In this document: one piece after another, positions 1-64,000 of the stretch
Numbering within the stretch: the stretch's first letter is position 1
Layout: the number at the start of each line of letters is the position of its first letter
From: Sandaracinaceae bacterium
Lineage (GTDB): Bacteria; Myxococcota_A; Polyangia; Polyangiales; Sandaracinaceae
Assembly: GCA_040218145.1 (NCBI GenBank)
Contig: JAVJQK010000048.1
Span: 62,001-126,000, forward strand
Length of the DNA stretch: 64,000 nt
Reading direction: 5' to 3'
The notes under the pieces: generated by a model
Seen by the model: only the letters and a program-made list of their open reading frames with translations
What the model was told of the DNA's origin: nothing
Database searches by the model: none
Translations under genes and position numbers: made by a program

Positions 1-733
1 CCAGCGCGCGGAGGGCGCCGCCCGGCTCGGCGCGCGAGCGCTCGAGCTGCGTCGCGAAGGCCTCGCGGTCCTCCTCGTGCACCAGGTCCTCGAAGGGGCG
101 CCCCCTCCGCTCGGCCGGCGTCCAGCCGAGCAGCTCCGTCATGGCCGGGCTGACGAAGCTCGCGCTGCCCTCCGCGCTGATCAGCACGAAGAGCTCGCTC
201 GTGCTCTCGACGAGCGCGCGGAACATCGCCTCGCTGGCGCGGAGCCCGTCCTCCGCGGCGCGCTCGCGGGTCACGTCCTCGAGCTGTCCGACGAAGTAGC
301 TGGGGCTCCCCTCGTCGTCGAAGAGGGTCGAGACGGACAGCCGACCCAGGAGCACGCCGCCGTCGGCGCGCACGTATCGCTTCTCCACCTGGAACGCGCC
401 GCCGCGGCCCTCCTGCACGCCCGCCTTGTGCTCCACCTCGACGTCCGCGTCGTCCGGGTGAGTGATGTCCGGCACCGTCAGCCGCAGCAGCGCCTCGCGG
501 GGGTAGCCGAGCATGTCGCAGAGGGCGGCGTTCGCCTCGGCGATCCGCTCGTCGAGCCCGACCAGCGCGAGCCCGATCGGGGCGTCCTCGAACACCCGGA
601 GGAAGAACGCCTCGCGGCTGCGGTCGTGGGCGGAGCGAGACTCGAGCTGCGCCTCGAGCGCCTCGATGCGAGCGCGGAGCGCGCGATTCTCGGCCGCGAG
701 GTCGGCCTCCTCGACTCCGTCGTCGTCCACCAC
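1..733 (-). CDS. PAS-domain sensor protein, C-terminus beyond the window
   Basis: I translated this minus-strand frame by hand; it stays open from a GTG at 733 (a second GTG follows at 730) to the window edge, about 244 residues. An N-terminal charged helix of about 30 residues (AENRALRARIEALEAQLE) is followed by a PAS domain (FEDAPIGLALVGLDERI, with a closing VGQLEDVTRERAAE) and a second PAS domain (SAEGSASFVSPAMTELLGW). Tandem PAS modules of this kind usually sit before a histidine kinase or diguanylate cyclase, but the output domain is outside the window, so the activity is unknown. It starts 46 nt after the stop of the minus-strand propeller gene and may be cotranscribed with it. No transmembrane segment is seen, so it is probably cytosolic. 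Confidence 0.75.
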   Translation of the reverse strand, partial: MVDDDGVEEADLAAENRALRARIEALEAQLESRSAHDRSREAFFLRVFEDAPIGLALVGLDERIAEANAALCDMLGYPREALLRLTVPDITHPDDADVEVEHKAGVQEGRGGAFQVEKRYVRADGGVLLGRLSVSTLFDDEGSPSYFVGQLEDVTRERAAEDGLRASEAMFRALVESTSELFVLISAEGSASFVSPAMTELLGWTPAERRGRPFEDLVHEEDREAFATQLERSRAEPGGALRAL

Positions 734-778
734 CCCATTGGAGCACCGACCGCCCGGGCCGGTCGAGCGCGTAATCCG

Positions 779-2071
779 CTATGGCGCGCCGGCGTCGCCC
801 GGGGCGGACTCACCGATGGCCCGGAGCACTCCGTCGTCGCCCCCGATCACGAGCGTGCCGTCCGCGGTGAGGATCGGCGACGCGTCCACCGCCCCGCCCA
901 CCGGGTGCACCCAGCGCAGCGCCCCCTGCGCGCTGAGGCTGTAGACGAACTCGTCGTGGCCGCCGAAGAACACGCTGCCCTCAGCGTCGACCAGCGGCCC
1001 GGAGGCGACCCCCACCTCGGCGCTCTCGGTCGGGCTCAGGAGGAACGACCAGCGGATCTCGCCCGTCTCCGCGTCGAGCGACACCACCCTCGGCTGCGGC
1101 CCGTAGACGCCCGCGATCACGTCTCCGTTCCGCCCGAGCGCGACGGGGGCGCGGACGAAGCCTCCCAGGTCGGTCCGCCAGCGACGCTCCCCGTCCCGGC
1201 TCACCGCGTGCACGTGCCCGTCGTCGGAGCCCACGAAGAGGGTCCCGTCGTCGCCGAGCGTGGGGCTCGAGCGCACGTCGTCCCCCGTGCGATACGCCCA
1301 GCGCTGCCGCCCGTCGGGGGCCACCGCGTAGAGGTGATCGTCGAGCGATCCGAGGTAGGCGGTGCCGTCCACGTCGATGACGGGGGAGGAGAGCAGGAAG
1401 AGCCCCGGCGCCTCGAACGCCCACGCGATCCGGCCATCGGAGCCGGCCGCGTGGAGGCGCGCGCCGGCCGCGAAGCGGAGCGAGCCGTCGGGCGCGAGCG
1501 CCGGGGGGCCGTCCGCGTCGCCCGAGAGCCGCGCGCGCCACCTCGTCTCGCCGGCCGGCGTGAACGCGAACAGCGCGTCCGCGTCGGAGCCCACGACGAC
1601 CGCGCCGTCGTCGAGCACCAGCGCCGCGCTCCAGATCCGGGCGTGCGCGGGCGCCGTCCACCGGGCCGTCCCATCTGGCGCCACCGCATGCAGCCGCTCG
1701 TCGTGGGCGCCGACGTAGAGGGTGCCGTCGGGCGCGACGACGGGCTGCGCGGTGATGCGCGCGCCGACGTCGTACCGCCACAGCTCCCGCGCGCTCCGCG
1801 GGCCCCGGAGGTCGCTGCGCCCCGTGTTCCTGCGTCCGCCGCGATAGAAGCGGAGGGACGGCGCCTCGGCCTCCACGTCCAGCTCCGCCCGCGACGGCCC
1901 CTCCACCACGTCCTCGCCGGCTCGAAAGACCGGCGCGTCGTCGAGCTCCCGCGTGCGCCCGTCGTCGCCCTCGGGCTCGAAGTGCAGGTAGATCAGCGCG
2001 ACGGCGCCGAGCGCGAGCGCCCACATCGCGCCCACCGCGACCACTCGACCGCGCCCGCTGCCCAACGCCAT
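779..2071 (-). CDS. Membrane-anchored PQQ-type beta-propeller protein
   Basis: 430 residues. An N-terminal hydrophobic segment (VVAVGAMWALALGAVALIYL, about residues 10-29) anchors or exports the protein. A low-complexity acidic stretch follows, then about eight PQQ-like repeats of the form DGTLYVG...LHAVAPDG...RW, for example at about residues 115-150, 155-190 and 230-265. Such repeats fold as a beta-propeller. BamB-like scaffolds and outer-surface proteins share this fold, but the cofactor-binding residues of true quinoprotein dehydrogenases cannot be recognised. The protein is therefore best called a periplasmic propeller of unknown partner. The gene lies between the TetR regulator and the PAS sensor on the same strand. 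Confidence 0.85.
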   Translation of the reverse strand: MALGSGRGRVVAVGAMWALALGAVALIYLHFEPEGDDGRTRELDDAPVFRAGEDVVEGPSRAELDVEAEAPSLRFYRGGRRNTGRSDLRGPRSARELWRYDVGARITAQPVVAPDGTLYVGAHDERLHAVAPDGTARWTAPAHARIWSAALVLDDGAVVVGSDADALFAFTPAGETRWRARLSGDADGPPALAPDGSLRFAAGARLHAAGSDGRIAWAFEAPGLFLLSSPVIDVDGTAYLGSLDDHLYAVAPDGRQRWAYRTGDDVRSSPTLGDDGTLFVGSDDGHVHAVSRDGERRWRTDLGGFVRAPVALGRNGDVIAGVYGPQPRVVSLDAETGEIRWSFLLSPTESAEVGVASGPLVDAEGSVFFGGHDEFVYSLSAQGALRWVHPVGGAVDASPILTADGTLVIGGDDGVLRAIGESAPGDAGAP

Positions 2072-2158
2072 GCGCGCCGCTTAGCAGCGGGGAGAGACGG
2101 CGTCGACCGGGTCGCGGGGCCGCTCCTCGACGGCGTCACGGGACCAGTCGCCCGAGGC

Positions 2159-2803
2159 TCAGGAGGGGGGCGAGGCCGCGTCGACCGGGGTCACGAGCCC
2201 GCGGGCCAGGCTCGCCAGGTGGTCCTCGACCGCGTCGCGGCAGGACTCGAGGTCTCCGTGCTCCACGTCCAGGATCATCTTCAGCTCCGGCTCGGAGGCC
2301 GCCACGTAGCGGGTGGTCAACGCGAGCAGGGTGTGGATCCGCAGCCTCACCACCTGCGGAGGAACCCCGGATCGGCGGCTGATCGCGGTCGACCAGCGGG
2401 TGAGGAAGCTCCCCTGCCGCGTGTTGCGCCACTCGACCGGGAGCGCGCCCAGCTGCCCGACGAGCGTCAGTATGATCCGCATCGCCACCCGGTGCTGACG
2501 GGCGACGCCGAAGCCATGGCGGAAGACCGCCTCGAGGGATCCGGCCATGTCGTCGCTCTCTTCGAACGCGGCCAGAAGCCGATCCTCCTCCTCGATCACC
2601 ACGCTGAAGAACGAGTCGACCAGCGCCTCGAGCAGCCCCTGCTTGCTGTCGAAGTGATAGTTGATGAGGCCGACGCTGACCCCCGCCTCCTCGGCCACCC
2701 GCCGCAGCGCCACCCGCGCTGGCCCCAGTCGACGAAAGAGGCTGTCCGCGGCGGACACGATGCGGGTTCGAGTCCGACTATCGCTGTCATCCAGATCGCG
2801 CAC
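2159..2803 (-). CDS. TetR/AcrR family transcriptional regulator
   Basis: 214 residues from a GTG start. The N-terminal helix-turn-helix is clear (RIVSAADSLFRRLGPARVAL, then VAEEAGVSVGLINYHFDSK with the typical YHF recognition-helix end, about residues 15-62). The rest is an all-helical ligand-binding and dimerisation domain without a recognisable ligand signature. The gene is divergent from radC. A TAATAT box on the minus strand lies 14 nt before the start. Its targets may include itself or the propeller gene 87 nt downstream, which is inference from position only. Confidence 0.9.
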   Translation of the reverse strand: MRDLDDSDSRTRTRIVSAADSLFRRLGPARVALRRVAEEAGVSVGLINYHFDSKQGLLEALVDSFFSVVIEEEDRLLAAFEESDDMAGSLEAVFRHGFGVARQHRVAMRIILTLVGQLGALPVEWRNTRQGSFLTRWSTAISRRSGVPPQVVRLRIHTLLALTTRYVAASEPELKMILDVEHGDLESCRDAVEDHLASLARGLVTPVDAASPPS

Positions 2804-2817
2804 AGTGGGGCGCGCCG

Positions 2818-2823
2818 ATATTA
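2818..2823 (-). promoter_or_regulatory. Candidate -10 box for the TetR gene
   Basis: TAATAT on the minus strand, 14 nt before the GTG start. No convincing -35 was found at 16-18 nt. The remainder of the 2804-2970 gap holds a run of C and G around 2860-2880 and nothing else I recognise. Confidence 0.35.
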
Positions 2824-2970
2824 CGCGAATCCTCCCCGGAGATCACCGTCAGGTGGCGGCCGCCACCCCCCCGCCCGCCACCTCCGCCAATTCGCGCTCG
2901 TAAGTATGCGGAATCACGTGCGCGGCCTCCGGCACGGGCCGTGCGCAGCAGCTGGGCGGAGGTTTTGCTG

Positions 2971-3648
2971 ATGGAGATGTCCACGATCGAAGGCCCTCGC
3001 GAGCGCATGCGTGTGGTCGGCACCGAGCGGCTCAGCGACGCGGAGCTGCTCGCGCTCTTGCTCGGGACGGGGGCCCGCGCCGAGCCGGTGTCCGTGCTCG
3101 CGAGCCGGATCCTGCACGAGCTGGGCGGGATCGCGGGCCTGCGGCGCATCGGGGCGGGGGCGCTCGAGCAGCTCGCGGGGGTGGGGCCGACCAAGGCGTC
3201 ACGCATCGTCGCGGCGATCGAGCTCGGCCGGCGGGTGGCGACGCGGCCCCTGCCCCGGGGCGAGCGCATCGGGTCGAGCCGGGACGTGGACGCCGCGCTC
3301 CGGCCGCGGCTGGCCGACGCGGACGCCGAGCGCTTCGTCGCCATCGCGCTCGACGCCAAGAACCGCCCGGTGGCGGAGGTGGAGGTGGCGCGCGGCGGGC
3401 TGAGCGCGTGCCCCGTCTCCCCGAGCGACGTCTTCCGCTCCCTGATCAAGGAGGCGGCGGCGGGCGTGGTCTTCGTGCACAACCACCCGAGCGGCGAGCC
3501 GAGCCCGAGCGCGGAGGACGTGGAGCTGACCGAGCGGCTGCGGGCGGCGGGGGAGCTGCTCGGGGTGCGCGTCCTCGACCACGTCATCATCGGGCGCGAG
3601 GGCTATTTCAGCTTCCTGGACGCGGGCTTGCTGGCCCCGACGCGTTGA
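2971..3648 (+). CDS. radC: RadC family JAMM/MPN protein
   Basis: 225 residues. The start at 2971 is chosen because GGAGG at 2958-2962 sits 8 nt upstream; an upstream in-frame GTG at 2941 has no such site. An N-terminal helix-hairpin-helix segment ([21 protein letters not shown]) precedes the JAMM domain, with metal ligands His170 and His172 and Asp183 in [14 protein letters not shown]. RadC proteins are JAB1/MPN-fold proteins of uncertain cellular role; the old DNA-repair name is not well supported. The family is usually about 220-230 residues, so this copy is full length. It lies just before the rpmH block, where dnaA is often found in other bacteria. Confidence 0.93.
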
Positions 3649-3661
3649 TCACGACGCCGGC

Positions 3662-3690
3662 TTGACAGGGCCCCGACCCCGATGCTTACT
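3662..3690 (+). promoter_or_regulatory. Candidate sigma70-type promoter of rpmH
   Basis: A perfect TTGACA -35 hexamer at 3662-3667 lies 13 nt after the radC stop. With 17 nt spacing the -10 is CTTACT (3685-3690), a weak match. It would give rpmH a leader of about 135 nt. The -35 is convincing; the -10 is not. Confidence 0.45.
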
Positions 3691-3832
3691 TCCGGCGCTT
3701 TCCCGCTCGGCCCGACCCTCGTCCGTCCGCCGAGCCTTTCAGGCGACGCCCCGCACCTCACCCCGCAGACCACGGGGAAACACCTTCCAGGGCGGGCTCG
3801 CCGACGATTCTTTTCCCTCAGGAGATTCAGCC

Positions 3833-3982
3833 GTGAAGCGCACCTACCAGCCCCACCGAGCCCGCCGCCTCCGAAAGCACGGGTTCCGCTCGCGCCTCAA
3901 GTCCGCCACCGGTCGCGCCATCCTCAAGCGTCGCCGCGGCAAGGGGCGCAAGCGCCTCGCCGTCAGCTGCTACAAGAAGTAG
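3833..3982 (+). CDS. rpmH: 50S ribosomal protein L34
   Basis: 49 residues, the usual L34 size, beginning [18 protein letters not shown] and containing the conserved [10 protein letters not shown] near the C-terminus. The start is a GTG at 3833, with AGGAG at 3820-3824 spaced 8 nt away. L34 is a small basic protein of the large ribosomal subunit that binds 23S rRNA. It heads the rpmH-rnpA-yidD-yidC-jag block; rnpA starts 7 nt after its stop. Confidence 0.97.
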
Positions 3983-3989
3983 CTGCGGC

Positions 3990-4442
3990 ATGTCCCCCGG
4001 GGACGGCCTCGAGACGGAGGCGCGCCCCGACCGGCCCGACTTCAGCTTCCCGCCCTCGCACCGGCTCCGCCGGCGCGAGGAATTCTTGCGGGTTCAGCGA
4101 AGAGGCCGTCGGGCCCACACCGCGCACTTCGTATGGGTGGTCCTGAGCCGGGAGGACGGCGAGCGGTTGCGCCGCGTCGGCATCACCGTCACGAAGAAGG
4201 TGGCGAAGGCCGTCGGCCGCAATCGGGTGAAGCGGGTCGTCCGAGAGGTCTTTCGAACGCACCGTCACCTCTTCCCCGAAGGCTGCGACGTGGTCGTCAT
4301 CGCGAAATCAGGAGCGCACGAGCTCGGTTACGGCGACGTGCTGAGCGAGATCCAGAAGGTGGAGCGCGCCCTGAACGCCGCAGCCCGAAAGAAGCCACTC
4401 GAGCCGAAGGGTGAGCGTGCGAAGCGTCCGAAGAAGCGATGA
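3990..4442 (+). CDS. rnpA: Ribonuclease P protein component
   Basis: 150 residues. It carries the family signature RRREEFLRVQRRG and the RNR motif GRNRVKRVVREVFR, which contacts the P RNA and the tRNA precursor leader. It helps the RNA subunit cleave 5' leaders from precursor tRNAs. There is a longer-than-usual N-terminal tail of about 20 residues and a basic Lys/Arg-rich C-terminus. The stop overlaps the yidD start in an ATGA arrangement, so the two are translationally coupled. The RNA partner gene rnpB is not in the window. Confidence 0.96.
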   Translation: MSPGDGLETEARPDRPDFSFPPSHRLRRREEFLRVQRRGRRAHTAHFVWVVLSREDGERLRRVGITVTKKVAKAVGRNRVKRVVREVFRTHRHLFPEGCDVVVIAKSGAHELGYGDVLSEIQKVERALNAAARKKPLEPKGERAKRPKKR

Positions 4443-4741
4443 GCAGCGAGACGACGATGGCCAGCGAGGGCCCGCGGAAGGGCATCCTGTCGCGGCTCCT
4501 GCTCGTCCTCATCCGCATCTACTGGTGGACGCTCTCTCCGCTCATCGGGAATGTCTGCCGCTTCCATCCGTCCTGCTCTCGCTACACGGCGACGTGCATC
4601 GAGCGATTCGGGGCCGCGAAGGGGTCCTGGCTCGGCGTCAAACGTATCTGCCGCTGTCACCCTCTGAACCCTGGCGGCTTCGATCCGCCCCCCGAGCTCC
4701 CTCCCGGGGCGCCAGCCGAGACGTCTGATGGAAGCCAATAA
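4439..4741 (+). CDS. yidD: Membrane protein insertion efficiency factor YidD
   Basis: 100 residues. The YidD core is complete: RIYWWTLSPLIGNVCRFHPSCSRYT, then KGSWLGVKRICRCHPLNPGGFDP. The conserved cysteines of CRFHPSCS and CRCHP are present. YidD is a small amphipathic protein that sits at the inner membrane and helps YidC and Sec insert membrane proteins. The start overlaps rnpA by 4 nt and the end overlaps yidC by 14 nt. An alternative start 18 nt downstream (ATG at 4457) would also keep the whole core. Confidence 0.95.
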   Translation: MSSETTMASEGPRKGILSRLLLVLIRIYWWTLSPLIGNVCRFHPSCSRYTATCIERFGAAKGSWLGVKRICRCHPLNPGGFDPPPELPPGAPAETSDGSQ

Positions 4742-6530
4742 GCGCAGCCTCACCCTGGTCGCGATCGCCGGCGTCGTCGGCGTCGCCTACTACGTCTTCG
4801 CGCAGTACATGGCGCCCGAAGGCGAGCCGCAGGCGGCGGAGACGACCGAGGTCGCGGAAGAGGCGACCGAGGGAGAGGGCGAGGAGACAGACGACGCCAG
4901 CCCGGCCAGCTCGACCGGCCTGACCGAGGACGAGCGCCGCGCGCTGCTCCGCACCGAGACCATCCGCACCGATCTCTTCGAGGCGGACGTCCAGAACATC
5001 GACGGCGCGCTCCGGAGCTTCCGGCTGATCGGTGACCCGCGCTTCCTCGAGCAGACCGAAGGCGAGCCCGAGCCCCACGACGTCGTCACCACCAACCCGG
5101 ACTTCTTCCCGCCGCTCCGCGTGGAGCTGGCCGAGATCGGCATCCCGAAGGACGCGGTCTGGGACATGGAGCGCGTCTCGGAGCGCGAGGTCCGCCTGAC
5201 GTGGGAGGGCGAGGGCGTGCGCGTCGTGCGGAGCTTCCTCGCCGGCGAGGGGCCCTACCAGCTCTGGAGCACGACCCGGGTCACCAACACCGCCAACTAC
5301 GAGCGCACCACCCGCCTCGAGATGATCGCCTCGCACTACGTGACGCGAGACGAGGAGAGCGGCGGCAGCTTCATCCCCTTCGCGAGCCGCAGCCCGGGCA
5401 TCAGCCAGGGCGTCTGCGTCTACGGCGAGGAGACCGACCGCAAGGCGCGCGACAAGCTGACCGAGGAGGGCCGTCACGGGTACGGCAGCGGCGACGTGCG
5501 CCTGGCCGCGGTGGAGAACGTCTACTTCACCATCGCGATGGCGGCCTCCGAGCCGGTGGCGGCGCGCTGCGCGATGGAGGCGGAGGACTTCTTCGCGGAC
5601 GGCGAGGAGCACGGCTCGCTCTTCCACTCGCGCCTCATCTACCCGTGGGTCGAGCTCGACCCGGGTGAAGAGATCACCTACCGGACCCTGACCTACATCG
5701 GGCCGAAGGACCGCGACGCGCTCAACGCGGCGGGGCACTCGCTGCCGGAGATGGTGGACCTCGGCTTCTTCGCGGCGATCGCGGAGCAGCTCGCGCGCTT
5801 CCTCCACTTCATCCACGACTATGTCCCGAACTGGGGCCTCGCGATCATCCTGCTCACGCTGATGATCCGCCTCGCGCTCTTCCCGCTGACGAACTTGAGC
5901 TTCAAGTCGATGGCGCGGATGCGGCAGCTCAAGCCGGAGATCGACAAGCTCAACGAGCGCTTCAAGGACGACCCGGAGAAGAAGGGCGCCGCGGTCATGG
6001 AGCTCTATCGCAAGCACAAGATCAACCCGCTGGGTGGGTGCTTGCCGATGGTCTTCCAGCTGCCCGTGTTCTGGGCGCTCTACACGTCGCTCTCGACGAA
6101 CATCGAGCTGTATCACATGCCGTTCGCCCTCTGGTGGACGGACCTCTCCTCTCCCGACCCGTACTTCGTGCTGCCCGTGCTGCTCGGCGTGCTGATGCAC
6201 CTCCAGCAGCGCCTGAGCCCGACGACGATGGACGCGGCGCAGGCCAAGATGATGATGTGGATGATGCCCATCATGATCACGGTCTTCATGCTCTTCCTGC
6301 CGAGCGGCTTGTGTCTCTACATGCTGACCAACTCGGTCCTGGGCATCGCGCAGCAAAAATTCAACGAGTACCGCCTCAACCAAGAAGCCTCCGTGGTCGA
6401 AGCCGGCGCCGATGGCGATCCGGACGACGACGACGGAGACGACGACCTCGAGGCGGACGAAACGGAATCTGACAAACCGCAGAGGCGCCGCCCGAGGCGC
6501 AAGCGGAGGGTTCGCCGTGGACGAGCATGA
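4728..6530 (+). CDS. yidC: Membrane protein insertase YidC/OxaI
   Basis: 600 residues, Gram-negative type. A first transmembrane helix (about 6-26) is followed by an acidic linker, a large periplasmic beta-domain (about residues 80-340), and then the conserved insertase core with helices at about 355-390 and 430-560. The hydrophilic-groove arginine is at Arg381 in LMIRLALFPLT. The core motif KPEIDKLNERFKDDPEKKG and the helix LGGCLPMVFQLPVFWALY are typical. The C-terminus is an Asp-rich run followed by an Arg/Lys-rich tail. It inserts and folds inner-membrane proteins alone or with SecYEG. The last 14 nt overlap the jag start. Confidence 0.97.
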   Translation: MEANKRSLTLVAIAGVVGVAYYVFAQYMAPEGEPQAAETTEVAEEATEGEGEETDDASPASSTGLTEDERRALLRTETIRTDLFEADVQNIDGALRSFRLIGDPRFLEQTEGEPEPHDVVTTNPDFFPPLRVELAEIGIPKDAVWDMERVSEREVRLTWEGEGVRVVRSFLAGEGPYQLWSTTRVTNTANYERTTRLEMIASHYVTRDEESGGSFIPFASRSPGISQGVCVYGEETDRKARDKLTEEGRHGYGSGDVRLAAVENVYFTIAMAASEPVAARCAMEAEDFFADGEEHGSLFHSRLIYPWVELDPGEEITYRTLTYIGPKDRDALNAAGHSLPEMVDLGFFAAIAEQLARFLHFIHDYVPNWGLAIILLTLMIRLALFPLTNLSFKSMARMRQLKPEIDKLNERFKDDPEKKGAAVMELYRKHKINPLGGCLPMVFQLPVFWALYTSLSTNIELYHMPFALWWTDLSSPDPYFVLPVLLGVLMHLQQRLSPTTMDAAQAKMMMWMMPIMITVFMLFLPSGLCLYMLTNSVLGIAQQKFNEYRLNQEASVVEAGADGDPDDDDGDDDLEADETESDKPQRRRPRRKRRVRRGRA

Positions 6531-7104
6531 TCGAGACGAAGGCCCCCTCGATGGGGCCCTGCTGGTGGACGGGGCGCGCGAAGACGACGACGCCTCGTTC
6601 GATGAAGATGGCAAGGCGGACTACGCCAAGGAGATCCTCGAGGGCATCCTCGACCGGATGGGTCTCCTGGCCGAGGTCGAGATCCGGGAGGACGACGAGC
6701 AGGTCGTGCTCGACGTGACCGGCGAGGACGCGGGCCGCGCGATCGGCAAGAAGGGGCAGACCCTCGACGCGCTGCAGTTCATCGTGAACAAGGTCGTCAA
6801 CCGCTTCCCCGAGAACCGTCGGTACATCGTCGTCGACAGCGGCGACTACCGCGAGCGGCACGACAAGAACCTGGTCAGCATGGCCCGCCGCGAGGCGAAG
6901 CGCGCGGTCCAGCAGGGCCGCACGGTCACGCTCCAGCCGATGCCGGCGCGCGATCGGCGCCTCATCCACCTCTCGCTCGCGAAGTTCTCCGGCGTCACGA
7001 CGAAGAGCAGCGGCGAGGGCCTCGGTCGGCGCATCCAGATCATCCCCTCCCGCGGCAGCGAAGGCGGCGCGAGGGATGGCGGCGGCCGCCGCCGTCGTCG
7101 CTGA
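6517..7104 (+). CDS. jag: KH-R3H RNA-binding protein Jag/KhpB
   Basis: 195 residues from GTG 6517, chosen because GGAGGG at 6505-6510 is 6 nt upstream; longer readings would overlap yidC by more than 100 nt. A KH domain with a GKKG loop (GRAIGKKGQTLDALQFIVNK, about residues 70-95) is followed by an R3H domain (RDRRLIHLSLAKFSGVTTKS, about 145-180). The N-terminal Jag_N domain of Gram-positive relatives is absent and replaced by an acidic leader. Jag/KhpB binds RNA and is linked to cell division and envelope gene control in other bacteria. Its stop codon directly abuts that of the convergent rsmG. Confidence 0.92.
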   Translation: MDEHDRDEGPLDGALLVDGAREDDDASFDEDGKADYAKEILEGILDRMGLLAEVEIREDDEQVVLDVTGEDAGRAIGKKGQTLDALQFIVNKVVNRFPENRRYIVVDSGDYRERHDKNLVSMARREAKRAVQQGRTVTLQPMPARDRRLIHLSLAKFSGVTTKSSGEGLGRRIQIIPSRGSEGGARDGGGRRRRR

Positions 7105-7749
7105 TCAGCCCGTCACGCCGAGGGTCCGAGGCGCGCCGCCGAACGGCAGCGCGTACTCGACCACGTGCGCCCACTCGCCGGGCGGCAGCCCCGCCGCGCC
7201 CGCGAGCACGATCACGCGATCGCTGAGCGCGCGCCCCTTCTGGAGCCACTTGTCCGGCGGGAAGGTCGCGCGCGACATCGCCGCGTCGAAGGGCGTCTCC
7301 AGGATCGCGCTGCCCAGCTTCGCCTCCACGAGCGTCACCCGCCCCTCGAGCCCGAGCGTCGCCGCCGCGGTGCGCAGGAACGCCACCCGCAGCCGGCGCG
7401 GCTCCACCAGCGTGGCTTGCAGATCGTCGCGCAGGAGCAAGAGCGGCAACGCAGGCGCGCCCGCCCCCGCGCCCACGTCGACGAAGCGCGCGCCGCTCGG
7501 CAGCACCCGCTCGTCCATCAGCAGCAGGGCGTCGGCGAAGAGCACCTCCGCGACCGCCTCCGGCGTCTTGGCCCCGATCAGGTTGGTCGTCTCGTTCCAT
7601 TTCGCGGTCAGCGCCGCGAACGCCGCGAGCCGCTCCCGCCGCGCTGGCTCGACCTTCACATCGGGCACCTCCACATCGGGCAAGTGGACGCCCAGCGCCT
7701 CGATCAGCCTGTCGATCACCGCCCGGTCTCGCGTCGCGTCGAAGATCAC
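7105..7749 (-). CDS. rsmG: 16S rRNA (guanine-527-N7)-methyltransferase RsmG
   Basis: 214 residues from GTG 7749. The family signature KWNETTNLIG is followed by the SAM-binding motif FVDVGAGAGAPALPL. RsmG methylates G527 of 16S rRNA near the decoding centre. In many bacteria the order is mnmE-mnmG-rsmG-parA-parB on the same strand as yidC; here rsmG is turned round and meets jag tail to tail with no gap. No clear ribosome-binding site precedes the GTG, so the start could lie slightly downstream. Confidence 0.9.
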   Translation of the reverse strand: MIFDATRDRAVIDRLIEALGVHLPDVEVPDVKVEPARRERLAAFAALTAKWNETTNLIGAKTPEAVAEVLFADALLLMDERVLPSGARFVDVGAGAGAPALPLLLLRDDLQATLVEPRRLRVAFLRTAAATLGLEGRVTLVEAKLGSAILETPFDAAMSRATFPPDKWLQKGRALSDRVIVLAGAAGLPPGEWAHVVEYALPFGGAPRTLGVTG

Positions 7750-7813
7750 GGGCGAGGGATAGCAGAAGAGGCCCCGGGTTGCGGCCCCGGTGTCGAGGCC
7801 CGATGCTTCGGAT

Positions 7814-7830
7814 CCGGTCCCGAGGACCGG
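7814..7830. promoter_or_regulatory. Palindrome upstream of the secreted-protein promoter
   Basis: A perfect 7-bp inverted repeat, CCGGTCC-CGA-GGACCGG, ends 3 nt before a candidate -35. The position fits an operator or activator site in the divergent rsmG/secreted-protein interval. No regulator can be named. Confidence 0.35.
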
Positions 7831-7833
7831 GTC

Positions 7834-7861
7834 TTGCCCCCCGTGGCCACAAGAGTAGACT
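7834..7861 (+). promoter_or_regulatory. Candidate promoter of the secreted-protein gene
   Basis: TTGCCC (7834-7839), a 16-nt spacer and TAGACT (7856-7861), 23 nt before the ATG at 7885. Confidence 0.4.
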
Positions 7862-7884
7862 CCCCCCGCCTTTCCCAGGCGCTC

Positions 7885-8472
7885 ATGCTTCGACTCCCGC
7901 CCATCGCGCTGATCTTGGCGACCGTGCTGCCCGCGACCGTGGTCCTCGCTCCGGCGAGCTCCGCGGCGGCGGACGACTGCATGTGCCTGCCGGCGGAGCT
8001 GTCGTGGAGCACGAGCCTCTCGGACCGGCTGGCCCTGATCCAGAGCGAGGAGGGCGACCGGCCCGTCTTCGACCGACGCCTCCCCGACGAGAGCGCGTTC
8101 GCGGACGCGCTCTTCGCGGAGGGCCTGGTCGCGGAGGGGCTGTTCGTGGAGCAGAGCCGCGAGGTGGGCCCGTTCTTCAGCTCCGACGGGACGCTCATCT
8201 CGTCCCGCCTGCCCTCGGTCGCCAAGCAAGGGCGCCGCGGCTCGCCGGTCGAGGTCGCCTGGTGCGTCAGCGCCAACGACCCACGCTGCTCCTCGGGCGA
8301 TCCCGCGCCCGGTGAGAGCCTGCTCTCGGGGAAGATCTCCCACGGCGTCGCGCTGACGCCCGAGCCCCCCGAGCTGCCCGAGCCCCTGCTCGCCTCGACG
8401 TCGCCGCGCGCCGTGCTTCTGGGCGCGTCGGCCGGACACTCGTCTCGCCTCGAGCGCCCTCCGCGAGCCTGA
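7885..8472 (+). CDS. Small secreted protein of unknown function
   Basis: 195 residues starting MLRLPPIALILATVLPATVV with a clear Sec signal peptide, probably cut after SSAAA near residue 30. The mature part begins with DDCMCLPAELSWS and has four cysteines in all (CMC near the start and two further on). The middle is rich in phenylalanine, alanine and glutamate (FADALFAEGLVAEGLFVE). The C-terminus is proline- and leucine-rich and looks disordered. I do not recognise the family. It precedes the first triple-DsbA gene by about 200 nt on the same strand, so its cysteines might be a substrate of those proteins, but this is only a positional guess. Confidence 0.7.
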   Translation: MLRLPPIALILATVLPATVVLAPASSAAADDCMCLPAELSWSTSLSDRLALIQSEEGDRPVFDRRLPDESAFADALFAEGLVAEGLFVEQSREVGPFFSSDGTLISSRLPSVAKQGRRGSPVEVAWCVSANDPRCSSGDPAPGESLLSGKISHGVALTPEPPELPEPLLASTSPRAVLLGASAGHSSRLERPPRA

Positions 8473-8669
8473 CGGGCACGCCCGCGCTCTCGACGACGGC
8501 TTCGTCCGCTCCGATCACCGCTCCGTGCGGTCGTCGGCGCCGGCAGCCCGGTGCGTGAGCGCGCGTGGCCCTGCCCTCGCGGGCACGTCACTCGAACGAG
8601 ACGAATTTCAGCTTTCGAACACGAATGGGCGGGCGCACACGGCGTCCGTCGATGGAAAGGTTTCTAGTC

Positions 8670-10715
8670 ATGAGCAAAGGTTCTGCGATCATCTCGATCC
8701 TGATCGCTTTCGTCGCGGGGTTGGCCATCGGCAACCTGATCAGCGGCACGAGCGGCAGCGGTGAGGAGACCCTCGCCGACATCGGTCCCGACACCAACGT
8801 CGGCGCGGCCAACCTCCAGGGTGAGGCCGCCGAGGTCGAGCGCCTCCGCGCGACCGTGCCCGAGAACGCCCCGCAGCGCGGGCCCGACGACGCCCTCGTC
8901 ACCATCGTGATGTGGAGCGACTACCAGTGCCCCTTCTGCACCCGCGTCGAGCCGACCATCTCGCGGCTCGTCAACGAGCACGGGGACGACCTGCGCGTCG
9001 TCTGGCGCGACAACCCTCTCCCGTTCCACCAGAACGCGGGGCCCGCGGCCGAGCTGGCGCGTGAGGCGTACGCCCAGGGTGGCGACGAGAAGTTCTGGGA
9101 AGCGCACGACCTCCTCTTCGAGAACCAGAGCAGCCTCGAGCGCGCCGACCTCGACCGCTACGCGCAGCAGCTGGGCCTCGACATGGCCCGCTACCGCACC
9201 GCGATGGACAATCACACCCACCAGGCGGGCATCACGGCCGACCAGCAGGCGGCGGCGGCGCTCGGCGCCCGCGGGACCCCGGCCTTCTTCATCAACGGCG
9301 TGCAGCTCATGGGCGCCCAGCCCTACGAGCGCTTCAGCGAGGTCGTGACCCGCGAGCTCGCCACCGCGCGCGCCCTCGTCGAAGGCGGCACCCCGGCGCG
9401 CAACGTCTACGCCGCGCTCATGGCGGGCGCGCGCACCGAGCCGGCCCCCGAGCCCAACCAGCCGAGCAAGCAGCAGCCGCAGGCGCGCCGCCAGCCCGAC
9501 CCCGAGGCGGTCTACCGCGTGCCGCTCGGCGACGCCCCGACCAAGGGTCCGGACGACGCGCTCGTGACCATCATCGAGTTCAGCGAGTTCCAGTGCCCCT
9601 TCTGCAGCCGCGTGCTGCCGACCACCTCGCAGATCATCGAGCGCTACGGCGACGACGTGCGCATCGCGTTCATGCACAACCCGCTGCCCTTCCACAACAA
9701 CGCCATGCCGGCCGCGCAGGCCGCGATGGAGGTGCAGGAGCAGCTCGGCGACGCCGCCTTCTGGCAGTACCACGACACGCTCTTCGAGAATCAGCAGGAG
9801 CTGACGCGCGAGAACCTCGAGCAGTGGGCCAGCCAGCTTCGCGGCATCAACATGGGGCAGTTCCGCGCCGCCCTCGACAACAACGAGCACCAGGAGGCGA
9901 TCCAGCAGCAGCAGCGCCTCGCGCAGTCGCTCGGCGCGAGCGGCACGCCCTCGTTCTTCATCAACGGCCGCAACCTCCGTGGCGCGCAGCCGTTCCCGGC
10001 CTTCCAGGCGGTCATCGACGCCGAGCTCGAGCGCGCGCGTGAGGCCGTCCGCGGCGGCGTGGCCCGCAGCGCGGTCTACGAGCACCTCATCCGTGACGGC
10101 GCGACCTCGCAGCAGTTCATCGACCCGCCGGCCGGCGCGGCTCAGCCCTCGGAGCCGGCCCGCCCGGACCCCGACCAGGTCTACGAGATCGCGGTGCCCC
10201 GCAACGCGCCGAGCAAGGGCCCGGCGAACGCCCCGGTCACCATCCAGATCTTCAGCGACTTCCAGTGCCCCTTCTGCAGCCGCGTCAACCCGACCGTGGA
10301 GCAGATCGTCGAGCGTTACCCCCGGCAGGTGCGCATCGTGTGGCGCAACTACCCGCTCCCCTTCCACCAGCAGGCGATGCCCGCGGCGGAGGCGGCGCTC
10401 GAGGTCTTCGCGCAGGGCGGCAGCGAGAAGTTCTGGGCCTACCACGACCTCCTCTTCGCCAACCAGCGTGAGCTGACCCGCGAGAACCTGGAGCAGTGGG
10501 CGCAGCAGGTCGGCGGCATCAACATGGCCCGCTTCCGCGCCGCGCTCGACAACAACACCCACCGCGCGGCCGTCCAGGCCGACATGACGGCCGTCACCGA
10601 GGCGGGGGCGCGCATCGGCACGCCGTCGTTCTTCATCAACGGCCGCCTCATCCAGGGCGCGCAGCCCTTCCCGGCCTTCCAGGCCGCGATCGACGCCGCG
10701 CTCGAAGCCGACTGA
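8670..10715 (+). CDS. Triple DsbA/thioredoxin-domain membrane-anchored protein 1
   Basis: 681 residues. The ATG at 8670 is preceded by GGAAAGG at 8654-8660. An N-terminal hydrophobic anchor (AIISILIAFVAGLAIGNLI, about residues 4-23) is followed by three tandem DsbA-like domains with the same active site CPFC at residues 87-90, 309-312 and 533-536, spaced about 223 residues. Each domain also has the cis-proline loop GTPAFFINGV or GTPSFFINGR. CPFC is a thioredoxin-fold redox motif; the helical insertion of about 90 residues in each unit fits the DsbA/Thioredoxin_4 family. It presumably faces the periplasm and handles disulfides. Three complete active sites in one chain are unusual: family members normally have one. 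A related protein lies 2 kb downstream. The transcript ends at a strong hairpin at 10753-10786. Confidence 0.92.
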   Translation: MSKGSAIISILIAFVAGLAIGNLISGTSGSGEETLADIGPDTNVGAANLQGEAAEVERLRATVPENAPQRGPDDALVTIVMWSDYQCPFCTRVEPTISRLVNEHGDDLRVVWRDNPLPFHQNAGPAAELAREAYAQGGDEKFWEAHDLLFENQSSLERADLDRYAQQLGLDMARYRTAMDNHTHQAGITADQQAAAALGARGTPAFFINGVQLMGAQPYERFSEVVTRELATARALVEGGTPARNVYAALMAGARTEPAPEPNQPSKQQPQARRQPDPEAVYRVPLGDAPTKGPDDALVTIIEFSEFQCPFCSRVLPTTSQIIERYGDDVRIAFMHNPLPFHNNAMPAAQAAMEVQEQLGDAAFWQYHDTLFENQQELTRENLEQWASQLRGINMGQFRAALDNNEHQEAIQQQQRLAQSLGASGTPSFFINGRNLRGAQPFPAFQAVIDAELERAREAVRGGVARSAVYEHLIRDGATSQQFIDPPAGAAQPSEPARPDPDQVYEIAVPRNAPSKGPANAPVTIQIFSDFQCPFCSRVNPTVEQIVERYPRQVRIVWRNYPLPFHQQAMPAAEAALEVFAQGGSEKFWAYHDLLFANQRELTRENLEQWAQQVGGINMARFRAALDNNTHRAAVQADMTAVTEAGARIGTPSFFINGRLIQGAQPFPAFQAAIDAALEAD

Positions 10716-10730
10716 CGTCGGACCTCGCGT

Positions 10731-10795
10731 GACCGAGCTCGCTCGGTCGACCGAACGGGCCCTCTCTCAGCGAGAGCGGCCCGTTCTTTCTTTCC
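10731..10795 (+). terminator. Double hairpin terminator after the first triple-DsbA gene
   Basis: A perfect 8-bp palindrome (GACCGAGC-TC-GCTCGGTC, 10731-10748) is followed by a 14-bp-arm hairpin (left arm 10753-10766, right arm 10772-10786) and then a T-rich run (10786-10795). This is the best intrinsic terminator in the window. The stop codon of the convergent repeat-protein gene lies in its loop, so the hairpin overlaps that gene's last codons. Confidence 0.8.
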
Positions 10796-12674
10796 GTCGC
10801 CACCACAGGAGGCCCAGCGCGAGGAGCACGATGGCGGCGGTGGTGAGGAGGCGGACACGGTGGTTGCGCTGCGCGCTGGCGTGGGCGGAGAGGAGACGGT
10901 TGGGGGAGCCGAAAGGGAGAGGCAAAGACAGCGCGAGCGAGCGCGCGTCGGCGCGGAGCGAGGCGGACGTTTCGGCGCTCGTCTCGGCGACCCAGTTCGC
11001 GTGCGCTCGTGTGCCCGTGCTCCCCGTGCCCGAGTCCGCCACCGCGTCCGAGTCCGAGTCCGCCACCGCTTCCGCATCCGCCACCGCGTCCGAGTCCGCG
11101 TCCGCCACCGCGTCCGAGTCCGCCACCGCGTCCGAGTCCGAATCCGCGTCCGAGTCCGCATCCGCCACCGCGTCCGCGTCCGCGTCCGCCACCGCGTCCG
11201 AGTCCGAGTCCGCCACCGCGTCCGAGTCCGAGTCCGCCACCGCGTCCGAGTCCGGCACCACGTCCGAGTGCGTCGCCGAGTCCGTGCCCGCTCGCCTGCC
11301 CGTTCGCGTGTCCGTGCTCGTTCCCGAGCCCGAGCGCGTTCGCATGTCCGCGCTCGTTCCCGAGCCCGAGCCCGCTCCCGCTGCCGCTCCCGCTCCCGCT
11401 CCCGTTCCCGCTCCCGCTCCTGCTCCCGCTCCCGCTCCCGCTCCCGCTCCCGTTCCCGCTCCCGCTCCCGTTCCCGTTCCCGTTCCCGTTCCCGTTCCCG
11501 CTGCCGTTCCCGTTCCCGCTCCCGCTCCCGCTGCCATTCCCCTCGCCGGTCCCGTTCCCGTTCCCGTCGCCGCGCCAGCTCCAGCGACGGACTCCGTTCC
11601 CGAGCCTGGCGCCCCGCCACGCATTTCCTCGCCGACCGAAACGGCGCCCGACGCCAGCTCCGCCCCCGTCGCCCCCAGCCAGCTCGCCACATCGGCGGAC
11701 AGCGCGCCCTCATCCGCGAGCCGCGCGCGCAGCGCGTCGAGCAGGCCGCGGGCGACCTCGGCCGACCTCGGGTCGCCGTCCTCCGCCGCTGCCCGCAGGC
11801 GCTCGATCAGGCGCGGGAACGCGGGCGGGGAGACGCCGAAGGCGTCGGTGCCTTGCTCGAGGAGCGCGAGCCAGGGCTCGACGCCGTCGGCCTCGGTGGC
11901 GCGCGGCGGCGGGGCGATCGAGGGCCAGCCGACGAAGAGGGAGAGGGCGCGCTCTTCGAGCGATTCGTCTTCCAGCGAGACGCCGAGATCGACCAGGGCG
12001 CCGCGCGGGCCGGGTCGCCGAACGCGCGCCGCGAAGCCCGCCGTGCGCAGGGTCACCGTGGTGGGGCCGCGCGCGGCGTAGCGCTCGGCCAGGGTCCGGT
12101 CGTAGTGCACGGGCAGCGCCCAGCCGCTGCCGATGTCCCCGTCGCGGATCGGGCGGCCGGAGCGGTCCGCCGAGACCCAGCGCGCGGGCGCGACGAAGCG
12201 CACCACCACCTCGCGCTCCACGCCGGCGGGCAAGTCCACGCGCCAGCTCCAGTACGCGTCTCGACCTCCGTCCGTCGGCGCGAACCGATGGCGCACGCGG
12301 ATCGGCGCGCCCGCGAGCGTCACCTCCACGAAGCGGAGCGGCACGCCCGGCGTGCGGTGGGCGCCCTCGGGCAGGACCATCTCCCAGGCCGTCACCCCCT
12401 CGGGCGCGCGGAGCGCGAGGCGCGTCTCGACCGCGATCAGGTTTCGCAGCACCCGGATCTCCACCGCCTCGCGCACCAGCGTCACGCGCGCGTCGCGGGG
12501 CTGCGGGGCCGGTCGCGCGCCGAAGGGGTTTTCGCCGGACGCGAAGCGAGGGCGAGGGAGCCCGGCGGCGTCGCCGACCTGTCGCGGGCCCGGCGTGCCC
12601 CACTGCGGCCGCTCCGCGCGCGCGGGCGCGGCGACCGATGCGAGCAGGAGCAGGGCGAACGCGACGACACGCAC
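10767..12674 (-). CDS. Exported surface protein with Gly-Ala/Thr and Ser-Asp repeat stalk and C-terminal anchor
   Basis: 635 residues. A Sec signal peptide (residues 1-20, ending PARA) is followed by a globular, probably beta-rich domain (about 45-340) that I do not recognise. A low-complexity region follows: Gly-Ala/Gly-Thr repeats (about 360-435), then Ser-Asp/Ala-Asp-Val repeats of the type DSDAVADSD (about 470-545). A single transmembrane helix ([17 protein letters not shown], about 609-625) ends in [10 protein letters not shown]. Signal, globular head, flexible acidic stalk and C-terminal hydrophobic anchor with a basic tail is the layout of an anchored or sorted surface protein. It recalls the SD stalks of staphylococcal clumping factors, by analogy rather than homology. 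The gene is convergent with the upstream DsbA protein and divergent from the second one. Confidence 0.85.
11036..11580. repeat. Low-complexity coding repeat tract
   Basis: Two adjoining short-period tracts. 11036-11260 is built from TCCGAG and TCCGCCACCGCG units, which encode Ser-Asp/Ala-Asp stalk repeats on the minus strand. 11370-11580 is built from CCCGCT and CCCGTT hexamers, which encode Gly-Ser/Ala/Thr repeats. All six frames are open through much of this tract. The minus-strand reading is preferred because it alone links a signal peptide and a membrane anchor. Confidence 0.85.
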
Positions 12675-12720
12675 GGGCGGGATCCTGGCCCAGCCGCGCC
12701 CCGCATGACATCACGCGGGG

Positions 12721-14700
12721 GTGAGACATCTCTTGGCCGCTTCTCCGGCGATGGCCGCTCTGCCGATGATGGCCCTGTCGCTGATCGCCTGCGGCTCCGC
12801 GCCGCCGCCCGAGGCGAGCCCGACCGCGACGCTGCCCGACGTCCGCGGCCCCTGGGCCGACTACCCGGCGGAGCGGATCCGCGTCTCGGCCGAGGACGCG
12901 CCCGCGCTCGGCGCCGAGTCCCCGCTCGTCACGCTCGTGCTCTTCACCGACTTCGAGTGCCCCTACTGCCGCCGCTTCGCCCCGACCGTCGCGCGGCTCG
13001 CGGCCGAGCACCCGGACGAGATCCGGCTCGCGTTCCGTCACCTCCCCTTGCCCTTCCACGAGCGCGCGCTGCTCGCGGCGGAGGCGGCGATGGAGGCGCG
13101 GGCGCAGGGCGGCGACGAGATGTTCTGGCGCTACCACGACCGCCTGTTCGAGACGAACGCGCTCGCCCCCGACGACCTGCTCGCGCACGCGGAGGCGCTC
13201 GGGCTCGACGTCGCGCGCTTCCGGATCGCGCTGCGGGGGCACGTGCACAGCGACGCGATCGAAGACGACCTCGACCTGGCCGACCGCGTGGGCGCGCGCG
13301 GCACGCCGTCCGCGTACCTCAACGGCCGCCCGCTCCGCGGCGCGGTGCCCTTCCAGGAGCTCGAGGCGGTCTTCGAGGAGGAGCGCGCGCTCGCCCTCAC
13401 GGCGATGCAGCGCGGGGTGCCGCGCGAGCTGCTCTACGCGGCCGCGATGCGCGAGGCGTCGGATCGGCCCGCGCCGGAGCGCGAGAGGCCGCCCGCCCGA
13501 CCGCGACGCCAGCTCGACGAGGGGGTGATCTACGCGGTGCCCGCGGGCGACGCGCCGCAGATCGGGCCCGACGACGCGCCGGTCACCATCGTGATGTTCA
13601 GCGACTTCCAGTGCCCCTTCTGTTCGAGGGCGCTGAGCACGATCGACGAGCTCCGCGCGCGTCACCCCGACCGCATCCGGCTCCTCTACCGGCACAACCC
13701 GTTGCCCTTCCATCGCGACGCGCTCCCGGCCGCGCTCGCCGCCGCCGAGGCGGGCGCGCAGCGCGGCGACGAGGGCTTCTGGCAGATGCTGCGGCTGCTC
13801 TTCGCCAACCCGCGCGCGCTGTCGAGCGAGGACCTCGAGGGCTACGCCGCGCAGCTCGGCCTCGATCTCGATCGCTTCCGCGCCGCGCTCGAAGGCCAGA
13901 CCCACCTCGCGGAGATCGAGGCGGATCAACAGCTCGCGGCCCGGCTGGGCGCGCGCTCGACGCCGACCTTCTACGTCAACGGTCGCCTCGTGCGCGGCGC
14001 GCAGCCGCTCCAGGTGTTCGCCGAGGCCTTCGACGACGCGCTCGAGCGCGCCGAGGCGGCCGCGAGCGAGGGCGCGGCGCCCGGAGACGTGTACGGCGCG
14101 TTGATCGCCGACGCGGCCGAGGAGGGCGTCTTCCGCGGACCCGCCGAGCGCGCGCCGACGCCCGATCGGCTGGTGCTCCCCGCCCCGGCGTCGTCGCCTC
14201 GCCGCGGCGCGAGCGACCCGGAGCTCGTCGTGCAGGTCTTCAGCGACTTCCAGTGCCCCTTCTGCGCCCGGGTCAACCCCACGCTCGAGCGGCTGCTGGA
14301 GACCCACCCCGAGATCCAGGTCGTGTTCCGTCACTACCCGTTGCCCTTCCACCGCGACGCGCGCCCGGCCGCGAACGCGGCGCTCGAGGTGCAGCGGCAG
14401 CGCGGGGACGAGGCGTTCTGGGCCTTCCACGACCGCGTCTTCGCCCAGCAGCGTCAGCTCGACCCGGAGACCCTCGCCGCGCACGCCCGCGCGGTGGGCG
14501 CGGACCCGGCCGAGGTCGAGGCCGCGATCCGGGAGGACCGCCACGCGGCCGCGATCGACGCCGACGTCGAGGCGGTGCGCGCGAGCGGGGCGCGGATCGG
14601 GACACCCGCTGTCCTGATCGGCGATCATCTGGTGATGGGCGCCCAGCCCTACCCCGTGTTCGAGGAGGCGGTTCAGGCCGAACTGACCGCCGACGAGTAA
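12721..14700 (+). CDS. Triple DsbA/thioredoxin-domain lipoprotein 2
   Basis: 659 residues from GTG 12721. A lipoprotein signal ends in the lipobox LIAC (Cys24), so it should be lipid-anchored. Three DsbA-like domains carry CPYC (80-83), CPFC (298-301) and CPFC (512-515). The cis-proline loops are GTPSAYLNGR and STPTFYVNGR in domains 1 and 2 and a diverged GTPAVLIGDH in domain 3. The architecture equals that of the upstream 681-residue protein, so the two probably arose by duplication and then diverged: one with a transmembrane anchor and one with a lipid anchor. The cysteine sites are intact, which suggests all three domains are redox active. The substrates are unknown. An internal ATG at 12751 would lose the charged part of the signal and is less likely. 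Confidence 0.9.
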   Translation: MRHLLAASPAMAALPMMALSLIACGSAPPPEASPTATLPDVRGPWADYPAERIRVSAEDAPALGAESPLVTLVLFTDFECPYCRRFAPTVARLAAEHPDEIRLAFRHLPLPFHERALLAAEAAMEARAQGGDEMFWRYHDRLFETNALAPDDLLAHAEALGLDVARFRIALRGHVHSDAIEDDLDLADRVGARGTPSAYLNGRPLRGAVPFQELEAVFEEERALALTAMQRGVPRELLYAAAMREASDRPAPERERPPARPRRQLDEGVIYAVPAGDAPQIGPDDAPVTIVMFSDFQCPFCSRALSTIDELRARHPDRIRLLYRHNPLPFHRDALPAALAAAEAGAQRGDEGFWQMLRLLFANPRALSSEDLEGYAAQLGLDLDRFRAALEGQTHLAEIEADQQLAARLGARSTPTFYVNGRLVRGAQPLQVFAEAFDDALERAEAAASEGAAPGDVYGALIADAAEEGVFRGPAERAPTPDRLVLPAPASSPRRGASDPELVVQVFSDFQCPFCARVNPTLERLLETHPEIQVVFRHYPLPFHRDARPAANAALEVQRQRGDEAFWAFHDRVFAQQRQLDPETLAAHARAVGADPAEVEAAIREDRHAAAIDADVEAVRASGARIGTPAVLIGDHLVMGAQPYPVFEEAVQAELTADE

Positions 14701-14751
14701 CCCGAGGAAACACGTCCCCGAACGGCTACAAAAGGCGCTTCTGAGGCGCCA

Positions 14752-14780
14752 TTGACACCCCTCTGGGCCGGACGTAAGGT
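14752..14780 (+). promoter_or_regulatory. Promoter of the GNAT-like gene
   Basis: A perfect -35 TTGACA (14752-14757), a 17-nt spacer and TAAGGT (14775-14780). This is the best promoter match in the window. The predicted start of transcription, near 14787, excludes translation starts further upstream. Confidence 0.65.
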
Positions 14781-14844
14781 TCGGCGCCTTTTTCTGGGGG
14801 TTGGGGCACCCAGTATGCCTGATACAGGCAGGGAGCGACTGGAC

Positions 14845-15729
14845 ATGGCGAAGGCTCAGGTGGCGCGAGACGTGCCGATGGTCGAGGAGCTGCACTTCAA
14901 GAGTGACAGCGCGTTCCTCTGCCTGCTGTTGAACCGCCGAACCGGCTTCATCCGCGTGATCGATTTCCGCTCGGGGGCCCTGCCCGCGAAGCGACTCTTC
15001 ATCCAGTCCGTCGCGAAGCGCGAGGGCGTCTCGAAGGTCATCACGCTCGTCGAGAAGGACGAGGTCTCCTCGTGGACGCGCGTCGGCTTCGTGCGCGAGG
15101 GCACCATCCCGGGCTTCTACAAGCGCAGCGACGGTCACCTCTGCGGCTGCCTGATCAACGATCGGACCGCGTCGCTCGAGATCAGCGACGACGGATCGAA
15201 GCAGGCCGATCGCACGGTGAACCATGGCAAGAAGAACGCCAAGGAGGTCCCCGAGGTCCTCGACATGGTGACCGTGAAGGACGCGGACGAGGCGACGGCG
15301 CTCAAGTCGCGGGACGAGGCGTTCCGGAAGGGGCGCGGGCTCAACCCGTTCGACGACTTCGGCCGCGACGCGGCGCGTTACTTCATCAGCGCGCAGGCCA
15401 AGCGCGGCAAGCCCGTCTACCTCTCGGCCGAGTACCAGGACTGCTTCGGGCACTCCCTGGTCGAGATCGTGCGGCGCCCCGAGGACGACCTCGACGTCAT
15501 CGCGGTCACGGGCGGGCTCCGCACGATGTGCGACACGCTCCTCGAGCGCGGCATCGTCAGCGCCTTCGGCTTCGCGCCGAGCGACGACATCGGGCTGGCC
15601 ACCGCGTACTGCGCGGCCGGCTTCCGGAAGACGGGCCTGCTCGCGGGCGGCATCCTCGTGGGCGAAGAGCGCAAGGACGCGATCCTCTGGACGCGCAAGC
15701 TCGCGAACCCGGCCGACGAAGACTCCTGA
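14845..15729 (+). CDS. GNAT-like acyltransferase with duplicated domain
   Basis: 294 residues from ATG 14845, with GGGAG 9 nt upstream; an ATG at 14815 is the alternative. The first half contains SWTRVGFVREGTIPGFYKRS, which resembles the acetyl-CoA-site region of beta-lysine N-acetyltransferases (AblB-like). The second half has a parallel segment, AYCAAGFRKTGLLAGGILVG, so the protein may be two GNAT folds in tandem. The substrate cannot be inferred: no lysine aminomutase (ablA) partner is nearby. It has its own strong promoter and ends at a hairpin shared with the convergent kinase. Confidence 0.7.
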   Translation: MAKAQVARDVPMVEELHFKSDSAFLCLLLNRRTGFIRVIDFRSGALPAKRLFIQSVAKREGVSKVITLVEKDEVSSWTRVGFVREGTIPGFYKRSDGHLCGCLINDRTASLEISDDGSKQADRTVNHGKKNAKEVPEVLDMVTVKDADEATALKSRDEAFRKGRGLNPFDDFGRDAARYFISAQAKRGKPVYLSAEYQDCFGHSLVEIVRRPEDDLDVIAVTGGLRTMCDTLLERGIVSAFGFAPSDDIGLATAYCAAGFRKTGLLAGGILVGEERKDAILWTRKLANPADEDS

Positions 15730-15738
15730 TCCTCTGAG

Positions 15739-15770
15739 CGCGGATCGCTTGCCCGAGCGGGCGGTCCGCG
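15739..15770. terminator. Bidirectional hairpin between convergent genes
   Basis: Arms CGCGGA (15739-15744) and TCCGCG (15765-15770) enclose a second stem GCCCG/CGGGC (15751-15755 and 15758-15762). It fills the 45-nt gap between the stops of the GNAT-like gene and the hybrid kinase. There is no T-run. Confidence 0.5.
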
Positions 15771-15774
15771 TGCG

Positions 15775-17676
15775 TCAGCCCGTGCGCGGCCCGGCGTCGA
15801 GCGCGCTCGAGAGGATCGCGTGGAGCTGGCGGAAGCCGAACGGCTTCTGCAGGAAGAACGTGGCGCCCTGGCCTTCCACGCGGCGGACCACGTCGGACTC
15901 CGCGTAGCCGCTCATCAGCACCACGGGGACGTCGCGGTCCGCGGCGCGCAGGCGGGCGAGCGTCTCGACGCCGTCGAGGCCCGGCATCGTCACGTCGACC
16001 AGCACCACCTCGGCGGGCTCCTGGGCGAAGGCGTCGAGCGCGCTCATGCCATCCTCGGCCGTGCGGACCTCGTAGCCGCTCGCCTGGAGCAGCGACGCGG
16101 TGGCGCTGCGGATCGCGGGCTCGTCGTCGACCACGAGGACGCGGCGCCGGCCGGACGGAGCGGCCTCGGCGCTCGCCTCGAACGCGGGGGCCACGGCGTC
16201 CTCGCCCGCAGGGAGGTAGAGGTGGAAGGTCGTGCCCCGGCCGGGCGCGCTCTCGACGCGGATGCCGCCGCCGTGCCCGCGCACGATGCCGAGCGTGGCG
16301 GCCAGCCCGAGCCCGCGGCCCGTGAACTTCGTGGTGAAGAACGGCTCGAAGATCCGCGCCCGCGTCTCCTCGTCCATGCCCACGCCGTCGTCCGCGACCT
16401 CCAGCCAGACCATCGGCCCGCTGCGCGTCTCGGGCGTGACGGCCGCCCCGGACCAGTCGAGCGCCGCCGCGTCCCGAACCGCGCCTCGCACCCGCAGCGT
16501 CCCGGCCCCCTCGGGCATCGCCTCGGTCCCGTTGATCAGCAGGTTCATGATCACCTGCTGCAGCTGCGAGCGGTCGCCCATCACGGGGCGGAGTGAGGGC
16601 GCGAGATCGAGCTCGAGGCGCACGTTCTTGGGCGCCGACGCGCTGACGAGCTGCCAGGTCTCGCCGATCAGCGCCGCGATCGGCACGCGCTCGCGCACGA
16701 GCGCGCCGCGCCCCGCGTAGGCGAGCATCTGGCGACAGAGGTCGGCCGCCTTCGCGCAGGCCATCTCGATCTGATCGTGCGCGCCGGTCTCGCCGTCGGA
16801 GCCGCGCAGGCGCGCCATCTGGACGTTGACCAGCACGCTCGTCAGCAGGTTGTTGAAGTCGTGCGCGATGCCGCCGGCGAGCAGGCCGAGCCCCTCGAGG
16901 CGCTGCGTCTCCTGCATCTTGCGCTCGAGCGCCAGGCGCGCCTCCTCGGCGTGCTTCCGCTCCGTGACGTCGCGCGCGTAGCTGAGGAGGACCTCCACGC
17001 TGCCGTCCGGCTCGACCAGCGGCACGACGCGCGACGCGTAGCTCCGCGCCCCCTCGGGGGTGGGGAACTCGAACTCCTTCGCGCCCTCGCGCCCGGTCTC
17101 GAAGACCTCGCGGTAGACGCCCTGGAAGTACTGCACCAGCTCGTCGGGCATGCCGAGCTGAACGTGATCCTTCCCCTCGAAGTCCGCCGGCGCCATGCCC
17201 GTGGCCGCGGTGATCGCGCGGTTGACGAAGACGTGCCGGTACTGCCGGTCGATCATCGCGATGATGTCCGGCGACTCCTCGACGATCTGCTCGAAGCGCG
17301 AGGTCGGCCGGGGCGCGTCGAGCCGCGCCGAGAGCCCCACGACGAGGTCGTCGGAGTCCGGCTCGCGCCGGAGGCTGAGCGCGTAGGGCTGCGAGCGGAG
17401 CGTGACGTCGAGGGTGACCTCCTCGTCCGTCGCCAACGCCCGCTCCACGGCGGCGCGCCAGCGCCCGGGGTCGCCGTCGATCGCGTCCCGGGGCAACACG
17501 CCCTCCCCCTCGGAGAGAGCGAGCAGCTCCCGGAAGCGCGCGGAGGCGCATCGCACCACCAGCGCCTCGCCATTCCACGACACCAGCGCGAGCGCGGCCG
17601 GAGCCGTCTCGATCCAGTGACGCCGGATGTCGCCGTTCTCACGCAATGGATCCCGACTCTGCCATCGCACCCCCAC
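15775..17676 (-). CDS. PAS hybrid histidine kinase with C-terminal receiver
   Basis: 633 residues, no transmembrane segment. Order: a degenerate N-terminal PAS-like region (about 20-120), a PAS domain (FEQIVEESPDIIAMIDRQYRHVFVN, about 128-240), HisKA with His272 in GGIAHDFNNLLTS, an HATPase domain (N-box NLLINGTEAMPEG, then DDGVGM and FTGRGLGLA), and a receiver (RRVLVVDDEP, with phospho-acceptor in LVDVTMPGLDG, about 515-630). The HDFNNLL H-box is typical of cytosolic kinases whose own receiver takes the phosphate. No DNA-binding output is linked. The annotated start is the most upstream ATG; a TTG 33 nt inside is also possible. Confidence 0.9.
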   Translation of the reverse strand: MGVRWQSRDPLRENGDIRRHWIETAPAALALVSWNGEALVVRCASARFRELLALSEGEGVLPRDAIDGDPGRWRAAVERALATDEEVTLDVTLRSQPYALSLRREPDSDDLVVGLSARLDAPRPTSRFEQIVEESPDIIAMIDRQYRHVFVNRAITAATGMAPADFEGKDHVQLGMPDELVQYFQGVYREVFETGREGAKEFEFPTPEGARSYASRVVPLVEPDGSVEVLLSYARDVTERKHAEEARLALERKMQETQRLEGLGLLAGGIAHDFNNLLTSVLVNVQMARLRGSDGETGAHDQIEMACAKAADLCRQMLAYAGRGALVRERVPIAALIGETWQLVSASAPKNVRLELDLAPSLRPVMGDRSQLQQVIMNLLINGTEAMPEGAGTLRVRGAVRDAAALDWSGAAVTPETRSGPMVWLEVADDGVGMDEETRARIFEPFFTTKFTGRGLGLAATLGIVRGHGGGIRVESAPGRGTTFHLYLPAGEDAVAPAFEASAEAAPSGRRRVLVVDDEPAIRSATASLLQASGYEVRTAEDGMSALDAFAQEPAEVVLVDVTMPGLDGVETLARLRAADRDVPVVLMSGYAESDVVRRVEGQGATFFLQKPFGFRQLHAILSSALDAGPRTG

Positions 17677-17840
17677 ACGCGTCGAGCCGAGATCCGGGAA
17701 GGAATACTCGCCGGGCGCTGCGGCTTGAGCACGGGAGCACGGCTCGGTACTCTCGCGCGACGCGGCAAAAAGGCCGCTCGCGGGGGCGCATCGGACGCGC
17801 TCCCGGGCGCCCCGAGGCGTGCGGCAACGCGAGGAGACGA

Positions 17841-18242
17841 ATGCGAACCCGTGAGGACATCGAGGCCTTCCTGGCCCGTTCCGGTCATCCGCATCGAGAG
17901 GTGGCGGAAAACACCTGGCTGGTCAGCGACCCTTCCGAGGAGCAGGAGCACGTCGTCGTGCGGCTCGCGGACGGCTTGGTGATCTTCCGCATGAAGGTCG
18001 TGGAGCTCTCGCGGGTCCCCGCCGACCAGCGCGAGGCGTTCTACCAGACGCTGCTGCGCTTCAACGCCGAGGAGATGATCCACGGCGCGTACGGCATCTC
18101 GGACGGCGACCTCGTGCTCATCGCCACCCTGCGCGTCGAGAACCTCGACTTCAGCGAGTTCTCCGGCACGCTCGACGACTTCTCCATCGCCATGACCAAC
18201 CACCACCCGAAGCTCCGCGAGTACGTCGCGGAGAACGCCTGA
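17841..18242 (+). CDS. YbjN-domain protein
   Basis: 133 residues from ATG 17841, with GAGGAG just upstream. The pattern ENTWLVSDPSEE...VVVRLADGLVIFRMKVVEL, then FYQTLLRFNAEEMIHGAYGI and FSIAMTNHHPKL, matches the YbjN fold, which is related to type III secretion chaperones. It is cytosolic, with no catalytic residues. It lies 14 nt before pspA on the same strand, so the two probably form an operon; YbjN-type proteins are often encoded beside envelope stress genes. A role as a chaperone or adaptor for PspA is inference from position. Confidence 0.8.
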   Translation: MRTREDIEAFLARSGHPHREVAENTWLVSDPSEEQEHVVVRLADGLVIFRMKVVELSRVPADQREAFYQTLLRFNAEEMIHGAYGISDGDLVLIATLRVENLDFSEFSGTLDDFSIAMTNHHPKLREYVAENA

Positions 18243-18256
18243 GAGGTAGCGCCAAC

Positions 18257-19063
18257 ATGGGTTTCTTCGGCCGCCTGGCGACGCTCATCAAGAGCAACCT
18301 CAACGACCTGATCAGCAAATCGGAAGACCCCGAGAAGATGCTGAACCAGGTCATCGTCGACATGAATCAGCAGCTCGTCGAGGCGAAGAAGCAAGTCGCC
18401 GTGGCGATCGCCGACGAGAAGCGACTGCAGAAGCAGTACAACAACGAGAAGTCGATCACCGACGAGTGGCACAAGAAGGCCATGCTCGCGGTGCGCGCGG
18501 GTGACGACGAGCTCGCCAAAGAAGCTCTCATGCGGAAGAAGGAGCACGAGAGTCTCGCCACCGCGTTCGAGGAGCAGTGGCGCAAGCAGCAGATCGCCGT
18601 CAACTCGCTCAAGACCGCGCTCCGCGCGCTGAACAACAAGATCGAAGAGGCGAAGCGCAAGAAGAACGTGCTCATCGCCCGCAAGCGCCGCGCGGAGGCG
18701 ATGAAGTCCATCCAGGAGACCATGAGCGGTCTCTCGGACAACGCCGCGTTCGAGACCTTCGATCGCATGAGCGAGAAGATCGATCAGATCGAGGCCGAGG
18801 CCGAGGCCGGCGCGGAGCTCAGCGAGGAGTACACGGGCGACGTGCTCAAGCACAAGTTCGCCACCCTCGAGGCGACCGCCGGCGCCGACGCCGACCTCGA
18901 GACCCTCAAGCGCGAGATGGGCCTCATCCAGGAGGAGGCCCCCGCCGTCGAAGCCCGCGTCGAGGAGGCCGAGGAAGAGGCCGAGATGGACGAGGAAGAG
19001 ATGGCGGAGCTCGAGGCGGCCCTCGACGAGCTCAAGCGCCGCGAGGAGATGACGAAGGGTTAG
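18257..19063 (+). CDS. pspA: PspA/IM30 family membrane-stress protein
   Basis: 268 residues starting MGFFGRLATLIKSNLNDLISK, the amphipathic N-terminal helix that binds damaged inner membrane, followed by an almost entirely helical charged coiled coil (SEDPEKMLNQVIVDMNQQLV onward). The C-terminal 50 residues are strongly acidic (EEAEEEAEMDEEEMAELEA). PspA/IM30/Vipp1 are ESCRT-III-like membrane-remodelling proteins that keep the inner membrane sealed. No pspF, pspB or pspC gene is nearby, so control differs from the enterobacterial Psp system. The only neighbour is the YbjN-domain gene. Confidence 0.95.
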   Translation: MGFFGRLATLIKSNLNDLISKSEDPEKMLNQVIVDMNQQLVEAKKQVAVAIADEKRLQKQYNNEKSITDEWHKKAMLAVRAGDDELAKEALMRKKEHESLATAFEEQWRKQQIAVNSLKTALRALNNKIEEAKRKKNVLIARKRRAEAMKSIQETMSGLSDNAAFETFDRMSEKIDQIEAEAEAGAELSEEYTGDVLKHKFATLEATAGADADLETLKREMGLIQEEAPAVEARVEEAEEEAEMDEEEMAELEAALDELKRREEMTKG

Positions 19064-19278
19064 GCGGGCCGCGTCAGCGGCCTGCCCCCCTGCCCTTGCC
19101 CTTGCCCCTGCCCCTGCCCCCGCGAAAAAGCGGCGAGAGCACCCGGCGTAGAAGCGCGAGCCCTCCACACGGGCCCTCCCCCCCCACACCCCCGCCCCAC
19201 CACCCCACCCTCGCCACACCCCCACTCGACCCCGAGCGAGAACGCGCGACGGAAGCGTTCTTGCTCGCCGTCTGGACC
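19064..19278. repeat. Pyrimidine-rich intergenic tract with hexamer repeats
   Basis: The gap after pspA holds a GGCCGC/GCGGCC hairpin (about 19068-19084) and a TGCCCC/TTGCCC hexamer run at 19084-19121. Its complementary strand has at least six G-runs at 6-nt spacing and could form a G-quadruplex. The rest is C-rich with no open frame of interest. Confidence 0.6.
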
Positions 19279-20547
19279 GTGGCCTCCCCTGGGACGGAAC
19301 GGATACGGACGCGCCTCCTCGGCGCCGCCCTGACCTGCGCCGCGATCCTGACGAGCCCCCTGGCCGCCGCCGCGCAGACCGCGCCCGACGAAGAATCGGC
19401 GCTCGAGGACGACGCGCCCTCTCCCGCGGATCCCCCCGAAGGCGAAGACCTGCCCGTCCACCCCACCGACGCGCTCGTCGAGACGCCCGAGGCCGACCCC
19501 GACGAACAAGAGGACGACGAGGAAGAAGAAGACGGCCCCTGGGTCCGCGCCGACGCCCCCGCCCGCGTCCCACGCGGCGTCGCCTTCACCGACGAGCCGA
19601 TCAGCGCCACCGATCGCCCCCACGTGGAGCTGCGCAGCGACGACCTCGCGCTGCGCGTGGGCGTGCTGCTGACCGTGCTCGCCGACTACGCCTTCAGCCC
19701 GCCGGAGAACGAGGGCGACGGCGTCCGCATCTCGGACGCGCGCCTCGCGCTCGTGGGCGAGGCCGGCGAGGCGTGGCGCTTCACCCTGCAGGCCGACTTC
19801 GCCGAGGACCTCCCGCTCGTGGACGCGCGCGTGACCTACCGCCCGTGGAGCGCGCTCAACGTGCACGTCGGGCGCTTCAAGGTCCCCATCAGCGGGGAGC
19901 TGCTCACCTCGGCCGCCGACACCGACCTCATCGAGCGCGCCCGGGTGGTGCGCGCCCTCGCCCCGGGCCGCTCCGCGGGCGTCGAGCTGAGCGGCGAGCT
20001 CCTCGACCGGCGCCTCTTCTACCGGGCCGGCGTGTTCCACGGCGCGGTCGACCTGGCCGAGGACGGCGCGCCGGTGATCGCGACGGCGCGGCTCGGGACC
20101 CGCCTGCCCTTCGACGAGGAGAGCTGGATCGTCATCGCGGCCAACGGCGGCTGGATCGACGACGCGCTCACGCCCATCTCCTTTCTGGACGCCCCCTTCG
20201 ACGGCGAGCGCGTCGTGGCCGGCGGCGACGTGCGCCTGATCGCGGGCCCCGTCCTGATCGGGGGCGAGCTGCTCTACACCCGCCTCGACCCGGAGGGGAA
20301 CGCGAGCTTCGACGCCTGGGGCCACCACCTCACCGCGGGGGTGCAGCTGTTCCCGTTCCTGCAGCTCCTCGTCCGCTGGGACGGCTTCGAGCGCACCGAC
20401 ACGGGCGAGCGCGCCGACCTGGTGATCCCCGGGGCCACCTTCGTGGTGCCCGACTTCGCGCCGCTCCGGCTGCGCTTCAACGTCGCCATCCCCACCCGCG
20501 AGCCCGAGCAGACCCGCGTGCTCGGCGCCGCGCAGCTGGCCTTCTGA
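19279..20547 (+). CDS. Phosphate-selective porin O/P-like outer-membrane protein
   Basis: About 422 residues. GTG 19279 is chosen to give a signal peptide (RIRTRLLGAALTCAAILTSPLAAAAQ); there is no strong ribosome-binding site, and a TTG at 19261 is an alternative. A disordered acidic segment of about 90 residues comes first. Alternating beta-strand sequence follows, with porin O/P hallmarks: LADYAFSPPEN, ISDARLALVGEAGEAWRFTLQADF, WSALNVHVGRFKVPISGELLTSA, and a C-terminal TRVLGAAQLAF ending in phenylalanine as in barrel proteins. It should form a beta-barrel in the outer membrane for anion or solute passage; substrate specificity cannot be read. Confidence 0.8.
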   Translation: MASPGTERIRTRLLGAALTCAAILTSPLAAAAQTAPDEESALEDDAPSPADPPEGEDLPVHPTDALVETPEADPDEQEDDEEEEDGPWVRADAPARVPRGVAFTDEPISATDRPHVELRSDDLALRVGVLLTVLADYAFSPPENEGDGVRISDARLALVGEAGEAWRFTLQADFAEDLPLVDARVTYRPWSALNVHVGRFKVPISGELLTSAADTDLIERARVVRALAPGRSAGVELSGELLDRRLFYRAGVFHGAVDLAEDGAPVIATARLGTRLPFDEESWIVIAANGGWIDDALTPISFLDAPFDGERVVAGGDVRLIAGPVLIGGELLYTRLDPEGNASFDAWGHHLTAGVQLFPFLQLLVRWDGFERTDTGERADLVIPGATFVVPDFAPLRLRFNVAIPTREPEQTRVLGAAQLAF

Positions 20548-20565
20548 TCCTGGCACTCGGCCGCC

Positions 20566-20593
20566 TTGACTGCTGCCAAGGGGAGCTTATCGT
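20566..20593 (+). promoter_or_regulatory. Promoter of the FmdB-like gene
   Basis: TTGACT (20566-20571), 16 nt, TATCGT (20588-20593). The start codon is 24 nt downstream. Confidence 0.5.
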
Positions 20594-20616
20594 TGGCCCA
20601 GCGCGAAGGAGCTGAA

Positions 20617-20934
20617 GTGCCCACGTATGACTATGGTTGCGAGGCCTGCGGAGCCCAGTGGGAGCTCCAGCAGCGCATCACCGAAGATGCGGTCAAGAAG
20701 TGCCCGAAGTGCAAGAAGATGAAGGCGCGACGCCTCATCAGCGGCGGTAACTTCATTCTCAAGGGCAGCGGCTGGTACGCGGACCTGTACCACAAGCCGA
20801 AGGCCAGCTCGTCGAAGAAGTCCGAGTCCAAGGACAGCTCCGACGGCGGCTCGAGCAAGAGCTCCGAGTCCAAGAGCTCGGAGTCCAAGAGCTCGGACTC
20901 GGGTAGCTCCAGCAAGAAGGCCGCGAACGAGTAG
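20617..20934 (+). CDS. FmdB family zinc-ribbon protein with serine-rich tail
   Basis: 105 residues from GTG 20617, with AAGGAG at 20606-20611. The N-terminus VPTYDYGCEACGAQWELQ is typical of the family, and a zinc ribbon is formed by Cys8, Cys11, Cys29 and Cys32 (CEAC and CPKC). The segment LISGGNFILKGSGWY completes the conserved core at about residue 65. The last 40 residues are almost only Ser, Lys, Glu and Asp (for example SSKSSESKSSESKSSDS) and should be disordered. The function of FmdB-type zinc ribbons is poorly known; the name comes from a formamidase regulator. It ends 3 nt before the stop of the convergent lipoprotein gene. Confidence 0.88.
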   Translation: MPTYDYGCEACGAQWELQQRITEDAVKKCPKCKKMKARRLISGGNFILKGSGWYADLYHKPKASSSKKSESKDSSDGGSSKSSESKSSESKSSDSGSSSKKAANE

Positions 20935-20937
20935 TCG

Positions 20938-22137
20938 TCACCGGGCGAGCGCGGCGATCTCCGCCTCGCCCAGCGCGCGGTCGTAGACCCTCAGGTCCGC
21001 GATCCAGCCCTCGAACGCCTCCATCCCCGCCGCATCCCGCGCGCCGATCAGGATGTCGGAGGCGTCCGTGCGCTGGCCCGCGAAGGTCGCGAAATTGGGC
21101 GAGGCGCCGTCGAGGTAGAGGGTGAGCCCGTCGCCGTCGAAGACCATCGCGAAGTGCGTCCACCCGCCGGGGGCGAGCGGGGTCGACGAGGAGATGACGT
21201 CCCCGCTGTCGCCGCCGTAGCCGAGGGCGTGCAGGCCCATGCGCCCCTCGAGCCAGACGCGAAGCGTCGACTGGCCCGCGTCCGCGAACGGCCGGCGCAG
21301 CAGGGTCATCGACTCGCCGTCGAGCAGCGTGCGGGGCTCGACGAAGCCGGCCAGGGTGAACGCGCCGCTGGTCGCGAGATCGAGCCCCGGGACGCGCAGC
21401 ACGTCGTCGATCCCGTCGAAGCGGCACGCCGAGCCGGTCGGGCCGACGGCCTCGTGGCTCGGGCAGCTCGCGCCGTCGCAGATCGGGGCCGGCCCCTCGG
21501 CCGCGTTGCGGGGCGCGGCGCCGCCGGCGCACTCGAGCTCGAAGACGGGCCCGGGCGGCGCGGCGCCGACGCACCCCTCCACCGCCGAGCAGGTGGCCGG
21601 CGCCTCGCACGCGTCCGGGCGCGCCTCCGCCACGCAGGTCCCGCCCACGCAGCGCGCGTCGGCGCAGCTCGCCACGGGCGCGCAGTCGGCGTCGGCCGCG
21701 CACTCGGGGGGCGGGCACGAGGCCTCGGTCCCCTCCACACACTCCAGGCTGCCGCAGCCGCCGCGGATGCAGGTCTCGGTGGTCTCGTCGCAGGTCACCC
21801 CCGCGCAGCTCCGGGGGATCACCACGGTCAGGATCCGCGGGCCGTCGTGGCGAAAGACCATCGTGCGGGTCGCGATCGACTCGCCGCCCCGGGTGACGGT
21901 GACCGAGAGGCGGTAGCGACCCGGGGCGAGGTCGGGCACCTGCGCGACCCTCGTGGGCCCCTCGCCGCGCGTCGTCATCGGCGCGTTGCCGATCGCGCCC
22001 CCCGGATCGAGCGCGGTCAGCGCGGTGTCGATCTCCATGCCGGGCGTCAGATCCGTGCGCAGCTCCACGATCAGCGTGCCCGGCCCCGGCTCGCAGGCGG
22101 CGAGCGCGAGGGCGACGGCGATCGGGAGACACCGCAT
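20938..22137 (-). CDS. Lipoprotein with cysteine-rich middle and LamG domain
   Basis: 399 residues. The start at 22137 gives the compact lipoprotein signal MRCLPIAVALALAAC (Cys15); a reading 12 residues longer is possible. Residues about 15-110 form an unrecognised beta-rich domain. Next is a Cys-rich linker of EGF-like spacing (CAGVTCDETTETCIRGGCG onward). The C-terminal 190 residues are a LamG/concanavalin-like jelly roll (CRFDGIDDVLRVPGLDLATS, WTHFAMVFDGDGLTLYLDG, IADLRVYDRALGEAEI). LamG domains bind glycans or proteins, so a surface adhesion or carbohydrate-binding role is plausible. Cys-rich plus LamG lipoproteins are common in myxobacteria. Confidence 0.85.
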   Translation of the reverse strand: MRCLPIAVALALAACEPGPGTLIVELRTDLTPGMEIDTALTALDPGGAIGNAPMTTRGEGPTRVAQVPDLAPGRYRLSVTVTRGGESIATRTMVFRHDGPRILTVVIPRSCAGVTCDETTETCIRGGCGSLECVEGTEASCPPPECAADADCAPVASCADARCVGGTCVAEARPDACEAPATCSAVEGCVGAAPPGPVFELECAGGAAPRNAAEGPAPICDGASCPSHEAVGPTGSACRFDGIDDVLRVPGLDLATSGAFTLAGFVEPRTLLDGESMTLLRRPFADAGQSTLRVWLEGRMGLHALGYGGDSGDVISSSTPLAPGGWTHFAMVFDGDGLTLYLDGASPNFATFAGQRTDASDILIGARDAAGMEAFEGWIADLRVYDRALGEAEIAALAR

Positions 22138-22260
22138 TCGTACAGTGTGCCGGGCTCCACCCCCGATTGCCAACTCCGCTTCACAGGCGCGGGCGTCGGT
22201 ATTCCGTCGCCGTTTTCCTCGCCGAGATCATTGCGGAAACTCCCGCCGACACCACCACCT

Positions 22261-22291
22261 CCCGACGGTACGGGGCTTGCTCCCCGTCGGG
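22261..22291. terminator. Hairpin downstream of uvrD
   Basis: 8-bp arms CCCGACGG (22261-22268) and CCGTCGGG (22284-22291), 12 nt after the helicase stop. On the plus strand it is followed by CGTTTGTT. On the strand of uvrD it has no T-run, so any termination there would rely on the stem. Confidence 0.45.
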
Positions 22292-22303
22292 CGTTTGTTC
22301 TCC

Positions 22304-24526
22304 TCAAGCCGGCTGCAGGTAGCTGACCTGGATGGTCTTCACCCCGCCATCCGCGAACCGCACGTCCACGCGGGGCGGGGTGGTCGGCTTGATGTCGACG
22401 ATCTTGCCGACCCCGAACTTGCGGTGGGCGACGCGCATGCCCAGCTCGATCGTCTCGCCCTCGAAGTCGGAGCCCTCGGTGCGGTCCACGTAGGAGTCGC
22501 CGCTGGCCACCTTCGGCGCCTTCGGCCGCTCCCACTGGCGCTGCCCGCGGTAGCCCCGCCAGCCCTGCGAGGTGGTCGGCGCCGGCCGCCGCTGGCCGAG
22601 CCGGCGCACGTCCTCGGGGGGCAGCTCGAGCAGGAAGCGCGACTCGGTCTTCGGGAGCTTGTCGCGGAAGAGGCGCCGGGTCTGGGCCCAGGTGAGCATC
22701 AGCCGCTCCTCGGCCCGGGTCAGGGCGACGTAGGCGAGCCGCCGCTCCTCCTCGATCTGCTCCTCGTCGAGCGGCTCCTGGCCGCGCTTGAAGGGGAAGG
22801 TGTCCTCCTCCAGCCCCGCGACGAAGACGACGGGGAACTCGAGCCCCTTCGCCGCGTGCACGGTCATCAGGGTCAGCTTCTCCTCGGGCTGCTCCTCGTC
22901 GTCGCCCGCGGTGTCGAGCGTGACCGCCTCGAGGAAGTCGGTGAGCGTCAGCTCGGGGTTCTCCTCGTGCGCGAGCTGGATCGCGCCGAGCAGCTCCTCG
23001 ATGTTCTGCATGCGCGCGTCGGCTTCGGGCGTGTCCTGGTCCTTGAGCGCCTGCTTGTAGCCGGTGTCCTCGTAGACGGCGTAGGCCACGGCCGCGAGCG
23101 GGTCGCCCGACTCGAGCCGGCCCCGCAGGACGCCCATCAGGTCGACGAAGTGCTTGAAGCGCTTGCTCGGCCCGCCGCGCCCGCGCGCCGCCAGCTCGAG
23201 CGCGCGCCAGACCCCGGTGCCCGCCCTCGACGCGTTGTCGAGCAGGGTCTCGACGCTCTTCTTGCCGATGCCGCGCGCGGGCACGTTCACCACGCGCAGC
23301 AGGCTGACGTCGTCCTCGGGGTTGGTCAGCAGCCGCAGGTACGCGAGCAGGTCCTTGACCTCCGCCCGGTCGTAGAAGCGCATGCCGCCCACGATCCGGT
23401 AGGGCACGTTCGTGCGCCGGAGCTCGTCCTCGATCACGCGCGACTGGGCGTGCACGCGGTAGAACACGGCCATCTCGTCGAGCGAGCGGCCCGCGATGCG
23501 GAGCTGGCGCACCGCCTCGACGATCAGCTCCGACTCCTGCCGCTCGTCCGAGCAGGTGACCACGCTGATCGGCGCGCCCTCCTCGTTCTCCGTCCAGAGC
23601 TCCTTCGGCTCGCGGTGCACGGCGCGGGTGATGATCGCGTTCGCGGCCCTCAGGATGCGCTGCGTGCTGCGGTAGTTCTGCTCGAGCTTGATGACGGAGG
23701 TGTCCGGGAACTCCTCCTTGAAGTGCAGGATGTTGCGGCGGTCCGCGCCCCGCCATCGGTAGATGCCCTGGTCGTCGTCGCCGACCACCGTGACCTGCCG
23801 GTGCTGGGCCGCGATGGCGCGCACCAGCCGGTACTGCACGTGGTTGGTGTCCTGGAACTCGTCCACGAGCAGGTGCTTGAAGCGCCGGCCGAGCTCCACC
23901 CGGAGCGCCTCCTCGGACTCGACCGCGAGCACGAGCCGGTAGATGAGGTCGGAGAAGTCGAGCGCGTTGGCCTTGGCCATGCGCTCCTCGTACTGGGCGT
24001 AGATGCGCTGGATCTGCTCGTCGAAGACGTTGCCGACGATCATGTCGCCCGGGCCGCGGACCTCCTGCTTCTCGCGGCCGATCCGGTTGACGAGGAGCTT
24101 CGCCGCGTAGCGCTTCTCGTCCAGCTCCATGTCCTTGAGCACGCGCTTGACCATCGCGCGGCTGTCCTGGTCGTCGTAGATGGTGAAGTCCTTGCGGACC
24201 CCGACCTGATCGGCGAAGCGGCGCAGGAGCCGGGCGCAGGTCGCGTGGAAGGTGCCGACCCAGAGATCGCGCGCCCGCCCGCCGACGAGCTTGGCGAGCC
24301 GATCGCGCATCTCCTGCGCGGCCTTGTTGGTGAAGGTGACGGCGAGGATGTTCCACGGCGCCACCCCCCGCTCGGTGACCAGGTGCGCCACGCGGTAGGT
24401 GATCACGCGCGTCTTGCCGCTGCCGGCGCCCGCGAAGACCACCAACGGCCCTCCGTCGTGGAGGACCGCTTCTCGCTGGGGCGGATTCAGCCCCGCCAGA
24501 CCGGGGTCCACTGGATCGATGTTCAC
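22304..24526 (-). CDS. uvrD: UvrD/PcrA-type superfamily 1 DNA helicase
   Basis: 740 residues from GTG 24526, the start that matches the usual N-terminus (DPGLAGLNPPQREAV). All helicase motifs are visible: motif I FAGAGSGKT, motif Ia LAVTFTNKAA, motif II LLVDEFQDTN, motif III VVGDDDQGIYRWRGA, motif IV LEQNYRST, motif V LMTVHAAKGLEFPVVF and motif VI RLAYVALTRAEERL. The C-terminus has the Tudor-like segment MRVAHRKFGVGKIVDI, which in PcrA/UvrD contacts RNA polymerase. It unwinds DNA 3' to 5' in repair and in removing stalled complexes. It is divergent from the sigma-factor gene; a TAGGGT box 8 nt before the GTG suggests a leaderless mRNA. Confidence 0.95.
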   Translation of the reverse strand: MNIDPVDPGLAGLNPPQREAVLHDGGPLVVFAGAGSGKTRVITYRVAHLVTERGVAPWNILAVTFTNKAAQEMRDRLAKLVGGRARDLWVGTFHATCARLLRRFADQVGVRKDFTIYDDQDSRAMVKRVLKDMELDEKRYAAKLLVNRIGREKQEVRGPGDMIVGNVFDEQIQRIYAQYEERMAKANALDFSDLIYRLVLAVESEEALRVELGRRFKHLLVDEFQDTNHVQYRLVRAIAAQHRQVTVVGDDDQGIYRWRGADRRNILHFKEEFPDTSVIKLEQNYRSTQRILRAANAIITRAVHREPKELWTENEEGAPISVVTCSDERQESELIVEAVRQLRIAGRSLDEMAVFYRVHAQSRVIEDELRRTNVPYRIVGGMRFYDRAEVKDLLAYLRLLTNPEDDVSLLRVVNVPARGIGKKSVETLLDNASRAGTGVWRALELAARGRGGPSKRFKHFVDLMGVLRGRLESGDPLAAVAYAVYEDTGYKQALKDQDTPEADARMQNIEELLGAIQLAHEENPELTLTDFLEAVTLDTAGDDEEQPEEKLTLMTVHAAKGLEFPVVFVAGLEEDTFPFKRGQEPLDEEQIEEERRLAYVALTRAEERLMLTWAQTRRLFRDKLPKTESRFLLELPPEDVRRLGQRRPAPTTSQGWRGYRGQRQWERPKAPKVASGDSYVDRTEGSDFEGETIELGMRVAHRKFGVGKIVDIKPTTPPRVDVRFADGGVKTIQVSYLQPA

Positions 24527-24617
24527 GATGGCTGACCCTAAACCGACCCGCATCGAGAGACCAGAGCTGCCCTCGCCGCCCCTGCGGCGAAGCGGCGTCA
24601 GGGGAGCGGAGCATGCT

Positions 24618-25343
24618 ATGAATCGCACCATGGACCCGGCCGCACGCGACTCGCGCCCCGCCTCGAAGGAGGCGAACGGCGGCGTGAATGAAGCGGAGGA
24701 GCCCGCGTCCAAGAGGGCAGACGGGCCCGCGCCGAAGGAAGAGATCGGCGACCGCGTCTTGGTCGAGCGGGTTCAAGGAGGAGACGAGCAGGCCTTCCGG
24801 ACCCTGTACGAGCGCTACCACCGGCGCGCCTTCGCGGTCGCCTTCGGGGTGGTGAAGAACAAACAGGACGCGCTCGACGTCGTTCAGGACGGCTTCGTCA
24901 AAGTCCACAAGCACATCGGCAAGTTCCAGGGCACCAGCAGCTTCTACACCTGGCTCTACCGGATCATCATGAACCTCTCGATCGACCACGTCCGACGCCG
25001 CAAGAACTCCAAGGGGTTGGAGTACGACGACGCGGTGCGGCGCGAGGCCGACGAGGTGGCCGGCGACGGCACGCTCCTGCCCCGCATCCTCGACGCCAAC
25101 CCGGGCAAGACCGTGGTGCGGCGCGAGCTGCTCGAGAAGATCCAGGGCGCGCTCGACGAGCTGCCCGAGTACCACCGCGAAGTGATCCTGCTCCGAGAGA
25201 TCGAGGGCCTCAGCTACGAAGAGATGAGCGAGGCCCTCGGCGTGCCCAAGGGCACGATCATGAGCCGGCTCTTCCACGCCCGGAAGAAGATGCAGGCCGC
25301 CCTGAGCGACTACATGGAGGGGGAGCTCCACCTCGAGGATTGA
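24618..25343 (+). CDS. RpoE-like sigma-70 family RNA polymerase sigma factor
   Basis: 241 residues. The ATG at 24618 has GGAG at 24608-24611, 6 nt away. A disordered N-terminal tail of about 55 residues precedes region 2 (FRTLYERYHRRAFAVAFGVV, DALDVVQDGFVKVHKHIGKF, FYTWLYRIIMNLSIDHVRRR). Region 4 follows (LPEYHREVILLREIEGLSYE and MSEALGVPKGTIMSRLFHAR). There is no region 3, so it is ECF-type. It redirects RNA polymerase to stress or envelope promoters. The next gene, 3 nt downstream, encodes a membrane protein that looks like its anti-sigma factor. Confidence 0.93.
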   Translation: MNRTMDPAARDSRPASKEANGGVNEAEEPASKRADGPAPKEEIGDRVLVERVQGGDEQAFRTLYERYHRRAFAVAFGVVKNKQDALDVVQDGFVKVHKHIGKFQGTSSFYTWLYRIIMNLSIDHVRRRKNSKGLEYDDAVRREADEVAGDGTLLPRILDANPGKTVVRRELLEKIQGALDELPEYHREVILLREIEGLSYEEMSEALGVPKGTIMSRLFHARKKMQAALSDYMEGELHLED

Positions 25344-25346
25344 ACG

Positions 25347-26051
25347 ATGACCGCCCCGAACCGCGACGACCAGCTGCAGCAGTACTTCGACGGAGAGCTC
25401 CCTCCGGACGAGGCCGACGCGCTCGAGCGCCAGCTCGAGGCGGGCGACGACGACGCTGCGGAGCTGCGCGCGAAGCTCGAGGGGCTCTCGCACCTGCACA
25501 CCCTCGTCGAGGCGCACGCCGACGCGCTCGCGAGCGAGCTCGACTCGGAGGCGCTCTTCAGCGCGATCCGGGCCAAGATCGACGCCGGGGTCGAGGACGA
25601 CGTTCCGATGTTTCCGGGTGAGGAGTTGCCTGGGGACGCCGCGGCCGAAGAGCGCCCCGCGCTGCGCGTGCTCGACGGAGGCGCGGGGGCCGAGAAGAAG
25701 CAGGCGCCCGCCGAGGCCCCGGCCGAGGACACCTCCGACCGCGGCAACGTGATCTGGATCACCTTCGGCGTCGTCGCCGCGGCCGCGGCCGTGCTCTTCT
25801 TCGTGCTCCGCGGGGGCGGGAGCCCGGGCGTCGACCCGACGGTCGAGCCGGCTCCCGAGGCGCCGCTCGCGCAGGCCGATCCGCCCCCCGGCTCCGAGAT
25901 CGAGGAGGTCGACTTCGGCTACAGCACCGGCGCGATCTTCACCGTCGAGGGCAGCGAGGGCGAGCAGTACGCGGTCGTCTGGATCAGCGACGAGAAGATC
26001 GACACCGATCCCGCCGCCCTCCCCCCGGAGCCGGAAGAGAGGATCCAGTGA
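25347..26051 (+). CDS. Putative membrane anti-sigma factor without zinc cysteines
   Basis: 234 residues. The N-terminus (RDDQLQQYFDGELPPDEADA, then LERQLEAGDD) follows the YxDGEL pattern of zinc-finger anti-sigma factors, but the HxxxCxxC zinc ligands are missing. One transmembrane helix (NVIWITFGVVAAAAAVLFFVL, about residues 134-154) separates it from a periplasmic Pro/Glu-rich part ending in a small domain (STGAIFTVEGSEGEQYAVVW). It follows the sigma gene by 3 nt and overlaps the next gene by 4 nt (GTGA). Inference: it binds the sigma factor at the inner membrane and releases it on an envelope signal. Confidence 0.75.
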   Translation: MTAPNRDDQLQQYFDGELPPDEADALERQLEAGDDDAAELRAKLEGLSHLHTLVEAHADALASELDSEALFSAIRAKIDAGVEDDVPMFPGEELPGDAAAEERPALRVLDGGAGAEKKQAPAEAPAEDTSDRGNVIWITFGVVAAAAAVLFFVLRGGGSPGVDPTVEPAPEAPLAQADPPPGSEIEEVDFGYSTGAIFTVEGSEGEQYAVVWISDEKIDTDPAALPPEPEERIQ

Positions 26052-26545
26052 GGCTCCGTCACGGGCTGATCGCGCTCTTCGCCGCGGCGCTGATCGGCGT
26101 CGGCGCGGGCAGCGCGGTCGCGCAGCCGAGCGCGGCCGGGAGCGCCGCCGGCCAGGTCGGCGGACAGGTGCTCATCATCCTCGCGAGCGACGGCGAGGGC
26201 CCGCGCGATCCGCGCCTCGCCAACGTGCCCGCGCTGCGGCGGCCGCCCTTCGACAGCTACCGCTCGATGGCGCTGCTCTCGTCCCCGCGCGTGCAGCTCA
26301 CCGTCGGGCGGGCCCACGAGCTGGAGCTGCCGAACGGCCGCACCCTCCGGCTCGTCCTGCGCGAAGTCACCGCGAACGGACGCTACCGGGTCCAGGTCTC
26401 CATCAACCGCCCCGGCACCCAGGACTACCTGCCCGAGATGAACGTGGTGACCTCCCCCGGCGATCCCTTCTTCGTCGCGGGCCAGTCCCACCGCGACGGC
26501 ACGCTGATCCTCGGGATCCGGCTCGGCGAGCGCGCGGCGGGCTGA
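26048..26545 (+). CDS. Secreted protein of the sigma operon
   Basis: 165 residues from GTG 26048, overlapping the previous stop. A signal peptide (LIALFAAALIGVGAGSAVAQ) is followed by a single domain with alternating hydrophobic strands (SSPRVQLTVGRAHELELPNG, LRLVLREVTANGRYRVQVSI) and a C-terminal HRDGTLILGIRLGE. I do not recognise a family. Its place as third gene in a sigma/anti-sigma operon suggests a periplasmic sensor or effector for that system. Confidence 0.7.
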   Translation: MRLRHGLIALFAAALIGVGAGSAVAQPSAAGSAAGQVGGQVLIILASDGEGPRDPRLANVPALRRPPFDSYRSMALLSSPRVQLTVGRAHELELPNGRTLRLVLREVTANGRYRVQVSINRPGTQDYLPEMNVVTSPGDPFFVAGQSHRDGTLILGIRLGERAAG

Positions 26546-26616
26546 GCGTCGCTCCCTCGAGCCCTCCTGGAGGGGGGTTGAGCGCGCGGGCGCGCCGACG
26601 TACCGTCGAGGGCCCT

Positions 26617-26672
26617 CCGTTCGAGAGGCCTTCCGTTTCGAGAGGCCTGCTTCGAGAGCTCGGGGCCTCTCG
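26617..26672 (+). promoter_or_regulatory. Leader with competing inverted repeats before the Ser/Thr kinase
   Basis: CGAGAGGCC occurs twice (26622-26630 and 26639-26647) and its exact complement GGCCTCTCG lies at 26664-26672, 2 nt before the kinase ATG. Either left copy could pair with the right arm and hide the start region. There is no Shine-Dalgarno sequence here. Confidence 0.4.
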
Positions 26673-26674
26673 TC

Positions 26675-27928
26675 ATGAGCGCGCAACGCTTCATCCGCTG
26701 TCCACACTGCGGCCTCCCGCACGAGGCGGAGCTGACGGTGTGCCCCGTCCAGGGCAAGGCGCTGAGCGCGCCGAAGCCGCGCCGCCGCCCCGCGCCGCCG
26801 CCGAGCGAGGAGGACTACAGCTGGGCCCACAGCCTCGCCCCGTGGTCGCGGGGCGAGGGTGAGCGCGACCTCGACCCCTCGTCGCTGCACACCTTCATCG
26901 GCAAGATCGTCGAGGGCAAGTACCGCATCGAGGCCCTGATCGGCCGCGGCGGCATGGGCGCCGTCTTCCGCGCGCGCAACACCCGCATCGACAAGGCCGT
27001 CGCGCTCAAGGTGCTCTACCGCGGCTACGACAAGGGCAGCGAGTCCGAGCGGCGCTTCCTCCGCGAGGCGCGCATCGCCGGCAACCTCGGCCACCCGAAC
27101 ATCGTGGAGGTCTTCGACCTCGGCCACCTCGACGAGGGCATGCCCTTCCAGGTGATGGAGCTGCTCGAGGGGCAGAGCCTCGCTCAGCGCGTGCACCACG
27201 AGGGCCCGCTGACGGAGTCCGACGCGCTCGACATCGCCGACCAGGTGCTCGGCGCGCTCGAGGCGGCGCACGAGCGCGGCATCATCCACCGCGACCTCAA
27301 ACCAGAGAATGTCTTCTTGACCGAGCGACGCGGCGAGACCACGGCCAAGCTCCTCGACTTCGGCGTCAGCAAGAGCCTCACCGAGCAGACGATGTCCATG
27401 ACGATGACCGGCGTCGTCGTCGGCACCCCGTATTACCTCTCGCCGGAGCAGGCGCGGGGCGACCGCGAGTACGATCACCGCATCGACATCTGGGCGATGG
27501 GGGTCCTGCTCTACGAGTCGCTCACCGGCGTCCTGCCCTTCAACGCCGACAGCTACGAGAAGCTGCTGGTGAAGATCCTGAAGCAGCGCCCCGTGGCGCC
27601 GAGCCGCTTCCAGCCGCGCATCTCCCCCTCGGTGGAGGAGGTGATCCTGCGCGCGCTCTCCCCGGACGCGGCGGACCGGCCGGCGAGCGCCCAGATCATG
27701 CTCGAGGATCTCCGCGACGCGAGGCGCGCGGCGCGCGACGCCTTCCGCGCCTTCGGCTCCGACACGATGAGCGATCCGCCGCGCTTCCCCTCGGCCGACG
27801 CGACCATCAAGACGCGGGCCGTCTCGGTGAGCGCGATGCCGGGCCCCGAGGATCCCACGGAGGTGAGCGACAGCTTCGTCTCCGACGACCTGCGCGTCGT
27901 GCTCGAGCGTGGCAAGAAAGAGCCTTGA
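26675..27928 (+). CDS. Soluble serine/threonine protein kinase with N-terminal zinc ribbon
   Basis: 417 residues. The N-terminus CPHCGLPHEAELTVCP (Cys9, Cys12, Cys23) resembles half of a zinc ribbon. The Hanks-type kinase domain starts at about residue 80: glycine loop GRGGMGAVF, catalytic lysine in VALKVL, HRDLKPENV, DFGVSK, then GTPYYLSPEQ and DIWAMGVLLYE. All catalytic residues are present. A C-terminal region of about 70 residues (DTMSDPPRFPSADATIKTRA) has many Ser/Thr and may be autophosphorylated. No transmembrane helix is present, unlike many PknB relatives. The trmH gene overlaps its stop by 4 nt (TTGA), so the two are coupled. Confidence 0.93.
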   Translation: MSAQRFIRCPHCGLPHEAELTVCPVQGKALSAPKPRRRPAPPPSEEDYSWAHSLAPWSRGEGERDLDPSSLHTFIGKIVEGKYRIEALIGRGGMGAVFRARNTRIDKAVALKVLYRGYDKGSESERRFLREARIAGNLGHPNIVEVFDLGHLDEGMPFQVMELLEGQSLAQRVHHEGPLTESDALDIADQVLGALEAAHERGIIHRDLKPENVFLTERRGETTAKLLDFGVSKSLTEQTMSMTMTGVVVGTPYYLSPEQARGDREYDHRIDIWAMGVLLYESLTGVLPFNADSYEKLLVKILKQRPVAPSRFQPRISPSVEEVILRALSPDAADRPASAQIMLEDLRDARRAARDAFRAFGSDTMSDPPRFPSADATIKTRAVSVSAMPGPEDPTEVSDSFVSDDLRVVLERGKKEP

Positions 27929-28626
27929 AGCGCGACCACCCCGACGTCATCGAGCTCGGCGCCCTCGATCCCCTGCCCGCCCCCGCCGCCGACGTGGTCG
28001 AGGCGCTCGCCCCCCTGGTCACCCCGGCCCGGCTCGCCCGCATGAACGCGGTCATCGCGCGGCGGACCCGCTCGCTCGTGCCCGTGCTCGAAGACCTCGC
28101 CGACCCTCACAACGGCGCGGCCGTCATGCGGAGCGCGGACGCCTTCGGCTGCCACGAGGTGCACGTGGTCGAGGACCGCCACCCGTTCGCGGTCAGCCAC
28201 CGCGTCACGCGCGGCACGCACCGCTGGCTCGACCTGGTCAAGCACCGCGACATCGGCGCGTGCCTCGGCCACCTGAAGACCCGCGGCTACCGCGTCTACA
28301 TCGCGGCGATGGACGGCGACGTGCGCCCCGAGCAGATCGCCGACGTCGAGCGCGCCGCGATCGTCTTCGGCAACGAGCACAAGGGCGTCAGCGACGCGGT
28401 GCGCGAGGCGGCCGACGGCACCTACGCGATCCCGATGGAGGGCTTCGTCGAGAGCCTCAACGTCTCGGTCGCCAGCGCGATCACCCTCTACGTCGCGTCG
28501 CGCGGCCGCCACGGGGACCTCGACGAGGCGGCGCAGATGGAGATCCGCGCCCGCTTCCTGCTCCACCAGGTGCGCGACGCCGAGCGCGTGGTGCGCGACG
28601 CCCGCGGAAAGACGCGCGCGGGCTGA
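27925..28626 (+). CDS. trmH: tRNA (guanosine-2'-O-)-methyltransferase, SpoU/TrmH family
   Basis: 233 residues from a TTG start overlapping the kinase stop. The TrmH N-terminal extension (VTPARLARMNAVIARRTRSL) leads into motif 1 (LEDLADPHNGAAVMRSADAFG), motif 2 (AIVFGNEHKGVS) and motif 3 (IPMEGFVESLNVSVASAI), which form the SPOUT knot and SAM site. TrmH methylates the 2'-OH of G18 in tRNA. Pairing with a protein kinase is unusual and may only reflect compact packing. A 41-bp repeat array begins 10 nt after its stop. Confidence 0.9.
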   Translation: MKRDHPDVIELGALDPLPAPAADVVEALAPLVTPARLARMNAVIARRTRSLVPVLEDLADPHNGAAVMRSADAFGCHEVHVVEDRHPFAVSHRVTRGTHRWLDLVKHRDIGACLGHLKTRGYRVYIAAMDGDVRPEQIADVERAAIVFGNEHKGVSDAVREAADGTYAIPMEGFVESLNVSVASAITLYVASRGRHGDLDEAAQMEIRARFLLHQVRDAERVVRDARGKTRAG

Positions 28627-28635
28627 CGCGGGACC

Positions 28636-29128
28636 GTCTCCCGAACGGGGAGACGCGTGAAATTGCCCTCGCGAGCCCTCCCCGGCCCAGGGATCGCGTC
28701 TCGAGCCGCTTCGGACGGCCTCCCCGATCGGGAGACACGCGCCGCCCCGCTTCGAGCGCGCCTCGCGCCACCGGGACGCGTCGCGACCACGATTCCACGC
28801 GTCTGCCCAGCGGGGAGACGCCTGAAACGCGCTTTTGGTGCGTCTCCACGCTCGGGAGACGCCTGAAACGCGCTTCTGGTGCGTCTCCACGCTCTGGAGA
28901 CGCCCGAAACGCGCTCTTCGAGGCTCTCCCCGCGCGGGGAACGCCCGTCGAGCGCGTTCCAACCGGATCCCAGAGCGCAGAACGCGCTCGAAGCGGGTCG
29001 GGAGACGATCCGGTCGCGCGAGACGCGCACGAAGCGGGCTGGCGCGCGATCCCCACGCGCAGATCGCGCGCTCTCGCGGTTCGGAGCGCGATCCGCATCG
29101 CGAGGAACCGCCAGACGCCACCGGAAAC
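28636..29128. repeat. Array of about twelve 41-bp imperfect palindromic repeats
   Basis: Units begin at 28636, 28677, 28718, about 28760, 28801, 28842, 28883, 28924, 28965, 29006, 29047 and about 29088. The best units (28636, 28801, 28842, 28883) open with a hairpin such as GTCTCC-ACGCTC-GGGAGAC and continue GCCTGAAACGCGCTT. The outer units decay but keep the 41-bp spacing. Because 41 is not a multiple of 3 and all frames are open by composition, I consider the tract non-coding. It fills nearly the whole 587-nt gap between trmH and the next gene. Confidence 0.8.
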
Positions 29129-29213
29129 CCAACTTGCCACACACGCACACCTGTGCTTGACTGCACATCGTCACCAAAACTGACCGCAGAGGCGGGCTGA
29201 AGGGGGAAGAGAG

Positions 29214-30008
29214 ATGGCAGAGGTATCGAAGCAGGTCGCCAACTGGACGCTCGTCACGCGCACGGTCTCGTCCGCGCTCGAGCAGCACGGGCCGGCGCTC
29301 GCGGGCGCGCTCGAGGAGGCCCTGTTCCCGGAGGGGACGCCGCCGGAGCTCACGCTGGTGGGGCTGCTGGAGGCGATGCGAGAGGCGCTGCAGCGCCGGC
29401 TGGCGGAGGCGCAGGCGCGCGACCTCGCGCTCGCGGTGGAGCGGGCCGACGACCCGGGCCGGAGGGCCCGTCGTGACGAGGCGCGCGCGGATCTGCGCGG
29501 CGCGCTGATGGCGGTCCGCTCCGCCGTCGAGGGCGCCTACGGTCCCGAGACCGCGGCCGAGCTGGGGCTGCATGACCCGCTCCCCGCCTCTCCCGATCAG
29601 CTCGCGCAGTACGCCCAGGCGGCCGCGCAGCTCCTCTCGGAGGCCACCCTGGGCGAGCCGATGGCGGGCGTGCAGATCGACGGGCCGCGCCTGGCCGAGC
29701 AGCTTCGGAGCGGGGCCGCCCGCCTCTCGACCACGCTCGAGGGTGTGCAGCGCGAGTCCCGCGAGGAGCAGGAGCGCCTGAGCGCCCGGGACGCCGCCTT
29801 GACCGCGCTGGCCGAGGCGTACAGCGGCCTGGCGGACGCCACCACCGGGCTGGCCACCGCGGCCGGGCTGCACGACGTCGCCGCGCGCACCCGCCCCACC
29901 GGCCGCCGCCGCCGCGGCGAGCCGGACGCGGACCTCGACCCGCCCGCCGGGCCGGCCCCCCTCGTCGACGCGCCCCCACCCGTCGTCGACGAGCCCGACC
30001 CGGCGTAG
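29214..30008 (+). CDS. Alpha-helical protein of unknown function
   Basis: 264 residues from ATG 29214, with a strong GGGGGAAGAG just upstream. It has no signal peptide or membrane helix. Long amphipathic helices rich in Ala, Leu, Glu and Arg make up residues 1-225 (MREALQRRLAEAQARDLALA, REEQERLSARDAALTALAEA). The last 35 residues are proline- and aspartate-rich. A TTGACT hexamer at 29157-29162 may be a -35 box, but no good -10 follows. I do not recognise a family; it could be a cytosolic structural or coiled-coil protein. Confidence 0.75.
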   Translation: MAEVSKQVANWTLVTRTVSSALEQHGPALAGALEEALFPEGTPPELTLVGLLEAMREALQRRLAEAQARDLALAVERADDPGRRARRDEARADLRGALMAVRSAVEGAYGPETAAELGLHDPLPASPDQLAQYAQAAAQLLSEATLGEPMAGVQIDGPRLAEQLRSGAARLSTTLEGVQRESREEQERLSARDAALTALAEAYSGLADATTGLATAAGLHDVAARTRPTGRRRRGEPDADLDPPAGPAPLVDAPPPVVDEPDPA

Positions 30009-30050
30009 GCCCCGCGAGGCGCGCTGCGAGGCCGCCCTCCACGCCCTTCC

Positions 30051-30095
30051 CGAGCCGCTCCTCGACCCGCACACGCGCGGTCCTGGAGCGGCTCG
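30051..30095. terminator. Long-armed hairpin after the helical protein
   Basis: 11-bp perfect arms CGAGCCGCTCC (30051-30061) and GGAGCGGCTCG (30085-30095) with a 23-nt loop, about 42 nt after the stop. No T-run follows. The rest of the 30009-30232 gap shows no further signal. Confidence 0.5.
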
Positions 30096-30232
30096 CGGCA
30101 TTCTCGGCGTCGAGGCCGCGTGCTGATGTGCACGGTCGAGCGCGAGCGCCCATCGATGGCCGCGCACGGCGCGTGTGTCATCCTGGAAGTGAGGGAGGTC
30201 GCAGACTCTCGACCGGCCGGGGGGCCGAAATC

Positions 30233-30544
30233 ATGGTCAGGGCACATGTTCACAACGTTCCGCCGCACGTCAGCGTCGAGCGACTGAGCGCCATCTTCGA
30301 CCGACTGGGCGTCGAGGGTGAGGTTCACTTCGTCAGGGATCCGGTGAGCGCGCGATTCGCGGGGGAGGCCTACGTGGCGACGCGCACGATGGAGGAAGCC
30401 GCGCTCGTCTGTTCGGCGTTGAACGGCTTCTCCGTCGACGGCGTGCCCCTGGACGTCAGGGTGGTCGAGACCACGGAGTTCTTCGACCGCGACGGCCTCT
30501 TCGCGGACGGCGAGGCGCCCATGGGACGCAGCGGGCCGAGCTGA
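30233..30544 (+). CDS. RRM-type RNA-binding protein
   Basis: 103 residues. One RNA recognition motif fills the protein: RNP2-like VRAHVHNVPPHV at the N-terminus and RNP1-like FAGEAYVATRT in the third strand, with helix VERLSAIFDRLGV between them. The RNP1 aromatic pattern is weaker than in cyanobacterial Rbp proteins (Phe then Tyr are kept). A short acidic tail follows. Such small RRM proteins bind single-stranded RNA and are often cold- or stress-related. It is single-copy here and convergent with the PAS kinase. Confidence 0.85.
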   Translation: MVRAHVHNVPPHVSVERLSAIFDRLGVEGEVHFVRDPVSARFAGEAYVATRTMEEAALVCSALNGFSVDGVPLDVRVVETTEFFDRDGLFADGEAPMGRSGPS

Positions 30545-30626
30545 GCCCGGGCCCGCGGCGACGCCGACTGCGCTCGACGCCCCATCGAGGAGAATCTCGC
30601 GCTGCGGGTCGTGCACCGGTCGGCGG

Positions 30627-32039
30627 TCACGCGGAGAGGGTGAACCAGAAGGTGCTGCCGACGCCGGGGGTGGTCTCGACGCCGATCTCGCCGCCGTGGC
30701 GGAGCGCGATCTGCCGGCAGATGGCCAGGCCGATGCCGTTGCCCTCGTAGGCGGTGCGCTTGTTGAGGCGCTGGAACATGCGGAAGATCTTGTCCTGGTG
30801 GCGCGGGTCGAAGCCGATGCCGTCGTCGGCGACCTCGACCCGCCACGCGGCGCCCTCACGCCGCGCGCTGATGCGTACGGACGCGGGCTGCTCGGGCGGG
30901 TGGAACTTGAGCGCGTTGCCGACGAGGTTGAGGAGGAGGCGATGGATCTGGCCGGGGTCGGCCGCGAGCGTCGGCAGGGGACCCGCCTCGACGACCCCCG
31001 CGCACGCCGCGCGGGCGGGCTCGAGCTCCACCAGGACGGCGGCGAGCACCTGGTCGAGGTCCACCTCGCGCCGCTCGAGCTCCACGTGCTGCGCGCGGGA
31101 GTACTCGAGGAGATCCTGCACGAGGCCCTGCATGCGCGTCGCGCCCTCGACCGCGAAGGCCATGTAGGCGCGCGCGTCGTCGTCGAGCTGGGGGCCGACC
31201 TCCTCCTCGAGCAAGGAGACGTAGCTCCGCACCATGCGGAGCGGCTCCTGGAGATCGTGCGAGGCGACGTAGGCGAACTCCTCGAGCTCACGGTTCGAGC
31301 GCTCGAGCGCGTCGTGCGAGGCGCGCAGATCCGTCACGTCGAAGCCCACGCTGATCACCTCGCCGTCCGGGAGCGCGAAGTTGGCCCAGCGCTGAGCCCG
31401 CGGGCCCTCTCGGGTCTGCACCTGGAACTCCCGGAATTGCCCGTCCGGCGCGAGGATGGACTCCAGGACCGCGGCTCGCGTCTCCTCGTCCGGGTAGAAG
31501 AGCGCCATGGGGTCGGCGCAGGCGGCGACCTCCTCGGCCCGGTAGCCGAGCCGGCGCTCGCACTCGCGGTTCCAGAGCAGCAGGCTGCCATCGGGGCCGA
31601 AGGCGTCGATCATCACGGGCGCGTTCTCGTAGATCGCCCGGAAGCGCCGCTCGCTCCGCTCGGCCTCGCGGCGCTGACCCTCGGAGAGGACCCGCTGGAG
31701 GGTGCCCACCACCGTCTCGCCCTCGCGTCGCGCCACGTGGCGGACCTGCGCGAGCCCGCCCGGCAGCCGGACCCGCAGCTCGGCCTGCAGCTCGGGGCGC
31801 GCGCCGTCGAGCAGCGCGTCCCAGCTCTGCCGGAGCGAGTCGGGCTCGCCGCCCTCCACGCGAGACGCCAGCCACGTGAGCGCGTCGCCCTCGCCGGGCG
31901 CGGCGCCGAAGAGCGCCTCGCAGCCCACGCCGATCCGGAGGCCCGACGCGCGGTCATAGGTGAAGACGGCCAGGCCCGCGTCGCCCAGCGCGGCCTCGAG
32001 GAGCCCCGGCGCCGTCCCTTGCTCGGCCCGTACCGACAC
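30627..32039 (-). CDS. PAS sensor histidine kinase, phytochrome-kinase type
   Basis: 470 residues from GTG 32039, no membrane helix. A diverged N-terminal PAS-like region (about 12-118) is followed by a clear PAS domain (FRAIYENAPVMIDAFGPDGS, about 132-240), HisKA with His261 in YVASHDLQEPLRMV, and an HATPase domain (LLLNLVGNALKFHPPEQPAS, VADDGIGFDP, YEGNGIGLAICRQI). The SHDLQEPLR box is that of bacteriophytochrome-type kinases. No receiver is fused or adjacent, so its partner is elsewhere. It is divergent from the PBP operon with about 130 nt between. Confidence 0.92.
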   Translation of the reverse strand: MSVRAEQGTAPGLLEAALGDAGLAVFTYDRASGLRIGVGCEALFGAAPGEGDALTWLASRVEGGEPDSLRQSWDALLDGARPELQAELRVRLPGGLAQVRHVARREGETVVGTLQRVLSEGQRREAERSERRFRAIYENAPVMIDAFGPDGSLLLWNRECERRLGYRAEEVAACADPMALFYPDEETRAAVLESILAPDGQFREFQVQTREGPRAQRWANFALPDGEVISVGFDVTDLRASHDALERSNRELEEFAYVASHDLQEPLRMVRSYVSLLEEEVGPQLDDDARAYMAFAVEGATRMQGLVQDLLEYSRAQHVELERREVDLDQVLAAVLVELEPARAACAGVVEAGPLPTLAADPGQIHRLLLNLVGNALKFHPPEQPASVRISARREGAAWRVEVADDGIGFDPRHQDKIFRMFQRLNKRTAYEGNGIGLAICRQIALRHGGEIGVETTPGVGSTFWFTLSA

Positions 32040-32132
32040 GGGACGGAACCTACGGCGATCGACGCCCCCATTCGAGAAATTCTCGGCCCTCGGAACACGA
32101 GGGCGCCCCGGCCCGGTTCTTCTCGCGGAGCT

Positions 32133-32160
32133 TTGCGCCTTCCTTCCACAGCGGTACGGT
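32133..32160 (+). promoter_or_regulatory. Candidate promoter of the PBP operon
   Basis: TTGCGC (32133-32138), 16 nt, TACGGT (32155-32160). The GTG at 32169 is only 8 nt further, which would give a leaderless message. Confidence 0.4.
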
Positions 32161-32168
32161 CCCGACGC

Positions 32169-34640
32169 GTGGCGACGGCGCGTCGAAAGGGTGCTTCCGA
32201 GAGGTCCGGGCGAGCCCCGCGACCGTCGCGCTCTGGCGTGAAAAAGGGCGGCGCCAAGAAGGGCGGCGCCAAGAAGGGCGCCAAGCCCGGCCGGCTCTGG
32301 AAGTGGACCCGGCGCCTCGGGCTGCTCCTGCTCACCCTGGTCCTCGTGGCCGGGCTCGGGCTCGGCGGGGTCTTCGCGTACTACGGGCGCGATCTCCCGG
32401 ACGTCAACGCGCTCCACGACTACCACCCGCCGCAGGTCACCCGCGTGCTCGACCGCGACGGCGCGCTGCTCGGCGAGAGCTGGCAGGAGCGCCGCACGGT
32501 GGTGCCCCTCGAGCGCGTCCCGCGGGTGCTCGTGCTCAGCGTGCTCGCGGCCGAGGACGCCGACTTCTACCGGCACGAGGGGCTCGACTACCCGGGCCTG
32601 ATCCGCGCCGTGGCGCGCGGGCTCGTCAGCGGCGGCCGCTTCCGGGGCACGAGCACGATCACCCAGCAGGTGATCAAGAACATGCTGCTGTCGCCCGAGC
32701 GTGCCGTCTCGCGCAAGATCCGCGAGCTGATGCTCGCGCGCCGCCTGGAGCAGGAGTTCACCAAGGACGAGATCCTCGAGCTCTACCTCAACCAGGTGAA
32801 CTTCGGGCACGGCCGCTACGGGGTGCAAGAAGCCTCGCAGTACTACTTCGGCGTCGACGTCGACCAGCTCTCGCTCGCGCAGGCCTCGCTCATCGCGGGC
32901 ATCCCCCAGTCGCCGACGCACCTGTCCCCGCGCACGCACCCGGACGCGGCGCGGCGGCGGCAGCTCTTCGTGCTCCGGCAGCTCGAGGACAAGCGCGCCG
33001 AGTACTGGCCGGATCTGTCGGTCGAGGACATCGAGGCGGCGCGCCAGGCCGAGGTGGAGATCATCCCGCTGCCCGAGCGCGAGCACCGCGCGCCGGAGGT
33101 GATGGCCCAGGCGCGGCGCATGCTCCGCGAGCAGGTGGGCGCGGAGGCGGCGGCGCGCGGCGGCTACACCATCCACACCACCATCGACGCGGCGCTGCAG
33201 GACCAGGCGCGGGCCGCGCTCCGCGAGGGGCTCGAGGCGATCGACGGGCGGCAGCGGCTGCGGGTCCCCCTGTCGGCCCCGCGGCGCGAGCGCCCGCTGC
33301 CGGACGTGGAGAGCCTGCGGGTGGGCGGCACCTACGACGCGCGCGTCACCGGCACGGACGAGGAGCACGGCCTGGTGCTGCTCGACGTGGGCGGTCACCG
33401 CGCGGCGGCGAACGTGGCGGACCTGGGCCGCTTCAACCCGGAGGCGCTGCCGGCGGCAGAGATCGCGGAGGAGGGCGCGCGGGTGCGCGTGTCGATCCAG
33501 CAGCTCCCGAGCGAAGAGGATCCGGAGGCGCCCGCGCGCGCGCGGCTCGAGCTGGGACCGCAGGGCGCGGTGGTGGTGATCGACCCGCGGAGCCGCGACG
33601 TGCTCGCCCTGGTGGGCGCCTACGAGGAGAGCCCCGGCTTCGATCGCGCCACGCAGGCGGTGCGGCAGCCGGGCAGCACCTTCAAGCCCTTCGTCTACGG
33701 CGCGGCGCTCCGCACGCGTCGCTACACGCCCGCCTCGATCGTCATCGACGCGCCGGGGGTCTACGAGGACTGGCGGCCGAGCAACTACGAGACGTGGAGC
33801 TTCGAGGGGCACATCCGGCTGCGGCAGGCCCTCGCGCGCTCGATCAACCAGGTCGCGGTGCGGGTGATGGAGGACGTCACGCCGCCCGAGGTGGTGAGCC
33901 TGGCCGAGCAGCTCGGGATCACCACCGAGCTCGAGCCGACCCTGGCCCTCGCGCTCGGCGCCTCGGACGTGCGGCCCATCGAGCTCGTCAACGCCTACGC
34001 GACCCTGCCCGCGGGCGGGCGCTGGGCGCCGACGAACGTCATCTCGCGCATCGTCGGCCCCGACGGCCGCGAGGTGCCGCTGCCCGAGCGCGCGGCGCCG
34101 CGCGACGCGATGAGCCCGGCCGAGGCCTACGTGCTGACGAGCATGATGACGAGCGTGGTGCGGGACGGCACGGCGCGGCGCGCGCGGCGGCTGCGCCGGC
34201 CGGTGGCGGGCAAGACGGGCACGAGCAACGACGTGCGCGACGCGTGGTTCGTCGGCTTCTCGCCCGAGCTCGCGGCGGGGGTGTGGGTCGGCTTCGACGA
34301 TCGGCGCCCGCTCGGGCGGCGCGAGAGCGGCGGGCGCTCGGCGCTGCCGATCTGGATCGACGTGATGCGGGCCGCGCTCGAGGAGCGGCCGCGGCGCGAC
34401 TTCGCGATGCCGAGCGGCGTGGTGACGGCGACGATCGATCCGGCGAGCGGGCTCCTGGCCTACGAGGGACAGGACGACGCGATCGAGGAGGTGTTCCTCG
34501 AGGGCACGGCGCCGACCGAGACCGCGACCCCGCCCGACGTGCTCGACTCGAACAGCTTCCTGATGAACCAGTTCGGCGCGGACGAGGCGCCGAGCCAGGA
34601 GGAGACGGGCGAGGACGAAGAGGGTGAGGACGGGACGTGA
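32169..34640 (+). CDS. Class A penicillin-binding protein (PBP1A-type)
   Basis: 823 residues from GTG 32169; a GTG at 32238 is the alternative. A Lys/Gly-rich cytosolic tail with KKGGA repeats precedes one transmembrane helix (about 46-66). The GT51 glycosyltransferase domain has EDADFYRHEGLDYPG, FRGTSTITQQVIKNM and RKIRELMLARRLEQ. The transpeptidase domain has the active serine in PGSTFKPF, then SIN and KTGTS. An OB-like insert (about 390-460) separates them. It polymerises and crosslinks peptidoglycan at the outer face of the inner membrane. The C-terminus ends in an acidic tail. The next gene overlaps by 4 nt. Confidence 0.95.
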   Translation: MATARRKGASERSGRAPRPSRSGVKKGGAKKGGAKKGAKPGRLWKWTRRLGLLLLTLVLVAGLGLGGVFAYYGRDLPDVNALHDYHPPQVTRVLDRDGALLGESWQERRTVVPLERVPRVLVLSVLAAEDADFYRHEGLDYPGLIRAVARGLVSGGRFRGTSTITQQVIKNMLLSPERAVSRKIRELMLARRLEQEFTKDEILELYLNQVNFGHGRYGVQEASQYYFGVDVDQLSLAQASLIAGIPQSPTHLSPRTHPDAARRRQLFVLRQLEDKRAEYWPDLSVEDIEAARQAEVEIIPLPEREHRAPEVMAQARRMLREQVGAEAAARGGYTIHTTIDAALQDQARAALREGLEAIDGRQRLRVPLSAPRRERPLPDVESLRVGGTYDARVTGTDEEHGLVLLDVGGHRAAANVADLGRFNPEALPAAEIAEEGARVRVSIQQLPSEEDPEAPARARLELGPQGAVVVIDPRSRDVLALVGAYEESPGFDRATQAVRQPGSTFKPFVYGAALRTRRYTPASIVIDAPGVYEDWRPSNYETWSFEGHIRLRQALARSINQVAVRVMEDVTPPEVVSLAEQLGITTELEPTLALALGASDVRPIELVNAYATLPAGGRWAPTNVISRIVGPDGREVPLPERAAPRDAMSPAEAYVLTSMMTSVVRDGTARRARRLRRPVAGKTGTSNDVRDAWFVGFSPELAAGVWVGFDDRRPLGRRESGGRSALPIWIDVMRAALEERPRRDFAMPSGVVTATIDPASGLLAYEGQDDAIEEVFLEGTAPTETATPPDVLDSNSFLMNQFGADEAPSQEETGEDEEGEDGT

Positions 34641-36019
34641 TCGCGCGCGCGCTGGCCCCGACGCTCCTGATGGCGGCGGCGGCGCTGACCCACTCCCCGG
34701 CGCGCGCGCAGCCCGGTCCCGACGACGGCGTCACGCGCGCGGCCGAGCGCCTCGCCGCCGCCGCCGAGGCGGCCACCGAGGGGCGCGCGGGGCGCATCGT
34801 CCTGCGGCCGCGGCTCGGTCTGCCCGAGGGCGCCCCACACGGGCTCGCGGCCGCGCTGCTCGAGCCGGCGCGCGCGCGCCTCGCCGAGCGCTTCGACGCG
34901 GCGCACGTCGCCGTCTTCGGCGGGCTCGATCAGGAGGCGGGCGAGGCGGCGCGGCGGCTCGGCTACGATCTCTTGCTCGACGTCGAGGCCCGGGCCGCGG
35001 GCGGCTTCTTCGTCATGCACGGCACCTTGCTCGAGGGGGGCGAGGCGCGCGCGCGCTTCCGCCACCAGACCCGGCTCGACGCGGCGCTGCGGCGCTACAC
35101 GGGCTTCCCGCCGCGGCTGACCGACGAAGACGTGCGCGCGCAGACCCTGCTCTTGCCCACCTACGACGTGGCCGCGGTGGCGGTGCACGATCTGGGGGGA
35201 GACGGCCGGACCGAGCTGGTGGTGGTGCGGCCCGACGGCGTCCGGGTCTATCGGCTCGAGCCGATCGGGCGGCGGCTGCGCGCCCGGGAGGTGGGCCGCA
35301 GCGCGTGGCCCGCGGACGCCCGACGCGCGGCGGTGCCCCGACGCCGCCTCGTCGCGAGCGCCCGGCCGGACGGAGACGGCGTGGCGCTGCGCACCAGCGA
35401 TCTCGCGCCCGGGCTCCGGGTCTCGCTCGTCGGCGACCAAGTCGAGGTCCGCGTGGTCGAGGGCCCGTGCCCGGGCGATCGCTACCCGATGGGCGGCGGG
35501 TGCGCGGAGCTTGTGCAGGGCCGCGACTTCTACGACCAGATCCTCACCCGCGCCGACGCGCCGCAGCTCGAGGCGCCCGGGAACTTCTTCGCGCACGTCT
35601 TCGGGCGCTTCGCGGACCGTGAGGGCGGCGCGGCCACGGTGGAGGCGCTCGTGACGCCGCACGGGCGCATGGCGGTGCGGCTGACGAACGAAGGCCCGGG
35701 CGGGGCGCCGGAGCGCGCGCCGCGGTCGGTCGGCGCGGTGGGGTACGGGGCCGCGCTCGCGATGACCGACCTCGACGTCGACGGCGCCCCCGAGCTGCTC
35801 GCGAGCACGGCCGGCCAGAGCGGCGAGGGCGACGCGCTGGTGCTGATGCGCGCCTACCCGCGCGGCGCGCTACACGTCCTGTGGCGCTCGGATCCGACCA
35901 CGGGGCCGATCTTCGCCGCCGCGGCCGGGGACGTGGACGACGACGGACTGGACGAGCTGATCGCGGTCGAGGAGCCGCTCGAGCGACGCGGAGGGGCCCG
36001 GCTGTGGATCGTGCGCTGA
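34637..36019 (+). CDS. Secreted FG-GAP/VCBS-like repeat protein
   Basis: 460 residues from GTG 34637, overlapping the PBP stop. A signal peptide (IARALAPTLLMAAAALTHSPARAQ) comes first. The segments VAVHDLGGDGRTELVVVRPD, LAMTDLDVDGAPELLASTAG and AGDVDDDGLDELIAV have the D-D-x-DG-x-x-EL pattern of FG-GAP/VCBS propeller blades, which often bind calcium. The N-terminal 180 residues form an unknown alpha/beta domain. It is probably a periplasmic binding or scaffolding protein. It lies between a cell-wall synthase and a solute-binding protein in one overlapping operon. Confidence 0.8.
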   Translation: MIARALAPTLLMAAAALTHSPARAQPGPDDGVTRAAERLAAAAEAATEGRAGRIVLRPRLGLPEGAPHGLAAALLEPARARLAERFDAAHVAVFGGLDQEAGEAARRLGYDLLLDVEARAAGGFFVMHGTLLEGGEARARFRHQTRLDAALRRYTGFPPRLTDEDVRAQTLLLPTYDVAAVAVHDLGGDGRTELVVVRPDGVRVYRLEPIGRRLRAREVGRSAWPADARRAAVPRRRLVASARPDGDGVALRTSDLAPGLRVSLVGDQVEVRVVEGPCPGDRYPMGGGCAELVQGRDFYDQILTRADAPQLEAPGNFFAHVFGRFADREGGAATVEALVTPHGRMAVRLTNEGPGGAPERAPRSVGAVGYGAALAMTDLDVDGAPELLASTAGQSGEGDALVLMRAYPRGALHVLWRSDPTTGPIFAAAAGDVDDDGLDELIAVEEPLERRGGARLWIVR

Positions 36020-37419
36020 AGCTCGCGGCCGCGCTCGCGCTGCTCGCCGTCGCCGCCCCCGCGCACGGCGCGCTCGGCCCCAAGCACGGCGGCACGATCA
36101 CCCTGCCCGCCCCGGAGCCGGTCACCAGCCTCGACCCCGCGCGCGCGGAGACGAGCTTCGAGGCCACGCTCACCGAGGCGCTCTTCGACCGGCTCTACGA
36201 GGTGCGCGAGGACGGGACGGTGGAGGCGGTGCTCGCGGCGGGCCCGCCCGAGATCGAAGAGAGCGTGGCGCGCATCCGCCTTCGGCGAGACGCGTTGCAC
36301 CACGGGACGCGCCCCATCCGCGCGCGGCACGTGGTCCGCTCGCTCCAGCGCACGTCGAGCTCGCCCCTCGCCTCGTGGCTGCTCGGCGCCTTCGCGACCG
36401 AGAACGGGCGGCCGGCGATCCGCGAGGTGGACGAGCACACCATCGAGATCGGCCTCGCGCGGCGGGGGCTGCGGGTCGACATCGTGCTCGCCGCGGCGCC
36501 GCTCGCCATCGTCGTCGGCGGCAACGTGCGCGGCCGCCCGCTCGGGACGGGGCCCTTCCGCGGGCGCCTCGACGGCCGCGGCGGGGTGGAGATGCGCATC
36601 TTCCGGCGCGCGCCCGATCGGCCGCCGTGGGTGAACCGCGTGCGCTTCACGCCGCCGCGGCCCCGCGAGGAGGAGGTGCGCGCGTTCGAGCTGGGGCGGC
36701 TGGACGGCTCGTGGTGGAGCCGGAGCCTCTACGGTGGCCAGCCGGTGCGCCCGGTGGAGACCGCGACCGGGACCGCCGCGGCGCCCGTGCTGCTCGTGCC
36801 CAACCGCGCGCGCGCGCTGCGGGACGACGACGCGTGGGGCGGCGTGGCGGCCGCGATCGATCGGCGGCGCCTCGAGCGCGTGGGGCTGGTGGCGCGCCGG
36901 AGCCTCGGCCCCGGTCTGCCGTCTCCCTCCGTGCCGCGCGGGCGCGCCCCTCGCGGCGCCCGGCTCCGCATGCTGGTGCGCGAGGACCGCCCCTTCGAGC
37001 GGCGGATCGCGGAGGCGCTCGCGGGCATGCTCGACGAGCGCGGGGTGACGCTCCAGGTGGAGCGCCTCTCGGCCGATCGGCTCGACGCGGTGGTCGCGCG
37101 CGGCGACTGGGATCTGCGCCTCGCGATGGTGCGGCCGCCGCTGCCGGGTCGCGGGCCGCTGGTCGGCGCGGCGCTGGCCGCGGCGGGGCAGAGCGATCGC
37201 GCGCGCACGCTGGCCACGCAGCTGGGCGACGCGAGCGTGGCCGCGGAGGCGGCCCGACAGCTCGACGTGCTCGTCCTCGGTCACGAGCGGCTGCTCCTGC
37301 ACCACCGCGCGGACCTGCGCGGCTTCGGCTTCGACGGGCAGGGGCGCCTGACGCTGGCCGACGCCAGCTTCGCGCGCGCGCCGGTCGCCGCGCCCGCGGG
37401 CAGCGGGGAGGCACCATGA
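36004..37419 (+). CDS. Family 5 extracellular solute-binding protein, orphan
   Basis: 471 residues from GTG 36004, overlapping the previous gene by 16 nt. After a signal peptide (LKLAAALALLAVAAPAHG) comes the SBP_bac_5 start (GPKHGGTITLPAPEPVTSLDPARAETSFEA, with LTEALFDRLYEV). Later family segments are IRLRRDALHHGTRPIRARHV and LRMLVREDRPFERRIAEALA. The family (OppA/DppA/NikA) binds peptides or similar ligands and feeds an ABC transporter, but no permease or ATPase genes are here. It is shorter than the usual 500-600 residues and lacks some of the middle region. The next gene, a kinase with a periplasmic sensor, overlaps its stop, so a sensory role is plausible. Confidence 0.8.
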   Translation: MDRALKLAAALALLAVAAPAHGALGPKHGGTITLPAPEPVTSLDPARAETSFEATLTEALFDRLYEVREDGTVEAVLAAGPPEIEESVARIRLRRDALHHGTRPIRARHVVRSLQRTSSSPLASWLLGAFATENGRPAIREVDEHTIEIGLARRGLRVDIVLAAAPLAIVVGGNVRGRPLGTGPFRGRLDGRGGVEMRIFRRAPDRPPWVNRVRFTPPRPREEEVRAFELGRLDGSWWSRSLYGGQPVRPVETATGTAAAPVLLVPNRARALRDDDAWGGVAAAIDRRRLERVGLVARRSLGPGLPSPSVPRGRAPRGARLRMLVREDRPFERRIAEALAGMLDERGVTLQVERLSADRLDAVVARGDWDLRLAMVRPPLPGRGPLVGAALAAAGQSDRARTLATQLGDASVAAEAARQLDVLVLGHERLLLHHRADLRGFGFDGQGRLTLADASFARAPVAAPAGSGEAP

Positions 37420-39197
37420 GCCTGCGCTGGCGCATCATCGCGTTCACCCTCGTCGTCGGCACCGCGCCCGCGGGCGTGCTCGGCTACCTCTTCCGGGAGC
37501 GGACCCTCGAGGACGCGCGCGTGCAGCAGGCGGAGCGGCTCGACGCGATCACCGAGTCGGCGCGGCGGCGGGTGCTCGAGCGGCGGAGCGCGGAGCGGCG
37601 CGCCATCGCGCGCCTCTGCGAGGGCGACTTCGTGGTGGACCGGCTGATGCTCGATCTGCAGGCGGACCGCTTCGGCCCGCTGGAGCAGGACGAGCTGGTG
37701 CAGCGCCTGCCCAACCTCATGCGCTCGATGGGGCTCGAGAGCCTCATGCTGATCGACGGCCGGCCCGGCCGCCCCTACGGGCGCGTCTTCGCGGCGGGGC
37801 ACTTCCCGGGGCGCGCGGGCGCGGACGAGGGCGCGACGGCGCGCGCGGTCGAGGAGGCGGGCGAGCGCTGGTTCGTGCGCGATCTGCACGTGCGGCGCGA
37901 AGGCGAGACCCACCCGACCCAGTCGATCCTGACCGGCTGCGTGGCGCGCGAGGGCGAGGCGCGCGTGATCGCGGTGGGCGGGCACGTGCTCGACCAGGAC
38001 TACGTCGCGTCGCTCGGCGCCGACGTCCCGCCCGTGCAGCTCTTCTTGACCGACGCGGAGGGCACGCTCCCCGAGGGCGTCGGCCACGGGGGCCCGCGCG
38101 AGGACGTGCACGTGTTCGAGGATCTGCGCGGGCAGCCCGCGGCGATGGTGGTGGCCTCGGTGGACGACCGCGCGCTGCAGCAGCGGCTGCGGGAGCTCGA
38201 CCAGCAGCTCCTCTACGGCCTGGCCATCATGGTCATCGTCGCGTTCGTGCTCGGGCTCGTGATCGCGTTCTTCATGGTGCGCCCCCTGGTCGAGCTCGAG
38301 ACGGCGGCGGCGCGCGTCGCGTCCGGCGACATGTCGACCACCATCACCATCCACTCCGGGGGCGAGGTGAAGAAGGCGCTCCAGGCCTTCAACCACATGA
38401 CGGGCGAGCTGAAGCACGCGCAGGCGAAGCTCATCCGCGCCGAGCGCATCGCGGCCTGGCGCGACATCGCGCGCCGCATCGCGCACGAGATCAAGAACCC
38501 GCTGATGCCGATCCAGACCTCGATCGAGACGATGCGCAAGACGCACGCGCGCCAGCACCCGGACTTCGACGAGATCTTCGAGGAGTCGACGGTGACCATC
38601 CTCGAGGAGGTCGAGCGGCTGAAGCGCATCGTGACCGAGTTCAGCCGCTTCGCGCGCATGCCGCGGCCGCAGCCGGTGGAGCTGGCGGTGGAGGACGTCG
38701 CGCGCCACACGGTGGGCCTGCACGGCGGCGGCCCGGTCGCGGTGGAGCTGACGATCGAGGATCCGCTGCCGAAGGTGCGCGCCGACCGGGAGCAGCTGAC
38801 CCAGGTGCTCGTGAACCTCGTGCAGAACGCGGCCGACGCGGCGAAGGCGCGGCACGGCGAGAGCGGAGGCCGCGTGGACGTGGTGCTCTCCTCGGCCGAC
38901 GTCGGCGGCGACGAGGGCGTGCGGGTGGAGGTGGTCGACAACGGCCCGGGCATCCCGCCCGACGAGCAGGCCAAGATCTTCGAGCCCTACTACACCACCA
39001 AGGCGGGCGGCACCGGGCTCGGCCTCGCGATCGTGCACCGCATCGTCAGCGACCACGGCGGCAGCATCGACGTCGGCGACGCGGCGCACGAGGAGGGCGG
39101 CGCGGTCTTCGAGATCCTGCTCACCCGCAGGGGCCCGCCCATCGAGGCCTCGACGACCCAGACCGACGCCGCGCTGCCCCTGATCCGCAAGCGCTGA
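37416..39197 (+). CDS. NtrY-like membrane histidine kinase with HAMP domain
   Basis: 593 residues; the ATG overlaps the SBP stop (ATGA). One membrane helix lies at about 5-24, a periplasmic domain of about 240 residues follows, and a second helix is at about 267-290 (LLYGLAIMVIVAFVLGLVIA). HAMP follows (VRPLVELETAAARVASGDMS), then HisKA with His357 in ARRIAHEIKNPLMPIQTSIE, and HATPase (VLVNLVQNAADAA, VDNGPGIPPDE, KAGGTGLGLAIVHRI). The IAHEIKNPL-P box is that of NtrY. No response regulator is adjacent. The kinase closes the PBP/FG-GAP/SBP operon, so it may sense a cell-wall or peptide signal through the SBP. Confidence 0.92.
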   Translation: MSLRWRIIAFTLVVGTAPAGVLGYLFRERTLEDARVQQAERLDAITESARRRVLERRSAERRAIARLCEGDFVVDRLMLDLQADRFGPLEQDELVQRLPNLMRSMGLESLMLIDGRPGRPYGRVFAAGHFPGRAGADEGATARAVEEAGERWFVRDLHVRREGETHPTQSILTGCVAREGEARVIAVGGHVLDQDYVASLGADVPPVQLFLTDAEGTLPEGVGHGGPREDVHVFEDLRGQPAAMVVASVDDRALQQRLRELDQQLLYGLAIMVIVAFVLGLVIAFFMVRPLVELETAAARVASGDMSTTITIHSGGEVKKALQAFNHMTGELKHAQAKLIRAERIAAWRDIARRIAHEIKNPLMPIQTSIETMRKTHARQHPDFDEIFEESTVTILEEVERLKRIVTEFSRFARMPRPQPVELAVEDVARHTVGLHGGGPVAVELTIEDPLPKVRADREQLTQVLVNLVQNAADAAKARHGESGGRVDVVLSSADVGGDEGVRVEVVDNGPGIPPDEQAKIFEPYYTTKAGGTGLGLAIVHRIVSDHGGSIDVGDAAHEEGGAVFEILLTRRGPPIEASTTQTDAALPLIRKR

Positions 39198-39226
39198 GCG
39201 GCCCGGCCAGCAGGCCGGAGAAGCAG

Positions 39227-39307
39227 CTCGCGCAAAGGCGCGGAGACGCAAAGAAGACGGGGCCCACCCCCTCCTCTTCCCTTGGCGCCTTTGCGTCTTT
39301 GCGCGAG
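39227..39307. repeat. Intergenic inverted repeat with CGCAAAG arms
   Basis: CTCGCGCAAAG (39227-39237) is exactly complementary to CTTTGCGCGAG (39297-39307). The inner part repeats the words GACGCAAAG and GGCGCC in both orientations, giving an imperfect hairpin of about 80 nt. It lies after the kinase stop and could stop transcription. It looks like a dispersed repetitive element. Confidence 0.55.
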
Positions 39308-39348
39308 TTATCTTTCGCGCGCCTCGAGAGCCGTGACCGCTGATTCGC

Positions 39349-39381
39349 GGGCAAGGGCACGGGCAAGGGCACGGGCAGGGG
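39349..39381 (+). repeat. GGGCAM hexamer run, G-quadruplex candidate
   Basis: Six G-runs occur at nearly 6-nt spacing (39349, 39355, 39361, 39367, 39373, 39378). It is next to the stop of the convergent GGDEF gene and repeats the hexamer theme seen after pspA. Confidence 0.6.
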
Positions 39382-39391
39382 CAGCAGGCGA

Positions 39392-40396
39392 CTACGCGCT
39401 CTGGCGCGCGTCGTCGCCGTCGTGCAGGCAGACGCAGTCGCGGCCGCGCTCCTTCGCGAGGTAGAGCGCCTCGTCCGCGCGCTCGACCAGCATCTGCGGC
39501 GGCTCGTCGGGGTCCTGCGCCGCGGCGACGCCGGCGCTGATGGTCACGCGGATGACGCCCTCCTCGTACGGGACGCGGAGCCCCTTGACGGCCCGGCGCA
39601 GACGCTCGGCCAGGAGGTAGGCGTTGCTCAGGTCGAGCCCGCGCAGCAGCACGCAGAGCTCCTCGCCGCCGTAGCGGATGAGCACGTCCTCGGGGCGGAG
39701 CAGCGTCTTGAGCTGCGCCGCGACCACGCGCAGCACCGTGTCTCCCGCCACGTGTCCGTACGAGTCGTTGACGTTCTTGAAGTGATCCAGGTCGAGCATG
39801 ATGAGCGCGACCGGCACGTCGTGACGGCGCGCGTAGGACAGCTCGCTCCGGAGCCGCTCGTGGAAGTAGCGGCGCGTGTAGGCGCCCGTCAGCGCGTCGC
39901 GCATCGCGGCGTCGTGGAGACCGGCCACGATGCGCTGCTCGTGCGCGTCGTGGAGATCGAAGCGGAAGCTCACGTGAGGCCCGAGGTGCACGCGCTGCCC
40001 CGCGCTCAGCGGATACGGGCGGCGGACGCGGCGGCGATCGACCCAGGTCCCCTGGGTGCTGCCGAGATCCTCGATGGCGTACCCCGGCCCCTCGGGCAGC
40101 GAGGCGTCCCAGAAGATGCGGGCGTGCTCCCGCGAGAGCGTGTCCTCGGGGATGCGATGCTGGGCCACGAGCCCACGGCCGAGGGTCACCGACTCGCCAG
40201 GTCCGAGGGCGAGGACCGATCCCGCGGAGGGACCCTCGATGAAGAGCAGGGTGGCGCGGTTCTTCGGAGCGCGGGGCGCGGGCGCGCGGGGCTCTCCGCG
40301 CCGGATCAGCTCGTACAGGTTCGCCGTCACCCGCTCCTTTCCTCGGATCCGGGTCGGCTCGGGGAGGTCCGGGTCGTACGCGTCGTGCGATGACAT
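39392..40396 (-). CDS. FHA-GGDEF diguanylate cyclase
   Basis: 334 residues from ATG 40396, no membrane helix. An FHA domain (about 45-150: GESVTLGRGLVAQHRIPEDT, LSREHARI, GSTQGTWVDRRRV) binds phosphothreonine. The GGDEF domain (about 165-325) has the start ALTGAYTRRYF, LDLDHFKNVNDSYGHVAGD, the active site RYGGEEL and the inhibitory I-site RPED five residues before it. It should make cyclic di-GMP and be feedback inhibited. The FHA input links it to a Ser/Thr kinase, possibly the one at 26675, though that is only a suggestion. It is divergent from the methyltransferase gene. Confidence 0.92.
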   Translation of the reverse strand: MSSHDAYDPDLPEPTRIRGKERVTANLYELIRRGEPRAPAPRAPKNRATLLFIEGPSAGSVLALGPGESVTLGRGLVAQHRIPEDTLSREHARIFWDASLPEGPGYAIEDLGSTQGTWVDRRRVRRPYPLSAGQRVHLGPHVSFRFDLHDAHEQRIVAGLHDAAMRDALTGAYTRRYFHERLRSELSYARRHDVPVALIMLDLDHFKNVNDSYGHVAGDTVLRVVAAQLKTLLRPEDVLIRYGGEELCVLLRGLDLSNAYLLAERLRRAVKGLRVPYEEGVIRVTISAGVAAAQDPDEPPQMLVERADEALYLAKERGRDCVCLHDGDDARQSA

Positions 40397-40542
40397 CGCC
40401 GGAACATGTTGCACGTACCGGACCGCTCCCCCGGTCCAGCCTCCAGAGCCGCCGAACGTGGCGCATCGCCCCAGCCGTCGCGGAGGGGCGCGACCCGCTG
40501 GCCGCTGTCGCAACACGCCCCGGCGGGTGCTAGGTGGGCGGA

Positions 40543-41367
40543 GTGCGACAGGAGATCCTTCACGCGGAGTGCCTCGACGGGCTCGCCGGGCTCGAGGACG
40601 GAGCGGCTCGCCTCCTCTACGTCGACCCGCCCTTCAACACGGGAAAGACCCAGAAGCGAGCGCGCATCGCCGCGGTCCGCGACGACGAGGGCGGCGATCG
40701 CGTCGGCTTCGGAGGTCACCGCTACCGGACCGAGGCGGTGGCGTCCGCGAGCTACGCGGACCGGTTCGACGACTACGTGGGCTGGCTCCTGCCGCGCATC
40801 GAAGCGTCGCTCCGCGTGTTGACGCCCGACGCCTCGCTCTTCGTGCACCTGGATTACCGCGAGTCGCACTACGTCAAAGTTGCGCTCGACGCGCTGCTCG
40901 GGCGCAAATCGTTCATGAACGAGATCGTCTGGGCCTACGACTTCGGCGGGCGCAGCAAGTCGCGTTGGTCGGCCAAGCACGACACCATCCTCTGGTACGC
41001 GCGCGACCCGAAGCGCTACGTCTTCCGCTTCGACGAGATGGACCGCATCCCCTACATGGCGCCCGGCCTCGTCGGCAAGGAGAAGGCCGCTCGGGGCAAG
41101 ACGCCGACCGACGTGTGGTGGCACACCATCGTCCCGACGAACGGTCGGGAGAAGACCGGATACCCGACGCAGAAGCCGCTCGGCGTGCTCGAGCGGATCG
41201 TCAAGGTGCACAGCGACCCGGGCGACGTCGTGCTCGACTTCTTCGCGGGGAGCGGCACCACCGGGGACGCGGCGCGCCGGCACGGGCGCGGCTACGTGCT
41301 GATCGACGAGAGCGCCGAGGCCATCGCGGTGATGGAGAAGCGGCTCCGCGAACAGCTCACGCTCTGA
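40543..41367 (+). CDS. Orphan site-specific DNA methyltransferase, beta class
   Basis: 274 residues from GTG 40543, with a GGTGGGCGGA stretch just upstream; a GTG at 40534 is possible. Motif IV, DPPF, is at residues 28-31 and the SAM motif DFFAGSGTTG is near residue 230, the order of beta-class amino-methyltransferases (N6-adenine or N4-cytosine). The target-recognition part is SAKHDTILWYARDPKRYVFR. A late motif TQKPLGVLERIV is typical of the family. No restriction endonuclease gene is adjacent, so it may be a regulatory orphan enzyme like CcrM or a remnant system. The last 11 nt overlap the convergent hydrolase gene. Confidence 0.9.
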   Translation: MRQEILHAECLDGLAGLEDGAARLLYVDPPFNTGKTQKRARIAAVRDDEGGDRVGFGGHRYRTEAVASASYADRFDDYVGWLLPRIEASLRVLTPDASLFVHLDYRESHYVKVALDALLGRKSFMNEIVWAYDFGGRSKSRWSAKHDTILWYARDPKRYVFRFDEMDRIPYMAPGLVGKEKAARGKTPTDVWWHTIVPTNGREKTGYPTQKPLGVLERIVKVHSDPGDVVLDFFAGSGTTGDAARRHGRGYVLIDESAEAIAVMEKRLREQLTL

Positions 41368-42172
41368 GCTCGCCGGCGCGGAGCTGCTCGGAGAAGAACG
41401 CGATCACGCGGTCGAGCGCGGCGCGCGTCGGGTGCCCCTCCTCGTCGACCAGATCCGCCGTCACGACGCTGTGTGCGGCGCGGGGGATGCCGTGCGCGTT
41501 GCCCGGCCCGCTGTCGATCTCGATCGCCTCGAAGCCGTCGCCGAGCTCGCGGCGGAGGGTCTCGAACCGCGCGCGCGGCACCAGCGGGTCGGCGGTGAAC
41601 CGCATGCCGAGGACCTTCGCGCCCTCGGCGCAGCGCGCCTTGATGCGGACGAGCTGCTCCTCGCTCACGTGGAGCGCCGCGCGGTGGGAGGCGCTGACGC
41701 CGAAGGGGAGCGAGGGCTGGCTGAGCACGGGCGCCATGAGGTGGTCGTCGACCATCAGCGCGAGGGCGAAGTTGCCGGTGAGGCACATCCCGATCGCCCC
41801 GACCGGCGCGCACAGGTCCCCTGCAGCGCCCTCCTCGCTCAGCTGGCGGCAGAGCGCGCGCAGCCACTCGGTGACGGGGCTCGCGCCGCGTCGGGCCAGC
41901 ACGTGGAACTCGCGCGAGACGCACGCCCGCGCGATCTGTCCGAGCGCGTAGGCCTGGCTGAAGTCCTTGCCCGGCGTGCCGAAGAGCACGGGCATCGCGA
42001 CGGAGAACCCCGCGTCGGCGACGCGCCGCGCGAAGCGGGCGACCTCGGGCGTGATGCCGGGGATCTCGTGCATGACCAGCACGGGCGGGCCCTCGCCGCG
42101 TCGGTAGACGTCGCGCTCGGCGCCGAGGGCGCTGAAGGGCGCGCAGGTGAACCCCTCGAGCTGGATCGTCAC
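41357..42172 (-). CDS. Dienelactone hydrolase family protein
   Basis: 271 residues from GTG 42172. The alpha/beta hydrolase core has the nucleophile Cys130 in AIGMCLTGNFAL, the cysteine-type elbow of dienelactone hydrolases rather than serine. Asp in TADPLVPRARFE and His in GNAHGIPR complete the likely triad. There is no signal peptide. The family opens lactone rings in aromatic breakdown, but many members act on other esters, and no catabolic cluster surrounds it, so the substrate is unknown. It lies 10 nt after the ArsA pair on the same strand. Confidence 0.85.
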   Translation of the reverse strand: MTIQLEGFTCAPFSALGAERDVYRRGEGPPVLVMHEIPGITPEVARFARRVADAGFSVAMPVLFGTPGKDFSQAYALGQIARACVSREFHVLARRGASPVTEWLRALCRQLSEEGAAGDLCAPVGAIGMCLTGNFALALMVDDHLMAPVLSQPSLPFGVSASHRAALHVSEEQLVRIKARCAEGAKVLGMRFTADPLVPRARFETLRRELGDGFEAIEIDSGPGNAHGIPRAAHSVVTADLVDEEGHPTRAALDRVIAFFSEQLRAGELRA

Positions 42173-42182
42173 GCGCGTCCCT

Positions 42183-43292
42183 TCACGCGCCGGCCAGGAG
42201 CGGCAGGTGCGCGCTCAGCCGATCGGCGAGCTGACGCACGATCCGGCTCGGATCTCGCGCCTCCAGGGTGGGCAGGCGGATGGCGGGCACCCCGGGCATG
42301 TCCTTGCCGAGGGTCTGCGCGAGGCCGTCGCCCTGACGCTGCCGGGTGTGCAGCTCGGCGTGCACCGCCTCGAGGGCTTGGGTCAGCTCGGCGGGCAGCG
42401 CGCCCTCGCCGTCCAGCTTCTCCAGCCACGCGGGCGTGCCCTCGTCGGCGCGGTTGAGCACCAGCGCGGTGGGGCGCTGCCCGAGGCGCTTGAGCTTGCG
42501 CCCGAGGAAGCGCGCGTCCGCCGCGGCCGAGCCGCTGGGCGCGGCGACCACGAGGTAGCGCGTGGACGGGCCGAGCAAGAGGTGCTCCGAGACGCGGGCG
42601 AGGCGCGCGAAGCGGTCCTTGACCAGGGCCAGCTCCGCGAAGAGCCCCGCCAGGTCACGCAGGGTCTGCGGGTTGACGAGCCGACCGAAGAGCGCCTCGA
42701 CGCGCTTCTTGCCCGCCGCGAGCAGCCCGCCGCCGCTGTCGGGCGCCTCGTCGTCCCCGCCGGTGCCGGCGAGCTGGCCGAGCCAGGTCACCGCGCGCCC
42801 CTCGTAGAGGGTGGCGAGCCGGCCCGGATAAGAGACGAAGTCGAGCCCCTGCCGGGACGGCGCCGTGTCGACCACGAGGTAGTCGAACTGCCGCTCCTCG
42901 ATGGCCTTGGCCACCAGCATGAGCGAGACGATCTCGTGCATGCCCGCCGCCGCGTCCGCGAGCAGCAGGTAGATGCGGTTCTTCAGCATCCGCGCCTTCG
43001 CCTCGGGCTCCTCCTCGAAGAGCAGCTCGATGAAGGTGCGGGTGGAGCGCCGGGGCTCGGGCATGAGCGCGAAGAGCTTGCCCTCGACGCCGGGCTCCAC
43101 GTGCGCCTCGTGCACCACCGCGTCGACGTCGACGCCCATCGCGGAGGCGAGCCGGCGCGCGGGATCGACCGTGACCACGAGGGTGCGGTGGCCTCGGCGG
43201 GCGAGCGCCAACCCGAGCGCGGCGCTCGTCGTCGTCTTGCCCACGCCGCCGCCCCCCGCGCACACGACCGTCTTGGGAGCGTGTGCGCTCAC
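42183..43292 (-). CDS. ArsA/GET3-like ATPase, second of a pair
   Basis: 369 residues from GTG 43292, whose GTGA overlaps the stop of the upstream ATPase. The deviant Walker A CAGGGGVGKTTTSAALGLAL is at about residues 12-31. Switch II is YLVVDTAPSRQGLDF and the adenine loop includes TALVLNRADEGTPAW. The middle region LLFEEEPEAKARMLKNRIYL is the helical subdomain. ArsA/Get3 proteins are dimeric ATPases. In Actinobacteria and some other phyla two such genes sit side by side, as here, probably forming a heterodimer of unknown cargo. No arsenite pump gene is near, so arsenic export is unlikely. Confidence 0.9.
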   Translation of the reverse strand: MSAHAPKTVVCAGGGGVGKTTTSAALGLALARRGHRTLVVTVDPARRLASAMGVDVDAVVHEAHVEPGVEGKLFALMPEPRRSTRTFIELLFEEEPEAKARMLKNRIYLLLADAAAGMHEIVSLMLVAKAIEERQFDYLVVDTAPSRQGLDFVSYPGRLATLYEGRAVTWLGQLAGTGGDDEAPDSGGGLLAAGKKRVEALFGRLVNPQTLRDLAGLFAELALVKDRFARLARVSEHLLLGPSTRYLVVAAPSGSAAADARFLGRKLKRLGQRPTALVLNRADEGTPAWLEKLDGEGALPAELTQALEAVHAELHTRQRQGDGLAQTLGKDMPGVPAIRLPTLEARDPSRIVRQLADRLSAHLPLLAGA

Positions 43293-44185
43293 GCGGCCTT
43301 CTCCCGCGCGAGCCACTCGGCGACCTGCTCCGCCTGGGGATCGAAGGCCACCTGCGGCAACAGCAGCGGGCGAATGTTCAGCCCCTTCTCGGGAGCGTGC
43401 GCCAGCGTCTCCAGGGCCTCGGCCCGGGCCGACTCGCGGGCCTGCAGGATCTCGAGGAGGTGCTCGACCGGATCGCCGAGCGCGTGATCGGACGCGCTGA
43501 GGGCCTTCGCCTGGGCGACCGCGCCCTCGGGGACGGGGGCGGGGAAGCGGTTGACCACCAGGCGCGCGGCCGGCATCCCGACCTCCCGCTCGAGGGCCGC
43601 GCAGAGCTCGAGCGTCTCGGCCAGCACCATGCGCTCGGGGAGCGTGACCACCACGACCGAGGTGGCGCGAGGCGCGACGAGCCGATGCACCAGCCGCTCG
43701 CTGAGCTCGTAGAGCCCGCCCGACCCGAAGAGATCGCGCATCTGGGACGGCAGCCGGAGCCACGCGAGGCCGTGCCCCGTGGCGGGCATGTCGACCACCA
43801 CGCGCTTGCCCTTGGCCCCGTCGGCGATCTGGCCGACCGCGTCGAGCATCGCCAGCTCGCGCAGGGCGGGCGCCGCGCGCAGCATGCGCCGGACGGCGAA
43901 ATTCCCGGTGAAGATCTTCGCGAGCATCTTGCTGCCCAGCAGGCGGCCCACGCTCTTCTCGAGCGCGTCGCGCGGCACGACGACCTCGTGCTGGACCTTG
44001 CGCGCGCTCGAGAGCAGGCGGCGGCCCGAGTCTCCATCCCCGAATTCGACGAAGATCGCCTTTCCGTCGCGTCGCGCCGCGGCCTCGGCGAGGCCTGCGG
44101 CGATGGTGGTCTTCCCGACTCCTCCCTTCCCGGTCACGAGGACGATCGGGGCGAGCGGCGGGTGGGGGCCGGGTACGTCAGCCAT
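43289..44185 (-). CDS. ArsA/GET3-like ATPase, first of a pair
   Basis: 298 residues. The Walker A motif LVTGKGGVGKTTIAAGLAEA is at about residues 16-35, switch II is VVVDMPATGHGLAWLRLP, and the guanine/adenine-loop region is LVVNRFPAPVPEGA. It is shorter than canonical ArsA (one repeat instead of two), as in other bacterial pairs. Translational overlap with the second ATPase gene suggests equal production of the two subunits. Confidence 0.9.
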   Translation of the reverse strand: MADVPGPHPPLAPIVLVTGKGGVGKTTIAAGLAEAAARRDGKAIFVEFGDGDSGRRLLSSARKVQHEVVVPRDALEKSVGRLLGSKMLAKIFTGNFAVRRMLRAAPALRELAMLDAVGQIADGAKGKRVVVDMPATGHGLAWLRLPSQMRDLFGSGGLYELSERLVHRLVAPRATSVVVVTLPERMVLAETLELCAALEREVGMPAARLVVNRFPAPVPEGAVAQAKALSASDHALGDPVEHLLEILQARESARAEALETLAHAPEKGLNIRPLLLPQVAFDPQAEQVAEWLAREKAA

Positions 44186-44254
44186 GGGTGCGCAACGAAT
44201 AGCAGAAACGGCGGAAACTGCCGACCGTCGTCTGCCGGGAAGCTAGGTCCGTCG

Positions 44255-45714
44255 TCAACCGCCGCCGAACCCGTTCACGGGGACCGGCGCGTTCTGGCTC
44301 GCCGTGTTCGCGTTCCCGAGCTGGCCGTCGGAGCCCGATCCCCAGCAGAGGACACGGCGGATCGGCGTGTCCTCGATCGCGCAGGCGTGCGCGTCGCCGG
44401 CCGCGACCGTGAGGATGGCGCCCGCGAGCCCCATCGTCTCTTGCCAGATCTCGGTGTCGGCGGGGAGCCGGCTGCCGATCCCGAGCTGGCCCAGGTTGTT
44501 GTCCCCGAAGCAGTGGAGGGGCAGCCCCTCGCCCCAGACGCAGCTGAAGCCCTCGAAGTTGAAGGTGGCGCGGCCGCCCAGCGCCAGCCCGTCCACGTCG
44601 ACGGCCCGGGCGTCCATCGACGCGACCGGCGCCTCGATGGGCATCGGATCGGCGGGTCGGCCGACCTGCCCGCCCCGGTTGCCGCCCCAGCAGCTCACCG
44701 CGCGGTCGACGCCCGAGCCCGTGATGGCGCAGCTGTGAAACGCGCCGCAGGAGATCTTCTCCACCTCGCTCAGCCCCGCGATCGCGGTCGGGCTCAGGAC
44801 GTCGGTCGAGGCGGCCGGGCCGTCACCCACCTGGCCCTCGCGATCCATGCCCCAGCAGTGGGCGGTCCCGTCTGCGACGGCGCAGGTGTGCGAGTAGCCA
44901 GCGCAGAGATCCGTGACGCCGCTCAAGCGCGGGACGCGCACCGGGTCGCCATGCGAGACGCGATCCCCCGTGCCCAGCTGCCCGTTCCGGTTGTCGCCCC
45001 AGCACTCCAGCCTGCGCTCCGCGCCGACGATGGCGCACGCGTGGTAGGCGCCCATGACGATCCGCGACGGGGTGTCGCTGATGCGGGCCGCGATCGGCTC
45101 CGCGCTCTCACTGAAGCGCGAGTCGCCGAGCGGACCGTCGACCGCCGCCCACGGCACGGTGTTGCTGCCCCAGCACTGCACGCCGGCCGGGTGCCTCGCG
45201 CAGGTCGCGGCGACCGAGGCGGCGACCTCCACCACGCCCGGCATCAGGCCGGAGACGGAGACGGGCACCGTCGAGCGCATCATCGGCCGGCCCTGGCCGA
45301 GCTGACCCTGTCGGTCGTCTCCCCAGCAGAGCACCTGACCGTCCCCACGCACGAGGCACGAGTGAGCGCCGCCCGCGGCGAGCGCGATCGGGCGCGTGTC
45401 GACGATGCCTGCGTCGGAGGGCCCGGCGTCGGACGGCCCGCCGTCGATCCCGCCGTCGATGAGCCCCGAATCGACGGGTCCCGCGTCGAGCGGCCCGGCG
45501 TCGAGGCCGCCGTCGAGGCCGCCGTCCGCGGCAGGCTCGCAGACGCTGCGGCAGCGCCCTCCGAAGCCGTCGAGCGGCTCGTCCGGGCAGCACGTCTGCC
45601 CGCTCGGGCAGCCGTCGGTGCGGCCGGGATCGCAGAGGAAGCGGCCGTCGGGGATCTCGGCCTCGCAGCCGAAGAGCGCACCCAACGCGAGCACCGAGAC
45701 CCAACGCAGCGCGC

Positions 45715-45718
<4 letters not shown>
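44255..45718 (-). CDS. RCC1-repeat lipoprotein
   Basis: 487 residues from TTG 45718, overlapping the previous stop (TTGA). The lipoprotein signal LRWVSVLALGALFGC has the lipobox LFGC (Cys18). Residues 20-55 hold a Cys motif (CDPGRTDGCPSGQTCCPDEP), then a DAGPLDAGPVDSG-type low-complexity linker, then about seven RCC1/BLIP-II-type repeats with the mark HSCLV...LCWGDDRQGQLGQG. These form a seven-bladed propeller, probably on the cell surface. The gene is downstream of the TPR protein in a two-gene operon. Such proteins are common in Sandaracinus-like genomes; function unknown. Confidence 0.88.
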
Positions 45719-46470
<752 letters not shown>

Positions 46471-46524
46471 GTGAAGCGAGTATACCGTTCCGGGCCGAGC
46501 GGGCCCGAGAACGACGCCCGCGGG

Positions 46525-47682
46525 ATGGGGAGATTCATGGACCACGGCGATTTCATGCCGCACGGGCACTGCTACTTCTGGACGCCCGACGTGCTCTGGA
46601 CGAACGTGGTCGCGGACGGAGCGATCGCGCTCGCCTACTTCACGATCCCGCTGATCCTGTTCTTCTTCGTGCGGCGGCGGAGCGACCTCGCCTTCCCCTG
46701 GATCTTCGTGCTCTTCGGGGCGTTCATCCTGCTCTGCGGGACGACGCACGCGTTCGACATCTACACGACCTGGGTGCCGGAGTACCGGGTCGAGGGCTGG
46801 ATCAAGGCGGCGACCGCCCTGGTGAGCGTGACGACCGCGGCCGTGCTCGTGCCGCTGATGCCGAAGGCCCTCGCGCTGCCGAGCCCGGCCGACCTCCGGC
46901 GAGAGGTCGCCGAGCGGCGCGCGGCCGAGGCCGAGGCGCGAGACCTGGCCGATCGGCTGGAGCAGCGCGTCCTCGCGAGGACGCGGGAGCTGGAGCGGGC
47001 GAACGTGGACCTCCGGGAGTTCGTGCACGTGGTCTCGCACGACCTCCGCGAGCCGCTCCGGGCCGTCTCGAACTTCACCGCGCAGCTCGATCGGCGCTAC
47101 GGAGACGCGCTCGACGAGCGCGGCCGCGAGTACGTCTCGCTCGCCCGCGACGGCGCGGTGCGCATGCAGAACATGCTGCGCGACCTCGTGGACTACGCGC
47201 GGCTCGACAAGGAGAGCCTCGACGAGGAGTCGATCTCGATCGACGAGGTGCTGCAGGCGGTCCTCGCCGATCTCTCGGCTCCCATCGAGGACACGGGGGC
47301 GGAGATCGAGGTCGCCGCGCCGCTGCCCGTCGTCGAGGCGAGCTTCACGCACCTGCATCAGCTGTTGACCAACCTCCTCAGCAACGCGATCAAGTACGCG
47401 GGCGACGCGCCGCCGCGGATCCGGGTGGAAGCCGAGGCGGCCGACGAATGGCTGGAGCTGCGCGTGATCGACCACGGCCTCGGCGTCCCGGCGGAGCACC
47501 GCGCCCGCGTCTTCGAGATGTTCCAGCGTCTTCACACCCGCGAGGAGATCGAAGGCTCCGGGGTCGGCCTGGCCATCTGCCGCCGGATCGTCGAGCGCCT
47601 GGGCGGAGAGATCCGCGTGGAGGACACGCCCGGACGAGGCGCGACCTTCGTCGTCCGCATCCCCCAACGGAGGGTTCGTTGA
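46525..47682 (+). CDS. ETR1-like ethylene-binding-domain histidine kinase
   Basis: 385 residues from ATG 46525; ATG 46537 (GGGGAG just before) and GTG 46471 are alternatives. Three transmembrane helices cover residues 25-48, 58-78 and 93-115. Their sequence parallels plant ETR1: DGAIALAYFTIPLILFFFV and FGAFILLCGTTHAFDIY. The ETR1 copper/ethylene residues Asp25, Tyr32, Pro36, Ile62, Cys65 and His69 all occur with the same spacing, as Asp31, Tyr38, Pro42, Ile68, Cys71 and His75. After a coiled coil come HisKA with His172 (HVVSHDLREPLRAV) and HATPase (LLTNLLSNAIKYAGDAP, GSGVGLAICRRIV). No GAF domain or receiver is present. It probably binds Cu(I) and a small olefin. The next gene is an Rcp1-like receiver, its likely target. 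Confidence 0.93.
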   Translation: MGRFMDHGDFMPHGHCYFWTPDVLWTNVVADGAIALAYFTIPLILFFFVRRRSDLAFPWIFVLFGAFILLCGTTHAFDIYTTWVPEYRVEGWIKAATALVSVTTAAVLVPLMPKALALPSPADLRREVAERRAAEAEARDLADRLEQRVLARTRELERANVDLREFVHVVSHDLREPLRAVSNFTAQLDRRYGDALDERGREYVSLARDGAVRMQNMLRDLVDYARLDKESLDEESISIDEVLQAVLADLSAPIEDTGAEIEVAAPLPVVEASFTHLHQLLTNLLSNAIKYAGDAPPRIRVEAEAADEWLELRVIDHGLGVPAEHRARVFEMFQRLHTREEIEGSGVGLAICRRIVERLGGEIRVEDTPGRGATFVVRIPQRRVR

Positions 47683-47708
47683 ACGGCCCCGCCCGCCGTA
47701 TGTATATT
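47679..47708 (+). promoter_or_regulatory. Candidate internal promoter for the receiver gene
   Basis: TTGAAC (47679-47684), 18 nt, TATATT (47703-47708), overlapping the kinase stop. It could let the receiver and hybrid kinase be expressed apart from the ETR1-like kinase. Confidence 0.4.
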
Positions 47709-47732
47709 TGACGCCCTCCGAGACGGTCTCCC

Positions 47733-48113
47733 ATGCAACCCCAAGTCCTGCTCGTCGAAGACAGCCAGTCCGACGCGATGATGCTCCGCGACGCGCTCGA
47801 GGAGCGCGGGATCGAATGGGACGTGACGCGGGCGAAGGACGGCCCGAGCGCGCTCGCCGCGCTCGAGGGCGCGCTGCCGGATCTCATGGTGCTCGATCTG
47901 TCGCTGCCCGGGATGCGAGGCGACGAGGTGCTCACCCGCGTGCGGGCGCACGCGGCGACGGCTGCGCTCCGGGTCGTCGTGCTCACGGGCACGCCCAACC
48001 CTCGGGAGGAGCGCCGCTGCCGCGCGCTCGGCGCGACGGACTTCTTCGTCAAGCCGAACCTGCCCGACGGATACCTGGCGCTCGCCGACAGCCTGAGAGA
48101 ACACCTCCTGTGA
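47733..48113 (+). CDS. Single-domain response regulator, Rcp1-like
   Basis: 126 residues, receiver domain only. The acidic pocket is VEDSQSD, the phospho-acceptor is Asp55 (PDLMVLDLSLPGMRG), the switch Thr is in VVVLTGTPNPREERR and the lysine in DFFVKPN. The sequence resembles the small Rcp1 regulators that pair with phytochrome-type kinases. It lies 50 nt after the ETR1-like kinase and overlaps the hybrid kinase by 4 nt, so it may be a phosphorelay shuttle between the two. No output domain is present. Confidence 0.92.
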   Translation: MQPQVLLVEDSQSDAMMLRDALEERGIEWDVTRAKDGPSALAALEGALPDLMVLDLSLPGMRGDEVLTRVRAHAATAALRVVVLTGTPNPREERRCRALGATDFFVKPNLPDGYLALADSLREHLL

Positions 48114-50017
48114 ACGAGCGCGCCAAGCGGCTCCTTCGCGACGCCGGCTCGGAGCGGACCTCGGTCCTGCTCGTCGAGGACAGCGCCAGCGACCGGCGCC
48201 TCCTGCTCGACGCGATGGAGAACTTCGCGACGGTGCGCGCGGTCGCGAAGCTCCAGGACGCGCTCGCGCTGCTCGACGCGGAGGAGGCCGACGTCGTCCT
48301 GCTCGATCTGCACCTCCCGGACGCGTACGGGCTCGAGGGGCTGATCCGACTGCGCGAGCGTCACCCGCAGCTCCCCGTGGTGGTGCTCACCGGGGGCGAG
48401 CTCGACGTCGCGCTCGACGCGCTGGCCGAGGGAGCGCAGGACTTCCTGTCAAAGGACGAGATCGATCCCCTCCGTCTCGCGCGCGCCATCGCCTTCGCGC
48501 TCGAGCGGCAGCAGCTGCGCGAGCAGCTCGAGTCGCGGGCGGACGACGCGGCGCGCTCGGCCGAGGAGCTCGAGGGCGTGCTCGAGGTGGCGGCCGACGC
48601 CCTGCTGCTCCTGGACGTCGCATCGCTGCGGATCGTCTGGGCGAACGAGGCCGCGCGGGCCCTGTTCCGCGCCGAGGCCGAGACGTCGATCCTCGGTCGG
48701 CGACCGCTGACCGCGTCGATGCTGGAGCGAGCCCGGTCCGGGGAGGTCGAGGTTCAGGCGAACGTCAACGGCGGCGACAAGCGGGACCTGGCGCTGCGCG
48801 CGACCCGCACCCGCTTTCGCGGGGCGCCCGTCTGGTACGCGTCGCTGCGAGACGCGGAGTCGCGACGCGAGACCGAAGAAGCGGAGCGGCGGCTGGTGCG
48901 CGGAGAACGTCTGCTCGCGCTCGGGCAGATGGCCGCGAGCGTGTCGCACGAGATCAACAACCCCATCGCGTACGTGCTCGCGAACCTCCAGACCCTGCAG
49001 CGCGCGATGCGCGCCGGCTCGCAGTGGGACCGCGACGCGGACGAGATGCTGGACGACGCATTGACGGGGTCCCAGCGCGTCGCGTCGATCGTCAGCGATC
49101 TGCAGACCTTCGCGCGCGTGCGGGACGAGGCGGTGACCCGCGTGCACCTGGACGTGGTGGCGAGGGCGGCGCTCAACCTGCTGTCGAGCCGCGTGCGGAA
49201 GTCGCGCGCGAAGGTGCAGATGGAGCTGCCGGAGGTCGCCCCCATCTCGGCCTTCGAGGGGCGCCTCATCCAGGTGGCGAGCAACCTGGTCGCCAACGCG
49301 CTCGACGCCCTCGAGGAGAGCGGCGGCACGGTGACGGTGCGGACGACCGAGGACGAAGCGGGCGTCTGCCTGATCGTCGAGGACGACGGGCCCGGCATGA
49401 GCGAGGAGACGCGCCAGCGCGTGTTCACGCCGTTCTTCACCACCAAGGGCAGCCGCGGCGGCATGGGGCTCGGCTTGAGCGTGTGCGCCGAGATCGCGGA
49501 CCGACACGGGGGCACGCTCGCCCTCGACTCGCAGCTGGCGCAGGGCACGCGCGTCACGCTGCGGTTGCCCAGGGCCACCGGGCTCGAGGCGGAGCGGCCC
49601 GCGCCGACCCACAGCGGGACCCGGGCGCGCGTCCGAGGGGGGCGCATCCTGCTCATCGACGACGAGGAGCTCGTGCGCCGCGGCTACCGCCGCATGCTCG
49701 GCCGGCGCTTCGAGATCGAGACCGCCGCGAGCGGGCCGGACGCGCTGGCGCTCCTGGCGCGCGATGAGCGCTTCGACCTCGTGCTCTGCGACGTCGAGAT
49801 GCCGGAGATGGATGGCCCGTCGGTGCTCGAGGCGATCGAGCGGCTGCACCCCGATCTCGCGCCCCGCTTCGTGTTCTGCACGGGCGGCGTCTTCACGGAG
49901 GCCAGCGTGCACGCGCTCGCGCAGCGCTCCGTGCCCACGGTGGCCAAGCCGCTCGACCTCGCCACGGTGCGAGACCTCGTCCATCGCTTCTCGAGCGACG
50001 AGGCCGCCGAAGGGTGA
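48110..50017 (+). CDS. REC-PAS-kinase-REC hybrid histidine kinase
   Basis: 635 residues from GTG 48110. Order: receiver 1 with Asp66 (VVLLDLHLPDA), a PAS-like domain (about 155-245, LEVAADALLLLDVASLRIVW), HisKA with His280 (ASVSHEINNPIAYVLANLQT), HATPase (VASNLVANALDALEESGG, VEDDGPGMSEE, SRGGMGLGLSVCAEIA), and receiver 2 with Asp561 (LVLCDVEMPEMDGPS). The HEINNPIAYV box is common in phosphorelay kinases. There is no membrane helix. Two receivers around one kinase core suggest a multi-step relay downstream of the ETR1-like kinase. The RluA-type gene overlaps its stop by 4 nt. Confidence 0.92.
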   Translation: MNERAKRLLRDAGSERTSVLLVEDSASDRRLLLDAMENFATVRAVAKLQDALALLDAEEADVVLLDLHLPDAYGLEGLIRLRERHPQLPVVVLTGGELDVALDALAEGAQDFLSKDEIDPLRLARAIAFALERQQLREQLESRADDAARSAEELEGVLEVAADALLLLDVASLRIVWANEAARALFRAEAETSILGRRPLTASMLERARSGEVEVQANVNGGDKRDLALRATRTRFRGAPVWYASLRDAESRRETEEAERRLVRGERLLALGQMAASVSHEINNPIAYVLANLQTLQRAMRAGSQWDRDADEMLDDALTGSQRVASIVSDLQTFARVRDEAVTRVHLDVVARAALNLLSSRVRKSRAKVQMELPEVAPISAFEGRLIQVASNLVANALDALEESGGTVTVRTTEDEAGVCLIVEDDGPGMSEETRQRVFTPFFTTKGSRGGMGLGLSVCAEIADRHGGTLALDSQLAQGTRVTLRLPRATGLEAERPAPTHSGTRARVRGGRILLIDDEELVRRGYRRMLGRRFEIETAASGPDALALLARDERFDLVLCDVEMPEMDGPSVLEAIERLHPDLAPRFVFCTGGVFTEASVHALAQRSVPTVAKPLDLATVRDLVHRFSSDEAAEG

Positions 50018-50664
50018 CCCGACTCTCGATCCTCCACGACGCGGACGGAGTGGTGGTGGTCGACAAGCCGCCCGGGCTCGAGGCGACCGGCCGCACGCCC
50101 GACGATCCGGGCGGGGTCCAGCATCACCTCGCGGTCCAGCTGCGGCGGCCCGTCTGGGCCGTGCACCAGCTCGACCGCGACACGAGCGGGGTGCTGATCT
50201 TCGTCCGCAAGAGGTCGCTCGTCGCGCGCTGGCAGGAGGCGCTGGCGAGGGGCGACAAGCGCTACGTCGCGCTCGTGCACGGACGTGAGGGGCACGGGAG
50301 CGAGGCGTTCGAGCCGCGCACGATCGACGCGCCCTTGGCCTACGATCGCGGCGCGCGGCGATGGGTGGTGCGCGAGGGAGGTAAGCCGGCGCGCTCGACG
50401 GTGGAGGTCGTGTCGGTCGGCGCCGACGCGATGCGTGTGCATGTCACCTTGCACACCGGGCGCACGCACCAGGCGCGCGTGCACCTCGCGCACGTGGGCC
50501 ACCCGCTGATCGGAGAGCGGCGCTACCGCACGCCTCCTTGCGAGCTGCACCCTCGGCACGCGCTGCACGCGGCGCGCGTCGCGGCCCTCGGGGCGGTGTT
50601 CGAGGCGCCGCTGCCAGAGGACCTGAGAGCGCTCGCGCGGCGGCTCGGGCTCGACGAGGGGTGA
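50014..50664 (+). CDS. RluA-type pseudouridine synthase
   Basis: 216 residues from GTG 50014, overlapping the hybrid-kinase stop. The catalytic motif is WAVHQLDRDTSGVLIF, with Asp54 in the HxLDxxTSG box (Arg replaced by Gln). Other family marks are VVVDKPPGLEATG near the N-terminus and LHTGRTHQARVHLAHVGHPL near the C-terminus. It has no S4 domain and is shorter than RluC/RluD, closer to RluA/TruC in size. It turns uridine to pseudouridine in rRNA or tRNA; the site is unknown. It is the last gene of the ETR1-like cluster. Confidence 0.9.
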   Translation: MTRLSILHDADGVVVVDKPPGLEATGRTPDDPGGVQHHLAVQLRRPVWAVHQLDRDTSGVLIFVRKRSLVARWQEALARGDKRYVALVHGREGHGSEAFEPRTIDAPLAYDRGARRWVVREGGKPARSTVEVVSVGADAMRVHVTLHTGRTHQARVHLAHVGHPLIGERRYRTPPCELHPRHALHAARVAALGAVFEAPLPEDLRALARRLGLDEG

Positions 50665-50681
50665 GAGTCCGCGCTCGTGGG

Positions 50682-50717
50682 TACGCAAGGATTGCGTAGC
50701 ACAAGTTAACAAGTGAA
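50682..50717. repeat. Palindrome and AT-rich GTTAAC motif
   Basis: A perfect 7-bp inverted repeat TACGCAA-GGA-TTGCGTA (50682-50698) is followed by CAAGTTAACAAGTGAAC. This is AT-rich for the region and resembles a dispersed intergenic element. It fills most of the 93-nt gap between convergent stops. Confidence 0.45.
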
Positions 50718-50757
50718 CACCGTCCCCTGTCCCCCAGAGCGGGGTCTCGGTTTGGGG

Positions 50758-51246
50758 CTACTCGGCGTCGGGGGCGGCGCCGGGGGCGAGGACCTGGAGG
50801 CGGGCGGCGCGGGGGACCTCGACGCGGGCCGTCTCTTCGAGCGCGGCGTCTTCGGTCATCTCGTCGACGTCGGCGCGGAGGGCGATCACGGCGTCGCCTT
50901 CGCGGCGCACTTCGTAGCGGGCGCCGGCCCCGGCCCACCAGCAGCGCGCCTGGATCAGGGCGTCCGCGGGGTCCTGGTGGTAGCAGGCGCCGGTCTCGGT
51001 GCCGAGGTCGCGGGCCACGCGCTCGCCGTCGGGCGCGATCCGCACGAGCAGGACCCGGGTGTGCGGGGTCTCGTTCTCGTCGGTGCCCGCGTCCGCGAAG
51101 CGCAGCGCGATGGCGTAGCTCGACGGCGGCGCCTCCGCCTCCTCCTCGGGCTCCTCGGCGGGCGGGGTCGCGGCGCCGCAGCCAGCGAGGAGGAGCGCGC
51201 TCAGGAGCAGCACGCGGCGGAGGGGGCGGTCGAGGTCGGGTCTCAT
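50758..51246 (-). CDS. Small lipoprotein of the NtrC/RegB-like operon
   Basis: 162 residues. The signal [14 protein letters not shown] has the lipobox LAGC (Cys23), followed by an acidic stretch ([12 protein letters not shown]). The mature domain has beta-type strands ([34 protein letters not shown]) and Cys residues in GACYHQDP and ARCWWAG. I do not recognise a family. The start overlaps the NtrC-type regulator's stop (ATGA), so it belongs to that operon and may report an envelope state to the kinase. Confidence 0.8.
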
Positions 51247-52634
51247 TCGTCCGCCGTGATGCCATAGGAGCGCAGCTTGCGCTGCAAGGTTCGCCGATCG
51301 ATGCCGAGGCTCGACGCGGCCTTGGTGATGTTGCCGTCGAGGCGCTCGAGGGTGCGCTCGATGTGCTTTCGCTCCACCTCGGCGAGGCTGAGATCCGCGT
51401 CGGACCCGACCGGGGGGCGCGAGGGCGCGGGCGGGCGCTCGCTGCGGCGCGGGCGTCCCCCTGGCTGCGCGAAGACGCTCGCGGCGAGCATGCGCCGGAC
51501 GAGTGGGCCGTCGATGGTCCGCCCCGCCGCGAAGAGCGACGCGCGCCGCAAGACGTTGAGCAGCTCTCGCACGTTCCCCGGCCAGTCGTGCGCCATCAGC
51601 GCCTCCTTGGCGTCGCTCGACAGCTCGTGCGCGGGGCCGCCGAGCCTCGACAGCAGGTGGTTGGCGAGCGGCACCACGTCCTCGGGCCGGTCGCGCATGG
51701 GCGGCAGCACGATCGGGAAGACCTGCAGGCGGAAGTACAGGTCCTCGCGGAAGCGCCCCTCACGCACCTCGGTCCAGAGATCCCGGTTGGTCGCGGCGAT
51801 GATGCGCACGTCGACCGAGATCTCGCTCGTGCCGCCGATGGGCCGGATGTTCTTGGTCTCGAGCGCGCGCAGGAGCTTCGCCTGGCTCTCGAGCGGCAGC
51901 TCCGCCAGCTCGTCGATGAAGAGGGTGCCGCCGTCCGCGTCGCGGAACAGCCCGTTGCGATCCCCGGTCGCCCCGGTGAACGCGCCCTTCTTGTGCCCGA
52001 ACAGCTCGCTCTCGAAGAGCTCGCGCGGCACGCACGCGGCGTTCAACGCCACGAACGGCGCCGTGCAGCGCGGGCTCGCGAGGTGCACGCGCCGCGCGAC
52101 GACCTCCTTGCCGGTCCCCGTCTCCCCGTACACCGCGACGGTCGCGTCGGTCGGCCCCACCTGCGCGATGAACCCGCGCACCTCTTCCATCGCGTCGCTC
52201 ACCCCGATGAGCGGCGGCGCGAACTCCGTGTCGCCGCTGCGCTGCCCCCGTGACTCCGCGATGGCCTGGTTGAGGAGCGGCGCGAGCAGGTCGGCGTCGA
52301 CGGGCTTCTCCAGGAACGAGAACGCCCCGAGCTTCATCGCCTCGACCGCGGCGGCCACGGTGCCGTGCCCGGTGAGCACCACGACGCGCGTGGTGGTGCC
52401 GCTCGAGCGCCGCAGCACGTCGAGCCCGTCGAGGTCTCCCATGCGCAGATCGAGCAGCGCCGCGTCGGGAGGGTCCGCCGCGTTGAGCCGGCCGAGCGCG
52501 GGCTCGCCCCCCGGCGCCTCGTCGACGTCGTAGCCGAGGCGGCGCAGCGCCTTCTTCATCGCGAAACGGAAGCTGTCGTCGTCGTCGATGACGAGGACGG
52601 TCCCGCCGGGCGCTCGCTCGGTCGCCTCGCTCAC
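51243..52634 (-). CDS. NtrC-family sigma54-dependent response regulator
   Basis: 463 residues from GTG 52634, overlapping the kinase stop (GTGA). The receiver has the acidic pocket VIDDDDS and phospho-acceptor Asp62 ([14 protein letters not shown]). The AAA+ domain has Walker [14 protein letters not shown], the sigma54 contact loop [14 protein letters not shown], and Walker [14 protein letters not shown] Pro/Arg linker leads to the Fis-type helix-turn-helix [20 protein letters not shown]. It should activate sigma54 promoters when phosphorylated by the RegB-like kinase encoded just upstream. No sigma54 promoter was recognised in the neighbourhood. Confidence 0.95.
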
Positions 52635-54397
52635 TCCGCCGCCTCCGGGCTCCGGCCGATCTGGACCAGCCGCTCCCCACGCTCCCCCGCGGCCGGGAGC
52701 GCGACCACCGCGCGCGCGCCGCCGCCTTCGCGGTTCTCGAGGCTCATCGTCCCGTTCATCGAGGTCACCAGCATGTACGAGGTGTAGAGGCCCAGCCCCG
52801 TGCCCTTGCCGGGCGGCTTCGTCGTGGCGAAGGGCTCGAAGAGCCGCCCCTCGATCTCCGTCGGCACGCCCGGCCCGTCGTCGTCGATCACGATCTCCAC
52901 CCGCGGCCCGTCGCGCCGCGCGCCCACCCGCACCCCGCCCCGCGTGCCCTCGCGCACCGCGTCGTAGGCGTTCTGCAGCAGGTTCACCATCACCTGGACG
53001 AGGTGGTCCGGGTCGGCGGCCACGGTGTGCGCGGAGAGCTCCGCGCCGACCGCCACGGGCACGTTCTTTCGCGCCCCGGCGAAGACCAGCGCGCGGGCCC
53101 GCTCGACCACCGCGCCGAGCGGCACCGCCCCGTCGATCTCGCTCGCCGTCAGGTCTCGGCCCGTCAACAGTCCCTGCGTGATGCGACCGAGGCGCCGCGT
53201 CTCGTCGTGTACCAGCGCGGCGGACTCGGAGAGATCGTCGAGGAGATCGTCGAGCATCGGCTGCTGCGGATCGCCTCCCGACTGCTTGAGCGCGGCCACC
53301 ATGTCCGCGGCCAGCGTCCGGATGGTGGCCAGCGGCGTGTTCAGCTCGTGCGCGACGCCCTGCGTGACCCGCCCCAGGCTCGCCAGGCGCTCGGCGAGGA
53401 TGAGGCGCCGCTCGTTCACGAGCCCCGCGGTGCGATCCACGTACAGGTTCATCACCCGCTGGCCGTCGTGATCGGCGCCGAGCGGGAAGACCTGCATCTC
53501 GTAGATGCGCTCCTCGCCCTCGAGCTTGACCGCGAACCGGCAGTGGCCGGGCTCGCCCTCGTCGAGCGCGTTGCGCACGGGGCAGACCCCGGTCACGTCC
53601 TGCTCGCACGCGCGCACGTCGCCCGGGCACGCCCAGTGATCGTGGCCCTCGGGGATGGCGGGCGCGAGCTGCTCGGCGCGCTTGTTCCGCCAGATCACTA
53701 CGCCGTCCTTCTCGACGACCTCGAGCCCCGCCTCGAGCTCGTCGAGCGTGTTGGTCAGCACCTCCAGCTCGAGCGCCGCGCGCTCCCGCGCCTCGGCCAG
53801 CGCGCGCTCCCGGTGGCGGAGCTGCCGCACGGCGTGGTTCACGAGGTAGGCGACCGAGCCGACGGTGGTCGCGAAGGCGACGATCTCGGCGAAGAGGTCC
53901 CACGGCCAGACCGGGTCCCAGCGCCCGATCTGGAGCGCGGGCACGTGCTCGGTGACGAGGAGCAGGCCGGAGAACAGGAGCGCGGCGAGCGCGGCGATGA
54001 CCGTCGGGCGCGCCCCGCCCAGGATGCCGACGATGGCGACGTGGAAGACGTAGTACCCGATGAACGGGGTCCGCATGCCGCCCGCGGCCCAGAGCACGAC
54101 GGTGAGCACGAGCATGTCCACGACCGCCTGCCGCACCGCCTCGTGCGTGCCACGCGTGGCCACCTTCCGGTGACGCCGCCAGAGCACGAAGTTGTAGACG
54201 CCGGCGCACCCCACGGTGCCGAGCAGCACCGGCCAGCTGACGCCGGGGAAGAAGCCGAGGGACGCCACGCCGGCGGCGAAGAGGATGCCGGCGAGCGCGA
54301 TCCAGCGCAGACGGATCAGCCACCGCATCCGATCGACGGAGAAGTCGTCGGGCTCGTTGCCCACGAAGGGGCGCGAGTGCCGGATGCCGAGGGCCAT
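52631..54397 (-). CDS. RegB/PrrB-like membrane histidine kinase with cysteine-rich PAS domain
   Basis: 588 residues, with six membrane helices in the first 190. The segment [17 protein letters not shown], after the third helix, is close to the quinone-binding GGxxNPF box of RegB, with Thr in place of Asn. A coiled coil leads to a PAS-like domain (about 215-320) with Cys257, Cys264, Cys272 and Cys286 ([20 protein letters not shown]). HisKA has His350 in [14 protein letters not shown], very near the RegB box AHELGTPLATI. HATPase motifs follow ([40 protein letters not shown]). It is probably a redox or quinone sensor. Its partner is the NtrC-type regulator, not a RegA-type one. Confidence 0.9.
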
Positions 54398-54484
54398 GGC
54401 GAGGAGGATGGGGTCGCGGCGCCGCGTTGGACAGCGCCGCGCCCCCAGTCTGCCGGCCCGGGCGTGGCTCCGCTACTCGGCCAC

Positions 54485-55057
54485 CTACTCGGCCGAGGCG
54501 CTCAGGAGGCGGGCCGAGCGGACCGCGAGCACGTAGGCCTGGCGGGCGCGCGGATCGGACTGCACCTCCTCCACGCCCCAGCGGTGCATGTAGGCGAGGG
54601 CGGCCGCGTGCATGTCGAGCGCCGCGTAGGTGCGCTCCGAGCAGGCGTGCGCGGGCACGGGGGTGACGGTCGAGGCCCCGGCGGTGCCGAGCGCCCGCGC
54701 GCATCGGGCGAGGGCCAGCTGGGCGGTGGCGAGGGCGTCGTCCATGCGACCGGTGGCCTCGTAGGCCTCGGCCAGGCGATGCAGCGTGGCCGGCTCCTGC
54801 CGGACGTCCGCGCTCGCGGCGCCGAGGGCGGCGATGGCCAGCTGGGGACGATCGAGCGCGAGATACTGCTCGGCGAGCTCGCGCGCGAGCCGGGGATCGT
54901 CCCGGTGGGTGGCGAACGCGTCCTCGAGGGCCGCGAGCCCGTCGGCGCCGCGGGCCGCGCGATCGGCGTCGATGGCGGCCGCGGGCTCCGCGAGGGTGAG
55001 GGTGGCCCAGGTCACGAGCAGGGCACCCAAGAGGACCACGTTCACCTTCGTCTCCAT
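54485..55057 (-). CDS. Membrane-anchored TPR protein
   Basis: 190 residues; the ATG at 55057 has GAGGGAGA 5 nt away. An N-terminal hydrophobic segment ([20 protein letters not shown]) could be an uncleaved anchor. Two to three TPR-like units follow ([40 protein letters not shown]). Two cysteines lie near residue 125 ([14 protein letters not shown]). It stands 87 nt upstream of the RegB-like kinase on the same strand and may be the first gene of that operon. The molecular role is unknown. Confidence 0.8.
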
Positions 55058-55198
55058 CGATCTCCCTCTGGCTGCGAGCTGCGCGCGTGAGCGCCGGGTC
55101 CGTTCGACAAGGGCTTCGCGCCCAGGTTCCGCCGGGGTCCGAAAAAAATCCGGACGCCCCTCCGGAGTACGGAGCGACGTCGGCCCGTCTCCCTTGGG

Positions 55199-55228
55199 TT
55201 TGCGCGCGCCCCTCCGGCTCCGTACGTT
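55199..55228 (+). promoter_or_regulatory. Candidate promoter of the small membrane protein gene
   Basis: TTTGCG (55199-55204), 18 nt, TACGTT (55223-55228). The GTG is 7 nt downstream, so the message would be leaderless. Confidence 0.35.
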
Positions 55229-55235
55229 CGCGCCC

Positions 55236-55814
55236 GTGGCCACCCCCCTCTCGCTCCCGGGCGCCAAGGCGACGCTGATCCTCTCGCTCAGCATGACCGT
55301 GCTCGGCGTGGCCGGCGTGGCCATCGGCTACGGCGAGCTCACGGGCGGGGCGATGGCGCTCGAGGCGCCTCCCGGCGCGTCCGAGGCGGCGCGCGAGGCG
55401 GCGGCGAGGCTGGAGGAGGGCCTGCGGGGCGACCCGATCGGGCACGCGCTGGGCGCGGCGAACCTGGTGGTCTCGGGCCTGCTCGTGCTCGCCAGCTTCA
55501 TGCTGACGCTCCGGCGAAAGACCGCGCTCTGGTGGGCCGGCCAGGCGGTGGCGGCCAACGCGCTCTTCGCGATCGCCAAGCCGGTGGCCCGCTGCGCGAC
55601 TCTGCTGCCCTTCGCGGCGGAGCTCGTGGCCTTGCAGGACGATCCGACGCTGACCACGTTCCCGGCCGAGACGGTCACCGCGATGATGCAGGGCGCCCTC
55701 GCCGGCTGGTTCGTGCTCGAGGCGCTGATCCTGCTCGCGATCTACTTCATCCTCTTCCGGCTCTCCCGGCGCGAGGCGGTCCGGGCCTTCGTCACGCGCG
55801 AGGCGCCGGAGTAG
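55236..55814 (+). CDS. Four-helix membrane protein of unknown function
   Basis: 192 residues from GTG 55236. Four membrane helices are visible: [59 protein letters not shown] and [19 protein letters not shown] charged loop ([20 protein letters not shown]) separates the first two. No conserved family motif is recognised. It is divergent from the TPR gene and its last 23 nt overlap the convergent hybrid kinase. Confidence 0.75.
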
Positions 55815-58659
55815 CCGCCGCCGCGAGCGCGGCGAGCAGCTCGTCCTTCCGGACCGGCTTGACCAGGTGGGCGGCGAAGCCCGCCTCGACGCTCTTGGCG
55901 CGGTCGCTGGACTGGCCGTAGCCCGTGACGGCGACGATGCGCACCGGCCCGCGCTCGAGGAGGCGCCGCCCCAGCTCGTAGCCGTCCATCACGGGCAGGC
56001 CGATGTCGACCACCGCGAGCTCGAAGCGCGCGTCCCTGGCGAGCGCGAGCGCGGCCGGGCCGTCGTGGGCCACGCTGACCTCGTAGCCCGCGCGCTCGAG
56101 CACGTGGGCGAGCATGAGGGCCGCGTCCTCGTTGTCGTCCACGAGCAGCAGCCGCTGCCCCTGCGGGCGCTGGACCGCGCGCGGCGCGGGGCTCGCCGTC
56201 GTCGGCTCGGCGGCGCTGGCCGGCAGCCGGACCTCGACCGAGGTGCCGCGGCCCGGCCCGTCGCTCGCCACGCTCACCGCGCCACCGTGCAGCTCCACCA
56301 GGCTCCGCACGAGCGGCAAGCCCAGCCCGAGCCCGCCCTGCAGCCGATCGATGCCTCGCGCGCCCTGCGTGAAGGGCTCGAAGATGCGGGGCAGCAGCTC
56401 GGGATCCACGCCGATCCCGTCGTCGGAGACGCGCACGACCCGCTCCGCCCCTTCGTCCGTGGCCACGACCGAGATGTTCCCGCCCGCGTCGGTGTACTTC
56501 GCCGCGTTGGTCAGCAGGTTGGCGAAGATCTGCGAGAGGCGGATGGGGTCGCCGTCGACGACGAAGCCCTCGGCGACGTCGATGTCGAGGTGGTGTGCCT
56601 TCTGCTCGAAGAGGGGGCTGGCCAGCTCGGCCGCGCCCTCGATCACCCGGGCGAGCTCGACCGGGCGGCGCTCGAGCTCGACCTTGCCGCGCGTGATGCG
56701 CGAGATGTCGAGCAGGTCGTCCACGAGCTGGATCATGTGCCGCACGTGGCGGTCGATCGCCGCGCGCTCCGCGTCGTGCCCGCCGCGCTCCTCCATCAGC
56801 TCGAGCGCGGTGAGGATCGGCGCGAGCGGGTTGCGCAGCTCGTGGCCCAGCAGCGCGAGGAACTCGTCCTTGCGCTGGTTGGCGACCTGCAGCTCCTGCT
56901 CCACGCGCTTGCGCTCGATCGCGATGGCCGCGGTCCGGTTGAGCATCTGCACGATCTGCCGCTCGTCCGCCGTCGGGGCGCGCGGCTCGTCGTAGTAGAT
57001 GGCGAACGTCCCGAGCACGCGGCCGTCCGCGGCCCGGATGGGCGTGGACCAGCACGCGCGGAGGCCGTGCGCGAGCGCGAGGTCCGCGAAGTCGACCCAG
57101 AGCGGGTCGGTCGCGATGTCCTCGACCAGCACCTCGCGGTCGTCGTGCGCGGCGGTCCCGCAGGAGCCGACCGCGGGCCCGATCGTCACGCCGTGAATGG
57201 CCTCGTTGTAGGGGCCCGGGAGGCTGGGCGCCGCGCCGTGTCGCAGCGTCCCCGACTCGCGGTCGAGGAGCAGCACCGAGCCCCGGAGCCGCCGCAGGGC
57301 GTGACGCTCGATGGCGCGGACCAGGCCGTCCAGGGTCGGCGCGAGCTCCGCCCCGCTCGCGATCTGCTCGAGCGCCACGCGCTGGTCGGCGAGGATCGCG
57401 GCCGTGCGCTCCGCCTCCGCGCGGGCGGCGTGCGCCTGCTCCTCGCTGCGCCGCACCTCCCCGTAGAGGCGCGCGTTGTCGAGGGCGACCGCCGCGTGGG
57501 CCGCCAGCGCGACCGTCAGCCGCTCGTGGCGGTCCGAGAAGCGGTGGGGCTCCGGGTGCGCGAACACCAGGCCGCCGAGCACATCGCCGTTGCGGCTCTG
57601 GATCGGCACGGCGAGCACGCTGGCGGCCCCGGGGAGCGCGCGCTCGGTCGTGCGAAGGACCCGCCCCCCGCGGATGGCCTCGAGGATCGACTCGTCGGCC
57701 CCGATGGCGTCCACCAGCGCCTCGGACCCGGCGCGGGCCACGCACCGCGAGTCGTCGCAGCGGATGAGGGCGCCGGCGTGGGCGTCGGCCAACGCCATCG
57801 CCTCGTCGGTGATGCGCTGAAGCAGCCGGCCCTCGTCGAGCTCCTGCGCGAAGGAGATGGCGATCCGGTGCACGGTGTCGCCGAGCCGCTCCTGCTCGAG
57901 CCGCTTGCGCTCGGTGATGTCCTGGGAGGTCCCGAACATGCGGAGCGGCCGCCCCGCCTCGTCGCGCTCGATGCGGCCGAGGGTCTGCTGCACGCCGATC
58001 GTGCCGTCCGGGCGCCGGATGCGCAGCTCGATGGCGTAGTCCTCGTCGCCCTCGAGCGCCTTCCGCAGCGCCTCCTGGACGCGGGGTCGGTCCTCCTCGA
58101 GGATCCGGGAGAGGAACGCCTCGTAGCTCGGCTCGAAGGTCTCCGGGTCCTGGCCGTGCTGGCGAAAGACCTCGCTCGACCAGGTGACCTGCCCCGTCGC
58201 GACCTCCCACTCCCAGCTGCCGATCCCCGCCAGGCGCTGCGCGTCGGCGAGCTGCGCCTCGGCGCGCTTGCGGGCGGTGATGTCCTGCACCGAGGCGAGC
58301 CACCCCTCTTCCTCGCCCCCGTCACCGAGGATCGGCGCGACCAGGAGCTGCACGTCGATGCGGGCGCCGTCCTTTCGGCAGAAGCGCAGCTCGAAGCCCT
58401 CGGCGGGCGCGTCGCCGGCGATGGTGCTGGCGAAGGCGGCCTCGATGCGCCCGCGCTCCTCGGGGGGCCAGTACGCGAAGGGCGCCGTGGCCCCGAGCAG
58501 CTCCTGCGCGTCGAAGCCGAGCATGCGGCAGAAGGCGGGGTTGACGTACCTCTGCACGCCGTCGGCGTCGACCACCGAGAGGCCAGCCTGGGTGGCCCGC
58601 TCGATGGCCGAGAGCATCGCGCTCGCCGACGGGCGCGACGCGCCGTGATCGCTCGTCAT
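55792..58659 (-). CDS. Multi-PAS/GAF hybrid histidine kinase
   Basis: 955 residues, cytosolic. Two PAS domains come first (about 15-130, [20 protein letters not shown]; and about 140-255, [16 protein letters not shown]). Two GAF domains follow: about 265-410, with [20 protein letters not shown], and about 430-585, with [20 protein letters not shown]. Then come HisKA ([20 protein letters not shown]), HATPase ([42 protein letters not shown]) and a receiver ([25 protein letters not shown]). The [10 protein letters not shown] box marks a well-known family of hybrid kinases. The ligands of the PAS and GAF domains are unknown. It is divergent from the HEAT-repeat gene. Confidence 0.93.
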
Positions 58660-58733
58660 TCCTTCGCAGCGTGTAAGGGGTTGGTGCGGCCAGCAAGCCC
58701 CCGATCGCCTCCTGGACCGGGTATTCTCCCCGG

Positions 58734-60353
58734 ATGGCGGGGAAGTCTCCGGTCGACCGCATCGTGAAGATGCTCGAGGACGAGGCGCCGGAGCGGCGCA
58801 TGGCGGCCGCGATCGTGCTGGGCGAGCTGCGCCCCAAGGGCGCGGCGGTCGTCCAGGCGCTCGGACGCGTGATCGCCGATGACGGCCCCGCGCTGCAACG
58901 CCACGCGCTGGACGCGCTCCGGTCCATCGGCGTGACGAAGGGCGCCCTCCGCTGGCTCTGGCCTCTGCTCGAGAGCCGCGACGCGGCGGTGCGCGAGGCG
59001 GCCAGCGCGGCGATCGCGTCGGTCGGCGACTCGGTGGTCGAGGACGTCAAGGCGCGCCTGGCCGAGGCGGAGGGAGACGCGCGGCGCGCGCTCGAGTCGA
59101 TCCTCAGCCGGCTCGGGGGCAAGGAGGCCTTCGACGCGCTGCTCGACGCGCTCGAGGCCGGAGACGAGGAGTCGAACCGGGCCACCGCGCTCGAGCTGCG
59201 GGCGCACGTGAAGCGCGCCGACGCGGCGACGCGGCGCAGCTACCGGACGAGGCTCGAGAGGTTCTTGAAGCGGCTCGCGGGCGCCGACGCGGCCCGGTCC
59301 GCGAGCGCCACGGCCGCCGCCGTGAAGGTGCTCGGCTTCCTCGAAGATCCCAGGACCGCCCCGACCTTGCTCGCGCTCGCGCGCGACGAGACGCGGCCGG
59401 CCTCGGTGCGGCAGGAGGCGCTGATCGCGCTCCGCTTCTCGATGGCAGGCGGCGCGTCCGCCGACGTCGTGAAGGCGCTCGTCGGCGCGGCGGGGGACGA
59501 GGACCGAGCGCTGGCCCAGACCGCGATGATGACCCTGGCCGGGATGGACCTGCCGGCCAGCCTCGCGCCCGCGCTCAGCGCGCTCGCCCTGCACCGCGAG
59601 ATCGACCGCGCCCGCATCGCCATCGACAAGCTGGGGACCCTCGGCGGGAAGCAGGCCACGGAGACCCTCGTCGACATCGTGGCCCGGGGCGACAAGCGAC
59701 GCGCCGAGATGGCGGCCGAGGCCCTCGAGGGGCGCGACGACGCGACGGCGCCGCTGGTGGCGCTGCTCGCCGAGACGAGCGAGCTGGAGCGGGCCAAGCT
59801 GGTCGCCCGGGCGCTGGAGAGTCGTCGGGACGCCCTGAGCCCGGCGATGCGCAAGAAGCTCCTCCAGGGCGGCGTGGCGCGGCTGACCGCGGGCGACGCG
59901 GCGTGGACGCCCGCGCTCTCGCTGGTGGTGGAGCGCGACGCGAAGAAGGTCGGCGAGGCGCTCCGCGCGGAGGCGGGCAGGCTCCGCAAGGCGCGCAAGG
60001 GCGAGGACGAGGCGCGCGTGCTGCGGGGGCTGTCGAAGCTCGGGCTCGCGTCCGACGACGATGTCTACCGGCTCGCGTCGATCCGGCTGAAGGAGAGCAA
60101 GCTCGACCCGCGCGGTCGCCGCTCGGACCGCGCGCTGTCGCTGCTGGCGGAGCTGCAGCGCGGCGGCTTCGACGTGAGCAAGGCCCTGCGCGCCGATCGG
60201 GGTGTGGGGCTCGAGGAGATGTATTACGTCGGCTTCTGCTTCCTCGAAGACGACCTCGGCGGCGAAGAGCTGCTCGAGGAGGTCGTGAAGAAGGGTGGCC
60301 GCAAGAAGATCGCCAAGGCGGCGAAGAACAAGCTCGCGCTGGCGGAGAGGTGA
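58734..60353 (+). CDS. HEAT-repeat protein
   Basis: 539 residues. About ten helix-pair repeats fill the first 400 residues (RRMAAAIVLGELRPKGAAVV, SVRQEALIALRFSMAGGASA, KRRAEMAAEALEGRDDATAP), giving a curved HEAT/PBS-lyase-type solenoid. A C-terminal basic domain (RLASIRLKESKLDPRGRRSD) ends in a Lys-rich tail. No catalytic motif is seen. It is probably a cytosolic scaffold for protein interactions. A TATTCT box lies 6 nt before the ATG. The acyl-CoA-binding protein gene follows at 7 nt, so the two are cotranscribed. Confidence 0.85.
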   Translation: MAGKSPVDRIVKMLEDEAPERRMAAAIVLGELRPKGAAVVQALGRVIADDGPALQRHALDALRSIGVTKGALRWLWPLLESRDAAVREAASAAIASVGDSVVEDVKARLAEAEGDARRALESILSRLGGKEAFDALLDALEAGDEESNRATALELRAHVKRADAATRRSYRTRLERFLKRLAGADAARSASATAAAVKVLGFLEDPRTAPTLLALARDETRPASVRQEALIALRFSMAGGASADVVKALVGAAGDEDRALAQTAMMTLAGMDLPASLAPALSALALHREIDRARIAIDKLGTLGGKQATETLVDIVARGDKRRAEMAAEALEGRDDATAPLVALLAETSELERAKLVARALESRRDALSPAMRKKLLQGGVARLTAGDAAWTPALSLVVERDAKKVGEALRAEAGRLRKARKGEDEARVLRGLSKLGLASDDDVYRLASIRLKESKLDPRGRRSDRALSLLAELQRGGFDVSKALRADRGVGLEEMYYVGFCFLEDDLGGEELLEEVVKKGGRKKIAKAAKNKLALAER

Positions 60354-60360
60354 ACGAACG

Positions 60361-60621
60361 ATGGCGGACGAGAACGAATTCCAGAGCGCGGTCGACCGCG
60401 TGCAGAAGCTCCCCAAGAAGCCGGGCAACGACGCGCTGCTCGAGCTCTACGGCCTCTACAAGCAGGCCACCACGGGCGACGTCAGCGGCAAGCGCCCCGG
60501 CATGCTCGACCTGCGAGGGCGCGCGAAGTTCGACGCCTGGGCCTCGCGCAAGGGCATGAGCGCGGCCGACGCGCGCGCCGCGTACGTGTCGGTCGTAGAG
60601 CGCCTGGAGCGTTCCAGCTAG
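60361..60621 (+). CDS. Acyl-CoA-binding protein (ACBP)
   Basis: 86 residues, the exact size of eukaryotic ACBP. The signature LLELYGLYKQATTGDVSGKR and FDAWASRKGMSAADARAAYV contains the tyrosine and lysine residues that hold the CoA group. It has a good ribosome-binding site (GAGAGGTGA). ACBP carries medium- and long-chain acyl-CoA esters in the cytosol. It is widespread in eukaryotes and patchy in bacteria, including some Myxococcota. The stop codon abuts that of the convergent isomerase gene. Confidence 0.93.
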   Translation: MADENEFQSAVDRVQKLPKKPGNDALLELYGLYKQATTGDVSGKRPGMLDLRGRAKFDAWASRKGMSAADARAAYVSVVERLERSS

Positions 60622-61269
60622 CTAGCGGCTGGCCGAGGCGGGCACGTCGCGGAAGCGGTCCAGCATGTCCGGGCCGAGGGGATCCTCGCCCGAGAGGTGA
60701 CGCTCCAGGAGATCGAAGGCGTCGAAGCCCCAGAAGAGCTCGTCCTTCACGCCCACGGTCGGCACCCCGAAGACGCCGGCCTCGATGGCCCGCTCCGTCC
60801 CGCGCCTCAGCGCCGCTTTGATCTCGGGCGCCTGGGCCTGCGCCAGCAAGGCGTCCGGGTCGAGGCCGGCCTCTTCGGCCGCGGCGCGCACGGCCTCGGG
60901 GCGATCGACGCCGCGGATCTCGGCGTCTCCCCAGGTCGCGGCGAAGAGCGCGTCGACGAGCGCGCGCTGGGCCTCTGCCGGCGCGGCGAGCGTGGCGCGC
61001 AGGGCGAGCAGCGGGTTGAAGGGGTGCGACGGCGGCGGCGAGAGCGGCACCCCGAGCAGGCGCGCGCGGCGGAGCGTGTCCTTGAACACCCAGATCCGCT
61101 TGGCGGGGATCTCGGCCGGGCCCTTCTGGCCGTGGTGGTTCAACAGCCCGGCGAAGAGCAGCGGACGGGGGCGAACGGTGGCGCCGTGGCGCTCGGCGAG
61201 CGCGTGGATCTGTGTCCAGCCGAGGTAGGCGTAGGGGGAGATGAAGTCGAAGTGGAAGTTCAGCTCCAT
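60622..61269 (-). CDS. 2-hydroxychromene-2-carboxylate isomerase-like DsbA-fold protein
   Basis: 215 residues. The N-terminus MELNFHFDFISPYAYLGW has Ser11, which activates glutathione in HCCA isomerases, in place of the CxxC pair of oxidoreductases. The cis-proline motif GVFGVPTVGV is present, and ELFWGFDAFDLLERHL is typical near the C-terminus. HCCA isomerase acts in naphthalene breakdown, but relatives have many substrates, and no other catabolic gene is nearby. Function is therefore given only as a likely glutathione-dependent isomerase. Confidence 0.88.
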   Translation of the reverse strand: MELNFHFDFISPYAYLGWTQIHALAERHGATVRPRPLLFAGLLNHHGQKGPAEIPAKRIWVFKDTLRRARLLGVPLSPPPSHPFNPLLALRATLAAPAEAQRALVDALFAATWGDAEIRGVDRPEAVRAAAEEAGLDPDALLAQAQAPEIKAALRRGTERAIEAGVFGVPTVGVKDELFWGFDAFDLLERHLSGEDPLGPDMLDRFRDVPASASR

Positions 61270-61328
61270 GCCCTCCCCTTATCACGGGGCTCCCTTCCCG
61301 GCGCCCGGGGTGCTACATCGCCCCGACC

Positions 61329-62765
61329 ATGAGCAACGAGAAAGGTCCGAGCTTCGCTGACCTCTTCGCGGCGGAGGAGATGCCGCAGGGGCGCAGTCGC
61401 CGCTTCTCGGTCGGCGACGCCGTCGAGGGCGTGGTCGCGCACATCACCGCCGACGCGGTCTTCGTGGATCTGGACGCCAAGCAGTCCGGCCTCTTCGAGA
61501 AGCACGCGCTCCTCGACCACGAAGGCAACCTGCGGGTGAAGGTCGGCGACACGGTCAAGGGCCAGGTCGTCGCCATCGAGGGCGCCTCGCAGCAGATCAA
61601 GCTCGGGACCTCGCTCGGCAAGGACGCGGGCGTCGAGCAGCTCGCCGCCGCCCACGAGCAGGGGCTGCCGGTCGAGGGGACCATCACCGGGGTGAACAAG
61701 GGCGGGGCCGAGGTCCAGGTGGCCGGCCTCCGCGGCTTCTGCCCCTTCTCCCAGCTGGACACCCGCTACGTCGAGGACCCCGCCAGCTGGGTGGGACAGA
61801 CGCACCTCTTCGTCATCGCGGAGCTGAAGGACCGCGAGGTCGTGCTCTCGCGTCGCAGGCTCCTCGAGCGCGAGGCGGCCGCGGCGCGCGAGACGCTGAT
61901 GGAGAAGCTCGACGAGGGCGCGACGGCGCGCGGACGCGTGACGCAGGTCCGTGACTTCGGCGCCTTCGTCGACCTCGGCGGGGTGGAGGGCCTGATCCCG
62001 GTCCGCGAGCTCAGCCACGACCGCGTGCAGCGGGCCGACGACGTGCTCTCGGTCGGCGACGTGGTCGAGGTGAAGGTCACGCGCATCGAGCAGGACGGCG
62101 GCAAGACAAAGATCACGCTCTCGCTGAAGGCGCTCGCCGCCGATCCGTGGGACGGCATCGAGACGATCGCCCCCGTCGGCAAGGTCCTCGGTGGGCAGGT
62201 CACGCGGCTGGCCGACTTCGGCGCCTTCGTGCGGCTCGCCGCGGGCGTCGAGGGCCTCTTGCACGTCTCGGAGCTGGACGCGCGCGTCGAGCACCCGTCG
62301 GAGCAGCTCGAGGTCGGCCAGCAGCTGCTGGTCGTGGTGCGCGACGTCGACCGCAAGCGCCAGCGCCTCTCCCTGACGCTGGCCCAGGAGGGCGCGCAGG
62401 CGGGGGAAGAGGCCAAGAACCTCCGACCGGTCCAGGGCGCGCTCGTCACCGCGACGGTCGAGAAGCACGAGCGCTTCGGCGTCTTCGCGCAGGTGGCCGG
62501 GACCAAGGGGCGCGCGGGCCGCGGCCTCGTGCCGATGGCCGAGACGGGCCTCCCGCGCGGCGCCGACGTGCGCAAGGAGCTGCCCATCGGCACGGAGATC
62601 CGCGCCAAGGTGGTCGACGCGACCGAGGGCAGGATGCGGCTGAGCATGCGCGCGGCGAAGGATGACGCCGAGCGCGCGGTCTTCGACGACTACCGTCAGC
62701 AGCAGGAGAAGAAGGGCGGCATGGGCACGCTCGGCGACCTGCTCAAGGCCAAGCTCGAGAAGTGA
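61329..62765 (+). CDS. S1-domain RNA-binding protein, ribosomal protein S1-like
   Basis: 478 residues with five S1 domains (about 25-95, 109-172, 195-265, 280-350 and 370-440). The third and fourth have the best motifs: DFGAFVDLGGVEGLIPVREL and DFGAFVRLAAGVEGLLHVSE. Acidic residues are common, and a Lys-rich end closes the chain. True S1 has six domains in E. coli, so this may be a paralogue or a shorter regulator of RNA binding and translation. No ribosome-binding site is seen. The KirBac gene follows at 10 nt. Confidence 0.88.
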   Translation: MSNEKGPSFADLFAAEEMPQGRSRRFSVGDAVEGVVAHITADAVFVDLDAKQSGLFEKHALLDHEGNLRVKVGDTVKGQVVAIEGASQQIKLGTSLGKDAGVEQLAAAHEQGLPVEGTITGVNKGGAEVQVAGLRGFCPFSQLDTRYVEDPASWVGQTHLFVIAELKDREVVLSRRRLLEREAAAARETLMEKLDEGATARGRVTQVRDFGAFVDLGGVEGLIPVRELSHDRVQRADDVLSVGDVVEVKVTRIEQDGGKTKITLSLKALAADPWDGIETIAPVGKVLGGQVTRLADFGAFVRLAAGVEGLLHVSELDARVEHPSEQLEVGQQLLVVVRDVDRKRQRLSLTLAQEGAQAGEEAKNLRPVQGALVTATVEKHERFGVFAQVAGTKGRAGRGLVPMAETGLPRGADVRKELPIGTEIRAKVVDATEGRMRLSMRAAKDDAERAVFDDYRQQQEKKGGMGTLGDLLKAKLEK

Positions 62766-62775
62766 GCGCGGATCG

Positions 62776-63654
62776 GTGAGCACCGAGCGCAAGCCGCTCG
62801 AAGCGTACATCGAGCGGGTCGGCCACCGGAGCCGCCCGCTCAACGATCTCTACGCGTTCCTGCTGCGGAGCTCCTGGCTCCGGGTGATGGAGCTGGCGGC
62901 CGCGCTCTTCCTCACCGCCAACGCCTCCTTCGCGCTGCTCTACTGGCTCGTCCCCGGCTCGATCGCGAACACCGACGGGAGCTACCTGGACGCGTTCTTC
63001 TTCAGCGTGCAGACCTTCGCCGCCATCGGCTACGGCTTCATGTACTCGCAGGGCGTCTACGGGAACGCGATCGTCTGCCTCGAGGCCTTCGTCTCGCTCT
63101 TCTGCGTCGCGATGCTGACCGGCATCGTCTTCGCCAAGTTCGCGCGCCCCCGCGCGCGTGTGCTCTTCAGCGACAACTGCGTGATCGAGGTCCGCGACGG
63201 CGTGCGCACCCTGACCTTTCGCGCGGCGAACGAGCGCGGCAACGACGTCGTCGAGGCCACGGTGAGCGTCAGCGCCTTGGTCACGACGCACACACGAGAG
63301 GGCGCGCGCATGCGCCGGTTCTACCCCCTGAAGCTCGAGCGGAGCGCGTCCCCGTTCTTCATGCTGAGCTGGCAGGTCTTCCATCCCATCGACGAGGAGA
63401 GCCCGCTCCACGGCCTCACCGTCAACCAGATGCGCGCCGAGGACGTGCGCCTCGTGGTCTCCCTGACGGGCCTCGACGGCACCTTCAACCAGACCATCTA
63501 CGCCCGCCACCTCTACTGGGCCGAAGACATCCTCGAGGGACACCGCTTCGTCGACGTGATGGAAGACATCGGCGGCGGCCGCACCCGCATGGACTTCCGC
63601 AAGTTCCACCTCGTCGAGGCCCAGAGCGCCCGACACCTCTCACCGCGCGACTGA
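62776..63654 (+). CDS. KirBac-type inward-rectifier potassium channel
   Basis: 292 residues from GTG 62776. A slide helix (PLNDLYAFLLRSSWLRVMEL) is followed by the outer helix, a pore helix (YLDAFFFSVQTFAA) and the filter AIGYG at residues 83-87, where the usual first Thr is Ala. The inner helix is AIVCLEAFVSLFCVAMLTGI. The cytosolic Ig-like domain (about 120-280) has FSDNCVIEVRDGVRTLTFRA, LERSASPFFMLSWQVFHPID, and YWAEDILEGHRF, as in Kir and KirBac. It should form a tetramer that conducts potassium. Gating ligands are unknown. Confidence 0.93.
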   Translation: MSTERKPLEAYIERVGHRSRPLNDLYAFLLRSSWLRVMELAAALFLTANASFALLYWLVPGSIANTDGSYLDAFFFSVQTFAAIGYGFMYSQGVYGNAIVCLEAFVSLFCVAMLTGIVFAKFARPRARVLFSDNCVIEVRDGVRTLTFRAANERGNDVVEATVSVSALVTTHTREGARMRRFYPLKLERSASPFFMLSWQVFHPIDEESPLHGLTVNQMRAEDVRLVVSLTGLDGTFNQTIYARHLYWAEDILEGHRFVDVMEDIGGGRTRMDFRKFHLVEAQSARHLSPRD

Positions 63655-63690
63655 CCCGCCCGAGAGTGGAGCGCAATCGATCGCCGCCCC

Positions 63691-64000
63691 GAAGCGAGCG
63701 AAGCGAAGCGAGCCCCGACCATCCCGGTCGGCCCAGCCGACCCGGAAGCGAGCGAAGCGAAGCGAGCCCCGACCATCCCGATCGGCCCAGCCGACCCGGA
63801 AGCGAGCGAAGCGAAGCGAGCCCCGACCATCCCGCCCGTCCGACCAACCGCCGACCCGAAAGCGAGCGAAGCGAAGCGAGCCCCGACCATCCCGCCCGTC
63901 CGACCAACCGCCGACCCGGAAGCGAGCGAAGCGAAGCGAGCCCCGACCATCCCGGTCGGCCACCGCCGACCCGAAAGCGAGCGAAGCGAAGCGAGCCCCG
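63691..64000. repeat. Tandem repeats with 35-bp core, period 54-60 bp, running off the window
   Basis: Six cores occur with AAGCGAGCG starting at 63692, 63746, 63800, 63860, 63920 and 63975. Each continues AAGCGAAGCGAGCCCCGACC then ATCCCG, except that the last copy runs off the window edge after GAGCCCCG. The spacers (19-25 bp) are alike (for example GTCGGCCCAGCCGACCC), unlike CRISPR spacers. Spacings include 55, so no reading frame is kept. The gap 63655-64000 holds nothing else. Confidence 0.8.

Follow-up and report, generated by a model that had tools for sequence, protein, structure and literature searches.

A histidine kinase with an ETR1-type domain, a lone receiver and a hybrid kinase in an apparent operon of a marine Sandaracinaceae bacterium

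Three consecutive genes in a 64,000-nucleotide stretch of DNA from a Sandaracinaceae bacterium (the whole stretch analysed, hereafter the window) raise the question of whether a myxobacterium could possess an ethylene receptor, and through which partners such a receptor would signal. An initial annotation, made from the sequence alone, had described them as an ETR1-like kinase with a receiver and a hybrid kinase of its own. The Pfam scan and the gene coordinates support this description, and the three genes form an apparent operon.

The ETR1-type domain and its kinase

The first gene (46525..47682, + strand), with an ATG start, encodes a histidine kinase of 385 amino acids, as judged from the list of open reading frames, Pfam and a structural model. 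ETR1_N (PF25487) was found at residues 23–118 with 129.7 bits (E 5e-38, model positions 2–97 of 97), the curated cut-off of this profile being 27 bits, and is joined by a coiled-coil linker to HisKA (163–229, E 6e-13), followed by HATPase_c (275–382, E 5e-31). The kinase core is intact, with His172, Asn287 and the glycine boxes conserved, and the scan of the 385 residues revealed neither GAF nor PAS, nor anything notable beyond these three domains. The top match among solved structures is the bacteriophytochrome kinase RpBphP2 (8f71, E 1.6e-42); the listed PDB fold-search matches cover essentially the kinase part, and a sequence comparison of the N-terminal domain with solved structures gave no match. 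Judged from its sequence, the protein is confirmed at the domain level as a real ETR1-type ethylene-binding domain (EBD) on an intact phytochrome-type histidine kinase.

In ETR1, seven residues are required for ethylene binding: Asp25, Tyr32, Ile35, Pro36, Ile62, Cys65 and His69. A gapless alignment with ETR1 gave 37% identity over 107 amino acids and placed Asp31, Tyr38, Ile41 and Pro42 of the first transmembrane helix and Ile68, Cys71 and His75 of the second at these positions, with a constant offset of 6; the segment with all seven spans 46615..46749 (+ strand). The initial annotation had named six of these equivalents at the same offset, which holds, and had missed that of Ile35, which brings the set to seven out of seven. 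In addition, Lys94 of the receptor matches ETR1 Lys91 (offset 3). Residues of ETR1 needed for ethylene binding are identified in earlier studies (PMC6586836, PMC8879215, PMC12643061), one of which describes Asp25, Cys65 and His69 as its copper site (PMC12643061). The AlphaFold2 model, obtained from a 46-sequence alignment with a mean pLDDT of 91.4 and a pTM of 0.71, predicts helices at residues 21–51, 58–83 and 87–117. Alignment and model agree in locating Cys71 and His75 in the second helix, a placement on which the initial proposal depended, and the receptor would be expected to bind Cu(I) and ethylene. By analogy, the conserved N-terminal cysteine (Cys16) may serve as a dimer disulphide residue, a role suggested for the single cysteine of cyanobacterial receptors (PMC6682694).

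The conservation of these positions was compared in 87 EBD proteins. The complete set of seven occurs in 69 of them, the departures being Asp to Asn or Glu, Pro to Ala, Ser or Thr, and Ile to Leu or Val, together with one truncated row, whereas the Cys and His at the positions of Cys71 and His75 are invariant. Metal binding thus appears to be the most conserved property, and many of the hosts are marine or groundwater bacteria for which a plant association is not known, two points that would fit a Cu(I) or redox sensor built on an ETR1 fold, with a natural ligand other than ethylene. We consider such a sensor unlikely, given that the window receptor keeps all seven residues, including the hydrophobic positions that serve ethylene rather than copper binding, and that SynEtr1 and AzoEtr1 bind ethylene.

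The lone receiver, the hybrid kinase and a proposed route of the phosphate

The second gene (47733..48113, + strand) encodes a lone receiver (REC) of 126 amino acids, typed by Pfam and solved matches as a bacteriophytochrome response regulator (Rcp1-like). Inspection of the sequence revealed the phospho-acceptor Asp55 in the motif LMVLDLSLPG and the Lys of FFVKP; the best solved match is the response regulator 6xvu and the next is 8avv, a bacteriophytochrome–response regulator chain. By these features the protein can be assigned to the Rcp1-like stand-alone class, closest to phytochrome regulators. The third gene (48110..50017, + strand), with a GTG start, encodes a hybrid kinase of 635 amino acids in which Pfam recognised REC, PAS_8, HisKA, HATPase_c and REC domains, and both of its receivers keep the conserved Asp. 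A gap of 50 bases separates the receptor gene from that of the lone receiver, the stop of which overlaps the GTG start of the hybrid by 4 bases. A pseudouridine synthase gene (PseudoU_synth_2, 50014..50664, + strand; open reading frame list and Pfam) overlaps the end of the hybrid gene and is likely merely co-transcribed with the EBD genes.

Other genes of the window were also recorded. On the minus strand, positions 51243–54397 hold a membrane kinase that weakly matches PilS and, next to it, a response regulator whose sequence looks like that of a sigma54 activator; this two-component system is convergent with the EBD operon and separate from it. Two neighbouring ArsA/GET3-type ATPase-like open reading frames were recognised by sequence motifs at 42183–44185 (minus strand), and a further kinase of the phytochrome-type class, with a kinase core 42% identical, lies between 30627 and about 32000 (minus strand).

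We infer the direction of regulation, the phosphotransfer partners and the physiological role of the system as follows. The explanation that we regard as probable is that a bacterial EBD kinase module senses ethylene or a similar olefin and phosphorylates the lone receiver and the first REC of the hybrid in parallel. The three-helix membrane domain, probably dimeric, would hold Cu(I) on Cys71 and His75 and sense ethylene or a similar small olefin, which would alter the autophosphorylation of His172 in the bacteriophytochrome-type kinase. Phosphate would then reach two cognate receivers: the lone receiver, which is armless and could act as a phosphate sink, a modulator or a protein-binding output, and the N-terminal REC of the hybrid, through which an output protein that can be exchanged would receive its signal. 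In this operon the output would be another kinase, whose own C-terminal receiver would relay the signal onward. The initial annotation had instead proposed a serial route, from the EBD kinase to the lone receiver and from there to the hybrid, as the gene order might suggest. Transfer of an aspartyl phosphate from receiver to receiver normally needs a His domain, and Pfam detected no Hpt gene or His domain encoded between the lone receiver and the hybrid; in addition, several relatives (loci L033 and L048 among them) have a REC-effector after the EBD kinase and no lone receiver. By established two-component chemistry, receivers would rarely exchange phosphate directly, with no His domain to mediate; we therefore prefer the two parallel targets and hold the serial relay to be very improbable.

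Gene order and distribution among relatives

As the initial annotation had suggested, the neighbours were compared in related genomes. Local HMMs and a purpose-built gene caller served to read the gene order around 60 EBD kinases lacking a fused receiver, retained after duplicate removal, of which three were cut by a contig end, leaving 57. A lone REC and a REC-effector lie downstream in 13 of the 57, a lone REC alone in seven and a REC-effector alone in five; the other 32, a majority, have neither partner directly downstream, which counts against the proposed explanation. The pair was found in none of the 33 REC-fused EBD kinases with a readable neighbour. The 13 three-gene cases belong to Myxococcota, Cyanobacteriota, Nitrospinota, Hyphomicrobiales, Oxalobacteraceae and Verrucomicrobiota. 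Scanning ten of the third genes for output domains revealed GGDEF (L037), GGDEF-EAL (L043, L079, L088 and L091, some of them cut by the locus end), an adenylate/guanylate cyclase (L053), histidine kinases (L054, L082 and L030) and, in L064, PAS only. This varied output behind a constant REC leads us to propose that the EBD kinase acts on the first REC of the hybrid.

EBDs scored above the cut-off in 17 of 284 Myxococcota genomes (about 6%), and EBD relatives are encoded in 441 stretches of genome_contigs, the best 80 of which come from Pseudomonadota, Bacteroidota, Acidobacteriota, Verrucomicrobiota, Cyanobacteriota, Nitrospinota and others; in viral contigs, the sole match was one weak EBD fragment. 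A relay that would be new, as first suggested, is at odds with this spread and with the recurrence of the three-gene order in other phyla. The absence of GAF from the receptor was correctly noted; as a distinguishing feature it fails, since AzoEtr1 also lacks GAF and a domain scan found it in none of the 87 full-length EBD proteins, a sample in which the best 80 of 441 carry a bias, their ranking having used a query that itself lacks GAF, whereas the Myxococcota members were chosen by the EBD alone. The scan shows that GAF is outside the usual design among the sampled bacterial relatives. The EBD tree leaves the nearest kin of the window receptor unresolved. Three Myxococcota proteins (L042, L044 and L045), which are EBD-kinase-REC-kinase fusions, carry Asn at the position of Asp25 and Ala or Thr at that of Pro36, and their ligand binding may differ.

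A second trio of matching composition and order (EBD kinase, lone receiver, REC-PAS-kinase-REC hybrid; L030:6350-9871, contig C48, minus strand) is encoded in the same genome, on the same contig and about 100 kb away from the window set. Identities between the two sets are 44% for the receptor, 38% for the receiver and 31% for the hybrid. The N-terminal type of the L030 EBD is FPPRWQCG, as against FMPHGHCY in the window receptor, and in the EBD tree it groups with four other Myxococcota EBDs in an RWxC clade that has full support and is separate from the window receptor. Given the different EBD type and this separate clade, a recent duplication is excluded as the origin of the L030 set, which on sequence grounds is anciently diverged from the window set. 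RWxC in place of MPHGHC before the first transmembrane helix characterises L030, L037, L038, L039 and L043, a single clade found here only in Myxococcota, and the five RWxC EBDs in the tree retain all seven binding positions.

As a control, the 20 nearest non-EBD kinases were read in the same genome. Three of them (L130, L132 and L134) are followed by a lone REC and a REC-kinase in a row, and a lone REC is present in L131 and L145. The module is therefore not EBD-specific, and the layout as such says nothing specific about ethylene. Since non-EBD kinases share it, and since the kinase and receiver are closest to phytochrome types, the layout belongs to the kinase class, with the EBD as an exchangeable plug-in input.

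Habitat, known systems and meaning

The closest public record is the metagenome-assembled genome Sandaracinaceae MED-G138 (L049), with protein identities of 99.7% for the receptor and 99.2% for the receiver. That a near-identical receptor occurs in a second assembly, with binding, kinase and receiver motifs all intact in the window, makes it very improbable that the EBD has lost its function and that the operon is driven by the PAS of the hybrid or by cross-talk, as the rarity of the domain in the family (absent from eight other Sandaracinaceae genomes searched) could suggest. MED-G138 increased in bottle-incubated offshore Mediterranean seawater from a depth of 15 m (PMC6931264), so that the organism is better regarded as marine, from sunlit water, than as the soil myxobacterium first assumed. 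Ethylene is produced photochemically in seawater (PMC6682694), and a plausible cue is ethylene that sunlight generates from dissolved organic matter in the sea. Concerning synthesis by the organism itself, two DIOX_N 2-oxoglutarate oxygenases of its genome (L150 and L151) match the ethylene-forming enzyme distantly (79 and 119 bits), and no source gene is claimed.

Among known systems, AzoEtr1 of Azospirillum brasilense is a GAF-less EBD-PAS-HK protein that binds ethylene, and AzoRR-etr1 is a lone regulator of 135 amino acids overlapping its stop (PMC11819568). In both systems a GAF-less receptor carries the seven residues in an EBD at its N terminus and a histidine kinase at its C terminus, and a lone regulator of about 130 amino acids lies directly downstream in an apparent operon (PMC11819568); AzoEtr1 differs by its PAS domain, by the lack of any hybrid kinase reported with the pair and by its demonstrated ethylene binding, whereas the window receptor is known from sequence. 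GAF-less bacterial EBD kinases with a lone regulator are thus already published (PMC11819568), and the window receptor joins a known bacterial family. SynEtr1-Slr1213-Slr1214 of Synechocystis likewise combines an EBD kinase with two regulator genes and phosphotransfer to a response regulator, Slr1213 increasing transcription of CsiR1 and slr1214 (PMC6682694); SynEtr1, however, carries PAS and GAF and senses light, in a scheme without a hybrid kinase (PMC6682694). With plant ETR1 the receptor has in common the three-helix copper–ethylene domain, but ETR1 has a GAF, a fused receiver and a CTR1 output, whereas the window kinase is unfused and of phytochrome type. The pairs of bacteriophytochrome kinase and armless receiver (RpBphP2, DrBphP, Cph1-Rcp1) resemble it in kinase and receiver classes, but the window system has a membrane EBD in place of the chromophore module. 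Among the open-access papers searched, none dealt with ethylene receptors of myxobacteria; an earlier listing in a 2006 mutagenesis study or a 2019 survey is possible.

More tentatively, the EBD kinase, lone REC and REC-effector might form a portable ethylene-signalling cassette across phyla, the third gene being a swappable output (kinase, GGDEF, GGDEF-EAL or nucleotide cyclase), and one marine myxobacterium might read photochemical or algal seawater ethylene with two anciently diverged copies; we see this as a possibility with the odds somewhat against it. Should the window receptor sense ethylene as predicted, such sensing would extend beyond plants and cyanobacteria to free-living marine myxobacteria. 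The operons listed here would allow the wiring of bacterial ethylene receptors to be compared, with a second messenger in some and a second kinase in others.
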